Source of the DNA: Alphaproteobacteria bacterium
GTDB lineage: Bacteria; Pseudomonadota; Alphaproteobacteria; Caulobacterales; Maricaulaceae
Length of the DNA: 64,000 nucleotides
Direction of reading: 5' to 3'
Assembly (NCBI GenBank): GCA_024278855.1
Contig: JAJRSJ010000027.1
Span: forward strand, 62,001-126,000
In this document: one piece after another, positions 1 to 64,000 of the stretch
Layout of the letters: each line of letters starts with the position of its first letter
Numbering within the stretch: position 1 is the stretch's first letter
Made by a program: the position numbers and the translations under genes
The notes under the pieces: generated by a model
What the model was told of the DNA's origin: nothing
What the model saw: the letters and a program-made list of their open reading frames with translations, nothing else
The model's database searches: none

Positions 1-1
1 G

Positions 2-751
2 ATGCGCACTTTGGCGACTTTACAGCTTCCAGATAGCGGCACGGTCAACTTGAACGGTGTAAATATTGCAGAAAACCCTGATGTCATGCGCAGGACTTTA
101 GGTTATCTGCCGCAAGATTTCGGGGTTTACCCGCGCATGAGTGCCGTAGCGCTTTTGGATCATCTGGCCATTTTACAAGGCATTACCGATAATGATGGGC
201 GCAAAACCCAGGTGGAAAGCCTGCTTAAAGAAGTCAATTTATGGCCGAAACGATATTCTGCAGTGTCCACATATTCCGGCGGCCAAAGGCAAAGGTTTGG
301 CGTGGCGCAAGCTTTGCTGGGCGACCCCAAAGTTCTCATTGTTGATGAACCTACCGCCGGGCTGGACCCGCTAGAACGCCAAAGGTTTCTCAACCTTTTA
401 AGCGAGGCAGCAGAGGACAGGATTATTATTCTCTCAACCCATATTGTCGATGATGTGCGCGATCTGTGCCTCGACATGGCCATAATGGGCGACGGCGAAA
501 TAGTTGCACGCGGTGCGCCGGAAGATTTGATCGCCAAGATAGACGGTAAGGTCTGGCGCAAGCAAGTTGATAAAGACGAGGTTGAAGCCTTGCGAGAGAA
601 ACATCAGGTCTTGAAAACCCAGATCCAAAAAGGCGGTGTCACAGTGAGCGTTCTGGCTGACAAGGCACCAACTGGCTCCTCTGCCGGATTTAAAAAATCC
701 GCCCCCGATCTCGAAGACGCCTATTTCGCCCATTTGAACAGATTTGTGTAG
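2..751 (+). CDS. ABC transporter ATP-binding protein (5' end probably outside window)
   Basis: Signature YSGGQRQR, Walker B VLIVDEPTAGLDP, H-loop LSTH; followed 10 bp later by an ABC-2 type permease. Confidence 0.9.
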   Translation: MRTLATLQLPDSGTVNLNGVNIAENPDVMRRTLGYLPQDFGVYPRMSAVALLDHLAILQGITDNDGRKTQVESLLKEVNLWPKRYSAVSTYSGGQRQRFGVAQALLGDPKVLIVDEPTAGLDPLERQRFLNLLSEAAEDRIIILSTHIVDDVRDLCLDMAIMGDGEIVARGAPEDLIAKIDGKVWRKQVDKDEVEALREKHQVLKTQIQKGGVTVSVLADKAPTGSSAGFKKSAPDLEDAYFAHLNRFV

Positions 752-760
752 GGGGCCGCT

Positions 761-3700
761 ATGTTTGGCAAGCTTTTGGCATTCGAAATAAAACTCCACA
801 CGAGCCAAATCGGATTTTGGGTGGTTGTCTCCATCATGTTTATTCTGGGCGCTTTATTTATGTCGTTGGACTTTCTGTCTATGTCTGCCACCGGGGAGCG
901 CATTAAGGCTAATGGGGCTCTGACAGTCGCGGTTATGGTTTCGTTTTTCAGCATGTTTTCAATATTTTTTGGGGCGGTATTTGTGGTCGGCGGCGTGATG
1001 CGCGATCAGGTACATAACTTCCTCGAAATCACCCATAGCGCGCCGATCAAAACCAGTACAATGATGATCACCCGCATGGTCGGTGTCTATATCGCCGTGT
1101 TTTTATGCCTTTTTGCCTTCGTACTTGGTTTGGCTATGGGGCAATATATGCCGTGGTTGGCCACAGAATCTTTGGGGCCGAAAAATCTTCTGTATTTCTT
1201 GCAGCCTACATTGGTGTTTATGGTCATCAATGCATTACTGGTCAGCGGCATATATACGGCTGTCGCGGCCATTACCCGCAATAAAGCTTTGGTTTATGTT
1301 ACGGCTATTGCTTTATTTCTCCTCTACATGGTCAGCGGTTTGATGACCACGCAAAGCACGCCCAAATGGGTGATGGCTTTGGTTGACCCTTTCGGGGCCA
1401 ATGCACTCGCCCTGGCGGCAGAGTTCTGGCCTGCGGCCGAGCAAAATACCCGCATGTCGCCCCTTGGCGGTTATGTGGGCCTGAACAGGTTAGTTTGGGG
1501 CGGCTTTGCCATCTTCTTGTATTTGGCCACATTCAAACTATTCAAGCGCGGGCTTGTTGCAGGCAAGAACAAAAACGCAATAGAGGCCGAAACCCTTAGC
1601 ACAAAAGCAATCACCCTGCCCACGGCGAAAACCAATTACAATACCGGGAGCGCGGTGAAAGCATTTTGGGCGCGGTTTAAGCTTGAATATTTACGCACGG
1701 TCAAATCTATTCCCTTCATTATTCTGGCCGGGCTTTGTGTTGTGTTCTTCGCCCTCATTGTGATTATTCAGCTCAACTTTGCACCCGACCCGGTCTTGCC
1801 GACCAATGCTTTGCTTGTGGGCATGGTGTTTGGCAGTTTGTCTTTGCCGACCATGTTGATCATTATTTTCTTTAGCGGCGAAATTATCTGGCGCGACAAA
1901 GTAGCTGGCATGACCGAAATTATAGATGCTAGCCCGGTTAGAAATTGGTCGTTAATGGCGGCAAAATGGGCCGCACTTATGGCCATTGTTTTCACCATAT
2001 TTATCGTCGGTCTGGCCTTTGGCATGACCGCACAAGTGTTCATGGGCGATGTGCCGGTTAATCCGCTGACCCATTTTAAATTCACCGCATTTGGTTTCGT
2101 GCCGACATTTGCGCTGTATTGCATCCTCGTATTGTTCGTACAAAATTTCATGCCAAACCGCATAGCCGGCATGGTGGCTTCGGCGGCGGTTTTAATCTTT
2201 TTTGTCATCGGTATCAATTTTCTACCCTTCGCCCATCCGTTGATGGATTACGGCTCCGTGCCGGCTGGAAGTTTGTCGGAACTAAACGGCTTTGCCAGCC
2301 TGATCGGGTTTAAATGGTTTTTGTTGTATTGGGGTTCATTGGCAGCATTGTTCGCGGTTCTCAGCATCTGGCTGTGGCGACGCGGGCTACAATCCTCCCT
2401 GCGCGCCCGCATGAAAGGCTTGCGTAAACGGATTACCGTACCCTCAATTGCTGTGGCCAGCCTGTTTTTGGCCAGTTTTGCCGGTTCGGGGGCTTATATC
2501 TATAAGTCCTATAATATTGACAATAATTTTAGAACAGCAAAACAGGCCGAACTTAGGCGGGGTAAGTGGGAAAAACTGCTCGGCGATCAATTAAAAGCCC
2601 CCATACCGAAAATCCGCAGTGTTGATGTTGAAATGCAGTTTTCACCATCACAGCAATCCTCGGTAGTTAAAGGCACATATATTCTCGAAAATGCCAACGC
2701 CGAACCCTTGCGCGAGGTTTATGTCAGCGTCCCGGTTTCCCACAAAAGAGAAATACTGCAGCTTGACATAGACGGTGCCAAACTTGTCACCGACGGTGAA
2801 AACATCAAAGATCTTGAAAGTTTCGGCATTCAGCTGTTTAAATTTGATCCGGCATTTATGCCCGGTGCCAAAACCACACTTAGCTTTGAGCTCGTGCAAA
2901 GCCCGCCAGTCCTCGGAGACGGAAGCCGAATTTTACGCAACGGCACATTCGTGGATAATTTCTCCTCCATGCCGCAACTGGATATAAGAGACCGCCGCCT
3001 GACCAATCCGGACAAGCGCCGCAAATACGGCCTGGGGGAGCGCGAGAAAGCGCCGGACCGCACCGATATGCTTGCCCGTCAATCCCTGTTCTTTGGCCGC
3101 TCAGCCGACCGGGTGGATTTCAAAGCCAAAGTCTGTACGGATATTGGCCAAATTCCTATCGCGCCGGGTAAAATGATGCGCACTTACGCGGAAAACGGCA
3201 AGGCGTGCCGGGATTATCAAGCCATCAATCCGATTATGAATTTCTTTTCTTTCTTGTCGGCAGACTTTGAAGTCGTTCGCAGTGAGTGGAAAGACACCAA
3301 AGGCCTAAACGGCAAAGACGTTGACCTAGCTATCTATTTTCACCATGAACACGCCTATAATACCGAACTTATGATGCAAGCCATGAAAGACAGCCTTGAT
3401 ACGTTCACGGAAATTTACGGCCCCTATCAATATAACCAGATCCGGATTATGGAATTTCCTTATCGGAGCTTTGCCCAAGCCTTTGCCGGCACCATCCCGT
3501 TTTCGGAAAATATGGGTTTTGTTCGCGATCCGGGCGACCCGGATGATAACAAATCCGTTGATCTGGCCACCTATATCACCATGCACGAAGTCGGCCATCA
3601 ATGGTTCGGCCACCAGATTGTGCCTGCCTACACTAAAGGCTTTAATATACTGTCGGAAGGTTTGACGGAAAACGCGGCCATGACCGCCTATGAACAAAAA

Positions 3701-4396
3701 CTTGGCTGGCAAAAGGCCCGCAGATTGTTGGAGCAATACACAATTCAGGCTTATCTGACGGGGCGCATTGTTGACCGGGACGACGAGCCGCCATTGGCCA
3801 AAGCCGAAGGGCAGGGCTACTTGAATTACAACAAAGCCAGTTGGGTGTTTTGGGGACTTAAACACAACATGGGCGAAGAGAAAATGCAGGCGGCGATTCG
3901 CGGTTTTCTGGACGAATACGGCACTAAAAATGCCCCCTACCCGACCACAATCGAGCTAGTCAACGCTCTACGCGCCGCCGCGCCCGAAGATATGCAAGGC
4001 CTGATTACCGATTATTGGGACAGGATTGTGTTTTGGCGCATGAGTGTGGGCGGTGATGTCAAGCTGACGGGTAATGAAGCGGACGGATACGAGGTCAGCT
4101 TCACCGCCAAGGTCGATAAACGCATCGCATCCGAAGCAGACGGCAAGGAAACATCCGTCACCGAAATTGACGGCGAAAGTTTAAACGAATGGGTCGAGAT
4201 CGGGTTTTACGACCAAGACCCGAAAGACACATTGGGCGGCGATTGGCTAAAGCTGGAGCGGGTGAGGATCACCAAAGCCGAGACGGAGCTTTCGTTTACC
4301 CTCAAACAGAAACCCACTCACGTCCTGCTCGACCCGCGCCGCTTGCTGATCGAGCGCAATGTCACCGATAATGTGAAAAAGATTATCACGGAGTAG
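761..4396 (+). CDS. ABC-2 type permease fused to an M1-family (gluzincin) aminopeptidase domain
   Basis: Many TM segments in the N-terminal ~550 aa; HEVGHQWFGHQ zinc motif in the C-terminal half; adjacent ABC ATPase. Confidence 0.88.
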   Translation: MFGKLLAFEIKLHTSQIGFWVVVSIMFILGALFMSLDFLSMSATGERIKANGALTVAVMVSFFSMFSIFFGAVFVVGGVMRDQVHNFLEITHSAPIKTSTMMITRMVGVYIAVFLCLFAFVLGLAMGQYMPWLATESLGPKNLLYFLQPTLVFMVINALLVSGIYTAVAAITRNKALVYVTAIALFLLYMVSGLMTTQSTPKWVMALVDPFGANALALAAEFWPAAEQNTRMSPLGGYVGLNRLVWGGFAIFLYLATFKLFKRGLVAGKNKNAIEAETLSTKAITLPTAKTNYNTGSAVKAFWARFKLEYLRTVKSIPFIILAGLCVVFFALIVIIQLNFAPDPVLPTNALLVGMVFGSLSLPTMLIIIFFSGEIIWRDKVAGMTEIIDASPVRNWSLMAAKWAALMAIVFTIFIVGLAFGMTAQVFMGDVPVNPLTHFKFTAFGFVPTFALYCILVLFVQNFMPNRIAGMVASAAVLIFFVIGINFLPFAHPLMDYGSVPAGSLSELNGFASLIGFKWFLLYWGSLAALFAVLSIWLWRRGLQSSLRARMKGLRKRITVPSIAVASLFLASFAGSGAYIYKSYNIDNNFRTAKQAELRRGKWEKLLGDQLKAPIPKIRSVDVEMQFSPSQQSSVVKGTYILENANAEPLREVYVSVPVSHKREILQLDIDGAKLVTDGENIKDLESFGIQLFKFDPAFMPGAKTTLSFELVQSPPVLGDGSRILRNGTFVDNFSSMPQLDIRDRRLTNPDKRRKYGLGEREKAPDRTDMLARQSLFFGRSADRVDFKAKVCTDIGQIPIAPGKMMRTYAENGKACRDYQAINPIMNFFSFLSADFEVVRSEWKDTKGLNGKDVDLAIYFHHEHAYNTELMMQAMKDSLDTFTEIYGPYQYNQIRIMEFPYRSFAQAFAGTIPFSENMGFVRDPGDPDDNKSVDLATYITMHEVGHQWFGHQIVPAYTKGFNILSEGLTENAAMTAYEQKLGWQKARRLLEQYTIQAYLTGRIVDRDDEPPLAKAEGQGYLNYNKASWVFWGLKHNMGEEKMQAAIRGFLDEYGTKNAPYPTTIELVNALRAAAPEDMQGLITDYWDRIVFWRMSVGGDVKLTGNEADGYEVSFTAKVDKRIASEADGKETSVTEIDGESLNEWVEIGFYDQDPKDTLGGDWLKLERVRITKAETELSFTLKQKPTHVLLDPRRLLIERNVTDNVKKIITE

Positions 4397-4474
4397 GCCA
4401 TATTTAGCAGTCATACCCGTGACAACGGTGCAACTATAGGCATACTGTCACATATAGATAAATTGAGGTGGTGA

Positions 4475-5668
4475 ATGTTTTATCGATTTGGCGTTGTTGT
4501 TCTGAATATTATTTTTTCAATTTTTGTCTTGTCTCTAGCTTGGGGGCAAAACGCAGAGGCAAGTGATAATACGCAAAAGCTGAAACAGCATTATCAATCC
4601 TATCAGACCGCAGTGAAAAACGGCGAGTACCGGCTGGCTCTGGTGGCGGCTGATGATGCATGGAAGACATCGGAAGACACACTGGGTCACGCCAAGCAAA
4701 CTGGAGATTTCGCCTATATCTATGCAGCTTTAGGACAACAACTTACAGGCAATAAACGCAATAAACGGGTTGAGAAAGCTTTTGAAAGAAGTCTAGAACT
4801 AGCCAATTTGCACGGCGAAAAAACTGCAAAACACACAATCATGCGGCAATTAAGGTACGGGGTTTATTGGACACAAATTGGCAAGCGCAAAAAAGGCAAT
4901 GCGCAACTTGAAGCCGCCGAACAATTGGCGCAATCCTCCGGATTAACGACCAACAAAACCTATGCGACTTTATTGCACGTAAAATCCAAACTTGCCTTCG
5001 AAAGAAAACAATACGCTACGGCGGAAACAGCCGCCGTTTTGGCACTGCAAATTATGGAAAACCTGGATCTAGCCGAAACCCGCATTGGCTATGAAATGTT
5101 ATATAGCCGTGCATTAGTGCAGTTAAAGTTGAAACAATGGCCTGAGGCCATAGACGGGTTTGGAAAAATTTCCGCCAATGTGGATAGGGTTCTGCCAAAA
5201 GCCCATAGATTTATCGGCCGGGCATATTTTCTGGAAAGCCGGGCCGTTCAGCAATACGATAAGGCCAACAATCTCGATTATAACGAAATTACCGATATCG
5301 GTAACTGCCGGGGTTGTTGGCCAAATTTTGACCCTAAATACACGGCTAATTTAAGCTTGAGGATGAAGTATAACGTTGAAAGGCATCCTCCGGTCATGCC
5401 AAAATATGCGCACGGCTCTGGGGTTGTGGCATTGATGTACGATACCGATGACGCGGGCAAGCCTGTAAATATCAGAATAATTGAACGCTCCTCTGCCAGG
5501 GCTTTTGATAGGCCAAGCATTGAGGCAGTGGAAAAATGGAACATCACCGACAAACAAACTGGTTTGCCAGCAAAGAGGGCCAAAGACCTGGTCACCATAA
5601 TGACATTTCAGCTCACCGACCAAACCGGGAAATTATTGGATTTTTATGGCAAGGCCATTGAGAATTAG
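4475..5668 (+). CDS. Secreted TPR-like / TonB C-terminal-domain-like protein
   Basis: Signal peptide, helical repeat region, C-terminal segment (GSGVVALMYDTDDAGKPVNIRIIERSSARAFDRPSIEAVEKW) resembling the TonB C-terminal fold. Confidence 0.65.
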   Translation: MFYRFGVVVLNIIFSIFVLSLAWGQNAEASDNTQKLKQHYQSYQTAVKNGEYRLALVAADDAWKTSEDTLGHAKQTGDFAYIYAALGQQLTGNKRNKRVEKAFERSLELANLHGEKTAKHTIMRQLRYGVYWTQIGKRKKGNAQLEAAEQLAQSSGLTTNKTYATLLHVKSKLAFERKQYATAETAAVLALQIMENLDLAETRIGYEMLYSRALVQLKLKQWPEAIDGFGKISANVDRVLPKAHRFIGRAYFLESRAVQQYDKANNLDYNEITDIGNCRGCWPNFDPKYTANLSLRMKYNVERHPPVMPKYAHGSGVVALMYDTDDAGKPVNIRIIERSSARAFDRPSIEAVEKWNITDKQTGLPAKRAKDLVTIMTFQLTDQTGKLLDFYGKAIEN

Positions 5669-5682
5669 TCTATAGCGGGCGA

Positions 5683-6591
5683 ATGACCAATACCTCACCA
5701 CCAATTGCCCCGCCCTTTGTCCCACCCTTTGCTTTGTTTATTCGCGGGCCGTCTGCCCGGATTTTTGCCTTGTCCGATGATCTCGGCTTTGAAATGGAGA
5801 TGCAGGCTTTGGCGGTCTCCGTGTTTGAAGACGGGCCGGACACGATGCATGTGCAGGCCTTGTTCAACACTGAAGACGAGGCTAATGCCTGTGAAGCTGC
5901 GCTTGATTTGAACGGGCTTGAACATTTTATCACCCAATTACCGAACGAAGACTGGACGGCCAAATCCCAAGCCGGACTGCCGCCCGTGATAGCCGGGCGG
6001 TTCTTTATCTACGGCTCTCACGATACGGACAATATCCCAAAGCAGGTGGTTTTCCCCATTTGCATCAATGCGGGTCTGGCCTTTGGCACCGGGCATCACG
6101 GCACGACCACGGGCTGTTTATTGGCCTTTGAAGCTTTGATAGCGCAAAATTTGGAGGCCGAGAAAGCGGCGGCCTGGCCGGCAAACATTCTGGACTTGGG
6201 GTGCGGCGCAGGCGTGTTGGCCATTGCAGCAGCCAAAGCTTTAAACCGCAATGTGACCGCAACCGACATTGATATGGATGCAGTTAACGTGACCAATGAT
6301 AATGCCCGCATCAATGATGTCGCCCACCTTATCACCACAAGGCAAGCGGACGGTATTGTAAACGGCGCAAAATACGATCTGATCTTCGCCAATATTTTGG
6401 CAAAACCCCTCATGCTTATGGCCCCGGATATTGCCGGTGCTTTGGCGGCGGGTGGTGTAGTTATTTTATCGGGACTTTTGGACGAACAAGCCCAGGACAT
6501 GATCACATGTTACGAAGCCCAAGACCTGAAACTTATCCGCCGCGCCAGCCTCAAAGGTTGGACGACACTAAGTATGAAGCGCGTACTGTAG
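5683..6591 (+). CDS. prmA: Ribosomal protein L11 methyltransferase
   Basis: FGTGHHGTTTGCLLAFE and ILDLGCGAGVLAIAAAK SAM-binding motifs, DLIFANILAKPL. Confidence 0.92.
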   Translation: MTNTSPPIAPPFVPPFALFIRGPSARIFALSDDLGFEMEMQALAVSVFEDGPDTMHVQALFNTEDEANACEAALDLNGLEHFITQLPNEDWTAKSQAGLPPVIAGRFFIYGSHDTDNIPKQVVFPICINAGLAFGTGHHGTTTGCLLAFEALIAQNLEAEKAAAWPANILDLGCGAGVLAIAAAKALNRNVTATDIDMDAVNVTNDNARINDVAHLITTRQADGIVNGAKYDLIFANILAKPLMLMAPDIAGALAAGGVVILSGLLDEQAQDMITCYEAQDLKLIRRASLKGWTTLSMKRVL

Positions 6592-6603
6592 GACTTCAAA
6601 TCT

Positions 6604-6840
6604 TTATCCCAGAATTTTTGCTTGCACATAACCAAGCGCAAATAACCGTAAATATGAAGCCAAACCGTGGGGGCTATCTGTCGCCGTGCGTTCATCGTCA
6701 AGGGCGGTAATAAAGGCCGCCAAAGACCGCCCATCTGCCTTAACTGCCCCGTCAATCACCACCCAAAACTCTACCTCAAGGGCAATAGATGTGCGGTGGG
6801 TGTGGATAGAGATCGAGCGTTTTTGCAAAGCTTTATTCAT
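6604..6840 (-). CDS. Ribbon-helix-helix domain-containing protein
   Basis: KRSISIHTHRTSIALEVEFWVVIDGAVKADGRSLAAFI is typical of the alphaproteobacterial RHH_4 family; operon position after fumC/DUF4169. Confidence 0.75.
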   Translation of the reverse strand: MNKALQKRSISIHTHRTSIALEVEFWVVIDGAVKADGRSLAAFITALDDERTATDSPHGLASYLRLFALGYVQAKILG

Positions 6841-7012
6841 CTAATTTGCGGTCATCGTGGCGTTTTTTATCTTGGACTTTTTCAAACTCGTCCAGACGCT
6901 TTTCGGCCTTGTTGCGGCCAAATTTTTTGCGGTTTTCGGATGCCTGCGTTTCTTTTTGAGCGTAGCCTGCCCGCTTTTTGGCCCGCTTAAAATTGACGAT
7001 ATTACCCGTCAT
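6833..7012 (-). CDS. DUF4169-like small protein (59 aa, below the ORF-track cutoff)
   Basis: Manual translation: [63 protein letters not shown] overlap with the fumC stop and 8 bp overlap with the RHH gene. Confidence 0.8.
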
Positions 7013-8418
7013 TTTTTTGGGCCAATCATCAATTTAGGCTGCACAACTTTGTCAAATTCAGCCGCCGTAACGAACCCAAGACCCACGGCTTCTTCGCGCA
7101 AGGTTGTGCCGTTTTTGTGAGCAGTTTTTGCGACTTTGGTGGCGTTATCATAGCCTATTTTGGGCGCAAGGGCCGTGACCAACATCAAGGAGCGTTCCAG
7201 CAAGACCTTGATCTGGTCTTCATTGGCGCTAATACCAACAACGCAACGCACCGAAAAGCTGATGCAAACATCGGACAATAATCTTATACTCTGGTCCATA
7301 TTATACATCATCACCGGCTTATAAACATTAAGCTCGAAATGCCCCTGAGAACCGGCCATGGTCATGGTGGTGTTATTACCCATAACCTGAGTACACACCA
7401 TGGTCAGGGCTTCGATCTGGGTCGGGTTGACTTTGCCCGGCATGATGGAACTGCCCGGCTCATTGGCGGGCAAGCTGATTTCGCCAAGGCCAGACCGGGG
7501 GCCGGACGCCAAAAACCTGATATCATTGGCGATTTTGTACAGGCTCGCGGCCACCGTGTTCAGCGCACCGTGGCACGACACAAATGCATCATGGGCGGCG
7601 AGGGCTTCAAATTTATTGGGCGCGGTCTTGAACGGTAATTTGGTGTAACTGGCTACTTCTTCGGCGAACATTTTGGCAAAACCCGGCTTGGTGTTCAGCC
7701 CCGTTCCTACCGCCGTACCGCCCTGGGCTAAAGGCATTAGTTCCTTCAGACCGGCTTTGATGCGCTTGATACCGTTGTCCAATTGGGCCACATAGCCGGA
7801 AAATTCCTGACCCAAAGTGATGGGCGTGGCGTCTTGGGTATGGGTGCGGCCAATTTTGATGATTTTGCGAAATTCCTGTGATTTATCATTGAGCGCATTT
7901 CGAAGCACGGCGAGCGCGGGCAATAAGCGGTGATGAATTTCTTCTGCCGCGGCAATGTGCATGGCGGTCGGGAAAGTATCATTGGAGCTTTGCCCCATAT
8001 TGACATGGTCATTGGGATGTACCGGGTCTTTGGAGCCAATCTCCCCGCCCATGATCTCGATAGCCCGGTTGGCGATCACCTCGTTGGCGTTCATATTGCT
8101 TTGGGTGCCTGACCCGGTCTGCCAAATAGACAGGGGAAAATTATCGTCCAGCTTGCCCTCGGCGACTTCGGAGGCGGCGCGAACAACGGCTTTGGTGCGC
8201 CCGCTATCCAGATCTCCCAAAGACCGATTGGTCAGGGCGGCACTTCGTTTGACAATACCGAGCGCCCGCACCATTGCTTGGGGCATGATCTCGATCCCGA
8301 TGGGGAAATTGATCAAGGAACGCGCCGTCTGCGCCCCGTAATATTTATCCGCAGGCACTTTAAGCTTGCCAAAACTGTCGGATTCAGTACGCGTAGAATT
8401 GGGGCGGGTCTTTGTCAT
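7009..8418 (-). CDS. fumC: Class II fumarate hydratase
   Basis: [13 protein letters not shown] fumarase/aspartase signature; full-length 469 aa. Confidence 0.96.
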
Positions 8419-8450
8419 GTTAGGTCTCTGAAATTTAATGTTGTTTGTGG

Positions 8451-9122
8451 TTATTTCTTGCGAAACGCATCCAGACTGACGACTTTGTTGGCCCCATCTT
8501 CACTTTTGTCGCCTTTTTTGCTTGTATCCTTCGGACGGCTGGTATCGACTTTCGCGGGTTTTTTGCCGGGTTTTATCGCGGTTTTTTTACTCGGCTTCTT
8601 GCCTGATATTTTATTCGGTATTTTGCCGGATATAGGCGCAGGCTCAACCGCTTTGGGGCCGGGCGCGGCTTCCGGTCTTAACTTGGCCAAAGTCACGGGT
8701 GCATTTTTTTGTGTATCCCCGGCAGCACCTACTGGTGCATCGGACATTTCCCCAGACATTTCCTTAGGCGGATCAAATTGCATAGCAAAACCGACACTGG
8801 GGTCGTGAAATCTTGTAATGGCCGTATAAGGTACGGACAGATATTTCGGCACACCGCCAAATTTTAGCGTCACCTCGAAACTGTCATCATGGGCTTTCAG
8901 GTCCCAAAATTGATGTTCCAGCACAATGGTGATTTCGTCTTCGTATTTATCGGCCAAACTTGCGTCCACATCTACACCCGGAAAACGGGTGAGAAAGGTG
9001 ATGTAAAAATGGTGGGCGCCCGGCAAACCGTCTTCGCGGATAACACGGCGAATTGCATCGCGCACCACGCTGCGAAGGGCCAACTGGGTCATCCGGTCAT
9101 AATTCATTAAATCTTGGGACAA
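8451..9122 (-). CDS. SspB family protein (ClpXP adaptor-like)
   Basis: N-terminal SspB-like fold sequence ([24 protein letters not shown]...[14 protein letters not shown]), Lys/Pro-rich tail; precedes fumC as in other Alphaproteobacteria. Confidence 0.85.
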
Positions 9123-9307
9123 ACTTCGCTCCTGATAATTAACCCCAACCTAACCCTCTAGCGCGAATAATCAACCGTGATTTATGATGATATGCCAATC
9201 CAATATTCGCATCACAGGAGAGGCAACAGTATTTGTTAATCATAAATACAGTCCGGTTATTAAGGCTTTTGGCATATGTATTGCACAAATGTGGGAACAG
9301 GTTGGAA

Positions 9308-10435
9308 ATGACACAAATGAACGCACACATGCAAATGAACAATCATAAGGGGCAAATGAACGATCATAAGGGGCAGAGACATTTGGCTGGGCTTGGCCCG
9401 GTGCGCATGTTGGTCATTGCCCTGATTGCATTTGGCTATGCCTCGACCATGCCGCGCGGGCCGCAGAGCGCCGAGTATCTCAACATATTTGGTTATGATC
9501 CCAGTTGGTACGGCATTCAGATGATTTTTATGATCAGCGGGTTTTTGGCTCTGCGCAGCCTACGGCGGCACGGCTCTGGGCTGAAACTTCTGGCCTCGCG
9601 TCTCGCTAGAAATGCACCGACTGTGATTGTTTTCGCACTCTTGGTTATTGCCGTATTGTTTCCGCTGTTTAGCGCCCCTCTCGCCGCCGGGGAAACCCGC
9701 CTCAGCCAACACTTGCTATATTTCATCAAAGTGGTTTTGTGTATTGAGCCAAATATCATTACACCCGGCCTGCTGGATAATGCGCTTTATATGTGCGTTA
9801 TCCAGGGCGGATTGTGGACATTTCGCTGGGGCCTGATTGCATTTATCGCCACCGCTATATTGTGGGCGGTTGGCGGGCTTAGAAATGCGCGGTTATTGGC
9901 AATCCTGACTTTGGGCGCGACACTGGTTTATGCAGCGCTAGTTGTTTATGTCGGCGCCAACCCGCAAACCTCTGACAATGGCATGTTGCAAGCGGCTGTT
10001 GTCGGGCTACGGCTCGGTTGGGCCTATCTGGCCGGCATGTATTTATTTGCTTACCGCCGCCGTTTGCGCCGTTCCTTTTTCATACCCGCCGGGCTTTTGG
10101 CAATCGCAGCCATGCAGTTCTATTTCCTGCGTTGGACACCCTTTATTGAAATCACGGCCACATTGGGCTTTGGTTATGTGGTATTTTTGGCCATGACAAG
10201 CCGTACACCGGTTCCCGCATTCATGGGCCGGATGCCGGATTTATCCTTGGGGCTATATGTTTATAACTGGCCCGCCGCACAAATTACCCTCTTGCTAATC
10301 CCAAGCCTTACACCCTATCCGCTGTTTGCAATTTCCTTTCCCGTCACCATAATCCTGTCCTATCTAACATGGGTTTTGGTCAGCCGGAAAATCAATATGG
10401 GTGTCCGTAACCGCTTGGAAATTAAACCCGCGTAA
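9308..10435 (+). CDS. Acyltransferase-3-like membrane protein
   Basis: Multi-TM protein, GYDPSWYGIQMIFMISGFLALRSL resembles the acyltransferase-3 N-terminal motif; start chosen at MTQMNAHMQ. Confidence 0.6.
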   Translation: MTQMNAHMQMNNHKGQMNDHKGQRHLAGLGPVRMLVIALIAFGYASTMPRGPQSAEYLNIFGYDPSWYGIQMIFMISGFLALRSLRRHGSGLKLLASRLARNAPTVIVFALLVIAVLFPLFSAPLAAGETRLSQHLLYFIKVVLCIEPNIITPGLLDNALYMCVIQGGLWTFRWGLIAFIATAILWAVGGLRNARLLAILTLGATLVYAALVVYVGANPQTSDNGMLQAAVVGLRLGWAYLAGMYLFAYRRRLRRSFFIPAGLLAIAAMQFYFLRWTPFIEITATLGFGYVVFLAMTSRTPVPAFMGRMPDLSLGLYVYNWPAAQITLLLIPSLTPYPLFAISFPVTIILSYLTWVLVSRKINMGVRNRLEIKPA

Positions 10436-10521
10436 CGAACCTCGAACGCCGACGTCTATTCACCGGGTTTTGCAGGTTTAGCACAGAGCAGCACAGAGCA
10501 GAGTTGGACATATTGGGCGCT

Positions 10522-12198
10522 TTACGTGCCTTTAAGGGTCTCCAACAGGCTTTCTATACTGGCATTGAGGCCTGAATCCTCGGCCCGCAATTGGTCTATG
10601 CGTTTGACGGCGTGGATGACCGTTGTGTGGTCGCGACCACCGAACCTTCGACCTATATCGGGCAGTGATCTTGTGGTCAGCATTTTACACACATACATGG
10701 CCACTTGGCGCGGGCGTGCTATAGCGCGAGCCCGGCGTTTAGACAGCATTTCTTCCATGCTAATGCCGAATTGTTTAGCGGCGGCGCGCTGGATTTTATC
10801 AACTGTCGGGCGGGTCTGTCCAGTATAGCGCGAATGGGCCAAAGCGTCCTGGATACTGTCTAGGGTCAATGGTTTGCCGAGAAATTCAAGCCGGGCCACG
10901 ACCTGATTAAAAGCGCCCTCCAGATCGCGAGGGGTCGCATTGATCCGGGCAGCCAGATGATCACGGGCATCTTGGGGCATAGCCAAAGTCGGATGCCCAT
11001 TTGTTCGCCGCCGCTCAATCAGTCGGTCAAGAATACGGCGACGCAATTCATAATCCGCCGCGCCAATATCGCATAACAAGCCGCCGCACAGATAGGATTT
11101 GAGCCGCTCACTGGCTTTGACAATCGCGTGGGGATGGCGATCAGAGGCCAGCAAAATTTGTTTGCCGCCGTCCACCAAAGAAATCAGCGTGTGCATCAAC
11201 TCTTCTTGGGACCCCGGCTTGTCGGCAATGAAATGGGCATCATCAATAATCAGCAAATCCACATCCCGCAGCCCGGCTTTAAAGGCATCTATTTCACTAC
11301 GACCTTGAGCGCGTACCGACTGCACAAAGGACGCAACAAAATCTTCAGACGAGATCAGGCGCACCCGCCTTGCCGGGTCTTTTTTAGCCACTTCGGCTTT
11401 GACTGCGTGCAATAAATGGGTTTTGCCCATGCCGTGGGGGCCGTGAATGACAATGGGGTTGTACTGGCTGTCCACAGAATTTGCGACGCGGCGCGCCGCC
11501 GCAAAGGCCAATTCATTGGGTATGCCGACCACAAAATTATCGAATGTAAACCGTTCATGGTTTTGAATGGGTGTCGTCACGGTAAATCCCGGCGTTGGCG
11601 ACGAGCTATACGGGTTTTCGGCGAGAGATGTGCCGGCTTGGCGGTTTAACCCCGGTTTGGCAGCTAAACCCTGAATTTGCTTTTGGCGTGCAGGCTTTGC
11701 CCCCGCGCCCATACCAGTCGGGTTGCCAAGCGGATTACCAAGCGGATTGCTAGGCGGATTGCTAGGCGGATTGCCAATTTTCACATAACGGTCATCGCAC
11801 TGCGCCCATAATTTGCGTACCAAGTCGCCATATTTGCCGTCAATACGTCCGGCAATGAATTTGGACGGTGCGCCCAGTATGACGCATTCTTCATCCGCAG
11901 ATTGCAAAACCAATTGTCCGGTCCAGGACATATGAACCCGGTCGCCTAAATGGACCCGTAATTTTCCCTGGACTTGCCGCCAAATATGGGCGGGATCGCT
12001 ATTTTTCTGGTGGTCATGGGTAATAATGCCAAGATTGGCACAATCTTCCGGCGGCCGCTTTTCTTGGGGCTGGCCCTTGGCCGTTCCGTCAGAATTATCT
12101 TGCCAATCGCTCACTTTAACCCCCAACGGTACCGGTGACTTAAAACGGTAAAATCGCTCTAAATCATTGAAATATATACATAGTTTAGCTAAAACCAA
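10522..12198 (-). CDS. dnaA: Chromosomal replication initiator protein DnaA (start may be downstream of 12198)
   Basis: AAA+ motifs GPHGMGKTHLLHA, LLIIDDAHFI; C-terminal DnaA-box binding GGRDHTTVIHAVKRI. Confidence 0.96.
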   Translation of the reverse strand: MVLAKLCIYFNDLERFYRFKSPVPLGVKVSDWQDNSDGTAKGQPQEKRPPEDCANLGIITHDHQKNSDPAHIWRQVQGKLRVHLGDRVHMSWTGQLVLQSADEECVILGAPSKFIAGRIDGKYGDLVRKLWAQCDDRYVKIGNPPSNPPSNPLGNPLGNPTGMGAGAKPARQKQIQGLAAKPGLNRQAGTSLAENPYSSSPTPGFTVTTPIQNHERFTFDNFVVGIPNELAFAAARRVANSVDSQYNPIVIHGPHGMGKTHLLHAVKAEVAKKDPARRVRLISSEDFVASFVQSVRAQGRSEIDAFKAGLRDVDLLIIDDAHFIADKPGSQEELMHTLISLVDGGKQILLASDRHPHAIVKASERLKSYLCGGLLCDIGAADYELRRRILDRLIERRRTNGHPTLAMPQDARDHLAARINATPRDLEGAFNQVVARLEFLGKPLTLDSIQDALAHSRYTGQTRPTVDKIQRAAAKQFGISMEEMLSKRRARAIARPRQVAMYVCKMLTTRSLPDIGRRFGGRDHTTVIHAVKRIDQLRAEDSGLNASIESLLETLKGT

Positions 12199-12491
12199 AA
12201 GAAAACCGTGTAGATTTCCTCCAGCTTTGGTTAGGCACTTTCTCTAAGACACCCCCACAGGATGGCCCTCCCTTGCCCCCTTTAAAGCCCCTTTGAAGCA
12301 CTGCGTCAATGGGCTTTTTTCATGTTTTCTTAAGATTTTCCACTTGACAGAAAAAAAGTTAATTTCCACGGGCATTTGCTTGTGGGAGGCTAAAAAATTA
12401 TTTTTTTTCTGTGCGTCAGCACCCTTACTGGTTGTGTTTTCGGACGCATATCCTACCAGTAGATTCACTACAAATTTATAGCCTTAAAACG

Positions 12492-12521
12492 ATAAAACCC
12501 GACCAAAAGGCCGGGTTTTAT
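12492..12521 (-). terminator. Intrinsic terminator for rpsT
   Basis: aaaacccgaccaaaaggccgggtttt hairpin followed by T-rich DNA on the minus strand. Confidence 0.7.
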
Positions 12522-12546
12522 TTATATCTCTAAATGTCTAGCGTTT

Positions 12547-12837
12547 TTAACCAGCCATTGCCTTCACACGCTTGGACAAGCGGGAAATCTTGCGGGCGCC
12601 TGTGTTTTTGTGGAAGATCCCCTTGCCAACGGCGCGCATCATGGCCGGCTCGGCTTGACCAAGCGCGGCTTGTGCGGTTTTTTGGTCCCCTGCAGTGATT
12701 GCATCTTCAACTTTGCGAAGGGTTGAGCGCACATTGGTGCGGCGGTTCTTGTTGGTTGCCGTTTTGCGGGCCATTTTGCGCACGCATTTTTTAGCGGATG
12801 ATGTATTTGCCATTTTTTCCTCATATGTGCCGAACAC
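12547..12837 (-). CDS. rpsT: 30S ribosomal protein S20
   Basis: [39 protein letters not shown]...; start probably at MANTSSAKK (~12813). Confidence 0.95.
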
Positions 12838-12890
12838 CGGCGTAATTTCAAACCCGGCCTATAGCCCCAAGTTTTCCACCCGTCAACCGC

Positions 12891-14342
12891 CTAATCACTA
12901 TAAAAAATTTGCTTGAGCAGGTTTGGCAGGGCCACCGGTATGTCGCTGGCGATCAATCCGGGGCCGAGATTTGTGCCGGCCGCGCCGTGGTACCAGACTG
13001 CGGCGCAGGCGGCAGCAAGGGGCGGCATGTTTTGTGCCATCAAGCCGGCAATAATTCCGGCCAATACATCACCTGAACCGGCGCTAGCCAAATGTACGGA
13101 GCCATTGGTATTGACAAATGCTGGGCCGTTCGGGGCGGCGATAACCGTATCGGCCCCTTTATAGACAACAAACGCGCCGCTTTGCTCGGCAGCAACCGCC
13201 GCCGCCTCTAGCTTCGAGCCTAGGCCGACCGCAAACAGGCGAGCAAATTCACCGCCGTGGGGGGTGAGGATTACCGGCGCGGTGCGGGCTTTGATTTTCG
13301 CAAACAATTCTTGCGGATCATCTGCAAATATTGTCAGGGCATCAGCATCCAGAACCAGCATCCCATTGGACGCTAAAGCCGCCAAGACTTTGCCGCGAGC
13401 ATTTCCGTCCAAACCCAAACCGGGTCCAATTAAAATGACGTTTTTACGTTTATCCTCGGCTATCTCGCCAAGCATCGCCCCGTTATCGGCTTTTATAAGC
13501 ATGATTTCTGTGAGGTGGGCCGCGTGGGTCATCATAACCGCGCCGGGCGCAGCAACGGTCACAAGCCCGGCCCCGATGCGCAGTGCGCCCATGGCCGCCA
13601 ATCTGATTGCCCCGGTTGAGCCCATGAGGCCGGACACACACAGCACATGCCCGTTCGTATATTTGTGCCCGGTGGTTTGGCGTTTGGGAAAATCATCTCG
13701 CCATAAATCCGGCGCGTTTTCAAAATATTCAGGCCCGTCCATTTGGCCCAAAACTCCGGCTTTAATACCAATATCCCGACATATAATTTCCCCGCAATGC
13801 GCCCGCCCCGGATACAGAACATGACTAGGTTTTTTACGAAAAAATGTCACCGTCAAATCTGCCGTGATGGCAATTGGAGTGCCTAGCCTGCCTCTTGTAC
13901 ACGCCGACCCGGTATCGCCGTCAATACCCGTCGGAATATCAACACTGATAACGGGGGTCTCGCTTTGGTTTATCCGTTTAACCAAAGCCTGCAAATCCTT
14001 GCCCAAAGGCCGGGACAGTCCGGCCCCGAACAGGGCGTCAATAATCAAACCAAAACCGCCTAAATCAAGCGCGGGTTTACTTTCCCCGTAAGACCCAACC
14101 CGAACCTTCCAACCCAAGCCGGCAAGTAGCTCTGCCGCCCCTCTACCATCCGCCCCGTTATTCCCGGGGCCAGCCAAAACCAAAACCGGACATTTTTCGT
14201 AGCGCGCAACCACCGCCGCACAAACCCGAGCCGCCGCTTTGGCAATCAATTCTGGCTCGGAGATACCGCTCTTAATTGTCAAACGGTCAGCCTCATACAT
14301 TTGCTCGGTGGTGATCAAGCGGTGCTGGCTGTCTGCATGCAT
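12891..14342 (-). CDS. nnr: Bifunctional NAD(P)H-hydrate epimerase / ADP-dependent dehydratase
   Basis: LAGPGNNGADGRGAAELL epimerase motif; LTPHGGEFARLF and SAGSGDVLAGIIAGL dehydratase motifs. Confidence 0.93.
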   Translation of the reverse strand: MHADSQHRLITTEQMYEADRLTIKSGISEPELIAKAAARVCAAVVARYEKCPVLVLAGPGNNGADGRGAAELLAGLGWKVRVGSYGESKPALDLGGFGLIIDALFGAGLSRPLGKDLQALVKRINQSETPVISVDIPTGIDGDTGSACTRGRLGTPIAITADLTVTFFRKKPSHVLYPGRAHCGEIICRDIGIKAGVLGQMDGPEYFENAPDLWRDDFPKRQTTGHKYTNGHVLCVSGLMGSTGAIRLAAMGALRIGAGLVTVAAPGAVMMTHAAHLTEIMLIKADNGAMLGEIAEDKRKNVILIGPGLGLDGNARGKVLAALASNGMLVLDADALTIFADDPQELFAKIKARTAPVILTPHGGEFARLFAVGLGSKLEAAAVAAEQSGAFVVYKGADTVIAAPNGPAFVNTNGSVHLASAGSGDVLAGIIAGLMAQNMPPLAAACAAVWYHGAAGTNLGPGLIASDIPVALPNLLKQIFYSD

Positions 14343-15130
14343 TACTTATTCTTGAAATGCGGTTTGCGCTTTTCTGCGAAGGCTGCCATGCCTTCTTTTT
14401 GGTCTTCGGTGGAGAACATAGCTTGGAACAGGCGGCGCTCGAAATGTATGCCTTGGCTGAGGGTGGTTTCAAATGAAGTGTTTACCGCTTCCTTGGTCAT
14501 CATGGCGATAGGCCCAGATTGACCTGCGATCTTTTTCGCCGCCTCCATTGTGGTTTCCATCAATTCGTCCAAAGGCACCACCCGCGACACCAGACCGCAA
14601 GCGTGGGCTTCATCAGCTTTCATCATCCGCCCGGTCAGGCACATATCCATAGCTTTGGATTTACCCACGGCTTTGGTGAGCCTTTGGGTGCCGCCTGCGC
14701 CCGGCATAACACCGAGATTGATTTCTGGCTGACCGAATTTGGCATTATCCGCCGCAATAATAAAATCGCACATCATAGCTATTTCGCAACCACCGCCCAG
14801 CGCATATCCGGCAACAGCAGCAATGATCGGCTTACGAAACCGGGCCACCGCTTCCCAATACAGGCCGAACACATCATGGTCATACATGCCCAGGAAAGTC
14901 CCGTCTTTAAGCTCGGTAATATCAGCCCCGGCGGCGAAGGCCTTGTCTGAGCCTGTCAATATCACACAGCCTATTTTATCGTCTGCCTCCAATTTTCCCA
15001 GCGCATCGGCTAACTCCGTGGTTAGCTCCGCGCACAATGCGTTTAAGGCATTGGGGCGGTTCAGCTTGATAGTGCAAACACCCCCGTCTTTGGTAATGTC
15101 TTTGGTGACTTCTAGCGTATTATAGGCCAT
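14342..15130 (-). CDS. Enoyl-CoA hydratase
   Basis: Crotonase fold motifs AFAAGADITELK, VAGYALGGGCEIAMMCD; 263 aa class. Confidence 0.93.
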   Translation of the reverse strand: MAYNTLEVTKDITKDGGVCTIKLNRPNALNALCAELTTELADALGKLEADDKIGCVILTGSDKAFAAGADITELKDGTFLGMYDHDVFGLYWEAVARFRKPIIAAVAGYALGGGCEIAMMCDFIIAADNAKFGQPEINLGVMPGAGGTQRLTKAVGKSKAMDMCLTGRMMKADEAHACGLVSRVVPLDELMETTMEAAKKIAGQSGPIAMMTKEAVNTSFETTLSQGIHFERRLFQAMFSTEDQKEGMAAFAEKRKPHFKNK

Positions 15131-15211
15131 GTGGGTTCCTTTTGAATTTCAAGCTTGGTATTTTACGCAGCCAACACAAAGAGTCACGGACTATTTTAGC
15201 GAGATTGGTAA

Positions 15212-15785
15212 TCAGGCGAATAATGCCAACACCCAAAACACCACCGTACCAAAGGTCAAAGCTGCAATGGTTTTACGGCGATAGGCCCGCGCTAGCAAGC
15301 CGACCAGCAAGCCGCCCAAAATTACGGCGAGCAAGGAGAATGCGACAAATTTTTGGTAAAGCTTAAATATTTTAGGCCCGTGGCCAGAATGTAGCTCCAT
15401 CATTGCTGCTTGCAAATTCGGGGTCATCATCGCAGCTTTTAGCCCGCTCTGGGTCTGTGTCATCTCAATATAGCGGCGCGAGGTCGGGCGCAGATGGATT
15501 TTATCATCCCCGCGGGTTTTAACATATTCAAACCGGTGTTTTATCCCGGCGTCTGCGAGCAAAGTCCGCACATCAGCCTCCAGGGTTTTTGATTTAAAAT
15601 CCAAACTGGCCGCCGCAGGCAGTTCAATCACCTGCGCCGTCGTCTGGCCTTTATTGCCAAGTAAATACAAACCACCGGATACGGCGACGAGTAAAAAAGC
15701 CGGGGCCATAAATCCGGCAAATAGCAAGTGCAAAGTTACAAGTATTTGGCGTAGCTTAAGGGGTGAAATTGCGGAAAGTGCCATG
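15212..15785 (-). CDS. PepSY-associated TM-like membrane protein
   Basis: Three TM segments, MALSAISPLKLRQILVTLHLLFAGFMAPAFLLVAVSGGLYLLG; ORF extends to 15859, start chosen internally. Confidence 0.5.
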
Positions 15786-15859
15786 ATGATCTCCAATCGG
15801 TTTAAGGGCGGTGAACATATCTTGCACCGCAAGGTTTGACAAGGTTGTGGCGGCACCAA

Positions 15860-16741
15860 TTATTTTTGGCACATATCACAATAAAAGCTGGAACGCCCGG
15901 CTTGTTTCGTGCGGCTTATTGTCCCGCCGCAATTTTTATCCGGGCAGGTTTTGTCCTTTTGCGCGTAAACTTTAAAACGGTGTTGGAAATAGCCGAGCGC
16001 CCCGTCCACGGCAGCAAAATCATTAAGTGTGGAGCCGCCCGCTTTTATGGCCAGTTCCAGTGTGGTCTTAATTTCTACGCTCAACAGTTCGCACTCATCC
16101 ACGCTCAAAGTGTTCGACAAGCGCAAGGGCGAAATATGTGCGCCGTACAATGCCTCGCAGACATAAATATTGCCAAGCCCGGCGACAATGCGCTGGTCGA
16201 GCAGTGCGGATTTAATGGGCGCTTTTTTGGCCGCCAAAGCGGCGTGTAGCACCGGGCCCCTAAAACTGTTGGAGAGAGGCTCCGGGCCAAGCAAGGCCAT
16301 ACGGCCTTGATCGCCAACGGACAGTAATTCCATAAACCCGAACCGCCTCGGGTCATTATATATGATGACAAAAGGCGAAGAGCGCGTAGCGCGACCGGGA
16401 CTATCAGAAGGCTGGTCGTTCCCAGACATGGTAAAGACAACATGGTCGTGTTTGGGATTGTGAGTGCCGCTTTCAGCGGGACAGTTGTCGGCCCCTATAA
16501 CGAACCGCCCGCTCATACCCAGATGCATCAGCAGGGTTTCACCGCTAGACAGTTCCGCCACCAAAAATTTCGCCCGTCTACTTAAGCGCTTAAGTACTGC
16601 ACCTTGCAAACGCCCGACAAAATTATCCGGAAACGGAAACCGAATATCGGCACGGTTAAGCCGCACATGCTCAAACCTGCGTCCCTCCATAACCGGTGCA
16701 AGCCCGCGCCGCACGGTTTCAACTTCTGGCAGTTCAGGCAT
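15860..16741 (-). CDS. mutM: Formamidopyrimidine-DNA glycosylase
   Basis: MPELPEVETVRRGL N-terminus; C-terminal zinc finger CPDKNCGGTI...CDMCQK. Confidence 0.96.
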   Translation of the reverse strand: MPELPEVETVRRGLAPVMEGRRFEHVRLNRADIRFPFPDNFVGRLQGAVLKRLSRRAKFLVAELSSGETLLMHLGMSGRFVIGADNCPAESGTHNPKHDHVVFTMSGNDQPSDSPGRATRSSPFVIIYNDPRRFGFMELLSVGDQGRMALLGPEPLSNSFRGPVLHAALAAKKAPIKSALLDQRIVAGLGNIYVCEALYGAHISPLRLSNTLSVDECELLSVEIKTTLELAIKAGGSTLNDFAAVDGALGYFQHRFKVYAQKDKTCPDKNCGGTISRTKQAGRSSFYCDMCQK

Positions 16742-16820
16742 AGTTTCCTTTGTATTTATATTTGTTTGCAGTTACAGGGTTTGGGCAAGCTAGCATAGGC
16801 AATATTTAGGCACAGAGACA

Positions 16821-19018
16821 ATGAAAATACACTATAAAGGGCGGATGTGCGCGGGCCTGGCTATTTGCCTGTCTATCTCCGTTTACGCAACCGCCCAGAC
16901 AAACACTCTACCAATAGACGAGATTATTGTGACCGCAACCAAACGGGCACAGAAAACACAAGATGTGCCTATATCCCTGAGCGTGTTTGGCGCAACGCAG
17001 ATCGAAGATTTACGAGCGGACGGGCTGTCTGATCTAGGTTCGTTCATCCCCAATATGTACCAACCTCCGGCCGGGGAAGCGGGCCAAAGCAATATTGCCA
17101 TTCGCGGCATAGGCGCGGGCATTAACCGCACGGCCGGGCGGGCCGTGGGTGTGTATATTGACGGGGGTTATGTGAGTGCCGACACCGCGCTGGATGTGGC
17201 CATGGCGGATATTGAGCAGGTGGAAATTCTGAGAGGGCCGCAAGGTACATTGTTTGGCCGCAATACTATTGGCGGGGCTATCAACATCACCACAAAGCCG
17301 CCTACCGTGTCGGACACCAAAATCAGCGGACGTATCCAAGGGCAATACGGCAATTTTGCCCGCAAGCAGGTTATGGCCAATGCCAATATACCCCTGATCC
17401 AGGATAAATTGGCTATCAGGGTATCCGGGCTGAAACGCGGCGCAGACGGATATATCACCAATTTAAACGGCGGGCGAAAACTGGGCAGCGAGAACCGCAC
17501 AGCCCTAAGGGGTCAAATGCTGTTTGCTCCCAATGATAAATTTACCGCCCGCCTCAGCTATGATTATCAACACCGGGATGACCACCCCAATGCCCAGGGC
17601 GAGCCGATCACCAATATAGGGGCAGACAATATCCCCTACACGGTTAATTTTGACCAAGAAGAACGCCAGACCCAAAAGGCGCAGCGGGCCGCTTTGTATC
17701 TGGATTATGTTACAGATAGCGGCTTTGCCTTCAAATCCATTAGTGCATGGTCGGATGTGCGCGACTTTTATATCCAAGACAGCGACCGCCTGCCCCAGGC
17801 CATAACTGTCAACCAGTTCGGAGGGGCCAATCAAGATATCGCCCAAGAGTTTCGCCTAAGCTCGCCTCAATATGAGCGCTATGATTATGTGGTCGGGCTC
17901 TATTATTTAAAAACCCAAAGCCTGTATGCGCCGACCTTTCCCCTGATGAGTACCGCATTTTTAGAGCAGGTGTTTTTTCTACCCCCTGCCCTGCATCCGC
18001 CCGACGAATTGGACGGGCAAAGGATTGTCACCAATAATGAGAGCATTGCGATTTACGGACACGGAAACTTTAAATTAACCGACAAGATCAATCTATTCAG
18101 CGGGCTTCGTTACACCCGCGATACGCGAAATGTAGACTATGCCATTTTGGGGAAACCTTTGCCTTGTTCGGGCTAAATGCCCTACGCACCACGCAAAGCT
18201 TGCGCGATGATCCAGTGTCGTGGACTTTGGGCGGGCGTTATAAATTAAGCAATAGTTTAACCACCTACATAAGTGCAGCGCGGGCTTTTCGCAGTGCGAC
18301 CGTAAAAGACAACTTCATTGGCCAAGCTGATCTGGATGCACCCAGCGGATTTTTCACCGAGCCGGAATTTGTCACCAATTACGAAACCGGGTTTAAGTTC
18401 CAAACATCTGATCGACATTTCCGGCTAAACGCTTCGGCATTTTATATGGACTATACGGATATACAGGTGTACATTTCCCAAGAACCATTTTTGTTTTTGC
18501 GCACCCTGACCAACGCTGCCAAGGCGCGTGTCTGGGGGGTTGAAGCGGATATGAACTGGCGCGCCTCAAAAAATCTGAATGTAGGGGCCAATCTGGGGTA
18601 TTTAAAAACCAGATATACCGAATTTATACCTGAACCGGGCCGGGATTTGTCCGGCACAGGCTTTGGCACGGCCCCGGAATTAAGCTTTAGCGCCGTGGTC
18701 GATTATCAACACCCACTAGAGAACGGGACATGGCAAACACATCTTGATTATGCAAACCAGATCGCGCCGGATGATTTCGAATTACGGACATTGGGCTTTG
18801 TTGGCAGCCATGCCGTCGTCAATGCTTGGACGGGCTATAGGCCGAGTAACGGAACATGGGCGGCTAGATTATGGGTGAAAAATCTTTTTGACCTCAACAA
18901 GCCCGTGACCAATTTTCATTGGGGGGCGGGGTTGGGGCCTTTGCTGGATAATGTGACGGTGCAATACGAAAAACCGCGCCGCTACGGCATAACACTTGAT
19001 TATTATTTCGGGCCGTAA
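16821..19018 (+). pseudogene. TonB-dependent receptor split by a frameshift (ORFs 16821..18176 and 18164..19018)
   Basis: TonB box/plug (IDEIIVTATKRAQKTQDVPISLSVF, GTLFGRNTIGGAINI); adding one T at TTTT (~18145-18148) restores AIFGETFALFGLNAL...GGRYKLSNSLTTYISAARAFRS. Confidence 0.85.
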
Positions 19019-19064
19019 ATTATCCACTCTTGAAGCCGTGTGGTTTTCTTGCCATGTTGAGACC

Positions 19065-19831
19065 ATGACAAAGCAAAGCACAATTGATTTCGGGTTTGAA
19101 GATATTCCCGTTTCCGAAAAACAAGCCAAGGTACGCGGTGTGTTCGATAGCGTTGCCGCTAAATACGACATTATGAATGATGCCATGAGCATGGGGGTTC
19201 ACCGCTTGTGGAAAGACATGACCATCAACAAGGTCAACCCGCAGCCCGGCGAGCTTCATATTGATGTGGCCGGCGGCACGGGCGATTTGGCCAGACGGTT
19301 TATCAAAAGGCTGCGCAAGCGCGCTTACGTAGAGGCGGCCCGCCCGCCCGAGCTTTTATTGCCGATATCAATGCCGAAATGCTGTTGGCGGGTATTGACG
19401 AGAAAAAAGACGCGGGCATGGATATCACCCGTGTGTGCGGTAATGCTCAGGCCCTGCCATTTGCGGATAACTTTGCTGATGTTGTCACCATCGCCTTTGG
19501 TATTCGCAATGTTACAGACCGCATGTAAGCGCTTCGGGACATGGGCCGGGTTCTGAAACCGGGTGGGCGGTTTTTCTGTCTGGAGTTTAGCACACCGCCA
19601 ACCGAGTGGCTGCGCAAATTTTACGACCTCTATTCCTTTAACGTCATCCCGCCTATGGGCGGAATATTGACGGGCGACCGGGACAGCTATCAGTATTTGG
19701 TGGAAAGCATCCGAAAATTTCCCAAGCAGGAAGAATTTGCGACCATGATGCGGCAAGCCGGATTTGCGCGCGTCGGATACGAAAATTACACAGGCGGCGT
19801 CTGTACCCTACATTGGGGTTGGAAAATCTAG
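19065..19831 (+). pseudogene. ubiE: Ubiquinone/menaquinone biosynthesis C-methyltransferase UbiE, frameshifted and with internal stop
   Basis: [50 protein letters not shown]...[13 protein letters not shown]; frame change at 19354-19357 (T run) to [14 protein letters not shown]...; TAA at 19526-19528; then [17 protein letters not shown]... Confidence 0.88.
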
Positions 19832-19872
19832 AGGGTTGAAAAATCTAGAGGTGTAGATTGAGGCTCGAGAGC

Positions 19873-20433
19873 CTATTTTTCAATCGTTTCCTCGGCTTCC
19901 ATGACAATAATTTTGCCGCCCTCTGGTGTATTCACTACAACGCCGTTCTGCTTTACCTTGGGATACAATTTAGGATCACCCACATAAATAGCCACACCGT
20001 AGCTACGCATCATGGCCTGACCATTGCCAGCATCTGCGCGGGCTTGCAAATTCACATAATACTTGCCCGGTGTTGGCGCGCTTACACTTATATTGAGTGT
20101 GCGAACAGCTTCGCCGACCATAGAAAAACTGGCCTGCTCATTTGCAGTTAGCGTCAAACCCTCACTAGCATTCATGCTGATATCCAACGTGCCTGCGGCG
20201 TATTCTTCCTGGACGAAAATCTGGAAATTTTCCGTAAAGCCCGGATCGGTTTTACCGTCATAATTGTGGGAAAAACTGACATCAGCCCCTTGTTTAATGG
20301 TGGCAGTTTCTACCATAGCCGCAGGGTCTTTCACCGCCGTTTGTTGTTCCGCTACATTCTGGCTGGAACAGGCGGAAATCGCGGTTAATGCCAAACCACC
20401 TGCAACGGTGGATAAAGTCTTTAAAATATTCAT
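19873..20433 (-). CDS. Hypothetical lipoprotein
   Basis: Signal peptide with lipobox-like LTAISACSS; no family recognised. Confidence 0.7.
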   Translation of the reverse strand: MNILKTLSTVAGGLALTAISACSSQNVAEQQTAVKDPAAMVETATIKQGADVSFSHNYDGKTDPGFTENFQIFVQEEYAAGTLDISMNASEGLTLTANEQASFSMVGEAVRTLNISVSAPTPGKYYVNLQARADAGNGQAMMRSYGVAIYVGDPKLYPKVKQNGVVVNTPEGGKIIVMEAEETIEK

Positions 20434-20449
20434 TTTTCGCTCCTAGCTG

Positions 20450-22108
20450 TTAATCTGTTAGCACAATATTATAACACGCATCGCCGGCATTTGCCGTATT
20501 GCTGCTGAGGTTATGGGCATCAAATGCATCCACCATATGCGTGCCGGCACTGAGTGCGCCCGTAAATGTCTCGGTTTCGGCTGGCACTGTATCTGCCCTG
20601 GCAACCAAAGCACCACTACGCCAAATGTTGAAGTCAGGATCACGACTGGTGTCTCCAGATATCCTAGTCATGGTGATTGTGTAGGTTCCAGCCGCCGGTA
20701 AATTCATGCGCAAATAAGCCCTGTTGCCTAGCCGGTTATACCGACCAGCATCATTGAGGGAACAAACTTCAACTGCAGCCCCGTTTAGGGTGAGGATTTT
20801 ATAAACGGGTAGCGTCGATACAATACCGCCGTCATTGGTTTCTCCAACACCTGTAGGCCCGGTTCCGTTGATCACTTGTCCCGTCAGCAAAGCATCTATA
20901 TTTGCCACACTTCCGGGTTGGCGGGTTTTAAGTTCGTTCATAAATGTAAAAACATTGATGAAAAATTCGGTGCCAGTATAACTAGGTGCCGTCAAAGCCT
21001 CGTAAATTGGCCCTATGCCCAAAGAAATAACATCGGCACCATCATCATCCGCGCCGTACAGATCATACAACACCGACCACACAGATGCGGCGCTAAACCA
21101 GCCCTCGGTTGCGTTGGCGTTATTCTCTACATTGATCGAAAATCCATTTGCTTGCTGATTGCCTGAACTGTCACGGTAAAACGGATCATCCGTCATCATG
21201 CCCGACAAGGCATTGCCAAAACCTTCCCCGAAGGCAATGCGGCTATCGAGGCGACTATTACCGCTCCAGGAACCGCCAAGGGAATCTGATCTCGACATCC
21301 GGTCTTCGAAATAATGGCCCCATTCATGGACAACAACATGAGTGTCATATTCGTCCGTATCACTATTGTCGTCCCCTAGAATATAAACATTACCTACGCC
21401 GCCAATGGAGACATAAGAAGATGTGCCAATATCGCCATTGGCCCGATCGCCGCTCACGGCTCTATTATTGATGCTCCAACGAAACTCGACCGGAGGGAAA
21501 TTGACATCTGGGTCAACGGCAACTATTTTTTGAATAGCCGTGTAGATAGGGTCCAATATGGCAAAAGGCCCGGCGGCTCTTGTGCCTGTGTATGAAGTAC
21601 CGCCCCAGCCAGACCCGGCATTAAGATTACGCACCGAATTTGCAGTGCCTGAACTGGTCAGACTGCCCGCCAAAGTATAAAGCGCATGGCCATTTGTATT
21701 GTCGGTAACGCTGAGGTCCCACATTGCGCCTGTAGTTTGCACAATCCTTGCACTGGCGCGAATACGGACATTTGTATTGGAATCCACGCTAAATGAATAA
21801 TCACCATTGTCATCAGACGTAACGGTTTCTAGCACCGCACCGCCGTTATCAAGTATTGAAATAGGTACGCCGCGTACCGGCCTTGGGCGCGTATTCCCAT
21901 AATCCAAACCGTTTGTACCCGTGTTAAACGGCACAAAATCAAAGGTAACCTTCCCGCTGATTGTAACTTTTTCCGGAGGGGGCGGTGGAGGTGGAGGTGG
22001 AGGTGGAGGCGGAGGTGGGGGTGGAGGTGGGGTAACGGTACCGCCGCCGCATGACGCCACAGCCAAAGCTACAAATACCATAGCAAATATTTTAACCAAA
22101 TTTTTCAT
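20450..22108 (-). CDS. Lipoprotein with polyproline linker and gluzincin-type metalloprotease motif
   Basis: LAVASCGGG lipobox, 19 consecutive prolines, VVVHEWGHYFED (HExxH). Confidence 0.75.
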   Translation of the reverse strand: MKNLVKIFAMVFVALAVASCGGGTVTPPPPPPPPPPPPPPPPPPPEKVTISGKVTFDFVPFNTGTNGLDYGNTRPRPVRGVPISILDNGGAVLETVTSDDNGDYSFSVDSNTNVRIRASARIVQTTGAMWDLSVTDNTNGHALYTLAGSLTSSGTANSVRNLNAGSGWGGTSYTGTRAAGPFAILDPIYTAIQKIVAVDPDVNFPPVEFRWSINNRAVSGDRANGDIGTSSYVSIGGVGNVYILGDDNSDTDEYDTHVVVHEWGHYFEDRMSRSDSLGGSWSGNSRLDSRIAFGEGFGNALSGMMTDDPFYRDSSGNQQANGFSINVENNANATEGWFSAASVWSVLYDLYGADDDGADVISLGIGPIYEALTAPSYTGTEFFINVFTFMNELKTRQPGSVANIDALLTGQVINGTGPTGVGETNDGGIVSTLPVYKILTLNGAAVEVCSLNDAGRYNRLGNRAYLRMNLPAAGTYTITMTRISGDTSRDPDFNIWRSGALVARADTVPAETETFTGALSAGTHMVDAFDAHNLSSNTANAGDACYNIVLTD

Positions 22109-22250
22109 GATCTAACCCTTTTTCTGTCCCACATACACACTTACACTATAGTACAAAATACTTTGCTGCACTTTTGTGCGTCCCTAAACGTTGAAATTAA
22201 CAATCCACTTTTATATTATCATCCTCTTTTACATTTTATCAAACGTAATA

Positions 22251-22520
22251 CTAGGGCGTAGACCCATTAATTTCACCGTTTCTGCTCTTTTTAGGTGCTT
22301 TTTGAGTAGGCGCAAGGTTGCAGGAAGTGCCCATCACTTTCCAAACCTTGCAACGCACGCAAAATGCATCTAAAAAGAGCCCGAAGGGTTGGTCATAGCC
22401 GCCCCTGGTGCGGCGAAAACGGGTCTTGAATTAGCCCAAGCTAGTCCTGCGACCCGTTTCCTTGCTCCAAGAACGGCTATGGCCAACAGAAACGGTGAGA
22501 TTAATGGGTCTACGCCCTAG
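22251..22520. mobile_element. MITE-like non-autonomous element with 34 bp terminal inverted repeats
   Basis: Left ctagggcgtagacccattaatttcaccgtttctg (22251-22284) and right cagaaacggtgagattaatgggtctacgccctag (22487-22520) are reverse complements with one mismatch; CTAG at both ends; no transposase ORF. Confidence 0.85.
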
Positions 22521-22537
22521 TGCATTTTTTACGAACC

Positions 22538-24958
<2,421 letters not shown>

Positions 24959-25168
24959 TTACTCGCCTCTAGTGGCCGGATTAGCCATATTTTTCCTCAA
25001 ATCTAAAAATGCCCGAATCACCGGGAGATTATGGGGTAATATAGGGGAGGTTTGGGGAAAATGCGAGCGAAATACGGGGGTGTTTGTATAGTTGAACCAT
25101 GACACTTGATTGCTCACTTGTCAGAGCAGGTTACTGATGTATACTTGCATAAGAGCAGGGAGTACATC

Positions 25169-26773
25169 ATGCCACAAAGAAATTTTGCCAAGCTACTCGT
25201 ATTAATATTCTCACTCTTTTCACTTGCGGCATGCTCACCTAAAACCACCGATGCAAAACGCAATAAAGATGCGCCGCTTAATGGCGATAAAGTTATCACG
25301 CTCCTTTTTACAAATGATGTGGAAAGCGCCTATGATCCCATACCGGCTTTCTGGCTTGATGACGTAGAGAGCATTGGCGGCATTGCCGAACTAACGACGC
25401 TTATCAACGACATACGTCACAAGCAGCCGAATGTATTTTTGTTTGATGCAGGCGATATATTTACGGGTTCCTTGGCCAAAGAAACCAACGGCGCACTGGC
25501 TTTTGACCTGATGACACTCATGGATTATGACGCTATGGCGATCGGCAATCATGAGTTTGAGTATGGTGCCGATGTGCTTGCCTGGCAGAAAAATCGTGCG
25601 CCGTTTCCCGTGCTTGCCGCCAACATATTCTACCAAGGCACAGACCATCCCTTTGCCCAAGCTTATACTATTGTTGAGCGCAATGGTGTGCGCATAGGGG
25701 TCGTGGGGATTATGGGGCGTGATGCCGTGTCTGCGATTATACCTTCTTTTGTTGCTGCGGTTGATGTGCGAGATGAAGCTGTCACAGCCCAACGCGCTAT
25801 TGATGCGATACGCGGCGAAGTAGACGTAGTCGTATTACTAACTCACCAAGGGAAAACCGCACCAATGCAGACCGATGCAGAAAGTGACCCACGCTTACAG
25901 CGCGACATTGATGCTGATATTACATTGTCAGGCACTTTACACGGCGTAGACGTTCATTTTGCAGGTCACGCAGATGCAGGAACGCCCGAGCCATTGGTCC
26001 ATCCCAAAACCGGCACCTTGATCATGCAAACATATGGGCAGGCGACCCATTTAGGGTTTCTACAACTCACACTCGACGGCACAACGGGCAAAGTAAAGAG
26101 CCATACGGGTAAGCTTATCCCTGTAAACGCGCAGCAATATAAACCCAACAAACTGATTGCAGCACGGCTCACCGAATATCGGAAACGCTTCCCCGAACTT
26201 TATAACACGGTTGGGTATTCAAGCAAATATATGAGTAGACGTTATATTGAAGAATCAGATGTAGGCAATCTATTTGCCGACATCATGCGTGCGACTGCCG
26301 GCACAGATATTGCACTTCTGCATGCGGGTAGCTTGCGCAAAGATATCCCCGAGGGGGCCGTCAACCGGGCTGACCTTCTTGACGTTTATCCGTTCATTGA
26401 CACTGTAGATACGTTGCAAATAACTGGCGCTCAATTACGCGAGGTGCTTGAACAATCCTTAACATTGGAAAGAGGCTTGTTACAAATTTCAGGATTTGAA
26501 ATTAGCTATGACTTATCCAAGCCGGAATTTGCTCGCCTTGTCTCGATGACACGCGGCGGTGTCAACATTCGTCCCTCTGATACTCTCTCCGTTGCCGCCC
26601 CCAGTTTTCTCGCCGAAGGGGGAGATTTGTACACAACATTTTCCGGCATCAAAGCTGAAGCTGATTTTGGGTTGGTTTCTACTGTTATCATTGACTATTT
26701 TGCCAAATCCGGCACGAGCAACCGCGTGCCGCCGCCGCCTAAAGGACGACAAACAGAAATAAAGCATAATTAA
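25169..26773 (+). CDS. Bifunctional metallophosphatase/5'-nucleotidase lipoprotein
   Basis: LLFTNDVES, FDAGDIFTGS, AIGNHEFEYG metallophosphatase motifs; C-terminal 5'-nucleotidase domain; lipobox LAACS. Confidence 0.88.
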   Translation: MPQRNFAKLLVLIFSLFSLAACSPKTTDAKRNKDAPLNGDKVITLLFTNDVESAYDPIPAFWLDDVESIGGIAELTTLINDIRHKQPNVFLFDAGDIFTGSLAKETNGALAFDLMTLMDYDAMAIGNHEFEYGADVLAWQKNRAPFPVLAANIFYQGTDHPFAQAYTIVERNGVRIGVVGIMGRDAVSAIIPSFVAAVDVRDEAVTAQRAIDAIRGEVDVVVLLTHQGKTAPMQTDAESDPRLQRDIDADITLSGTLHGVDVHFAGHADAGTPEPLVHPKTGTLIMQTYGQATHLGFLQLTLDGTTGKVKSHTGKLIPVNAQQYKPNKLIAARLTEYRKRFPELYNTVGYSSKYMSRRYIEESDVGNLFADIMRATAGTDIALLHAGSLRKDIPEGAVNRADLLDVYPFIDTVDTLQITGAQLREVLEQSLTLERGLLQISGFEISYDLSKPEFARLVSMTRGGVNIRPSDTLSVAAPSFLAEGGDLYTTFSGIKAEADFGLVSTVIIDYFAKSGTSNRVPPPPKGRQTEIKHN

Positions 26774-27028
26774 CCCCCCGCTAACCACCCTACCGAGAAT
26801 TAGCCCCTGCCCCAAAATTGCCTTATTTGCGCCCTGTTTGTGACAAGATGGGGGGTCATACAGATTTTACTGAACGGAAAGCACAAACAAGACACGGTTT
26901 TTCAGCCCCCCAGCCCCAACCCGTAGCATCTGGGTTTTGGCTTTCCGTTCATTTTCTACCTTATAAGGCCCACCTTATAAGCCCACATATTCAAACCCTG
27001 CCGCTCCCATCGGCAGGGTTTTTGATTT
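26769..27028 (+). repeat. Copy A of a duplicated, structured intergenic element (candidate sRNA)
   Basis: High identity to 27951-28185; contains gaacggaaagc...gctttccgttc inverted repeat and a 3' intrinsic terminator. Confidence 0.8.
26993..27023 (+). terminator. Intrinsic terminator at 3' end of repeat copy A
   Basis: aaaccctgccg-ctcccat-cggcagggttttt. Confidence 0.8.
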
Positions 27029-27180
27029 ATTGCGCCCGATTAGGTAAATTTTCTCAAAAATAGCATCAAACATGGTTTCTTGCTTGTTATGCCAAAAAAT
27101 GTTACGGAGCCTCCCATAAATTAGTTTTCAGGGCAAAGACTAAATAATTAGCAACCCTGATATTATAAAGGGGATTAGCT

Positions 27181-27905
27181 ATGAAGAGAACTTTGATTTT
27201 ATTATATGGGGTCACATCCTATTTTTGGGCGTTATTGGGTTGGCGTGTATTATTTTGGCGTTGGCGGGCCTTATCCCTTACGGGTTTTGGCTAGGCGGGA
27301 AAGGCGGCGGCGTAAATCCGGTCTTATGGAATAGCGCATGGGTTATCATTTGGGGTGTTATACACACTGGTATGGCCAGGCCTGGCTTTAAGCGGGCTTT
27401 GACAAAAACCATCCCCGAAGCCGCTGAACGCTCTACCTATATTCTAATGGCAGGTCTAACAAGCGTCGCACTGATAGCCTTTTGGCAAGCGGTCCCAGGT
27501 CAGATTTGGCACATTGAAACGGCTAGCATAGCCTATGTGTTATGGGCCATATTCATTTTCGGTTGGGTTTTTCTGTTGGGCGCAACATTTGCTATCAATC
27601 ATTTTGATCTATTTGGATTAAGGCAAGTATTTCTCAATTTTAAAAACAGCCCGCGCCCACCTCTTAAATTCACAAAACGCGCCATGTATAAATATATTCG
27701 CCATCCCATCCAGACAGGTGTGCTGATAGGTATTTGGGCCACACCGTCTATGACAAACACGCAAATAGTTTTGAGCATAGGTTTCACCATCTATATTTTT
27801 GTCGGTTTGTGGTTTGAAGAGCGCGATCTTGTTGCCGAGCACGGTGAGAGTTATTTGCAATACCGTAAGGAGACGGGGAAAGTTCTGCCAAAATTCGGCG
27901 GATAG
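27181..27905 (+). pseudogene. MddA-like methanethiol S-methyltransferase / isoprenylcysteine-methyltransferase-like membrane protein, frameshifted near 27222-27226
   Basis: MKRTLILLYGVTSYF (frame 1) then GVIGLACIILALAGLIPYG... (frame 0); adding one T to the T5 run joins them; C-terminal AMYKYIRHPIQTGVLIGIWATPSM...EERDLVAEHGESYLQYR. Confidence 0.7.
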
Positions 27906-27950
27906 CTATCAGGCGCAGGCTATTTTTAGGGGCTATATGAAAGCTCTAAA

Positions 27951-28185
27951 ATTAACCCCCCGTCAACCACCTTACCAAGAATTAACCCTTGCCTTAATAT
28001 TGCCTTATTTGCGCCCTGTTTGTGACAAGATGGGGGTTCATACAGATTTTACTGAACGGAAGGCGCAAACAAGACACGGTTTTTTCAGCCCCCCAGCCCC
28101 CGGGTTTTGGCCTTCCGTTCTTTTCCCACGTTAAAAGACCCACGTATTCAAACCCTGCCGTTCCCATCGGCAGGGTTTTTGATTT
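27951..28185 (+). repeat. Copy B of the duplicated structured intergenic element (candidate sRNA)
   Basis: Aligned with 26769-27028; gaacggaaggc...gccttccgttc hairpin shows a compensatory change relative to copy A. Confidence 0.8.
28150..28180 (+). terminator. Intrinsic terminator at 3' end of repeat copy B
   Basis: aaaccctgccg-ttcccat-cggcagggttttt. Confidence 0.8.
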
Positions 28186-28222
28186 GGCGGGTCATTAGAA
28201 ACCCAAAATTTTGTTGGAAAAA

Positions 28223-29002
28223 CTACCCAGGTACATAATTAGCGGCGCTCAAGATAGGGCCGCCAGGGCCGTCTTGCACCAAAATTACCAGAGCTTCGCC
28301 GGGCTTTAAAGATTTAATGTGCGTGCTAAAGCTTTCGCGTCCACCGATCTTGCCAATCTCTTTGCAAGACTGCACCACATTGGCCAGCTTAATCGTGCGA
28401 CCGGAATTTTCGCCGCGCTTTACCGGTACGCTTTGGATACCGGGCCGATAGCGCACCGCCATGACATTCCAGGTTTTTTGCAGTGCGCCCGTGGGGGTGA
28501 TTTGCACATCTATACCGTCTGCGCTGCTGCCAATACGGATATCGGGAATATTATCCAGTTTTAAGCTCCGTACTTTTTTACGCGAAAATTTTGTGGCATG
28601 TATCTCGCCGTTGACCACCATTTGCGGTGTATAGACCTTGCCGCCAAATTGTTTGCCGTATGTGCGCTGATGCTTGGAAAACTCCGGCTTGCCAAATGTA
28701 TCCTTCCAGCCCTTATAATCCCAATAATCAACACTATAGGACAAGGTGAGCAGTTCTGGCCCACCGTCCAGTTCGCGGACAAATGTATTGGCGGCCGGGC
28801 AAGATGAACAGCCTTGGGAGGTAAATAATTCTAGCACGGTGACGGGTGTGGAGACATTACGGGACCCCGGCGAGCTAGCCCCTGCAAACACCGACGCAAG
28901 CACCGACACAATTGTCACCAATAACACGGCCAAGAATACAATGGTCAGCTTCATAAATCTCATAAGCTTGTTTATCGCGGTGCGCCCCCAAACACCAGAC
29001 AC
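28223..29002 (-). CDS. DUF1223 (thioredoxin-like) secreted protein
   Basis: VTVLELFTSQGCSSCPAANTFVREL...YWDYKGWKDTFGKPEFSKHQRTYGKQFGGKVYTPQMVVNG. Confidence 0.85.
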   Translation of the reverse strand: MSGVWGRTAINKLMRFMKLTIVFLAVLLVTIVSVLASVFAGASSPGSRNVSTPVTVLELFTSQGCSSCPAANTFVRELDGGPELLTLSYSVDYWDYKGWKDTFGKPEFSKHQRTYGKQFGGKVYTPQMVVNGEIHATKFSRKKVRSLKLDNIPDIRIGSSADGIDVQITPTGALQKTWNVMAVRYRPGIQSVPVKRGENSGRTIKLANVVQSCKEIGKIGGRESFSTHIKSLKPGEALVILVQDGPGGPILSAANYVPG

Positions 29003-29170
29003 ATTTACATCACATGGGTGTGAAAGTCAGGTACATCACATGGGTGAGCAGTCTGGTGACTGCTTTCTTACGCAAGTTTAACGCATATGGCCGGGATCTA
29101 ACCGTAAAATTCACTTTATGTACAGATTGGGTTTGCTAAGGTTTGTTAATTAAAGGGCAAAGGAATCGCT

Positions 29171-29878
29171 ATGAAACGTATTTTATTTAAATCAGCTCTG
29201 GCTATTTTGCTCGGCACTTCGGCCCTTGGCGTACCATTGAGCATTGCGGCCCAGCAAAATACACAAGCCGCGCAACCCCGTGAGCAAGCCTCGCAACCCA
29301 ATGGGCAAGCCCAGCGCCTGCCCGCTTTCACCCATCCAAATACCGTGCCCCAGGATTTAGCCCGCATAGACGCAGCCATGAACGCCACCGCCAGTTTTTC
29401 CGGTCGGTTCGCCCAATACGGCTCGGACGGTTCATTTTCACAAGGCAAGGTCTATTTAAAACGCCCCGGCAAAATCCGGTTTGAATATGACGCGCCCGCC
29501 AGCTTGCTGATGGTGTCGGACGGGGTGACCTTAACCCAGATCGACACGGCCCTAGAGACCAAAGACCGCGTACCGCTCAAAGCCACACCGTTGGCGTTCT
29601 TTTTGGCGCAAACCGTAAAGCTTGAAGATGATGTGGAAGTGATCTCCTTACAAAAAACCATAGAGGCCATCAGCGTCACTGCCAAGGACGGCAGCGGGGA
29701 AATGGACGGGGCCATCACCATGATCTTTGACCCGAACACATTTGCCTTGCGCGAATGGATTGTCCACGACGGGTTTGGCCAACAAACCAAAATCTTGTTA
29801 TCAGATTTGCAATACAACCAACGCCTCAATCCGCGCTTGTTTGTCTTGCGCGACGAGAGGCGTGGGCGCAGACGATAA
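29171..29878 (+). CDS. lolA: Outer-membrane lipoprotein carrier protein LolA family
   Basis: Signal peptide, FSGRFAQYGSDGSFSQGKVYLKRPGKIRFEYDAPASLLMVSDG. Confidence 0.88.
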   Translation: MKRILFKSALAILLGTSALGVPLSIAAQQNTQAAQPREQASQPNGQAQRLPAFTHPNTVPQDLARIDAAMNATASFSGRFAQYGSDGSFSQGKVYLKRPGKIRFEYDAPASLLMVSDGVTLTQIDTALETKDRVPLKATPLAFFLAQTVKLEDDVEVISLQKTIEAISVTAKDGSGEMDGAITMIFDPNTFALREWIVHDGFGQQTKILLSDLQYNQRLNPRLFVLRDERRGRRR

Positions 29879-29919
29879 AACCACTTGTGCGAATCGGTGC
29901 GGTGCGTCATGTCCGGCCC

Positions 29920-30771
29920 ATGATAAACTCTCGAAAACAGATAAAACTCACCAGTTGGAATGTGAATTCCGTTCGCTTACGCGCACCGCAAATTGCCCGT
30001 TTTACGCAAGAACAAAACCCCGACATTATCGGGCTGCAAGAGATTAAATGCCTGGAAGAGCAATTCCCCTACGCCGAATTCAAGGCTATGGGGTTTGAGC
30101 ATATAGAAATTTCCGGCCAAAAAGGCATGCACGGGGCAGCCACGGTTTCCAAATTTCCACTCACCCGCATGGATACGGATTTTTGCCCCGAAGGTCATGC
30201 AAGGCATGTCAGCACTAAAGTTGACTTGGGGGCTAATTTGGGCGGCAGCGATAATTTCGAATTTCACAATTTCTACATCCCGGCCGGCGGCGATGAGCCG
30301 GACGTTAAGGCCAACCCGAAATTCGCCCACAAGATGGATTTCATTGACCGCATGATAGATTATTTTGGCGAGCGTGCGGACGAAAATGCTCGCCAGGTTC
30401 TGGTCGGGGATTTCAATATTGCGCCCCACGAGAACGATGTTTGGTCACATAAACAACTCCTCAAAGTCGTTAGCCACACCCCGGGCGAGGTGGAAATTTT
30501 AAACAAGCTCTTGGCTTGCGGCGACTTCACAGATTGTGCGCGCATCTTCACACCGGACGATGTTAAACTGCATAGCTGGTGGTCATACCGTTCCCGCGAT
30601 ATCAACAAATCCGACAGGGGCCGACGCTTGGATCATATCTGGGTCAGCCCGGCGCTAAAAAACGCGGCAAAAAATGCTAGGGCCGCAGGTCACGAAATCC
30701 ACCGCCCGTGCCGCCTATGGGAACGCCCGTCCGACCATGCCCCGGTGACGCAGATATTGGATTTTTCCTAA
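29920..30771 (+). CDS. xth: Exodeoxyribonuclease III
   Basis: KLTSWNVNSVRLRAPQIARF, QEIKCLEEQFP, DFNIAPHENDVW, LDHIWVSPAL, PSDHAPV. Confidence 0.93.
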   Translation: MINSRKQIKLTSWNVNSVRLRAPQIARFTQEQNPDIIGLQEIKCLEEQFPYAEFKAMGFEHIEISGQKGMHGAATVSKFPLTRMDTDFCPEGHARHVSTKVDLGANLGGSDNFEFHNFYIPAGGDEPDVKANPKFAHKMDFIDRMIDYFGERADENARQVLVGDFNIAPHENDVWSHKQLLKVVSHTPGEVEILNKLLACGDFTDCARIFTPDDVKLHSWWSYRSRDINKSDRGRRLDHIWVSPALKNAAKNARAAGHEIHRPCRLWERPSDHAPVTQILDFS

Positions 30772-31817
30772 ACCAGTCCCGCGAACCGCCAATTTAGTTT
30801 TTCGCCGCCGTGGAACGGAATGATTTTCGTCCCCATGATATCCAAGGTTTTTGGCACGTCTATATCTGCTCGCTCCAGAACGATTTTGCGCTTATTCGGC
30901 TCCAGCCCGTAAAAATCCGGGCCGTGGAGGGATGCAAAACCTTCCAGCTTGTCTAACGCATTTTCTTGATCAAACACGCAAGCATAGCTCTCTAGCGCGA
31001 AAGGCGCATTAAACACGCCGGCACAACCACAAGCAGACTGTTTGGCGTCAATACTGTGGGGCGCGCTATCCGTACCCAAAAAGAATTTAGCGGAACCGGA
31101 CGTTGCGGCCGCCCGCAAGGCCAATCTATGAACTTCCCGCTTGGCGATGGGCAAGCAATAAAGGTGCGGCCTGATACCGCCCTCAAATATGGCGCTGCGG
31201 TTATAAACCAGATGATGAGGTGTGATGGTGGCGGCGATATTGGCACTGCTCTCTTTGACAAAATCAACGGCCTGTTTGGTAGTGATATGTTCGAACACGA
31301 TTTTGAGTCCCGGAAAATCCCTGGTGATTTTGCTCATAATGCGGTCAATAAACACGGCTTCGCGGTCAAATATGTCGATGTCCCCGTCCGTCACCTCGCC
31401 GTGAACCAACAAAGGCATGCCGATACGCTGCATGGTTTCCAACACATTTGTGATCTTGCCAATATCCGTAACCCCGTGGTCGGAATTGGTGGTGGCGCCT
31501 GCCGGATATAATTTACAGGCTGTAAACACGCCGCCCATAAAGCCCGTCTCTATTTCCCCTTGGTCAATATTGTCGGTTAGATAACAGGTCATCAGCGGCG
31601 TGAAATCGTATTTTGCGTCCACCGCCGCCAGTATCCGCGCACGGTAGTCCCGCGCCGCCGCCGCACTGGTAATCGGTGGGGCCAGATTGGGCATAATAAT
31701 CGCCCGGCCAAATTGCCGCGCCGTAAAATTAACAACTCCCGCCAACACTCCTGCGTCCCGGACATGCACATGCCAATCGTCCAGCTGGATGATGGTGAGG
31801 TTGTTTTTAGCGGTCAT
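30768..31817 (-). CDS. pyrC: Dihydroorotase
   Basis: LDDWHVHVRDAGVL zinc-binding HxH motif, MPNLAPPITS, LGTDSAPH. Confidence 0.94.
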   Translation of the reverse strand: MTAKNNLTIIQLDDWHVHVRDAGVLAGVVNFTARQFGRAIIMPNLAPPITSAAAARDYRARILAAVDAKYDFTPLMTCYLTDNIDQGEIETGFMGGVFTACKLYPAGATTNSDHGVTDIGKITNVLETMQRIGMPLLVHGEVTDGDIDIFDREAVFIDRIMSKITRDFPGLKIVFEHITTKQAVDFVKESSANIAATITPHHLVYNRSAIFEGGIRPHLYCLPIAKREVHRLALRAAATSGSAKFFLGTDSAPHSIDAKQSACGCAGVFNAPFALESYACVFDQENALDKLEGFASLHGPDFYGLEPNKRKIVLERADIDVPKTLDIMGTKIIPFHGGEKLNWRFAGLV

Positions 31818-32104
31818 GCTGCAAAAACAGGCTTAATATGGTTTAGTTTTGGCAACGCGTCTTCCGCCATTTGTAATTCGTAACGGGATTGTAAATTCAT
31901 CCAAAATTCCGGAGATGTTCGCAAGGCCCGCCCTAACCTGATGGACGTATCTGCCGTGATCGCCGACGTGCCACCCAAAATACGGGTTATCCGGTTCGGC
32001 GGCACACCAAGTGCCTTGGCAAATGCAGTTGCAGATAGACCAAGCGGATTTAGAAATTCCTCTTTAAGAATTTCTCCCGGATGTATAGGTGCCAGTCGTG
32101 CCAT
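31814..32104 (-). CDS. higA: HigA-family antitoxin (XRE-type HTH)
   Basis: MARLAPIHPGEILKEEFLNPLGLSATAFAKALGVPPNRITRILGG; stop overlaps the pyrC start. Confidence 0.9.
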   Translation of the reverse strand: MARLAPIHPGEILKEEFLNPLGLSATAFAKALGVPPNRITRILGGTSAITADTSIRLGRALRTSPEFWMNLQSRYELQMAEDALPKLNHIKPVFAA

Positions 32105-32147
32105 GTCGTTCTCCTTCGTTTTACTTTCCCGTCCTAATGCCCGGTTC

Positions 32148-32426
32148 CTAATGATAGTCCACAATTTCTACATCATGCGGCCCGTTATCTTTCCAAACGA
32201 AACAAATCCGCCATTGCCCGTTGATCCGAATAGAAAATTGACCTTTCCTGTTGCCCCTGAGAGCCTCCAATCGATTGCCGGGCGGTGACCGCAATTCATC
32301 CAAAACCAGTGCTGCATTCAGCATTTCAAGTTTATGCCTAGCACTTCGTTCAAAGGCCGCAAATTTACGGACACGCCGCCTGTCAAATAAAGCCGCAGTA
32401 TTTTTATCAGCAAAGCTTTGTATCAT
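32148..32426 (-). CDS. higB: HigB/RelE-type toxin
   Basis: MIQSFADKNTAALFDRRRVRKF...FSIRINGQWRICFVWKDNGPHDVEIVDYH; directly upstream of higA. Confidence 0.92.
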   Translation of the reverse strand: MIQSFADKNTAALFDRRRVRKFAAFERSARHKLEMLNAALVLDELRSPPGNRLEALRGNRKGQFSIRINGQWRICFVWKDNGPHDVEIVDYH

Positions 32427-32481
32427 ATCGTTACATAATCCGTAACGTGTAACTTGTCAAGGCCTGACACCAAACCACCCA

Positions 32482-32958
32482 TCACCTCTCCCTATAAGGA
32501 TCGCCCAGCATCACCGACAACCTGCGACCGTTTTCCGACAAGGCGGCTACGTCCAGGGCGACCATTTGGCTGCAGGCTTGGTTGCGGTCTTTTTGGGCAT
32601 AATATCCGGCGTTGAAAGCCCGGATTAACTGGCGGTGATAGGCCGGGTTTTCGGGGGCTTCAATGCGCATCATGTCTGCTGCCACCGTTCGCCATTTCTG
32701 GTCATCGTCACCAAAACAAAGCGTGCGCAAAAAATGTAATTGGCCAAGATTATTGGCCATGGCTTCCACCAAACCGGTCATGGACATCATATTTTCGTCA
32801 ATGCGGGTTTCGATTTTGCGGGCCGCGTCTTGTGTATCAAGCTTGGGGGTATCACCCTGTTCCTGATCGGCAGGGGTACCGCTTGTCTGGGCTAGCGCAG
32901 GCCCAACAACCACGAAAGCCAGGAGCAAAAAAACCAATATGAGCAAAACACGTTTCAT
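32482..32958 (-). CDS. Hypothetical secreted protein (TIGR02301-like)
   Basis: Signal peptide; LHFLRTLCFGDDDQKWRTVAADMMRIEAP...RAFNAGYYAQKDRNQACSQ resembles an alphaproteobacterial conserved family. Confidence 0.65.
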   Translation of the reverse strand: MKRVLLILVFLLLAFVVVGPALAQTSGTPADQEQGDTPKLDTQDAARKIETRIDENMMSMTGLVEAMANNLGQLHFLRTLCFGDDDQKWRTVAADMMRIEAPENPAYHRQLIRAFNAGYYAQKDRNQACSQMVALDVAALSENGRRLSVMLGDPYRER

Positions 32959-33025
32959 AAACCCATCTTACGTGTATCATCATGCCGCGTCATGTGTTTT
33001 TTGCATTTGAAAGGAGCACTCTTAA

Positions 33026-33700
33026 ATGTGCGGACGATATGTATTGGCGGCGGGCCTAACCGAAATCTCCGCCTATTTTAACGGCGAGGTCGCCCATGAT
33101 GGACTTTGGACATGGGAGCCGAACTGGAATATGGCCCCGGCTGTGGTGGCGCCAGTGCTAGCATTAAACGGTCAGGGCAAACGCACCATTGTGCCCATGC
33201 GTTGGGGATTGCACCCCCATTGGCGCAAGGAAATGCCAACAGGTAAACCCCTGTTCAACGCCCGCACGGAAACCGCATTTGAAAAGCCTAGTTTTCGCAC
33301 TCCGTGGAAACGCCGCCGCGCCCTGATCCCTATGAACGGTTGGTATGAATGGGAGGGTGTCACTAGCCCCAAAACCCCGCATTATATCCGCCCTCAAGGC
33401 GGGGAATTATCCGCATTCGCCGGGCTATGGGATCAATGGCGGGCGGGGGAAGGTATCACATTATTGTCGTTTACAATCCTGACCACACCGGCCATCGGCC
33501 CCGTTAAATATTTACATCACCGCATGCCCGTGCGCCTCCCCCCAGACCAATGGCAAAACTGGCTCGACCCGGATGTGAAACCAGAACGGACAATTTCGCA
33601 TATGCTAGGCAGTGATGATCTCGAATTTCATGAAGTGTCCCGCGCCGTAAACTCAGGCCGGACCCAAGGTGCAAACCTGATCCTAAAAACCGTGGACTGA
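33026..33700 (+). CDS. SOS response-associated peptidase (SRAP/YedK/HMCES family)
   Basis: MCGRYVL catalytic N-terminal Cys; NARTETAFEKPSFR; GWYEWEG. Confidence 0.94.
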   Translation: MCGRYVLAAGLTEISAYFNGEVAHDGLWTWEPNWNMAPAVVAPVLALNGQGKRTIVPMRWGLHPHWRKEMPTGKPLFNARTETAFEKPSFRTPWKRRRALIPMNGWYEWEGVTSPKTPHYIRPQGGELSAFAGLWDQWRAGEGITLLSFTILTTPAIGPVKYLHHRMPVRLPPDQWQNWLDPDVKPERTISHMLGSDDLEFHEVSRAVNSGRTQGANLILKTVD

Positions 33701-33702
33701 AA

Positions 33703-33975
33703 CTAATCCACTAAAGGTTCTTTCCCTAAATTTTGGGATGTTTCTTGCTTTTTATAAGGCATTTTCATGACGGCTATGCCCATGGCGCAATTGCCAAAGG
33801 TAATGGCAAAACCGACCATCAACAAGCCAATAGCCATGACGGTGTTAGAGGAATTGAAAATAATAGTCCGCACCCCGCCCAAGTCCGAGATTAAAAACAC
33901 GGCCAATATAGTCCAGCCCAACGCTACCCCCTTGCAGAGATTCTTCAGTAAAAACCTGTTAAAGCGTGTTTTCAT
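33703..33975 (-). CDS. Small membrane protein, hypothetical
   Basis: Two hydrophobic segments, convergent with SRAP gene. Confidence 0.55.
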   Translation of the reverse strand: MKTRFNRFLLKNLCKGVALGWTILAVFLISDLGGVRTIIFNSSNTVMAIGLLMVGFAITFGNCAMGIAVMKMPYKKQETSQNLGKEPLVD

Positions 33976-34104
33976 AACACTCGTCCCCTTAAATTTATCC
34001 CCGTATTATTTTCTTTATGCGACCATGTGTCGCACAAAGAGCCGGAGAAATCAAGGGCTAGAGCGCTCTAGCAGTTTAAAGTGCGCCTAAGGTCGCCTGC
34101 GCTC

Positions 34105-34671
34105 TTATCGCAAAGCGGCCATAGCACCGGCGCAATCGCGGTCACGGTCAAGCAGGTCACGGGCGATATATTGGTATTTGGCCCCCAAGGTTTCAAAGGC
34201 GGCTTTCTCGGTTTGGTACGTAGCCCGTGCGGTTTTATAGGCCGCGTGTTTTTGTTTGCGGTCTCGGATTTTATCGTTGAGCCTGACAAGTTCGCCCGTA
34301 TCTAGCCAATTGGCCTTGTAAACTTCGTAAGCACTGGTTGAGCTACCCGCTTGTTTGGCCGCAGATTTATGCCGCGCTCTAAATGGTTTGAGAATTTCAT
34401 CTATGCCCAGAATTTCCGTGCGTAATTGATCCGTCTTGGCCCGCGCACTTTGCCGTGCTTGTTTTAAGCGTTTCAGCTTCGCAGCCATATCGGCCACTTG
34501 CGTTTTAATTTTGGGTAAATCAGCGTCCGAACCAGTTTTACAAATCACATTTTGGGGGGGTGTAGAGGTTTGCCCATGGGCCGAATTAAAGCGACCTGCC
34601 GCGATCAGAACACCTATAAAAAATACGGACAAGAAAAAACGGATCATCATATGTGTTTCATACACCACCAA
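34105..34671 (-). CDS. Hypothetical secreted coiled-coil protein
   Basis: Signal peptide plus Lys/Arg/Ala-rich helical sequence. Confidence 0.55.
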   Translation of the reverse strand: MVVYETHMMIRFFLSVFFIGVLIAAGRFNSAHGQTSTPPQNVICKTGSDADLPKIKTQVADMAAKLKRLKQARQSARAKTDQLRTEILGIDEILKPFRARHKSAAKQAGSSTSAYEVYKANWLDTGELVRLNDKIRDRKQKHAAYKTARATYQTEKAAFETLGAKYQYIARDLLDRDRDCAGAMAALR

Positions 34672-34711
34672 AAATAAAATACAATGGAGCCTGGCAGTAC
34701 AGGCTTATGCC

Positions 34712-35509
34712 TTATTTTTTGGTGGAGCCTTTGGGCGGGGGTTGTTGGCGGGTAAACACTAGCAGTTCAGGCGTGGTTTGGCTGTCGTTTACGGCGTAGC
34801 CCTCAACATTAAACCCGCGCAAATCGTCCGCCGTCTCTATGCGATTTTCAACAATCCACCTTGCCATCAACCCTCTAGCCCGCTTGGCATAATACATCAA
34901 ATTGCGGGCCTCGCCGTCTTTGATATTGAGAAATTTGCTTTCAATAACTGGAGCGGCAAGCGTGTTTTTGTCCACGGCCTTGAAATATTCATTGGACGCC
35001 AGATTGACCACGGCTTTTTGTGTATGCCCGGCCAGATCGTCCATCAAATTTTGCGCAATAACACTGCCCCAAAACTTGTATAGATTTGCCCCGCGCTTGG
35101 TAGCCAATTTGCGGCCCATTTCCAACCGGTAGGGCTGGATAGCATCCAGTGGCCGCAGCACACCATATAGCCCCGATAAAATCCGTAAATGGTCTTGGGC
35201 AAATGCCATGTCCGCGCCGGACAATGAACCCGCGTCCAATCCCTCATATACATTGCCGTTAAAGGTAAGCACCGCAGGCTTGGCCGAATTTGAACGCCCG
35301 TCCAGACTGAAAGCTTTGAACCGCCGGGCGTTAATCTCGGCCAAATTGTCCGATAATTTCATCATGTCTTGTAATTGCCCGGCAGACAATTTCTTGGCCG
35401 CCTTGGCCAATATTTCCGTGTGGCTGTGCAACGCAGGCAGGCTCGGCGGCATGACCGCTTGCACTGGCTCCAGATCAAGTTTTTTGGCAGGTGATAACAA
35501 AGTCAACAT
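34712..35509 (-). CDS. yaaA: Peroxide stress protein YaaA
   Basis: MLTLLSPAKKLD, FNGNVYEGLDAG, FWGSVIAQNL. Confidence 0.93.
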   Translation of the reverse strand: MLTLLSPAKKLDLEPVQAVMPPSLPALHSHTEILAKAAKKLSAGQLQDMMKLSDNLAEINARRFKAFSLDGRSNSAKPAVLTFNGNVYEGLDAGSLSGADMAFAQDHLRILSGLYGVLRPLDAIQPYRLEMGRKLATKRGANLYKFWGSVIAQNLMDDLAGHTQKAVVNLASNEYFKAVDKNTLAAPVIESKFLNIKDGEARNLMYYAKRARGLMARWIVENRIETADDLRGFNVEGYAVNDSQTTPELLVFTRQQPPPKGSTKK

Positions 35510-35550
35510 TTAGAATCCTTATAAAAAGCCCTTTTAGCCAAGACAATCCG

Positions 35551-36990
35551 TTAAAGCAACACACGCGGATTTAAAATATTGTCCGGATCCAATGCGGATT
35601 TTATCTGTCGCATCATTCGGAGTTTCGCCGGGTTAGCGCGGCGGGCAAGTTGTTGTTTTTTCAAAACCCCAATCCCGTGTTCCGCCGAGATAGAGCCGCC
35701 GAGCCCGTCCACAATATTATAAACAAGGTCGTTTATGTGCGGCTCCCACGCCGTAAAATCTGCCCCCGATATATTTTCAGGTTGGCCAATATTATAATGG
35801 ATATTGCCGTCGCCCAAATGCCCGAACGGTAAAGGGCGGCAGTGTTTGACTAATTTAAGGACGGCGGCATTGGCGCGGGCAATAAACTGCGGCACTTTGG
35901 CAATGGGGACGGATATATCGTGCTTGATGGTGGCCCCGATTGGTTTTTGCGCCGCAGACAGATTTTCGCGCAGGGCCAAAAGCGCGTTCGATTGTGCTTG
36001 ACTGTTGGCGATCACCGCGTCGCGCACCAGACCATTATCAACAGCTTTTGCCAATATGTTTGCCGCGAAGTTCTGCGGGTCTTCGCCGCCAATGTGCGAA
36101 GCACGAGAGGTACTTCCTTTGGTCGCCTGCCTCTTGTACAACTCCCATTCAGCCAATACATACCAAGGATGGGGCGCTGTGAACGGGTCTTTATGGCCGA
36201 CCATATGTTCCGTGACATATGCCAAGCCTAAGCGCGGGATCAGCTCGAACATTGACAAGCGGTCACCGCACCGCACCAACCCCAATAATGCCAAAGCGGC
36301 ATCAGGGCTATCTACCGCGACCAATGCCCGCACACATTCCCTTGGTTTTGGGAATAGTTTCAAACTGGCCGCCGTGATAATGCCGAGCGTCCCTTCCGCG
36401 CCTATCAAGGTTTGCGACAAATCAATCCCGGTATTGTCTTTTCGTAAAGCCGCAAGCCCGTCAAAAATACTGCCGTCGGCTAGCACGGCTTCAACCCCGA
36501 ATGTCAGGGCGCGGGCCGTACCGTATTTAACCACATGCACCCCGCCCGCATTGGTGGCCAGATTACCGCCTATGCTACACGACCCCTCAGAGGCCAAAGA
36601 CAAGGGGAATTTTAGCCCCATATTATCCGCCGCCGCTTGCACGGCGTGCAAGCTGACGCCCGCCTCGCAAATCATATGCATATTATTTGCATCGGTTTCA
36701 CGGATTTTGTTGAGCCCCATTGTGGACAGCAAAATCTCGCCGCGCGGAATTTGCCCGCCGACCAGACCCGTATTGCCGCCTTGCACCGTGATCGGAGTTT
36801 TGTGGCGCGCACAAATTTTGACCGCCGCTGCCACGTCTTTGGTTGTTGTCGGTAAAAGTAGGAGCGGCGTATCGCCGTGCCAACGCCCCCGCCATTCGCA
36901 CAAAAAAGGCGCGGTTTTCTCCGCGTCTTGCGTCCAGCCTTGCTCCGGCAATGCGGATTTTAATTCTGTGATGGTTACCTCAAAGCTCAC
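35551..36990 (-). CDS. FAD-binding oxidoreductase (GlcD-like; D-lactate/2-hydroxyacid dehydrogenase type)
   Basis: PITVQGGNTGLVGGQIP FAD-binding motif, FGHLGDGNIHYNI, SAEHGIGVLKK. Confidence 0.9.
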   Translation of the reverse strand: MSFEVTITELKSALPEQGWTQDAEKTAPFLCEWRGRWHGDTPLLLLPTTTKDVAAAVKICARHKTPITVQGGNTGLVGGQIPRGEILLSTMGLNKIRETDANNMHMICEAGVSLHAVQAAADNMGLKFPLSLASEGSCSIGGNLATNAGGVHVVKYGTARALTFGVEAVLADGSIFDGLAALRKDNTGIDLSQTLIGAEGTLGIITAASLKLFPKPRECVRALVAVDSPDAALALLGLVRCGDRLSMFELIPRLGLAYVTEHMVGHKDPFTAPHPWYVLAEWELYKRQATKGSTSRASHIGGEDPQNFAANILAKAVDNGLVRDAVIANSQAQSNALLALRENLSAAQKPIGATIKHDISVPIAKVPQFIARANAAVLKLVKHCRPLPFGHLGDGNIHYNIGQPENISGADFTAWEPHINDLVYNIVDGLGGSISAEHGIGVLKKQQLARRANPAKLRMMRQIKSALDPDNILNPRVLL

Positions 36991-37604
36991 TGGGGCGACA
37001 CCAGTCCAAATTCCGCAAATTTTTCGGGGGCGATGGCCCCAATACGCAACAGTTTTATGTTGTCATTTTCCACGGCGAGTATAGTCGATTCCCGCCCGCC
37101 CTTGCACGGCCCGCCGTCCAAAATCAACGCGACTTTGTCACCAATATCCGCCTGCGCCTGCGCCGCTGTTACTGGGGCAGGAAGTCCGGATGTGTTGGCA
37201 CTGGGCAGAACCAGTGGTGCCGTGAACCCCAATTTTGCAAAGGCTTGTGTCCAGCCTATATCCGGGCATCTTACGGCCAAAGTCTGGACGCCCCCGTAAA
37301 CACCGCCCCGCGCGGGCAACACCAAAGTCAAAGCACCGGGCCAGAATTTGTCCATCAATGATTGAGCCAGAGGCGAAATATGTACGAGGTTTGTTGCATG
37401 TTCAGGCGCAAACACCACCACCGACAATGCTTTGGCGTCGGGCCGCCGCTTGACCTTATATATTTCGGCGATAGCTTTCGGGTTGTCGGCCCGTGCCGCC
37501 AGGCCGTAGACCGTATCTGTGGGCAATATGACCAGTTCCCCGGCCCTTAACAACTTGGCCGCTTTGGCATAGCCTTCTGCATTTGTTGGGTGTATTTCGG
37601 CCAT
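36987..37604 (-). CDS. L-threonylcarbamoyladenylate synthase (Sua5/YciO/TsaC family)
   Basis: GELVILPTDTVYGLAARADN, KRRPDAKALSVVVF, LPSANTSGLPAP. Confidence 0.92.
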   Translation of the reverse strand: MAEIHPTNAEGYAKAAKLLRAGELVILPTDTVYGLAARADNPKAIAEIYKVKRRPDAKALSVVVFAPEHATNLVHISPLAQSLMDKFWPGALTLVLPARGGVYGGVQTLAVRCPDIGWTQAFAKLGFTAPLVLPSANTSGLPAPVTAAQAQADIGDKVALILDGGPCKGGRESTILAVENDNIKLLRIGAIAPEKFAEFGLVSPQ

Positions 37605-38222
37605 TTATTGCTCGTAATGCTCGAAATACTCGTTAAACTCGACCTCAATGGTGAGGCTTATTTCGTCGCCAATGCCAAAGTTTAGCAGAGTATCCAAGCC
37701 AAAATCAGACCTGTTCAAAGTCCCGGTGGCAGAAAACCCGAGCGTCTTGCCTTTGTGGCCAAAAGATTTTCCCGCACCGTTAAATATGGTGTCGAGGGAG
37801 ACGGGAATTATGACGCCGCGAATATCAAGATTGCCCGTAATGACACCCCTATTCTCACCCGTAATTTTGATGGACGTAGAGGTAAAACGGATTTGGGCGA
37901 ATGTGTTCGCCTTGAAATAATCCTCCCCAATGGTTTTATCAAATTTCTTATCACCCGTACTGACACTCAGCGGATCAACCCAAATATCCACCTTACTGTT
38001 GGCAGGCGTTTCGGGGTCAAAGGCAAGCGTGCCGCGAATATGGTCAAACCGGGCCGTATATTTAGACAATCCCACATGGGAAATTTGCCACACCACACTG
38101 GCATGGGCCGGATCAAGCACATAATTGCCCGCCAACGCCGGCGCACGGTTGACCTTAGGCGGTGTGAAACAAGCGCTCAAGCCAAAGGATAGGAACATAA
38201 TAAATATAGTACGGTATTTCAT
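37605..38222 (-). CDS. YceI family protein
   Basis: YVLDPAHASVVWQISHVGLSKYTARFDHIRGTLAFD; lipobox-like LSACF. Confidence 0.9.
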   Translation of the reverse strand: MKYRTIFIMFLSFGLSACFTPPKVNRAPALAGNYVLDPAHASVVWQISHVGLSKYTARFDHIRGTLAFDPETPANSKVDIWVDPLSVSTGDKKFDKTIGEDYFKANTFAQIRFTSTSIKITGENRGVITGNLDIRGVIIPVSLDTIFNGAGKSFGHKGKTLGFSATGTLNRSDFGLDTLLNFGIGDEISLTIEVEFNEYFEHYEQ

Positions 38223-38305
38223 AGCACCTCATATTACAGGAAATATATTTGATTGTAATGTGGAAAATTATCATAGATAACGGCGTCCTGAAACAAAGAG
38301 GTGAC

Positions 38306-39109
38306 ATGTCTAAAAAATCCAAAAATCAATCAGGGACTGATGCGCAAGAAGACGTGCCAAGTGCGCAGCCTGCATCTAGTAAAACCCGCCGCGAGATCAT
38401 AATCGAGGAAGCCAAGTTTTTCGCCGGGCTCGGAGTTTTCCTGTTGCTGTTTTTCAATCTGTTCTTTGGCCATTTCAAAATCCCGTCCGAAAGCATGCAA
38501 CCAACTTTGGAGGTTGGAGACCGCCTTTTTGTCAACAAAGCTTATTACGGTATTTCGCGGGAAAGTTTGGCTTGGCCATTTCGTAAAATGCCCCTACCGG
38601 ACGGGCGCGTATTTTCCCGCGACCCCAAGCGCGGCGATGTTATTGTGTTTCGTTCGCCCAAGTCCGGGATCATCATGATCAAACGCCTGACCGGTCTGCC
38701 GGGAGATACGATTGAGACAAGACGGGGGCGTTTATATATCAATGGTAAATTGATCGAGCGGACGGTAGAGGACAAGTTTTCTTACCGCGAGCACAGGGGA
38801 TTGGTGCAAGACGTTACCCAATTCGCAGAGCAATTACCGGGCGAAAAAAACGCCCACAGCATATTTGAACGCAATGACGGCTTTTACCCGAACGATAACA
38901 AAGGCCCGTTTATTATCCCGGCTGGCAAATTGTTCTTTATGGGTGACAACCGCGACAATTCAGAAGACAGCCGTGCGCCCGGCGGCCCCGGATTTGTGCC
39001 TTTCGATTATGTGATCGGCAAGGCGCAATTGATGATGGTTTCCTTTAACAAATGCGATAAAACTGAAGATTTGCGCTGTCCGGGCCGGCGGATTTTTATC
39101 AAATTATGA
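38306..39109 (+). CDS. lepB: Signal peptidase I
   Basis: KIPSESMQPTLEVGD, GDVIVFRSPKSGIIMIKRLTGLPGD, FMGDNRDNSEDSR. Confidence 0.95.
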   Translation: MSKKSKNQSGTDAQEDVPSAQPASSKTRREIIIEEAKFFAGLGVFLLLFFNLFFGHFKIPSESMQPTLEVGDRLFVNKAYYGISRESLAWPFRKMPLPDGRVFSRDPKRGDVIVFRSPKSGIIMIKRLTGLPGDTIETRRGRLYINGKLIERTVEDKFSYREHRGLVQDVTQFAEQLPGEKNAHSIFERNDGFYPNDNKGPFIIPAGKLFFMGDNRDNSEDSRAPGGPGFVPFDYVIGKAQLMMVSFNKCDKTEDLRCPGRRIFIKL

Positions 39110-39690
39110 CACAGATTGATGTCATCATTCTGGTGCGCCACGGTGAGCCGGCTTTGTCGCGCAAAACAAGAATGAACTGGCGGGGCTATAAATTTTGGTG
39201 GGGCCTGTATGATGAGGGCGGTTTAACGCCCGGTCAAGACGCACCGCAAGTGATCAAAAACCTGGCCAGACATGCGGATATTGTCATAGCTAGCCCCCTG
39301 CGCCGGGCCGTAGAAACCGCCACCTTGGCCAAGGACGCGCCGCCGGACACCCTGGAGCCGCTGATGGTAGAGGCCGGATTGCCGCCGCCTAATCTGGGCT
39401 ATATCCGCCTGAAACCGCCAACATGGGGAGTGCTGTCGCGCATATGCTGGATGCTGGGATTTTCCGGAGAAGTGGAAAGCCAGGTGGAAGCCAAGTTGCG
39501 GGCTGAAAAGGCGGCTGATGTATTATCCAAAGAAGCCGAGGGCGGCAAAACCGTATTTGTCGCGGCCCACGGCTGGTTTAACCGCATGATGCGCCCGGCC
39601 CTCAAGCGGCGCGGTTTTCGTTGCGTGGAAGACCACGGCGATCTACACTGGAGTTACCGGCGCTATGAAAAAATACAGGAAGAAAAATGA
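39106..39690 (+). CDS. Histidine phosphatase family protein
   Basis: VIILVRHGEPALSRKTR, SPLRRAVETA, VFVAAHGWFNRM. Confidence 0.88.
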   Translation: MTQIDVIILVRHGEPALSRKTRMNWRGYKFWWGLYDEGGLTPGQDAPQVIKNLARHADIVIASPLRRAVETATLAKDAPPDTLEPLMVEAGLPPPNLGYIRLKPPTWGVLSRICWMLGFSGEVESQVEAKLRAEKAADVLSKEAEGGKTVFVAAHGWFNRMMRPALKRRGFRCVEDHGDLHWSYRRYEKIQEEK

Positions 39691-39932
39691 CCGACCATAA
39701 TGACATCCAAGGCTTAAGCTTTGAAGACGCCCTGTCCGAATTAGAAAACATTGTCTCTAAACTGGAGCGCGGCGATGCGCCCTTGGAAGAAAGCATAGAC
39801 ATTTACGAGCGCGGGGCGCGGCTGAAAAAATACTGCGAAAGCAAATTGAAAGCCGCTCAACTCAAGGTCGATAAAATTGTGCTAGGTTTCGATGACAGTA
39901 TAACTACAGAGCCGCTGGACGGCGAAGACTGA
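39687..39932 (+). CDS. xseB: Exodeoxyribonuclease VII small subunit
   Basis: LSFEDALSELENIVSKLERGDAPLEESIDIYERGARLKKYCESKLKAAQLKVDKI. Confidence 0.95.
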   Translation: MTDHNDIQGLSFEDALSELENIVSKLERGDAPLEESIDIYERGARLKKYCESKLKAAQLKVDKIVLGFDDSITTEPLDGED

Positions 39933-40832
39933 TTGTTAAATATGTCCGGTACATTCCAGACCCGTCTTGCCAACATTGCCACTGAAATGGAAACCGTTTT
40001 GGCCCAGGTTTTGCCGGAGCCTGCCGGGCCACAAAAGCGTGTCATGGAAGCAATGCGCTACGCGGCACTCAAGGGCGGTAAAAGGTTTCGGCCGTTTTTA
40101 CTGGTTGAGGCGGCGCGCATGATGGGACACGAAAGCCTAGGTGTTTGGCACGCTGCTGCGGCTTTGGAATGTGTCCATGTTTATTCCCTCATCCATGATG
40201 ATTTGCCGTGTATGGATGATGATGATCTTAGGCGCGGCAAACCAAGCGTGCATAAAGCTTACGACGAGGCCTTAGCCGTATTGGCCGGCGACGCGCTTTT
40301 AACCCTGGCGTTTGAAACCCTGACCCAAGATATTATACACCCGGATGCCAAAATCCGCCTGCAACTTATCAGTGATTTGGCCGCAAGTTCTGGCACCCAC
40401 GGCATGATCGGCGGGCAGGTGATTGATATTACGGCTAGCCAGACACAACAAGACGAAGCTTTAATCACCCAATTACAAGCCCTAAAAACCGGGGCGCTTA
40501 TGCATTATGCAGTCATTGCAGGTGGACGGCTTGGGGGGGCAAGCCGGGATGATTTGCGTAATCTCAGCAGGTTTGCAGACGCCCTTGGTCTGGCCTTTCA
40601 AATTCGCGACGATATTTTGGATGTGGAAGGCGATAGCACCGCCATGGGCAAGCACACGGGCAAGGATTTTGGTCTTGGAAAAGCCACATTCGTCGGCGTT
40701 CACGGGCTGTTAGGGGCCAAGGCCAAAGCCAAAGATCTGGGCGAGGCGGCGAAAACTGCGCTTGAGCCCTACGGACATAAAGCTGACATATTGAAGGCTA
40801 GTGTTGATTTTGTTCTGAATCGACAGAAATAG
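39933..40832 (+). CDS. ispA: Polyprenyl (farnesyl/geranyl) diphosphate synthase
   Basis: LIHDDLPCMDDDDLRRGKPSVHK (FARM) and FQIRDDILDVEGD (SARM). Confidence 0.93.
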   Translation: MLNMSGTFQTRLANIATEMETVLAQVLPEPAGPQKRVMEAMRYAALKGGKRFRPFLLVEAARMMGHESLGVWHAAAALECVHVYSLIHDDLPCMDDDDLRRGKPSVHKAYDEALAVLAGDALLTLAFETLTQDIIHPDAKIRLQLISDLAASSGTHGMIGGQVIDITASQTQQDEALITQLQALKTGALMHYAVIAGGRLGGASRDDLRNLSRFADALGLAFQIRDDILDVEGDSTAMGKHTGKDFGLGKATFVGVHGLLGAKAKAKDLGEAAKTALEPYGHKADILKASVDFVLNRQK

Positions 40833-40881
40833 GTGAAATGCCTCGCCGTATGCTGTAAGCGCTGAAGTATAAAACGAGATT

Positions 40882-42789
40882 ATGTTGCAAAAAACCAAAT
40901 TACTTGATCAGGTATCCATACCTGCAGATATTCGCGGATACTCCGCCGAACAGCTCAAACAGCTGGCGGACGAAGTGCGCACCGAAATTATTGATACGGT
41001 TTCGGTTACAGGCGGGCATTTAGGGGCCGGACTGGGCGTGGTCGAATTGACCGTGGCCTTGCATCATGTGTTCGACACCCCCCATGACCGCTTAATCTGG
41101 GATGTGGGTCATCAATGCTACCCCCACAAAGTCCTGACCGGGCGCAAAACGCAGATGCGGACAATTCGCCAAGGCGGCGGCTTGTCGGGCTTTACCAAAC
41201 GCGACGAAAGCGAATATGACGATTTTGGCGCCGGGCACGCCTCGACCTCGATCTCTGCCGGGCTCGGCATGGCGGTGGCCCGCGACCTGCAAGGCGAGGA
41301 CCGTAATGTTATTGCCGTGATTGGTGACGGCTCCATGTCGGCAGGCATGGCCTATGAAGCCATGAACAATGCCGGGGCTATGGATGCGCGGCTCATCGTT
41401 ATTTTAAACGATAATGATATGTCCATCGCACCGCCTGTCGGCGCTATGTCAGCCCATTTAGCGCGTATAGTCTCGTCCAGAGGTTATAGGACATTTCGCG
41501 GCATCGCCAAGGGCATGGTGGAAAACATGCCGGCCCCGATTAAATCCACCGCCCGCAAGGCCGAAGAATACACACGCGGCATGGTCACGGGCGGCACCTG
41601 GTTTGAGGAACTTGGGTTTTATTATGTCGGCCCGGTGGACGGTCACGATTTGGATCATCTATTGCCTGTCTTGCGCAATGCCAAAGCCATGCAAAACGGC
41701 CCCGTTTTAGTGCATGTAGTGACCCAAAAAGGCAAGGGCTATAAACCCGCCGAAAATGCACCGGACAAATATCACGGCGTTTCCAAATTTAATGTGGTGA
41801 CGGGCGAACAAAGCAAATCCGCACCGGGAGCGCCTAGTTATACCCGCGTCTTTGCCGATGCTTTGATAGACCAAGCGAGCCGCGACGAAAAAATTGTCGC
41901 CATTCCCGCCGCCATGCCCAGCGGCACCGGGCTTGATTTATTTGCGCAACAATTTCCAGATAGATGTTTTGATGTCGGCATTGCCGAGCAACATGCGGTG
42001 ACCTTTGCGGCCGGGTTGGCGGCTGACGGCATAAAACCGTTTTGCACGCTGTATTCCACATTCTTGCAACGGGGCTATGACCAAATTGTCCATGATGTCG
42101 CCATTCAAAAACTGCCCGTGCGCTTTGCTATAGACCGGGCCGGACTGGTCGGGGCGGACGGGCCAACCCACGCCGGCTCATTTGATGTCGGGTTTTTAGG
42201 CGCGCTGCCGGGCATGGTATTTATGGCGGCGGCGGACGAGGTTGAACTGGCGCGTATGGTTGCCACATCTGCAGCCATTGACGACAGACCCAGCGCCTTT
42301 CGGTTCCCGCGCGGAGAAGCTACAGGCCTGGACATGCCGTCCGAAATCAACCCACTGGAAATCGGCAAGGGCCGCATTGTCAAGCAAGGGTGCAAAATCG
42401 CGATTTTATCTTTGGGCACACGGCTCGCAGAAGCTTTGCAAGCAGCCAATGATCTGGATGCGCTCGGCCTGTCAACAACGGTAGCAGATGCCCGCTTCAT
42501 TAAGCCGCTAGACAAGGAATTGATCCGCAGGCTGGCTGATGAACATGAGGTTTTGATCACCATAGAAGAAGGGGCAATGGGCGGGTTTGGCGCGTTTGTC
42601 ATGCAGGAATTGGCCGAGAGCGGCAGGCTCGAGCGCGGGCTTAAAGTCCGCTCCATGTTTTTGCCAGATGTGTTTTTAGATCACGATACACCGCAAAAAG
42701 TGTACGAGAAAGCCTGCCTGGACGCGCAAGCTATTGTCGAAAAAGTGTTTAGCGTCCTTGGCCGCGACATGGCACGCAACCAAGCTTAA
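40882..42789 (+). CDS. dxs: 1-deoxy-D-xylulose-5-phosphate synthase
   Basis: [49 protein letters not shown]; follows ispA. Confidence 0.96.
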
Positions 42790-42820
42790 CTGCCTTCACT
42801 TCAGATTTAACTGTGACGCC

Positions 42821-43462
42821 TTAATGCCCTCTACGTCGATGTGTTGGCCGCCGATGGCTTGGCCTATGTGGTCGCGTGTAGTGAGGGCGGGATTGATGAG
42901 GTCTTGAGTAATGAGGTCTTGAGTAATGAGGTCTTGAGTAATGAGGTCTTGAGTAATGGGGTCTGGAATAATAGGGTCTGGAATAATAGGGTCTGGAATA
43001 ATAGGGTCCATAACCGTAACCATATCCGGAATTTAAGCTAATGCTGACCCGTGGACGGCCATAACTATAATATGAATTTGTTTGGGCATAGCCGCTATAG
43101 GGTTGGGTCACGCCGTAGCCGCGATTATAATTGCTGCCGTAAGTACCGTTGCTGTAATAACTCTGGTTGACATATCCGGTGTTTCTGTACGGTTGGCTAT
43201 TCCCACCCGCTATCGCCGCACCCGCTAGTCCGCCGACAACCGCGCCGATGACTGTGCCTTCATCCTGTACACCGCCGCCCGCTACATTGGAGCCGATAAC
43301 CCCGCCGACAACTGCGCCGACCAAACCGCCAACCAGTTGGTTGTTGCCGCTTGCCTGATGTCTGTGGGCATAACCATTTTCATGGGCAAAGGCGGAGGAC
43401 GCAGCGATTGGTGTGGCCAACGCCACGACGCAAGTCGCTAAAATTCTATATGAAATTTTCAT
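42821..43462 (-). CDS. Glycine-zipper 2TM-like protein with (Y/H)-(Y/S)RP pentapeptide repeat tail (paralog 1)
   Basis: LVGGLVGAVVGGVIGSNVAGGGVQDEGTVIGAVVGGLAGAAIAGGN; signal peptide MKISYRILATCVVALATPIAASSAFA. Confidence 0.8.
   Translation of the reverse strand: MKISYRILATCVVALATPIAASSAFAHENGYAHRHQASGNNQLVGGLVGAVVGGVIGSNVAGGGVQDEGTVIGAVVGGLAGAAIAGGNSQPYRNTGYVNQSYYSNGTYGSNYNRGYGVTQPYSGYAQTNSYYSYGRPRVSISLNSGYGYGYGPYYSRPYYSRPYYSRPHYSRPHYSRPHYSRPHYSRPHQSRPHYTRPHRPSHRRPTHRRRGH
42901..43005. repeat. 15 bp minisatellite: (gtcttgagtaatgag)x4 followed by (gtctggaataatagg)x3 (imperfect)
   Basis: Direct reading of the sequence; encodes YSRPH/YSRPY pentapeptides on the minus strand. Confidence 0.92.
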
Positions 43463-43562
43463 GGTGTTTCCTTTCCAAGATACACAAAACAACGCAGACC
43501 ACCATACTAACCCGCCAACATGAACGTGGGCTGAAGAATCTATGTGATATTTTAACAATTTT

Positions 43563-45494
43563 TTACCGCAAATATTCATCCAAAAAGGCCACATAGGCAT
43601 TTGAGGCTGTTATGCGGTTACCCCTTTTGCGAAAGCCGTGGCCTTCATCGGGGAAGACGATATATTCTACCGGTACATTATTGGCTTTTACTGCCGCGAC
43701 CAGTTCATCACTTTCAATTTTCAAGACGCGGGGGTCATTGGCCCCTTGCACCACCAATAAAGGCTTGACGATATTATGGGCGTGAAATAGCGGCGAAATA
43801 GCCCGGTGGCGTTCGCCGTCCGTTGCCGGGTCGCCCATTTCGTCGTAAAGTGCCTCTTTGAAGCTTTCCCACCAGGGCGGAATAGAGGCCAATGTGCGCT
43901 CCCAATTGGTCACACCGAAAATATTGATGCCGACATCAAATACTTCTGGTTCAAAGGCCAAAGCCGCCGCAACCATATAGCCGCCGTAACTGCCGCCGAT
44001 AATGCCGATTTTTTCGCCGTCGACCCAATCAAGTTCCGCAAGATATTTTTTGGCCCACACCACGTCTTTCAAATCCACATCCCCGTGTTTTTTATCGTCC
44101 ATGTGGAAAAATGTTTTGCCGTAGCCGGACGAGCCACGGTTGTTCATGGCGTGAACGGCATAGCCGTGATTGACCAAATGCTGGACCATGGCCCGGTAGC
44201 CTTTGCGGTTTTGCCCGCCCGGCCCGCCGTGAACCAACACCAGAGCCGGTGCAGAATTGGCGGCACTGGCACCGTGGGGTTTATAAAGAATGCCCGGAAT
44301 GTCCAACCCGTCATAACTTTTATAGCGGACGATTTCGCCCTCGACCAGATAGTCCGGTTTTATCTCGGCGTTAAGAGCCGAGGTCAGCGGCTTGTGCGTG
44401 CGGGTTTCCAAAGACGCAATATGAATATTGGACGGGGCGCGGTCGCCGTTCATAATAAAGGCGATTTGGCGTTCGTCTTTTGAAAACCGGACATTGCGCA
44501 TATTGCCTTCGGGTAGGTCTTTCAAAGCAAGCACGGTGTCGGTTTTCAGGTTTTTGAGCGTCATCTGGCTGACGCCGTCAGCATTGACGCCGCTGATCAT
44601 ATAATCTCCCGAGCCAGACTGGGCCACAAAAGACACATCCCAATTGGCGGTCAGAAGTTCGGATTTTTCCCCGCTCGCCAAACCGTAACGCCAAGCTTGT
44701 GTAAATTCGCCAAATTCATTGGTAGAATAGAACAGTGATTTGCCGTCAGCACTAAAGCCGTAAGAGCCGTAGGCAATATTGCCCTTATGCTCTGTGATCA
44801 ATTTGGCGGTTTTGTCCCCGGCTTGCAAATCAACCAGAAAAATATCGGAATCCGCTGATGTCCGGTTTTTGGTCAAGGCGACCCAACGCCCATCCCTGCT
44901 AATCGCGCCTATTTGTTTACCGTCATTTTCAAAAATCAGCTCGGACGCATAGGTTTTTGCATCATATTTATAAATGTCAAATGTCCGCTGATCCCGTTTA
45001 TTGCTGCCAAGATATAAATGTTGGTTATCATCGCTCCACCCGATAAAGAAAGCTTTCAGCTTGTTGCCCGGGGTTAAATCCCTGACCGTGCCGTCACTTT
45101 CGCGCACATAAATATGGTTTAATTCGTCGCCGTTCCCGTCGGAGGTATAGAGCATCCGCTCGTCGCCGGGGAACCAACTAACGGCACTTGCCGCTGTTGT
45201 TGTTGAATTGGTCAGAGCGGTTGTTTCGCCGGTTTTCGGGTTAAGACGATAAGCATTAAAAACCCCGCTTGCATCAGACGTAATCAGCAAATCACCTAAG
45301 AGCGGGCCGAATGTATAACCGGCGCTCGACGGCAAACTATATGAAGTCGTTTTAAAAAATGCTTCGGCGGAAAATTTTGGCACTGAGCTAGACTGGTTTT
45401 GCGCCATTTCGCCATTGTCTTGCGGCGGGCCTTTGCTGCACGCCGATAATGTTAAAGCCGCACCGCAGATTAAAATCCAAAAAAACTTACCCAT
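43563..45494 (-). CDS. S9 family (prolyl oligopeptidase-like) peptidase
   Basis: GGPGGQNRKGYRAMVQHLVNHGYAV, GIIGGSYGGYMVAAAL (Ser nucleophile), DPRVLKIESDEL, DEGHGF; lipobox LSACS. Confidence 0.92.
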   Translation of the reverse strand: MGKFFWILICGAALTLSACSKGPPQDNGEMAQNQSSSVPKFSAEAFFKTTSYSLPSSAGYTFGPLLGDLLITSDASGVFNAYRLNPKTGETTALTNSTTTAASAVSWFPGDERMLYTSDGNGDELNHIYVRESDGTVRDLTPGNKLKAFFIGWSDDNQHLYLGSNKRDQRTFDIYKYDAKTYASELIFENDGKQIGAISRDGRWVALTKNRTSADSDIFLVDLQAGDKTAKLITEHKGNIAYGSYGFSADGKSLFYSTNEFGEFTQAWRYGLASGEKSELLTANWDVSFVAQSGSGDYMISGVNADGVSQMTLKNLKTDTVLALKDLPEGNMRNVRFSKDERQIAFIMNGDRAPSNIHIASLETRTHKPLTSALNAEIKPDYLVEGEIVRYKSYDGLDIPGILYKPHGASAANSAPALVLVHGGPGGQNRKGYRAMVQHLVNHGYAVHAMNNRGSSGYGKTFFHMDDKKHGDVDLKDVVWAKKYLAELDWVDGEKIGIIGGSYGGYMVAAALAFEPEVFDVGINIFGVTNWERTLASIPPWWESFKEALYDEMGDPATDGERHRAISPLFHAHNIVKPLLVVQGANDPRVLKIESDELVAAVKANNVPVEYIVFPDEGHGFRKRGNRITASNAYVAFLDEYLR

Positions 45495-45580
45495 TGCTTC
45501 ACTCCCAATTATTGTTTTTTGGAAGCTAGCACAGTTGACGGGTTAAGTCACGCGCCACTACGAAGTGGCGAATATGCGCC

Positions 45581-46294
45581 TTAACGGCAGGTAGCACTTC
45601 CTGTCGTGATTCTATATCCGCGCCGCACATGGGGTTTATTGATACCCCCATAGCAAATGCCATGTGTTGGCGCAGGCCTGATATCATGTGTTGGCGCAGG
45701 CCTGATATATTGTACGGGCGGGTAATGTATTTGCTGCGTGATGTAGGGAATTGTGTAAATTTGCACCAAATTCGGGCCTTGGATATATTGCGTTCCTCGC
45801 AGCATATTTGGTTGTATTCTTGGCCAATAAACCGGCGGGACAAAGGGGGGCTGGATATACGTGCCACTATAATTTGTGCCAACATTCGTGTTCACATAAC
45901 TGCCGCCAAATGTGCTATAAGGTACAGAGGTGCGCCGGTTCTTTGCATATCTATAATCCGAGCCGTAACCCGGCCCGTAGCTAGGCATAAAACCGCCGTA
46001 CCGACTTGAGCGCAGACGAGGACTCCGATTGGCATTCCGGTTGGCTATTGCCGCCCCGGCAATCCCGCCGAGAACCGCCCCAATTGCCGTGCCTTCTTGT
46101 TGCACGCCCGTGCCTGCCAAATTAGAGCCAAGTATCCCGCCAAGCCCGGTGCCAATACCCGCGCCAAGCAAAGTCTTTCCGCCGTTGCCGCCATAAATTT
46201 GCGCCGATGCGGGCGTTGTGATCAAAAATACGCTGGCCAACATGCCGCAGGCTAATGCGTTTAATTTGAGTATATTTGAAAACATCATAGGCAT
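45581..46294 (-). CDS. Glycine-zipper 2TM-like protein (paralog 2)
   Basis: LLGAGIGTGLGGILGSNLAGTGVQQEGTAIGAVLGGIAGAAIANRN, signal peptide. Confidence 0.75.
   Translation of the reverse strand: MPMMFSNILKLNALACGMLASVFLITTPASAQIYGGNGGKTLLGAGIGTGLGGILGSNLAGTGVQQEGTAIGAVLGGIAGAAIANRNANRSPRLRSSRYGGFMPSYGPGYGSDYRYAKNRRTSVPYSTFGGSYVNTNVGTNYSGTYIQPPFVPPVYWPRIQPNMLRGTQYIQGPNLVQIYTIPYITQQIHYPPVQYIRPAPTHDIRPAPTHGICYGGINKPHVRRGYRITTGSATCR
45661..45708. repeat. Perfect tandem duplication of 24 bp catgtgttggcgcaggcctgatat
   Basis: Two identical adjacent copies inside the C-terminal coding region of paralog 2. Confidence 0.92.
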
Positions 46295-46450
46295 CCACCA
46301 TAAGTATATGTCCCGTAGTGGGACAATTCACGACTGAACCAAATACAGTGCAAAACCCGCGCCTGTTAGAAAGGCAAGCCCCAACGCAAAACGGGCCCGG
46401 CAATGCCGGACCCGTCTATTGTGCTTGTCTGCCACCTAGGTGGTACCAAA

Positions 46451-47278
46451 CTAGTGGCGTGCACGTCTGTTCAAACGACGCTTTTTTTTCTGTAAGCGTC
46501 TGATTTCTTTATTAACCCAATTGCGCCGGTTTTGCGTGCGGTAGTCATACTGGCTTTGCAATCTGTGATCTAACCTTTTGCTCTCCTGGCGAAGGTTTTG
46601 CAAACGGCGGCGAACATCTTCCAATTGGGCATAGGTGTTGTTGTTTTGCCCATATCCGCGATTGTTGTAACCTCGGTTATTACGGTAACCATTATAGCGG
46701 TAGCCATTATAGTGCGGCGAACTGTGCGCAGGACGGTAGATCCGGTTGTGAGGAACGGGACGGTGAGGACTATAGCCCGGACGGGTATGTGTCACTGTAC
46801 GGCGGTGGGTCACCGGGGCTGAACGGCCATAAGCAGTGCGGCCATAAGTCTGGTTACCGTAAACCCGGCGCTGGGAAACCGTGCGCGTATAGCCCACTGG
46901 CGCAGAACGGCCATAGGTTTGGCCATTATAATAGGTGGTATTGTAGCTTTGGCGACGCCTTTTGTCGCAATCAACACTTTTGTCGCCAATTCCGGCCCCG
47001 GCCAGACCGCCAAGCACGACACCTATGGTCGAGCCTTCAGTCCGGGCGCCATTGCCGGACACTTGTGAGCCGATAACACCGCCAGCAACCGCGCCAAGCA
47101 AGCCGCCAACTACTCTGGCATTGTTTTCCTGTTTGCGGCATTCTTGGCCTGGATTATAATAGCCACGATTGTAATCCGAAGCCTGAGCCAAGACTGGCAG
47201 AGAAAGCACTGGGAGGGAAATTGCCGCACCCGCAATGGTCGCAATAGAAGCGGCGCGTAAAGTTATAAGCATTTTCAT
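46451..47278 (-). CDS. Glycine-zipper 2TM-like protein with Tyr/Arg-rich and basic tail (paralog 3)
   Basis: VVGGLLGAVAGGVIGSQVSGNGARTEGSTIGVVLGGLAGAGIGDKS; basic C-terminus RLQKKKRRLNRRARH. Confidence 0.78.
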   Translation of the reverse strand: MKMLITLRAASIATIAGAAISLPVLSLPVLAQASDYNRGYYNPGQECRKQENNARVVGGLLGAVAGGVIGSQVSGNGARTEGSTIGVVLGGLAGAGIGDKSVDCDKRRRQSYNTTYYNGQTYGRSAPVGYTRTVSQRRVYGNQTYGRTAYGRSAPVTHRRTVTHTRPGYSPHRPVPHNRIYRPAHSSPHYNGYRYNGYRNNRGYNNRGYGQNNNTYAQLEDVRRRLQNLRQESKRLDHRLQSQYDYRTQNRRNWVNKEIRRLQKKKRRLNRRARH

Positions 47279-47410
47279 GTCAAACTCCTGATTTAAGGCC
47301 CCGGACCAGCACAATTGCTTTGCGGGCTTCCTTGTAGGATTGCCTTATAGAAAATACTGTCTGAACCTTGTCTGAGGCCTAGATTTATGTTCTGTTCATC
47401 TGAAGATAAC

Positions 47411-49057
47411 TTAGAGCAGCCAGCCTTTATAGGAGATCAGCCTGCCAAACACGGGGAGTTTAATCTCCACATCAAAGACAAACCGCCCGTCCTGCACCCG
47501 TTCATGGCTGATAGATTTTGGCAGCAAAAATTTGGGAAACGGCAAGCCAAACAATTTGGCCGAAACAATATCATAATGCAGTTTTGCGTCTTCTATACGA
47601 AACAACATTTTGAATTTAACCGGCCCGAAGCGTTCATAGATCTCGTGGGGCTTCACACCCTTGGACAGGACGGAACGAAAAGACTTGCCGTCTATAGTGC
47701 GCGTCCAGACTTCCTTTTGGTTTTTTAAATCCATTGTTATGGTGATGGGCTGATCGGTTCCGGTTTTGGCAAACCCAATTATGGATGCGACCAATTGCGA
47801 GAGCGGGTTTTTGCCGCGCACCACATCCACCCGCCCGGGCATAATTTTAGTGTTAGCGACTTGGTGTCCTATGCGAACAACCTCTGGCAATTTATCAAAG
47901 TTCTCACCCAGAACCCGCATAAACAAATAAGGCGCAGGTTTAACATCCCCAAATTCCGACTTTATGGCAAGGCTAGAAAATGCTTTTTCAAATTCGGACA
48001 AACTGATTTGACTAAGCGCCGGGCGTGCGCCGGGCGTGGGTTCTTGTTCCAACCAACGTCTGGTTAAAATCTCCGCCGCCAATATAGGTATAAACGGCCC
48101 GTCGCCTTCGGATGCGATGAGGTTCCATGTCTGGCTTATGGGGTTTGCGGCATCGTCTATGCCCAATATGCACATATACATACCGCCGCGCTCACTGGCA
48201 AAATGTCCAAGCCAACTACCTACACGGCTAAAGAGCCTAGCGTGGTTTTGCAGATTGTGCAGGATTTTCCGCTTTTGCAACCAAGCCAGAATACGAATGC
48301 TTATATGGACCAGCCGTAATTCTTGAGAGCCGTAAAACCGCACCGTCTCGACGCCCTTATAATGCTCCGGGAACAACAATAAATCCGGCGCATCGCACAG
48401 ACCAAAATACCGGTTTAATATTTGCTCACCTTTTAGCGAAATTTTGTGCTTGTGAACGCGGGCGTAACCAAGCGCCTGTGTCCATGTCCCGCCGACAAAT
48501 ATTTTAAGCGGCTTGCCCAAATAAGACAACACCGCCTGGGTCACCGACACGCCAATATCTATTTTGCCGCCGGGCGATATACCGCCCTCTATGGATGTTA
48601 TGCGGGAAAACCGGGATTTTGCCGCGTCCACGACTGCAGATGACAAGGCGGGAACCGAACTGGCCCCGCTGATCACGCAGACAGCACGGCGTTTGGCGCT
48701 TGTGTCAAGCTCGGTAATTCCTTGCGTAAATACACCGCTGTCCGACAGGTCAATATAATGCACGCCCAGTTCTATACAGGCTTTGGGCAAAACAGTGCCG
48801 CGACCAAACACATTTTGGAACGGCCCCGAAGCGTCTATGACCAGCCAAGGTTTTAGCACTTTAAGTTGGTCGTCCAAATCCGCCGCCAGATCAAAAACCC
48901 GGGGCGATAAATTACCGCCATATTGACTACACAGAACCTCGGCCTTGGACAAATTTCGCCCGGCTACCAGCACTTTGATATCCTCAATATCCGATAATCT
49001 CTGACAAAGCCGCCCACCAAATTGGCCGTAGCCGCCAATAACCAAAACGGGTTTCAT
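47411..49057 (-). CDS. Saccharopine dehydrogenase-like NAD(P)-binding protein with DUF4166-like C-terminus
   Basis: [21 protein letters not shown] Rossmann start; C-terminal [12 protein letters not shown]...[14 protein letters not shown] overlap with aroC. Confidence 0.82.
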
Positions 49058-50124
49058 CCCATCTGACCAATATGCATCAGTTTTTGATCGGCCAATACCA
49101 GTGCCAACATAGCTTCGGCGACGGGGACGGCACGGATACCCACGCACGGGTCGTGGCGGCCTTTGGTGCGAATTTCGGTTTCCTCGCCTTTTGATGTAAT
49201 AGTCTTGCGCGGGGTAAGAATTGATGATGTCGGTTTGATTGCCATGCGGGCGACGATTGTATCGCCGTTGGATATGCCGCCCAAAATACCGCCCGCATTG
49301 TTGGACATAAATACCGGCTTGCCGTCCCGCATGCGAATTTCGTCCGCGTTGTCAACGCCGCTAAAACTGGCGGCTGCAAAGCCTGCGCCGATCTCTACAC
49401 CTTTGGCGGCGTTGATCGACATCAGGGCGGCGGCGATTTCCGTGTCGAGTTTGCCGTAGACCGGCGCCCCCCATCCCGCAGGAACCCCGTCCGCTTGGAC
49501 TTCAACAATAGCCCCCACTGAATTACCGTCCTTGCGCAGGGCATCCAGATATTTCGCCCATTCGTTTGCCGTATCTTTGTCCGGGCAAAAGAATGGATTT
49601 TTCGCGACCTCGTCCCAGTCCCAATTGTCCCCGTCGATCATCTTGCTACCCATTTGGGTCAAAGCACCGCGAATGTTCACACCCGTCCCCAAGACCTTGC
49701 GGGCCACCGCACCCGCCGCAACCCGCATAGCGGTTTCGCGGGCACTGGAACGTCCACCGCCCCGGTAATCCCGAAACCCGTATTTGGCATCATAGGTAAA
49801 GTCCGCATGGCCGGGGCGGTACACGTCCTTGATGTCGCCGTAATCCTTTGAGCGGTGATCGGTATTTTCGATCAACAAGGATATTGGTGTACCGGTGGTG
49901 CGGCCCTCAAACACGCCGGACAGGATTTTCACCCGGTCGGCTTCACGCCGCTGGGTGACAAATTTTGATGTGCCAGGCTTGCGCTGATCGAGGAATTTTT
50001 GGATGAAAGCTTCGTCCAAATCAAGCCCCGGCGGCGTGCCGTCAATGACACAACCAATGGCCGGGCCGTGGCTCTCCCCCCAAGAGGTGAAGCGAAACAT
50101 ATGTCCAAATGTGTTATATGACAT
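49054..50124 (-). CDS. aroC: Chorismate synthase
   Basis: [71 protein letters not shown]. Confidence 0.97.
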
Positions 50125-50204
50125 AGGGCCAAACTAGGGCAGGTCTAGCTTGCATGCCAGTAAAATCTCCCACTCCCTGAGACTAAACCTTAAAAAACTA
50201 AACC

Positions 50205-50543
50205 TTAAAAAGCGCGGGAGCCGGCCCTGATGCGAATATGTTGCGGCGCGGGGGGGATTAAGGTCTCGAACGCCTGTTTGCACTTCAAGAACGCATTGAC
50301 ACTGCCGTAGGGGCCATCGGGGTGGTAAAATTTGGCTTTAGCCCGCCATGCCGTGCGGATGTCTGCCTCGCGGGCGCTCATATTAAGCCCTAATGTCATC
50401 ATTGCCTGATGCCGTGTCATTATCGTCCCTCCATTATAGACAGACAGGGTTAAGCCCCCTATGGTAAAGGCTCCCCTAACAAGCATGGTTAACAATGAAA
50501 CAATCACCAAAAAAATCACCAAAGAAACCATCTGCGCAAACAT
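50205..50543 (-). CDS. Short J-domain (DnaJ-like) membrane-anchored protein; start uncertain
   Basis: NMSAREADIRTAWRAKAKFYHPDGPYGSVNAFLKCKQAFETL contains HPD; N-terminal TM; between aroC and pdxH. Confidence 0.7.
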   Translation of the reverse strand: MFAQMVSLVIFLVIVSLLTMLVRGAFTIGGLTLSVYNGGTIMTRHQAMMTLGLNMSAREADIRTAWRAKAKFYHPDGPYGSVNAFLKCKQAFETLIPPAPQHIRIRAGSRAF

Positions 50544-51166
50544 ACGCTGACCAATCCAAAGCCAATGCAGGCCCGATGTTTCGCGCCCAAGACCCCTATG
50601 CTTTATTCGCTGCATGGATGGACGAAGCCAAATTGGGCGAGCCAAATGATCCAAATGCTATGGCCCTGGCCACGGTGGACGCGGACGGCCTGCCAGATGT
50701 GCGCATGGTTTTGCTTAAAGGCGTCGATGAACGGGGGTTTGTGTTTTATTCCAACACAGGCAGCACCAAGGGCGGTCAACTTAAACATAACCCCAAGGCC
50801 GCCTTAAATTTTCACTGGAAGTCTTTGCGCCGACAAGTTCGGGTGCGCGGCACGGTCGAGTCCTTAAGTAAAATTGAGGTTGGTAAATATTTTGCGTCGC
50901 GCCCGCGCGATGCTCAACTTGGTGCCTGGGCCTCAAAACAATCCAAAACCATGGCAAGTAGAGGCGTGTTTGAAAAAGCGATCAAAACTGCGCGGGACAA
51001 GTTTTCCGGGGCCAGTGTTCCCTTGCCGCCGGGGTGGCGAGGATGGCGTGTCCTGCCAACACAAATCGAATTTTGGCGCGACCGCCCATTTCGCCTCCAT
51101 GACCGTTTATTATTTACTTGGGACGATGCGTCTAAAACATGGACAAAGCGGCGGCTTTACCCCTAA
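50495..51166 (+). CDS. pdxH: Pyridoxamine 5'-phosphate oxidase
   Basis: PNAMALATVDADGLPDVRMVLLKGVDERGFVFYSNTGSTKGGQL; WRDRPFRLHDRLLF. Confidence 0.95.
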   Translation: MKQSPKKSPKKPSAQTYADQSKANAGPMFRAQDPYALFAAWMDEAKLGEPNDPNAMALATVDADGLPDVRMVLLKGVDERGFVFYSNTGSTKGGQLKHNPKAALNFHWKSLRRQVRVRGTVESLSKIEVGKYFASRPRDAQLGAWASKQSKTMASRGVFEKAIKTARDKFSGASVPLPPGWRGWRVLPTQIEFWRDRPFRLHDRLLFTWDDASKTWTKRRLYP

Positions 51167-51208
51167 GATGAAGTTAGACCCGAAATGTTTAGGGCAAAAG
51201 GATAGGTT

Positions 51209-51712
51209 ATGGACGGTTTTATATTTTTCCTGATTTTTATTTTCATCATTATACCCATCATAAAAAATATTGTTGGCACAAATAAGTCTACCAAAAAGAA
51301 CGCCCGCACCAAAACAAATCCCCACACCAAAACAAATCCATGGGGGCAAAACCATGAACAGCTTAAAACCCAGCAGGCAAACCCCGTTATTACCAATCGC
51401 GGTAATAACCACAAACCAACCCGCTACCAAACCCATCAACGTACCCATCAGCGCAACCAAGACCAAATAGACCGCGAAAGAGCGCAAGACCTGCGCCAAC
51501 GCGACGCCCATCAACGTCTGGAGAGCCTGCAAAACCGCAAGCGCGGCCGCGACATCATTCGCATTGGCAATAAAGGTCGGGACGATTGGGGGGTCAAGGG
51601 CGATAATAGCGGTGTCGGCGGGGTGATCACAGTTGTTATTCTAGGGGTTATTGTCTTCTTTGTCATCTCAGAATTCGCGCCCGTCTTGATGGATATGTTG
51701 AACGATTTTTAG
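51209..51712 (+). CDS. Hypothetical membrane protein with Gln/Asn/Arg-rich centre
   Basis: TM at both ends, AAAGGATAGG upstream of ATG, co-directional with neighbours; strand somewhat ambiguous because an antisense ORF exists. Confidence 0.5.
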   Translation: MDGFIFFLIFIFIIIPIIKNIVGTNKSTKKNARTKTNPHTKTNPWGQNHEQLKTQQANPVITNRGNNHKPTRYQTHQRTHQRNQDQIDRERAQDLRQRDAHQRLESLQNRKRGRDIIRIGNKGRDDWGVKGDNSGVGGVITVVILGVIVFFVISEFAPVLMDMLNDF

Positions 51713-51722
51713 GAATGACAAA

Positions 51723-52505
51723 ATGGACAAACTTGTAACGCTTAAATCTTGGCTGCTGAAGCTGGCCATTTGTCTGGCCGTACTCATACCTGTATATTTT
51801 CTCGTCGCCGCTCTGGGGACGAAATTCGGCCTTTGGGGTTGGCAAATTGGGTTTGGCAAATTGACATTTGGCTATGGGCCAAAATTGATCATGTTGGCAC
51901 TGGGCGCGAGTTTAGTGTCCGTGATTATGGCCTTTGTTGTCAAGCCGCGTAAAGGTTGGCTAATAAGCCTGTTGTGTTTGGCCGTACCGCTAACCGCATT
52001 TGGTATTGGTAAGAACCTGCGCACCAAGGCCGGCAAGCTGCCACCAATTGCTGACATTACAACGGACACCCAATCCCCGCCGACATTTTCCGAAACGATC
52101 GCTACGCGCCGTACAAAAAACCAATGTAGCAACACGCTAGATTATATGGGAAAAACATTTGGCCAAGACAAAACCTTGGTCTCGGCGGCGCAAGTCAAGG
52201 CTTACCCGGACATTCGCACACTGGTATTTGCCAAGCCCACAAAAGCCGTGTTTGACAAAGCCCTTGCTGCGGCGAAATCCATGGGTTGGGACATCGTTTC
52301 ACATTCGGAGGATACGGGCATAATAGAAGCTACGGCTACAAGTTTTTGGTACGGGTTTAGCGATGATGTTATTATCCGCATTGGGCCGGCAGACGGCGGC
52401 GGCAGCTTGCTTGATATCCGCTCAATCAGCTGCGTTGGCCGCTCGGACATTGGTGTCAATGCGGCCCGTATTCGCAAATTTCGCGGCAAGCTAGAGGGGC
52501 TTTAG
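51723..52505 (+). CDS. DUF1499 domain-containing membrane protein
   Basis: AYPDIRTLVFAKPTKAVFDKALAAAKSMGWDIVSHSEDTGIIEATATSFWYGFSDDVIIRI...SCVGRSDIGVNAARIRKF. Confidence 0.85.
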   Translation: MDKLVTLKSWLLKLAICLAVLIPVYFLVAALGTKFGLWGWQIGFGKLTFGYGPKLIMLALGASLVSVIMAFVVKPRKGWLISLLCLAVPLTAFGIGKNLRTKAGKLPPIADITTDTQSPPTFSETIATRRTKNQCSNTLDYMGKTFGQDKTLVSAAQVKAYPDIRTLVFAKPTKAVFDKALAAAKSMGWDIVSHSEDTGIIEATATSFWYGFSDDVIIRIGPADGGGSLLDIRSISCVGRSDIGVNAARIRKFRGKLEGL

Positions 52506-52525
52506 AGGTTCACATTGAAGACTTG

Positions 52526-53584
52526 TTACATTGATTTTTGCGGCCCATAGCCTTCAATGTCCGGATTCCCGTCCGCAGACAAAAGAATAGCAATCCAGCG
52601 TGTAGTGGAAAACTGCCCGAGTATAATCATCAAAATTACGGTCAGGGGCGCCGAAAGAAAGGCCCCTACCCCGCCCCATAAAGCTTGCCACAACACCAAT
52701 GATAAAATCACCACAAGCGCCGATAAATTCATGCTGTCGCCCATCATTTTTGGCTGTAAAGTATTGGAGATGACAAATTGCACCACGAACAACAAACCCG
52801 CCATCATCCCGACCATGGCAAAGCTGTCAAATTGCACCACGGCAAACATGGCCGGTAATATCCCCGCCAGCACCGAGCCGACCACCGGAATATAATTGAG
52901 GATAAAGATCACCAAAGCCCAAAACAGCGCATTATCAAGGCCAAATATTTTCATGATAATAAAACTAAGCACGGTCATAATGATGCTCATCAAGGTCTGG
53001 ATGCCAAGATATTTTTCAATACTGGCCCGGATGCGCTCACCAACCAAAGTCGCCTGTTTGCGTTTTTTAGGGTCGGGCCAAATATCATCCATTTTTTTGC
53101 CGAAGGAATTTTGCGCTGCAAATAAAAACACCACATATAATGCAATAAACACAAAACTCGACATCACGCCTTGGATCGAGCGCGCAAAACCACCGAGCAA
53201 AGCTTCAAAGCGTGACGTCAACCCAAAGCGTTCATTGAGCCCGTTCCACGAACCGTCGCCAAATCTGTCCATGACCGGATTTACAATCTCGTCGAGCCGT
53301 TGTTGGTAACGGGCGGCGTCCTGAGCAATACCGTGGGCCGTATCGGCAATAATCATCACGATGCCCGCCAATGCGGCAATCACCACTAAAAACGAAATGC
53401 CCAAGGTGGCAAAATAAGGTAGAAAACTGACCTTGCGATTAAGCCAGCGGGCAAATGCATCAATGATCAACCAGAAAAATATCGCCAATGCAAAGGGCGC
53501 CAATATATCGCGCATCCAGTACAAAACCCACCCTGCCAGCACGAATGCCACAAATAAAATACTGCCCCGAGCCGCTCTGTCCAT
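52526..53584 (-). CDS. AI-2E family transporter
   Basis: Multi-TM; IFILNYIPVVGSVLAGILPAMFAVVQF; VISNTLQPKMMGDSMNLSALVVILSLVLWQALWG. Confidence 0.9.
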   Translation of the reverse strand: MDRAARGSILFVAFVLAGWVLYWMRDILAPFALAIFFWLIIDAFARWLNRKVSFLPYFATLGISFLVVIAALAGIVMIIADTAHGIAQDAARYQQRLDEIVNPVMDRFGDGSWNGLNERFGLTSRFEALLGGFARSIQGVMSSFVFIALYVVFLFAAQNSFGKKMDDIWPDPKKRKQATLVGERIRASIEKYLGIQTLMSIIMTVLSFIIMKIFGLDNALFWALVIFILNYIPVVGSVLAGILPAMFAVVQFDSFAMVGMMAGLLFVVQFVISNTLQPKMMGDSMNLSALVVILSLVLWQALWGGVGAFLSAPLTVILMIILGQFSTTRWIAILLSADGNPDIEGYGPQKSM

Positions 53585-53635
53585 GATAGGTTCTCCACTA
53601 ATTTGCGGACACCCTAACTTGTTTGCCCGCCTATG

Positions 53636-54403
53636 TTAAGCAGGATTTTCTTCACTTTTCGCCAACATATCCGCAAACTCGGTGGCTAGCTTGTAAACAT
53701 CGCCAGGCCAGCGAGCCGAAATCAGGTTTTTGTGTTTGACGATAAAGCCTTTATTTGGGTTTTTTGCGCTGCCAAAGGCCGGAAACATCGGGCCGGGCTT
53801 GAAAGCCTTGGGATCGGCTAACACGGCGCTAACTTCGTCCTGCACACTGGTTGGATAGGTTTGGTAATGGGTGCCCATAGCTTTTTTGGTCATTTTATAG
53901 GCGATGTTTTCCTGGAAATTATTCAGGCCGGTAACGGTGTAGTCGTACAATAACGAGCGGCCACCCGCGTTTTTCGCTCGTGCCAAAGCCAGCACGCCGT
54001 GACAGACACTGGCCACAGGTGCGTTACGCTCAAAGAAATTGCGACATATGGCAAAGACATCTTGCGATTCCAGATATGGCTTCATGCCCGGCGCGTGGCC
54101 GCCCGGCAAGACCAAGCCGTCATAATCGCCCGGCTTGACATTCTCCCAGGAAAACGGGGTTTGGAAGTTGGCGTCCGCCGCCATTTGGTGGTAAATATCG
54201 GCGTTCTCGGGCTTGGCGGCCAAGGATTTAAGCAGGCCGGTCAGACCCGTGCCGTTCAGCGTGCTTTGATCACACCTGGCCGGCGTGCCGTCGCCCGTAG
54301 CAAAATACACCTCATGCCCGGCGTCCTTGAGCACACGCCACGGTACGCCCGCCTCGGTGGGGTCGAAATCTTCATTGGGCAAGACCATGAGAACTTTAGC
54401 CAA
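53636..54403 (-). CDS. DJ-1/PfpI (Hsp31-like) type 1 glutamine amidotransferase domain protein
   Basis: DYDGLVLPGGHAPGMKPYLES, PVASVCHGVLALARAK. Confidence 0.88.
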   Translation of the reverse strand: MAKVLMVLPNEDFDPTEAGVPWRVLKDAGHEVYFATGDGTPARCDQSTLNGTGLTGLLKSLAAKPENADIYHQMAADANFQTPFSWENVKPGDYDGLVLPGGHAPGMKPYLESQDVFAICRNFFERNAPVASVCHGVLALARAKNAGGRSLLYDYTVTGLNNFQENIAYKMTKKAMGTHYQTYPTSVQDEVSAVLADPKAFKPGPMFPAFGSAKNPNKGFIVKHKNLISARWPGDVYKLATEFADMLAKSEENPA

Positions 54404-54419
54404 GTTTACGCTCCTATTG

Positions 54420-56726
54420 TTATGGACTGATTTTTATAGATTTTCTGGCAACCACTCTTTTGCCGCCAAGCACATATCTAATCTCGTATTCGCCCGGCGT
54501 TTTGGGCATTGTCAGCGTTTGCGGGCTGCCATTTACCGAATAAAAATAATCCGTGTATTTACTGGCCCTCGCATCCGGCGGCACCACGGTGATCCAGTCA
54601 CCGCGCTCCGCAGGGCCTGCAAAACCTACCGAAATATCGTCCCCGGTTTTGGCTTGAGCGGGGGCGTCAAGGGATATTGAAATATCCGTTATGGTGATGT
54701 TTTGGCGCGCAATGACTTTAGCATTATTCTGCACATACCGAAGCTCATAAAGACCCGGCTCAAGCGGCATGGATATTTTTGCAGGCGAACCGTTTCTGGT
54801 ATAGGCATAATCCAGATAGCTTTTCTCTCGTGCGTCCGGCGTCGTTACTGTGATAAAATCACGCGGCTCATCGGTCGGGCCAACCCAATCTATTTCAACC
54901 GCGCTCCCGACAATGGCAGATTTAGGTCCCCTTAAACTTGCCTGTACTTGCGTGATTGTGACGGGTTTGCGGGCAATGACTTTATCGCCTTGCAACCCAC
55001 CCTTTTGCACATAGCGCAGTTCGTATAGACCGGGGGTGAGCGGCATTCTGATTTTTGACGGACTGCCATTGCTGGCATATTTATAGTCCCCGTAACTATT
55101 TTGGGCCGCGTCCGGTTTGGTCACCGTAATATAATCTCCTGTGCCCTCTGGCCCACTCCATTCAATGCTCAGCGTCTCGCCTGTTTCGGCGGTGTCTGGG
55201 CCGTCAAGACTGGCACCGACCGCAGTAATCACGACAGGCTGTCGTGCAATGACACTATGGGCGTTGCCGCTGGTGTCCGCACCGGGGCCGACAAAAACAT
55301 AGCGAATTTCATATTTGCCCGGCTTAACCGGCATGGTTAAATCATGGGGTGTGCCTGCGTCTTTGGTATAAAAATAATCCAGATATGCCGCCGCCTCAGC
55401 GTCTATGGGCGTTATGGTGATAAAATCGCTCTGGGAGGCCGGGCCGCTCCACTGCACGGAAAAAACACTGCCTGCCTCAGCCTTTTGCGGGCCTTTGACG
55501 CTGGCCACAGCTTTACCGACCTGCATAGGGGTGCGGGCTAATACTTTATAGGGATTATTTAAAACATAGCGCACCTCATAACTGCCCGGCGTTATCGGCG
55601 CGGTGAGCCTGAGCGGATTGCCGTTACTGGTATAGGCATAGCTGGTATGGGATCTCGCCTTGGCATCCGGCGCGGTGATAGTGATAAAATCCGCACGCTT
55701 ATTTGGCCCGGTCCATTCAACAACGAATGCGAGCCCGGCTCCAACTTGTTCGCGCTCCGGTGTCACGCTGGCTTCATATTGCGGATCAAGGGCAATGGTA
55801 ATATTTGTTTGGCGGCCCGGCGCTATGTTCATCAGGCGGCGTACACCCTTAAGGCCGTCTGAAATTTGGGTGACAAAGACATCATAAACCCCGGGCGGAA
55901 TTTCTGTGTTGACTTCGCCTTTATTATCGCCCTCGTAAACGATCTCCCCGCCGCCTGTTTTTTGTACACGCCAGTTCAAGCCCGTCCCTATGGTCGGGCC
56001 ATTTTCCAACACCGTTGCTGCCAAATAAAGCTTAGCCGGTGCTGCCCCGACTTGTTGGGAAACTATTGTCGCGCCAACCGCCGTGGACAGTTCGCCGGCA
56101 TTTGCGGCTGACAAATAAAGCCCGCCTGTGCTTTCGGCCAAGCATTGCAATTGTGTTTCCGTCTTTTTATCGACAATATCAAAGCCGACCACATGGGCGG
56201 TGAAATCCACACCGTCTGCCGCCAATTGCTTGCCCAAGGCGCACGGGTCGAGATTACAGGTCTCGATGCCGTCGCTGATCAAAATGACCGTGGCCTTGCT
56301 TTGCGTGTATTTCAACTTTTCCGCCGCCATTTTGACAGAGGCCGATATCGGGGTTTTGCCCTTGGGGCTGATCCCCTGAACTGCTTTTTTAATTGCGGCC
56401 CGACTGGCGCCTATTTCGGACAAAAGCGCAATATCAGAGCAATCCCCTTTTTTTGTATGACCGTAAGCCATCAGGCCGAGGCGGGTACTGGCCGGCATTT
56501 CGTCCAATAATTCGCTCAACACGCCGCGCGCAATCTCGATTTTGGCCTTGCCCTCAATCTGCCCCCACATGGAGCCGGACGCGTCCAATATGAGAATCGC
56601 GTCCTCGCTAGGCGTTTCCTGATCTGCATTTTGAGCGGTCGCAGGGCTTACCCCCAACATGACAGAAACAATTAGCCCCACTAGAATCCGGTGAATATTT
56701 GCATAATTCATAAGGCACCCTTTCAA
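54420..56726 (-). CDS. VWA domain-containing secreted protein with five ~85-95 aa C-terminal repeats
   Basis: DAILILDASGSMWGQIEGKAKIEIARGVLSELL (MIDAS DxSxS); repeated (W/V)xGPxxxxDFITIxxPDAxxxxYxDYxYTxNGSPxxLxMPxxPGxYEIRYV. Confidence 0.88.
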   Translation of the reverse strand: MKGCLMNYANIHRILVGLIVSVMLGVSPATAQNADQETPSEDAILILDASGSMWGQIEGKAKIEIARGVLSELLDEMPASTRLGLMAYGHTKKGDCSDIALLSEIGASRAAIKKAVQGISPKGKTPISASVKMAAEKLKYTQSKATVILISDGIETCNLDPCALGKQLAADGVDFTAHVVGFDIVDKKTETQLQCLAESTGGLYLSAANAGELSTAVGATIVSQQVGAAPAKLYLAATVLENGPTIGTGLNWRVQKTGGGEIVYEGDNKGEVNTEIPPGVYDVFVTQISDGLKGVRRLMNIAPGRQTNITIALDPQYEASVTPEREQVGAGLAFVVEWTGPNKRADFITITAPDAKARSHTSYAYTSNGNPLRLTAPITPGSYEVRYVLNNPYKVLARTPMQVGKAVASVKGPQKAEAGSVFSVQWSGPASQSDFITITPIDAEAAAYLDYFYTKDAGTPHDLTMPVKPGKYEIRYVFVGPGADTSGNAHSVIARQPVVITAVGASLDGPDTAETGETLSIEWSGPEGTGDYITVTKPDAAQNSYGDYKYASNGSPSKIRMPLTPGLYELRYVQKGGLQGDKVIARKPVTITQVQASLRGPKSAIVGSAVEIDWVGPTDEPRDFITVTTPDAREKSYLDYAYTRNGSPAKISMPLEPGLYELRYVQNNAKVIARQNITITDISISLDAPAQAKTGDDISVGFAGPAERGDWITVVPPDARASKYTDYFYSVNGSPQTLTMPKTPGEYEIRYVLGGKRVVARKSIKISP

Positions 56727-57110
56727 GTACAGGCCTTAAGCCTAGCACATGATTGGTATTTTTGGAATAATTGTTTAAATCGGCCATAAGCACAGATTAC
56801 CAGAACATGTTTCGTTTTTTATCACCTTTGGGTTGTCGAGCGCGCAAATATTTTACCAAAAATGTCGCAAATCACCTTATGTTCTACACAGATGAAAACT
56901 GGAATCATTATAGGTTGAAGTGCGGACTTGTTTTTTGGTTTTTTTGCAAAAAAAATTATAAAATAATTGAAAAAAAATATTGCAACCAAAGCTTTGGAAT
57001 ATCAGGAAGTTTTGGCGATTAACCCGGCGTTAACCACGGAGCTTAACGGGTTATTAACAATAAAAATACCAAACTACACACACAAGGTATTGACGGCGTG
57101 GTGGAAATGG

Positions 57111-57126
57111 ACACTATATGTAGTAC
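57111..57126. promoter_or_regulatory. Candidate NrdR box upstream of nrdA
   Basis: acactatatgtagtac closely resembles the NrdR-box consensus acaCwAtATaTwGtgt. Confidence 0.5.
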
Positions 57127-57279
57127 GAAGACCGTTTGGGTTTCCAAAACTTGATGAATTGACAGCGGATATGGGTACATATCCGAAGGGGATATTTGTC
57201 ACTGTAAATACCAGTTTAATCACGCGGCGCTTTGGGAAAAGGGGCCACAAAACAGATAACGCTACAAAATGGGGGAATT

Positions 57280-59262
57280 ATGTCAGAAGCACCGACAACA
57301 GGAGCCGCGACCACACATCAAGCCGCACATCAAATTTCTGATGATAGCAGCCATATAACAACGCCTGTTTCATCTGATTATAGCAAGTCCCCTAAAGTTA
57401 CGAACACAAGAGGCGCTAAGCACACACCAACTTCGCTTAAACTGGTAAAGCGGGTTAAAATCAACCATGAGCGCGACGAACTTTTGACCGATTTTGGCAA
57501 AACCACCTTGGTTGACCGTTACCTCCTGCCTGAAGAAAGCTACCAGGACATGTTTGTCCGCGTCGCCGAGCATTACGCCGACAAGGACGACCCGGCCCAC
57601 GCCCAGCGCCTGTATGATTATATGTCCAAACTTTGGTTCATGCCTGCCACACCTATTCTCTCAAACGGCGGCGCCAAGCGCGGCCTGCCCATATCGTGCT
57701 TCTTAAATGCCGTAGACGATAGCCTTGATAGCATTGTTGAGGTATGGAACGAAAATGTCTGGCTCGCCTCCAACGGCGGCGGTATTGGTACCTATTGGGG
57801 CAATGTCCGCTCTATCGGCGAAAAAATTGGTCGGGCCGGTAAAACATCCGGCATTATTCCGTTTATCCGGGTCATGGACAGTTTGACTTTAGCCATTTCC
57901 CAAGGCTCATTACGCCGGGGTTCTGCCGCTGTCTATCTGGACATTCACCACCCAGAAATTGAGGAGTTTCTCGAAATCCGTAAACCGAGCGGCGACTTTA
58001 ACCGCAAAAGTCTGAACCTGCATCACGGCCTCAACATCACCGACGAATTTATGGAAGCGGTACGGGACGGGGATGAATTCGCCCTGCGTTCGCCCAAGAC
58101 AAAAGAAATTATCAAGAAGATCGACGCCCGTAAATTATGGCAAAAAATCCTGGAAATGCGCTTGCAGACCGGCGAGCCATATATGGTGTTTTCAGATACG
58201 GTCAACAAAGCGTTGGCGACGCACCAAAAGGAACAAGGCCTACGCGTACAGCAATCCAATTTGTGTGCCGAGATTATGCTGGCCACGGGTAAAGACAAAT
58301 CCGGGCGGCAACGTACCGCCGTGTGTTGTTTGTCATCGGTCAATGCCGAATTGTTTGAAGAGTGGAAAGACGACGAAAACTTCATCGAAGACATATTGCG
58401 GTTTTTGGATAATGTCTTGCAGGACTATATCGACAATGCGCCCGAAAAAATGGCGGACGCGGTTTATTCGGCCCACAGAGAACGTTCCGTCGGGCTTGGC
58501 CTGATGGGTTTTCATTCTATGCTCCAAGCCAAAGGTGTACCGTTTGAAAGCGGTATGGCCAAGGCCATGAACAAACGCTTGTTCAAACATATTCGCACGC
58601 AAGCCGATGCAGTCAGTGTCAAATTAGCCGTCGAGCGCGGGGCTTGCCCGGACGCGGCAGATGCAGGCATGATGGCAAGGTTCTCCCATAAACTGGCCGT
58701 GGCCCCGACCGCGTCTATTTCGATCATATGCGGCGGTACATCGGCGGGTATTGAGCCGATTCCGGCCAATATCTACACCCACAAAACCCTGTCAGGTTCG
58801 TTTACGGTGCGCAACAAACATCTGGAAGCCGTGCTTGAGCAAAAAAATGCCAACACGCCGGAGGTCTGGAACTCTATGTTGGAGCAAGAAGGCTCCGTTG
58901 CTCATTTGGACGAATTATCCGAGGACGAAAAGGCAGTATTTCGCACCGCATTTGAGCTTGACCAGCGCTGGATTATTGAACTGGCCGCCGACCGCGCGCC
59001 GCTGATTTGCCAAGCCCAGAGCCTGAATATTTTCATCCCCGGCGACGTGAATAAATGGGATCTGCACATGCTGCACTGGAATGCTTGGGAAAAAGGCATT
59101 AAATCTTTGTATTATTGCCGCTCAAAATCCGTGCAGCGTGCCGCATTTGCGGGCAGTGGGGACAAGCCAACAAATGACCAGGCGGGCGAGGTGGACGACA
59201 TGCAAGCCGCTATGCAAGCCGCCGCCCCGACGGATTACGACGAATGTCTGGCGTGCCAGTAG
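57280..59262 (+). CDS. nrdA: Ribonucleoside-diphosphate reductase subunit alpha
   Basis: FMPATPILSNGGAKRGLPISCFLNAVDDSL, SNGGGIGTYWGNVRSIGE, C-terminal ECLACQ; start at MSEAPTTGAATTH. Confidence 0.94.
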   Translation: MSEAPTTGAATTHQAAHQISDDSSHITTPVSSDYSKSPKVTNTRGAKHTPTSLKLVKRVKINHERDELLTDFGKTTLVDRYLLPEESYQDMFVRVAEHYADKDDPAHAQRLYDYMSKLWFMPATPILSNGGAKRGLPISCFLNAVDDSLDSIVEVWNENVWLASNGGGIGTYWGNVRSIGEKIGRAGKTSGIIPFIRVMDSLTLAISQGSLRRGSAAVYLDIHHPEIEEFLEIRKPSGDFNRKSLNLHHGLNITDEFMEAVRDGDEFALRSPKTKEIIKKIDARKLWQKILEMRLQTGEPYMVFSDTVNKALATHQKEQGLRVQQSNLCAEIMLATGKDKSGRQRTAVCCLSSVNAELFEEWKDDENFIEDILRFLDNVLQDYIDNAPEKMADAVYSAHRERSVGLGLMGFHSMLQAKGVPFESGMAKAMNKRLFKHIRTQADAVSVKLAVERGACPDAADAGMMARFSHKLAVAPTASISIICGGTSAGIEPIPANIYTHKTLSGSFTVRNKHLEAVLEQKNANTPEVWNSMLEQEGSVAHLDELSEDEKAVFRTAFELDQRWIIELAADRAPLICQAQSLNIFIPGDVNKWDLHMLHWNAWEKGIKSLYYCRSKSVQRAAFAGSGDKPTNDQAGEVDDMQAAMQAAAPTDYDECLACQ

Positions 59263-59373
59263 TCTATCCCGTCGGCGATTTGCGCCCTTGCATTGGGTGT
59301 TCAGTTTACCGACCTTGATATTTTGCCAAATTTGTGCTAGTCTCTACCCGTTACAATAAAAACGGGGGAAATT

Positions 59374-59829
59374 ATGACGGATACAAGCGAACATAAATTA
59401 CCGGTCTGGTTCTGGGTTATTACCGTTTTGGCACTGCTGTGGTATCTTTTCGGTGTTTACCAAGCCTATTGGGCCAGCACGGCCACACGCGAGGCCTTAC
59501 AGCCTTATCTAGACGACAAAACCATGACACCCGCATATGCAGACTTTATCCTGTCTTATCCCGCTTGGGCGCAGGGTGCGTTTTGGCTCGCCACTGTCAG
59601 CGGTGTTTTAGGGGCAATTTGCCTCTTGTTGCGCAAATCTATCGCCGTGCCGCTGTTTGGGCTGTCCGCGCTTGGTGCTGTCGTCATGTACGGGTATAAT
59701 TATGTGCTGAGCGGCAAGGCGAGTGTCTTCACCGGGTTTGACCATGTCATAACGGTGGCTGTAGTCCTCATCGCATTTTTTATGTTTGGGTTTGCGCGCA
59801 ATAAAAAAGCCGAAAACTGGCTAAAGTGA
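59374..59829 (+). CDS. Hypothetical four-TM membrane protein
   Basis: Four hydrophobic segments; no family recognised beyond that. Confidence 0.65.
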   Translation: MTDTSEHKLPVWFWVITVLALLWYLFGVYQAYWASTATREALQPYLDDKTMTPAYADFILSYPAWAQGAFWLATVSGVLGAICLLLRKSIAVPLFGLSALGAVVMYGYNYVLSGKASVFTGFDHVITVAVVLIAFFMFGFARNKKAENWLK

Positions 59830-59851
59830 AACTGTCAAGGATTTAGGCCAT

Positions 59852-59879
59852 AAAAAAACCCGCCTCATGGCGGGTTTTT
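59852..59879. terminator. Intrinsic (likely bidirectional) terminator between convergent genes
   Basis: aaaaaaacccgcc-tcat-ggcgggttttt. Confidence 0.85.
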
Positions 59880-59896
59880 CTGTGTTTGTATTTGCG

Positions 59897-60121
59897 CTAT
59901 ACAAAACCTTTGAACTTGTCCTTGAAGCGCGAAACGCGACCGCCTCTATCCAGAAGCTTTTGCCCGCCGCCCGTCCAGGCCGGGTGGGAAGAGGCGTCGA
60001 TATCCAAAACCAGGGTATCGCCTTCTTTGCCGTAGGTTGAACGGGTCATATATTCTGTGCCGTCCGTCATCACCACTTTGATGGTGTGATAATCGGGGTG
60101 TAAATCTTTTTTCATTGTCAA
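59897..60121 (-). CDS. rpmE: 50S ribosomal protein L31
   Basis: [29 protein letters not shown]...[31 protein letters not shown]. Confidence 0.95.
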
Positions 60122-60197
60122 TTCCTAAATAAATAACGGGTTCAAGCCTTAGTGGTCCCCCGCTAGCGGCGCTCTATAGAGCAAGACAAAACCGAAA

Positions 60198-61211
60198 TCA
60201 AGCGGCTGTTGCGGGAAGTTTCACCTTATCTTTTTTCGGTCCCTTATTCTGCCCCTCATTTTCGGTTTCGCAATCCGTGACAATGTGCAAATGCGGATGC
60301 TCAATATAGGCGGACGGGGCGCCGTGTCTGAAATGTTTTTGATCTTGCAACAAAGCATCGACAATAAAATCAAATGCGGCGCGTACCCGCGCACTTTTTT
60401 TCAAATCCTCATGGGCAACCACCCATAAATCCTCAACCCGCTCCAACTCCGGCAAGACTTTGATCAGCCCCATTTCCGCCGGATGGGCGGCGTGGCCCAG
60501 CATACCAATCCCGTAGCCGGCCAAAACTGCATTAAAATGGGCCATAAGATTATTGGTGTGCATGACGGTGCGCGGCATGGGCAAAAGTTTACCAGCACTG
60601 TCCAAAGGCCAAAAGGTCTCTGGCCCCAAATTTAAACGCACCCCATCATGGTTGAGCAAATCTGCGGGTGTTTTGGGCGTGCCTCTCTTGTCCAGATATT
60701 CCTTTGATGCATAAAGCCCGAAACCAAAACTGGTAACGCGCCGCCCGACCAAGCTGTTTTGGGTGCCTGGCCCAATCCAACGCAGAGCAATATCCGCCTC
60801 GCGTTGGGCCAGATTAAGCGAGCGGATATCAACATTGATATCAACAATAATATCCGGATTATCGCGGCGAAAGCGCTGCATTATGGCTGGCAGCCAAAAA
60901 TCGCCAATCCCCTCGGAAGCCGTGATCATCACCGGGCCGACCAAAGAATGCTCAAGGGTGGCGGACGAGCGGGTGATGGCATCAGCCTCCGCCTCCATAC
61001 GCCTAACATGATCAAGCACCAGATAGCCAAATTCGGTTGGTGACAACCGCCCCTCTTCTTTGGTCAACAAAGGCGCGCCAAATCTTTGTTCAAGGGCTTT
61101 CATGCGCCGCCCAACGGTGGGCTGGCTAATGCCAAGTTGTTCGCCAGCCGCCGTTAGGCTGCCAGTTTCGGCAACGGCGAGGAGAATAGGATAGTCGGAC
61201 CAGTTGTTCAT
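60198..61211 (-). CDS. LysR family transcriptional regulator
   Basis: N-terminal HTH ILLAVAETGSLTAAGEQLGISQPTVGRRMKALEQRFGAPLL; start chosen at MNNWSDYPIL. Confidence 0.92.
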   Translation of the reverse strand: MNNWSDYPILLAVAETGSLTAAGEQLGISQPTVGRRMKALEQRFGAPLLTKEEGRLSPTEFGYLVLDHVRRMEAEADAITRSSATLEHSLVGPVMITASEGIGDFWLPAIMQRFRRDNPDIIVDINVDIRSLNLAQREADIALRWIGPGTQNSLVGRRVTSFGFGLYASKEYLDKRGTPKTPADLLNHDGVRLNLGPETFWPLDSAGKLLPMPRTVMHTNNLMAHFNAVLAGYGIGMLGHAAHPAEMGLIKVLPELERVEDLWVVAHEDLKKSARVRAAFDFIVDALLQDQKHFRHGAPSAYIEHPHLHIVTDCETENEGQNKGPKKDKVKLPATAA

Positions 61212-61304
61212 ACAAATATGTATAATACTCCTGCAAATTAAGTCAATTGTATTCTCATATGAACTACACATATGTTAGTTAGTTCATCAAAACAGGAGAC
61301 AGAT

Positions 61305-61808
61305 ATGAACATTTCCCCCACCCCGACCTTAACTAAAGCCCTAATTGCCGCGACATTTTTTGCAGGTGTAGCCAGCACAGCCAATATCGTAGCAGCCAGT
61401 GAGACCTCAAATAGTGAAACCTCAGCCACGACGCCGCAATTTACGGCCCAACACTCCACAAAACGCGTGGTCAACAAAGGCTTTAGCGCCTACACAAAAG
61501 GCGATTTTTCCAAATCCGTAGCCTATAGCCGCTATGCCCTACAACAAGGCCTGAAAAAATCCCACAAAACAATTGTCTATAACAATCTATGCGCCGCCCT
61601 CGGCACCCAAGGTCGTTACGCCGACGCAGTAGAGGCTTGTGACAAAGCATTGGAACTCACCCCGGCCAATTGGCAAGCCTATTCAAACCGCGCCGCCGCC
61701 AACTGGCTAGCCGGAGATAAGCTACAAGCCCGGCAAGATATAGAAAGTGCCAAAGCAATCGACGGACAGGCACCGGAGATCACGTATAATGTGAATGTGT
61801 TTGGCTAA
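61305..61808 (+). CDS. Secreted tetratricopeptide-repeat protein
   Basis: MNISPTPTLTKALIAATFFAGVASTANIVAA signal peptide; TPR units YNNLCAALGTQGRYADAVEACDKALELTPANWQAYSNRAAANW. Confidence 0.8.
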   Translation: MNISPTPTLTKALIAATFFAGVASTANIVAASETSNSETSATTPQFTAQHSTKRVVNKGFSAYTKGDFSKSVAYSRYALQQGLKKSHKTIVYNNLCAALGTQGRYADAVEACDKALELTPANWQAYSNRAAANWLAGDKLQARQDIESAKAIDGQAPEITYNVNVFG

Positions 61809-61929
61809 AAACTATCTCCTTCCCCCATTTTTCATGGGGGAAGGAAAACGCGCAGTGCGCAAACTATCTTTCACTGGCGGATACGCGGTGATTCTTGGCG
61901 GTTAATCCTCCAAAGTAGCCGTTAGAAGG

Positions 61930-62409
61930 TCACTCTAAAAGCCAAAGGTGAGGTTGTGAATCAATTACGTCTTGAACGCACCTATCATCCCAAGGAAAAA
62001 AACCTTGTTGTGCTCCCGGCCAAACAATTTGATAAACTTCAGGATTACCTGTGTTTCCAGTTTCACGCCAAAACCAATTCGCAGATGTAGTAAATTCTGT
62101 ATATAAGTCTTTATGACTAGCTTTTCGGGTTATGCAGTCAAATCCCTCTAATAATCCCCGCCAACGCATGCCATCGACTGGGGTAGCTCCGTTTTCCACT
62201 TGACGAAAAACTTCCCATATCATGTGGTTCATTACGTTTGTCGGGAGGCCAAAGACGATAAATTCTGGGGCATTAAGAGATTTTGTAAAGCCAACTGAAT
62301 AAGCAAAATCTGGCTGCTTGCCCTCATTATCGAATACATAGGTAAATTGCCATCCATGTTTTTCAACCATGGAAAAAAGCTTGTGTTCATAATCAGAGTA
62401 AGATGTCAT
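61930..62409 (-). CDS. DUF4262 domain-containing protein
   Basis: HGWQFTYVFDNEGKQPDFAYSVGFTKSLNAPEFIVFGLP. Confidence 0.85.
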   Translation of the reverse strand: MTSYSDYEHKLFSMVEKHGWQFTYVFDNEGKQPDFAYSVGFTKSLNAPEFIVFGLPTNVMNHMIWEVFRQVENGATPVDGMRWRGLLEGFDCITRKASHKDLYTEFTTSANWFWRETGNTGNPEVYQIVWPGAQQGFFPWDDRCVQDVIDSQPHLWLLE

Positions 62410-62550
62410 ATTAAGATGCTAGCAAAGCTAATCTTCATTGCCAACCTTAACGCCTGCTTTTGCCTTCAACCCACCCCCATAACCACCTAAAGCTTGCGTC
62501 CCTGCGCCAAACCCCTATAGAGCGGCTACACTTTAACCAAATCGTAATTT

Positions 62551-64000
62551 ATGCTCACCCCATCTCAAACCAAACCCCAAACCGTCTTTGCCGATCTCGG
62601 CTTGTCCTCGCCCATTTTGAAAAAATTGGAGCGGCAGGGCTATGAGCATCCTACGCCTATTCAGGCCGGGGCCATCCCGCTTATATTGGCGGGCAAGGAT
62701 GTGGTAGGTTTGGCGCAGACCGGTACGGGGAAAACCGCCGCTTTTACTCTGCCGCTTTTGCAGCGTGTCCAGGAAGCACTTGATCGCGACAGCGGTCATG
62801 AAAACATCAAACGCGCCATTCGGGTTCTCATCCTGACCCCGACCCGCGAACTGGCGGCGCAAATTGACAAGGCTGTGCGAAATTACGGCGAGAACCTGAC
62901 CACTCGCTCCGCCTGCGTAGTTGGGGGTGTGAACATGAAACGCCAAATTAAACCGCTCAAGCAGGGGGTTGATTTGTTGGTGGCAACGCCCGGACGGCTG
63001 GAAGATTTACTGGGCCAAAAAATCATCACCCTTGACTGGATCGAGACCGTGGTGCTCGACGAAGCTGACCAGATGCTCGACATTGGCTTTATGCCGGCCA
63101 TCAAACGCATATTGGCCCTGACCCCCAAGGCCCGCCAGACGCTGTTGTTCTCCGCCACCATGCCGCGCCAAATCCGCGAACTGGCCAATAAATATATGAA
63201 AGCCCGGTGGAAATCTCCGTTTCCCCGGCCTCCAAAACCGCTGACAATGTCGCCCAAAGCGTCATGTTTATCGCCCAGCCTGACAAGACCAAGGCGGCCA
63301 TTGCTCTGTTGAAAACCTACAAAAACAAACGGGTGATTTTATTTGCCCGCACCAAGAGAGGCTGCGACCGGATTGCCAAACGCTTAAACGCTAACGGCCT
63401 CAGCGCCCAGCCCATTCACGGTAATAGATCGCAAAACCAACGCACCCGCACCCTGGACGCATTTCGGGCCGGCGAGGTCGATATATTGGTGGCCACAGAT
63501 GTAGCGGCGCGGGGCATTGATATACCGGGCGTCGAGCTTGTGCTTAATTTTGACCTGCCGCAAGTGGCCGAGGCCTATGTGCACCGGATTGGCCGCACGG
63601 GCCGGGCCGGGAAATCCGGAACGGCCATCGCATTTTGTAACGACGAAGAAAGCGCCATGCTGCGCGACATAGAAAAAATCATCAAACAAAGAATACCGGT
63701 GCGTAAAGACGACGGCAAAGTCGAAGCCCAAGCCCAATGGGACCCGACCAAAAATCCGAAAGCCGAACGCACATTTGACCACCTTAAACAGCGCGACACG
63801 GAAGCCTACGAACCGGACAGCCATCAAGGCGAAGCCAAAGGCCCAAAAGGACATGATAAACAAGGGTTCGGCGAAAAACGCAAAGCTCAACCAGACCCAA
63901 AAAACACCCCGCGCAAGCGCCGGCGCAAAAAACCTAAATCCAAAAAACCCGGCCCAAACATACCTGAACAAAAAAACCCAAAGCAGGAAAAACCAACCGC
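62551..64000 (+). pseudogene. DEAD/DEAH-box RNA helicase (RhlE-like), frameshifted near 63203 and running off the window end
   Basis: Q motif, AQTGTGKTAAF, PTRELAAQI, VLDEADQML, FSATMP in frame 1; after ~63205 the helicase C domain ([47 protein letters not shown]) continues in frame 0. Confidence 0.9.

Follow-up and report, generated by a model that had tools for sequence, protein, structure and literature searches.

Three described small RNAs (sRNAs) act on mRNAs through a C-rich loop, as established by mutation: the loops of CcnA (PMC8959179) and GsrN (PMC5869019) act on G-rich mRNA leaders, and that of PmaR (PMC6234868) on its mRNA targets. GsrN and PmaR resemble the element described here in this C-rich loop, which in both pairs with mRNAs; they are set apart from it by description, GsrN being driven by the general-stress sigma factor and PmaR being limited to Agrobacterium and close kin. 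A further C-rich sRNA of Alphaproteobacteria, ar14/NfeR1 (RF02344), overlaps Caulobacter CC3664 weakly (22 bits, far under its gathering score of 58.8) and has no match in the DNA analysed. EcpR1 (PMC4414408) was considered and ruled out by its different loop (UCCGCCGCAUCU) and locus (divK-pleD/rpmG).

The closest described relatives are CC3664 (RF01530), a hairpin with a GAACAGCCCCCCCAGCCCC-type loop that begins at its stem and ends at a terminator, and BjrC174 of Bradyrhizobiaceae (RF02355), an abundant sRNA whose strong promoter fits no mapped consensus (PMC4842269), in which the loop CUCAGCCCCCAGCCCCCCG lies inside a hairpin. No published function for either was found in the literature searched; in a study of sponge RNAs covering CrfA and SisA-D (PMC12559287), we found no mention of a CC3664-type RNA.

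The duplicated locus

The DNA analysed (the window) is a stretch of 64,000 nucleotides from a Caulobacterales-type genome whose genus lies near Hellea; the closest named match to its gyrB, at 80% identity, comes from a Hellea metagenome-assembled genome. The initial annotation described duplicated non-coding blocks around an MddA-like gene, and alignment bears this out: the blocks at 26769-27028 and 27951-28185 are 82% identical over 262 nt (E = 3e-72), and the 2.72-Mb genome contains no other copy. A plasmid collection searched with the element gave no match. The gene order is gyrB (divergent), 5'-nucleotidase, copy A, mddA-like, copy B, DUF1223 (convergent), and lolA, with the following features.

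25106-26773 (+): UshA-like 5'-nucleotidase gene, between gyrB and copy A (side observation)
26770-26805 (+): copy A, degenerate CtrA-like TTAA half-sites (TTAACC, CTAACC, TTAGCC), from the sequence
26818-26834 (+): copy A, upstream box TTGCCTTATTTGCGCCC, conserved before the RNA core in homologs
26857-26863 (+): copy A, -10-like CATACAG, in a conserved CATAnA alignment column
26869-27024 (+): copy A, predicted sRNA of ~155 nt, from the fold and models, with the extent of Rfam CC3664
26872-26882 (+): copy A, main stem 5' arm, pairing with 26940-26950
26903-26917 (+): copy A, C-rich apical loop CAGCCCCCCAGCCCC
26940-26950 (+): copy A, main stem 3' arm
26993-27024 (+): copy A, intrinsic terminator with UCCCA in its loop (terminator scan)
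27183-27905 (+): MddA-like methyltransferase gene between the copies (NCBIfam MddA and Pfam PEMT)
27952-27987 (+): copy B, degenerate CtrA-like half-sites (TTAACC, TCAACC, TTAACC), from the sequence
28000-28016 (+): copy B, conserved upstream box TTGCCTTATTTGCGCCC
28039-28045 (+): copy B, -10-like CATACAG, in a conserved alignment column
28051-28181 (+): copy B, predicted sRNA of ~130 nt, at the ancestral site and convergent with DUF1223
28054-28064 (+): copy B, main stem 5' arm, pairing with 28110-28120
28086-28100 (+): copy B, C-rich apical loop CAGCCCCCCAGCCCC
28110-28120 (+): copy B, main stem 3' arm
28150-28181 (+): copy B, intrinsic terminator (terminator scan)
28223-29002 (-): DUF1223 gene (Pfam PF06764), conserved convergent neighbor 3' of the element

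The MddA-like gene scores 198 bits against NCBIfam MddA, under the cut-off of 270, and reaches the cut-off for Pfam PEMT; it was duplicated or inserted together with the element in the window's sub-lineage. Among the loci of the genus examined, the UshA-like gene lies between gyrB and the element only in the window and in one relative (G006), and its absence from the others suggests a recent insertion. Elsewhere in the window, a HigA-family antitoxin gene (TIGR02607; 31814-32426, minus strand) is preceded by a 92-amino-acid open reading frame at the position of a HigB toxin, for which no NCBIfam family match was found.

Within each block a promoter region precedes a hairpin, whose loop is CAGCCCCCCAGCCCC, and an intrinsic terminator follows. 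In both copies the main stem pairs over 11 bp and is accompanied by an inner stem, the loop, a linker, and the terminator hairpin; folding is more stable than in dinucleotide shuffles (z = -3.6 for copy A and -3.3 for copy B). As first noted, the stem arms (GAACGGAAAGC/GCTTTCCGTTC in copy A, GAACGGAAGGC/GCCTTCCGTTC in copy B) differ by a compensatory A-T to G-C change, and copy A has extra apical sequence, which amounts to 13 nt; a second small insertion precedes the terminator. The terminators, also correctly recognized from the start, are 11-bp hairpins followed by a T-run, with UCCCA(C) in the loop. Discrete transcripts of roughly 150-200 nt had been proposed. Terminated sRNA genes are retained here, with shorter predicted products (~155 and ~130 nt), since each block opens with ~100 nt that look like a promoter rather than RNA, carrying in same-genus comparison TTAACC half-sites, the box TTGCCTTATTTGCGCCC, and a -10-like CATAnA; a scan found no sigma-70 consensus promoter at the -10-like site of copy A. 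The RNA 5' end most likely lies at the main stem (~26869 in copy A and ~28051 in copy B), in agreement with the Rfam model of CC3664, which begins at the same stem and ends at the terminator.

Stem, loop, and upstream sequences

Covariation supports the stem. When 16 sequences were aligned by MAFFT with no fitting to structure, two-sided change occurred in 8 of 20 pairs (3.0 +/- 1.3 in shuffles); unaided, RNAalifold also predicts the 11-bp stem, and 6 of its 11 pairs covary. The covariance-model search recommended by the initial annotation recovered homologs, and when 29 or 56 rows are fitted to a model, each of the 20 modeled pairs shows compensatory change, with covariation far exceeding shuffled and slid controls; two-sided changes number 273 in the 56 class-wide rows and 78 +/- 10 in their shuffles. 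Because fitting an alignment to a model favors structure, the MAFFT comparison is the less biased test. Two rows of alignment A3 and one of A5 are reverse-strand; A4, with 29 sense-strand rows, gave the same result.

The loop core GCCCCCC-C(0-2)-AGCC is kept in 49 of the 56 rows despite the divergence of the stem. The pattern GGTTTTN(0-6)CAGCCCCCCAGCCCC has 16 occurrences, spread over 12 of the 348 genomes of the order, every one an element site, and its reversed control has no occurrence among the order genomes listed. The C-rich loop is thus nearly unchanged across much of the Alphaproteobacteria on a stem that has changed completely.

Of 54 homologs, 46 have a box close to TTGCCTTATTTnnGCC (three or fewer mismatches) 34-64 nt upstream of the core, compared with ~9% of shuffled upstream regions. 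This class-wide box (26818-26834 and 28000-28016 in the window) matched no recognized promoter or regulator motif; in many species it takes the form of an 11-bp-spaced repeat, TGCCnnAnnnTTGCC. By analogy, the non-consensus strong promoter of BjrC174 is compatible with this finding.

The box also bears on whether the element is transcribed on its own. It is improbable that the blocks merely repeat a shared 3' end or terminator, or that they give an sRNA which lacks its own promoter and is cut out of the 5'-nucleotidase and mddA 3' UTRs. The first nucleotides of copy A do fall in the 5'-nucleotidase stop codon, and a terminator scan found no further terminator between mddA and copy B, as such an origin would have it; however, the upstream box is held at a near-fixed distance where the upstream gene (DUF2794 or gyrB) is divergent and there is no 3' UTR, and stem covariation together with an invariant loop surpasses what a terminator needs.

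Paired TTAA-N6/7-TTAA boxes, resembling CtrA sites, occur in most same-genus relatives and in a few other members of the family; the exact paired box is degenerate in both window copies and is not class-wide. Genome-wide, TTAA-N7-TTAAC is not enriched over its control (26 versus 46); its matches in the window genome include sites before gcrA, a flagellar-like gene, and nrdA. The box of gcrA (locus L194, 1501-1542, genome C36) lies about 25 nt before the ATG, and this gene has a GAGGGG ribosome-binding site. Upstream of nrdA (ribonucleotide reductase alpha; 57232-59262, plus strand) are two tandem CtrA-like boxes, TTAACCCGGCGTTAAC and TTAACGGGTTATTAAC (57019-57058), and GGGGG stands before its likely start. 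CtrA control of the element in this genus is plausible from these sites; we treat it as conjecture, because the window boxes are degenerate and the boxes lack genome-wide enrichment.

Synteny and relationship to CC3664 and BjrC174

A model built for the genus (R1) found the element in 17 of 348 genomes of the order, and a covariance model built from relatives (R2) in 61 of 137 genomes of the family, representing 17 of 19 genera, as well as in several other alphaproteobacterial families. Among 54 elements examined, DUF2794 is divergent and upstream in 36 and DUF1223 convergent and downstream in 21, as it is for copy B; neither gene is ever found in another order or orientation. In the window's genus gyrB replaces DUF2794 as the upstream neighbor and DUF1223 stays. 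The window locus is tied to the ancestral site by genomes in which both genes flank the element (for example, G014, G030, G345, and Caulobacteraceae L301 and L304) and by one (G018) in which it lies beside DUF1223, about 4.6 kb away from DUF2794. The DUF2794 locus of the window genome itself, elsewhere in the genome (L311), yielded no convincing element.

Within the genus there are one to three copies per genome. Some are decaying: one is reduced to its promoter (G006 copy 1), and two have damaged loops or stems (G006 copy 2 and G002 copy 1). An apparent third copy in G011 is probably one copy divided by a contig end. Stem and loop are intact in both window copies.

It is quite unlikely that the element is a cis-acting leader or attenuator of the downstream gene (mddA for copy A). 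Copy A lies ~160 nt 5' of mddA, and its hairpin and terminator are laid out as in an attenuator; yet the gene 3' of copy B and of 21 homologs, DUF1223, is on the opposite strand, the genes downstream vary between lineages, and it is the loop that is conserved, with no sign of an alternative antiterminator fold.

The element had been reported as matching no recognized kind of RNA; it is in fact homologous to CC3664 and BjrC174, though their Rfam models miss the window copies. The Rfam check thus has a divided outcome: relatives match RF01530 or RF02355, and the window copies fall below every threshold. At gathering scores nothing in the window is above threshold, including RF01530 (60 bits), which also gave no match at E<=1 over 15 kb or at E<=10 over copy B. 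The best weak Rfam match in the window, FsrA, depends on the terminator only and was rejected as an identity.

RF01530 scores 64-106 bits at the syntenic Caulobacteraceae site, and R2, built without any Caulobacter sequence, lands on the RF01530 positions there (L300, L301, L304, L307, and L308). Second, tandem CC3664-like RNA genes occur in Caulobacteraceae (L307 2222-2372, L301 905-1033, and L308 894-1043), scoring below or just above the Rfam threshold. Because R2 meets the RF01530 positions at the same site and tandem copies are present there, the window element is read from sequence as an ortholog of CC3664, on a strongly diverged branch that was duplicated independently. It shares with CC3664 a long hairpin at the RNA 5' end with the loop CAGCCCCCC(C)AGCCCC, a locus logic of divergent DUF2794 and convergent DUF1223 (the latter next to copy B as in L301 and L304), tandem copies, and descent traced by a model blind to CC3664. 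In contrast to CC3664, its stem sequence is fully different, and both copies lie near gyrB, which stands in DUF2794's place and is joined by CtrA-like boxes; by Rfam's own score the element falls outside RF01530.

Intermediate homologs linked to DUF2794 match both RF02355 and RF01530 below threshold, on the right strand and at the right position. For RF02355 (gathering 45 bits) these matches (L283, L286, and L291, correct strand) lie in relatives only, the best at 31.9 bits; every match is below gathering, the Rfam model takes in upstream sequence, and the window copies are unmatched. BjrC174 very probably belongs to the same superfamily as the window element and CC3664. The window copies are real, duplicated, structured sRNA genes, a new branch of a known kind, a reading to which covariation, terminators, synteny, and homology with expressed RNAs all lend good support.

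Orthology with CcnA, a cell-cycle RNA that depends on CtrA and is encoded at the replication origin of Caulobacter, is very unlikely. The two have in common a proposed logic only, a CtrA-linked promoter and an exposed C-run complementary to GGGG, which CcnA binds in the ctrA and gcrA leaders (PMC8959179); CcnA, however, is 182 nt long and lies next to hemE, unlike the window element at gyrB/DUF1223, and R1 has no match near hemE in three Caulobacteraceae (G094, G118, and G161), the model matching CC3664 at a different syntenic locus instead. That the element is a repeat of the mobile or REP-like type is hardly credible: its copy number (two here, one to three in relatives) might suggest one, but the element keeps to a single locus throughout (save one extra copy in G010), synteny is fixed across families, and many dispersed copies with target duplications are absent. 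Equally remote is a small protein, whose frame (LPYLRPVCDKMG..HTDFTERKAQTRHGF) is open through both window copies but broken by stops and indels in relatives, in which stem and loop are kept as nucleotides.

Proposed action and significance

Taken as a whole, the locus is likely to hold tandem genes for a trans-acting sRNA orthologous to CC3664, acting by pairing with G-rich leaders and with a probable link to CtrA. Each gene, a CC3664 ortholog by synteny and a relative of BjrC174, would have its own promoter and terminator; expression is taken over from the known relatives. The predicted RNA is a long hairpin exposing the unpaired loop UUUUnCAGCCCCCCAGCCCC, with a single-stranded linker and a terminator hairpin containing UCCCA(C). 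Through its loop the RNA may bind G-rich segments of mRNA leaders and ribosome-binding sites, altering the translation or stability of the putative targets, and in this genus CtrA-type boxes would probably link expression to the cell cycle. By analogy with CcnA, GsrN, and PmaR, a pairing seed of this type should show what is seen here, an invariant C-rich loop on a freely varying stem. Structure, covariation, terminators, synteny, and homology are observed; for start sites, loop pairing, targets, and CtrA control we infer from these.

Candidate targets include gcrA, whose leaders in the genus have GGGG or GGGGG at the ribosome-binding site, and ctrA, which has CUGGAGGG and, in several species, CUGG(G)AGGG. 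These are leads rather than proof, because G-runs are common near starts: GGGG occurs in the ribosome-binding region of ~16% of 164 approximate gene starts in the window genome. Near-perfect complements of the loop are not enriched in the genome over the reversed pattern (91 versus 78, with three or fewer mismatches), the closest of those inspected sit within genes, and RNAduplex energies did not discriminate among candidate targets. A broader scheme, which we regard as speculative and rather doubtful, is that CC3664, BjrC174, and the window element are one ancient C-loop regulator of G-rich ribosome-binding sites with its own promoter element (TTGCCTTATTTnnGCC), captured by CtrA and duplicated in the Hellea-like lineage, where it would feed back on ctrA, gcrA, and other cell-cycle mRNAs.

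The analysis joins two Rfam families into one broadly conserved alphaproteobacterial sRNA and adds a branch that the Rfam models miss. It also names the near-invariant 15-nt loop and the upstream box as targets for mutation, and its function is directly testable because there are tractable relatives in Caulobacter and Bradyrhizobium.
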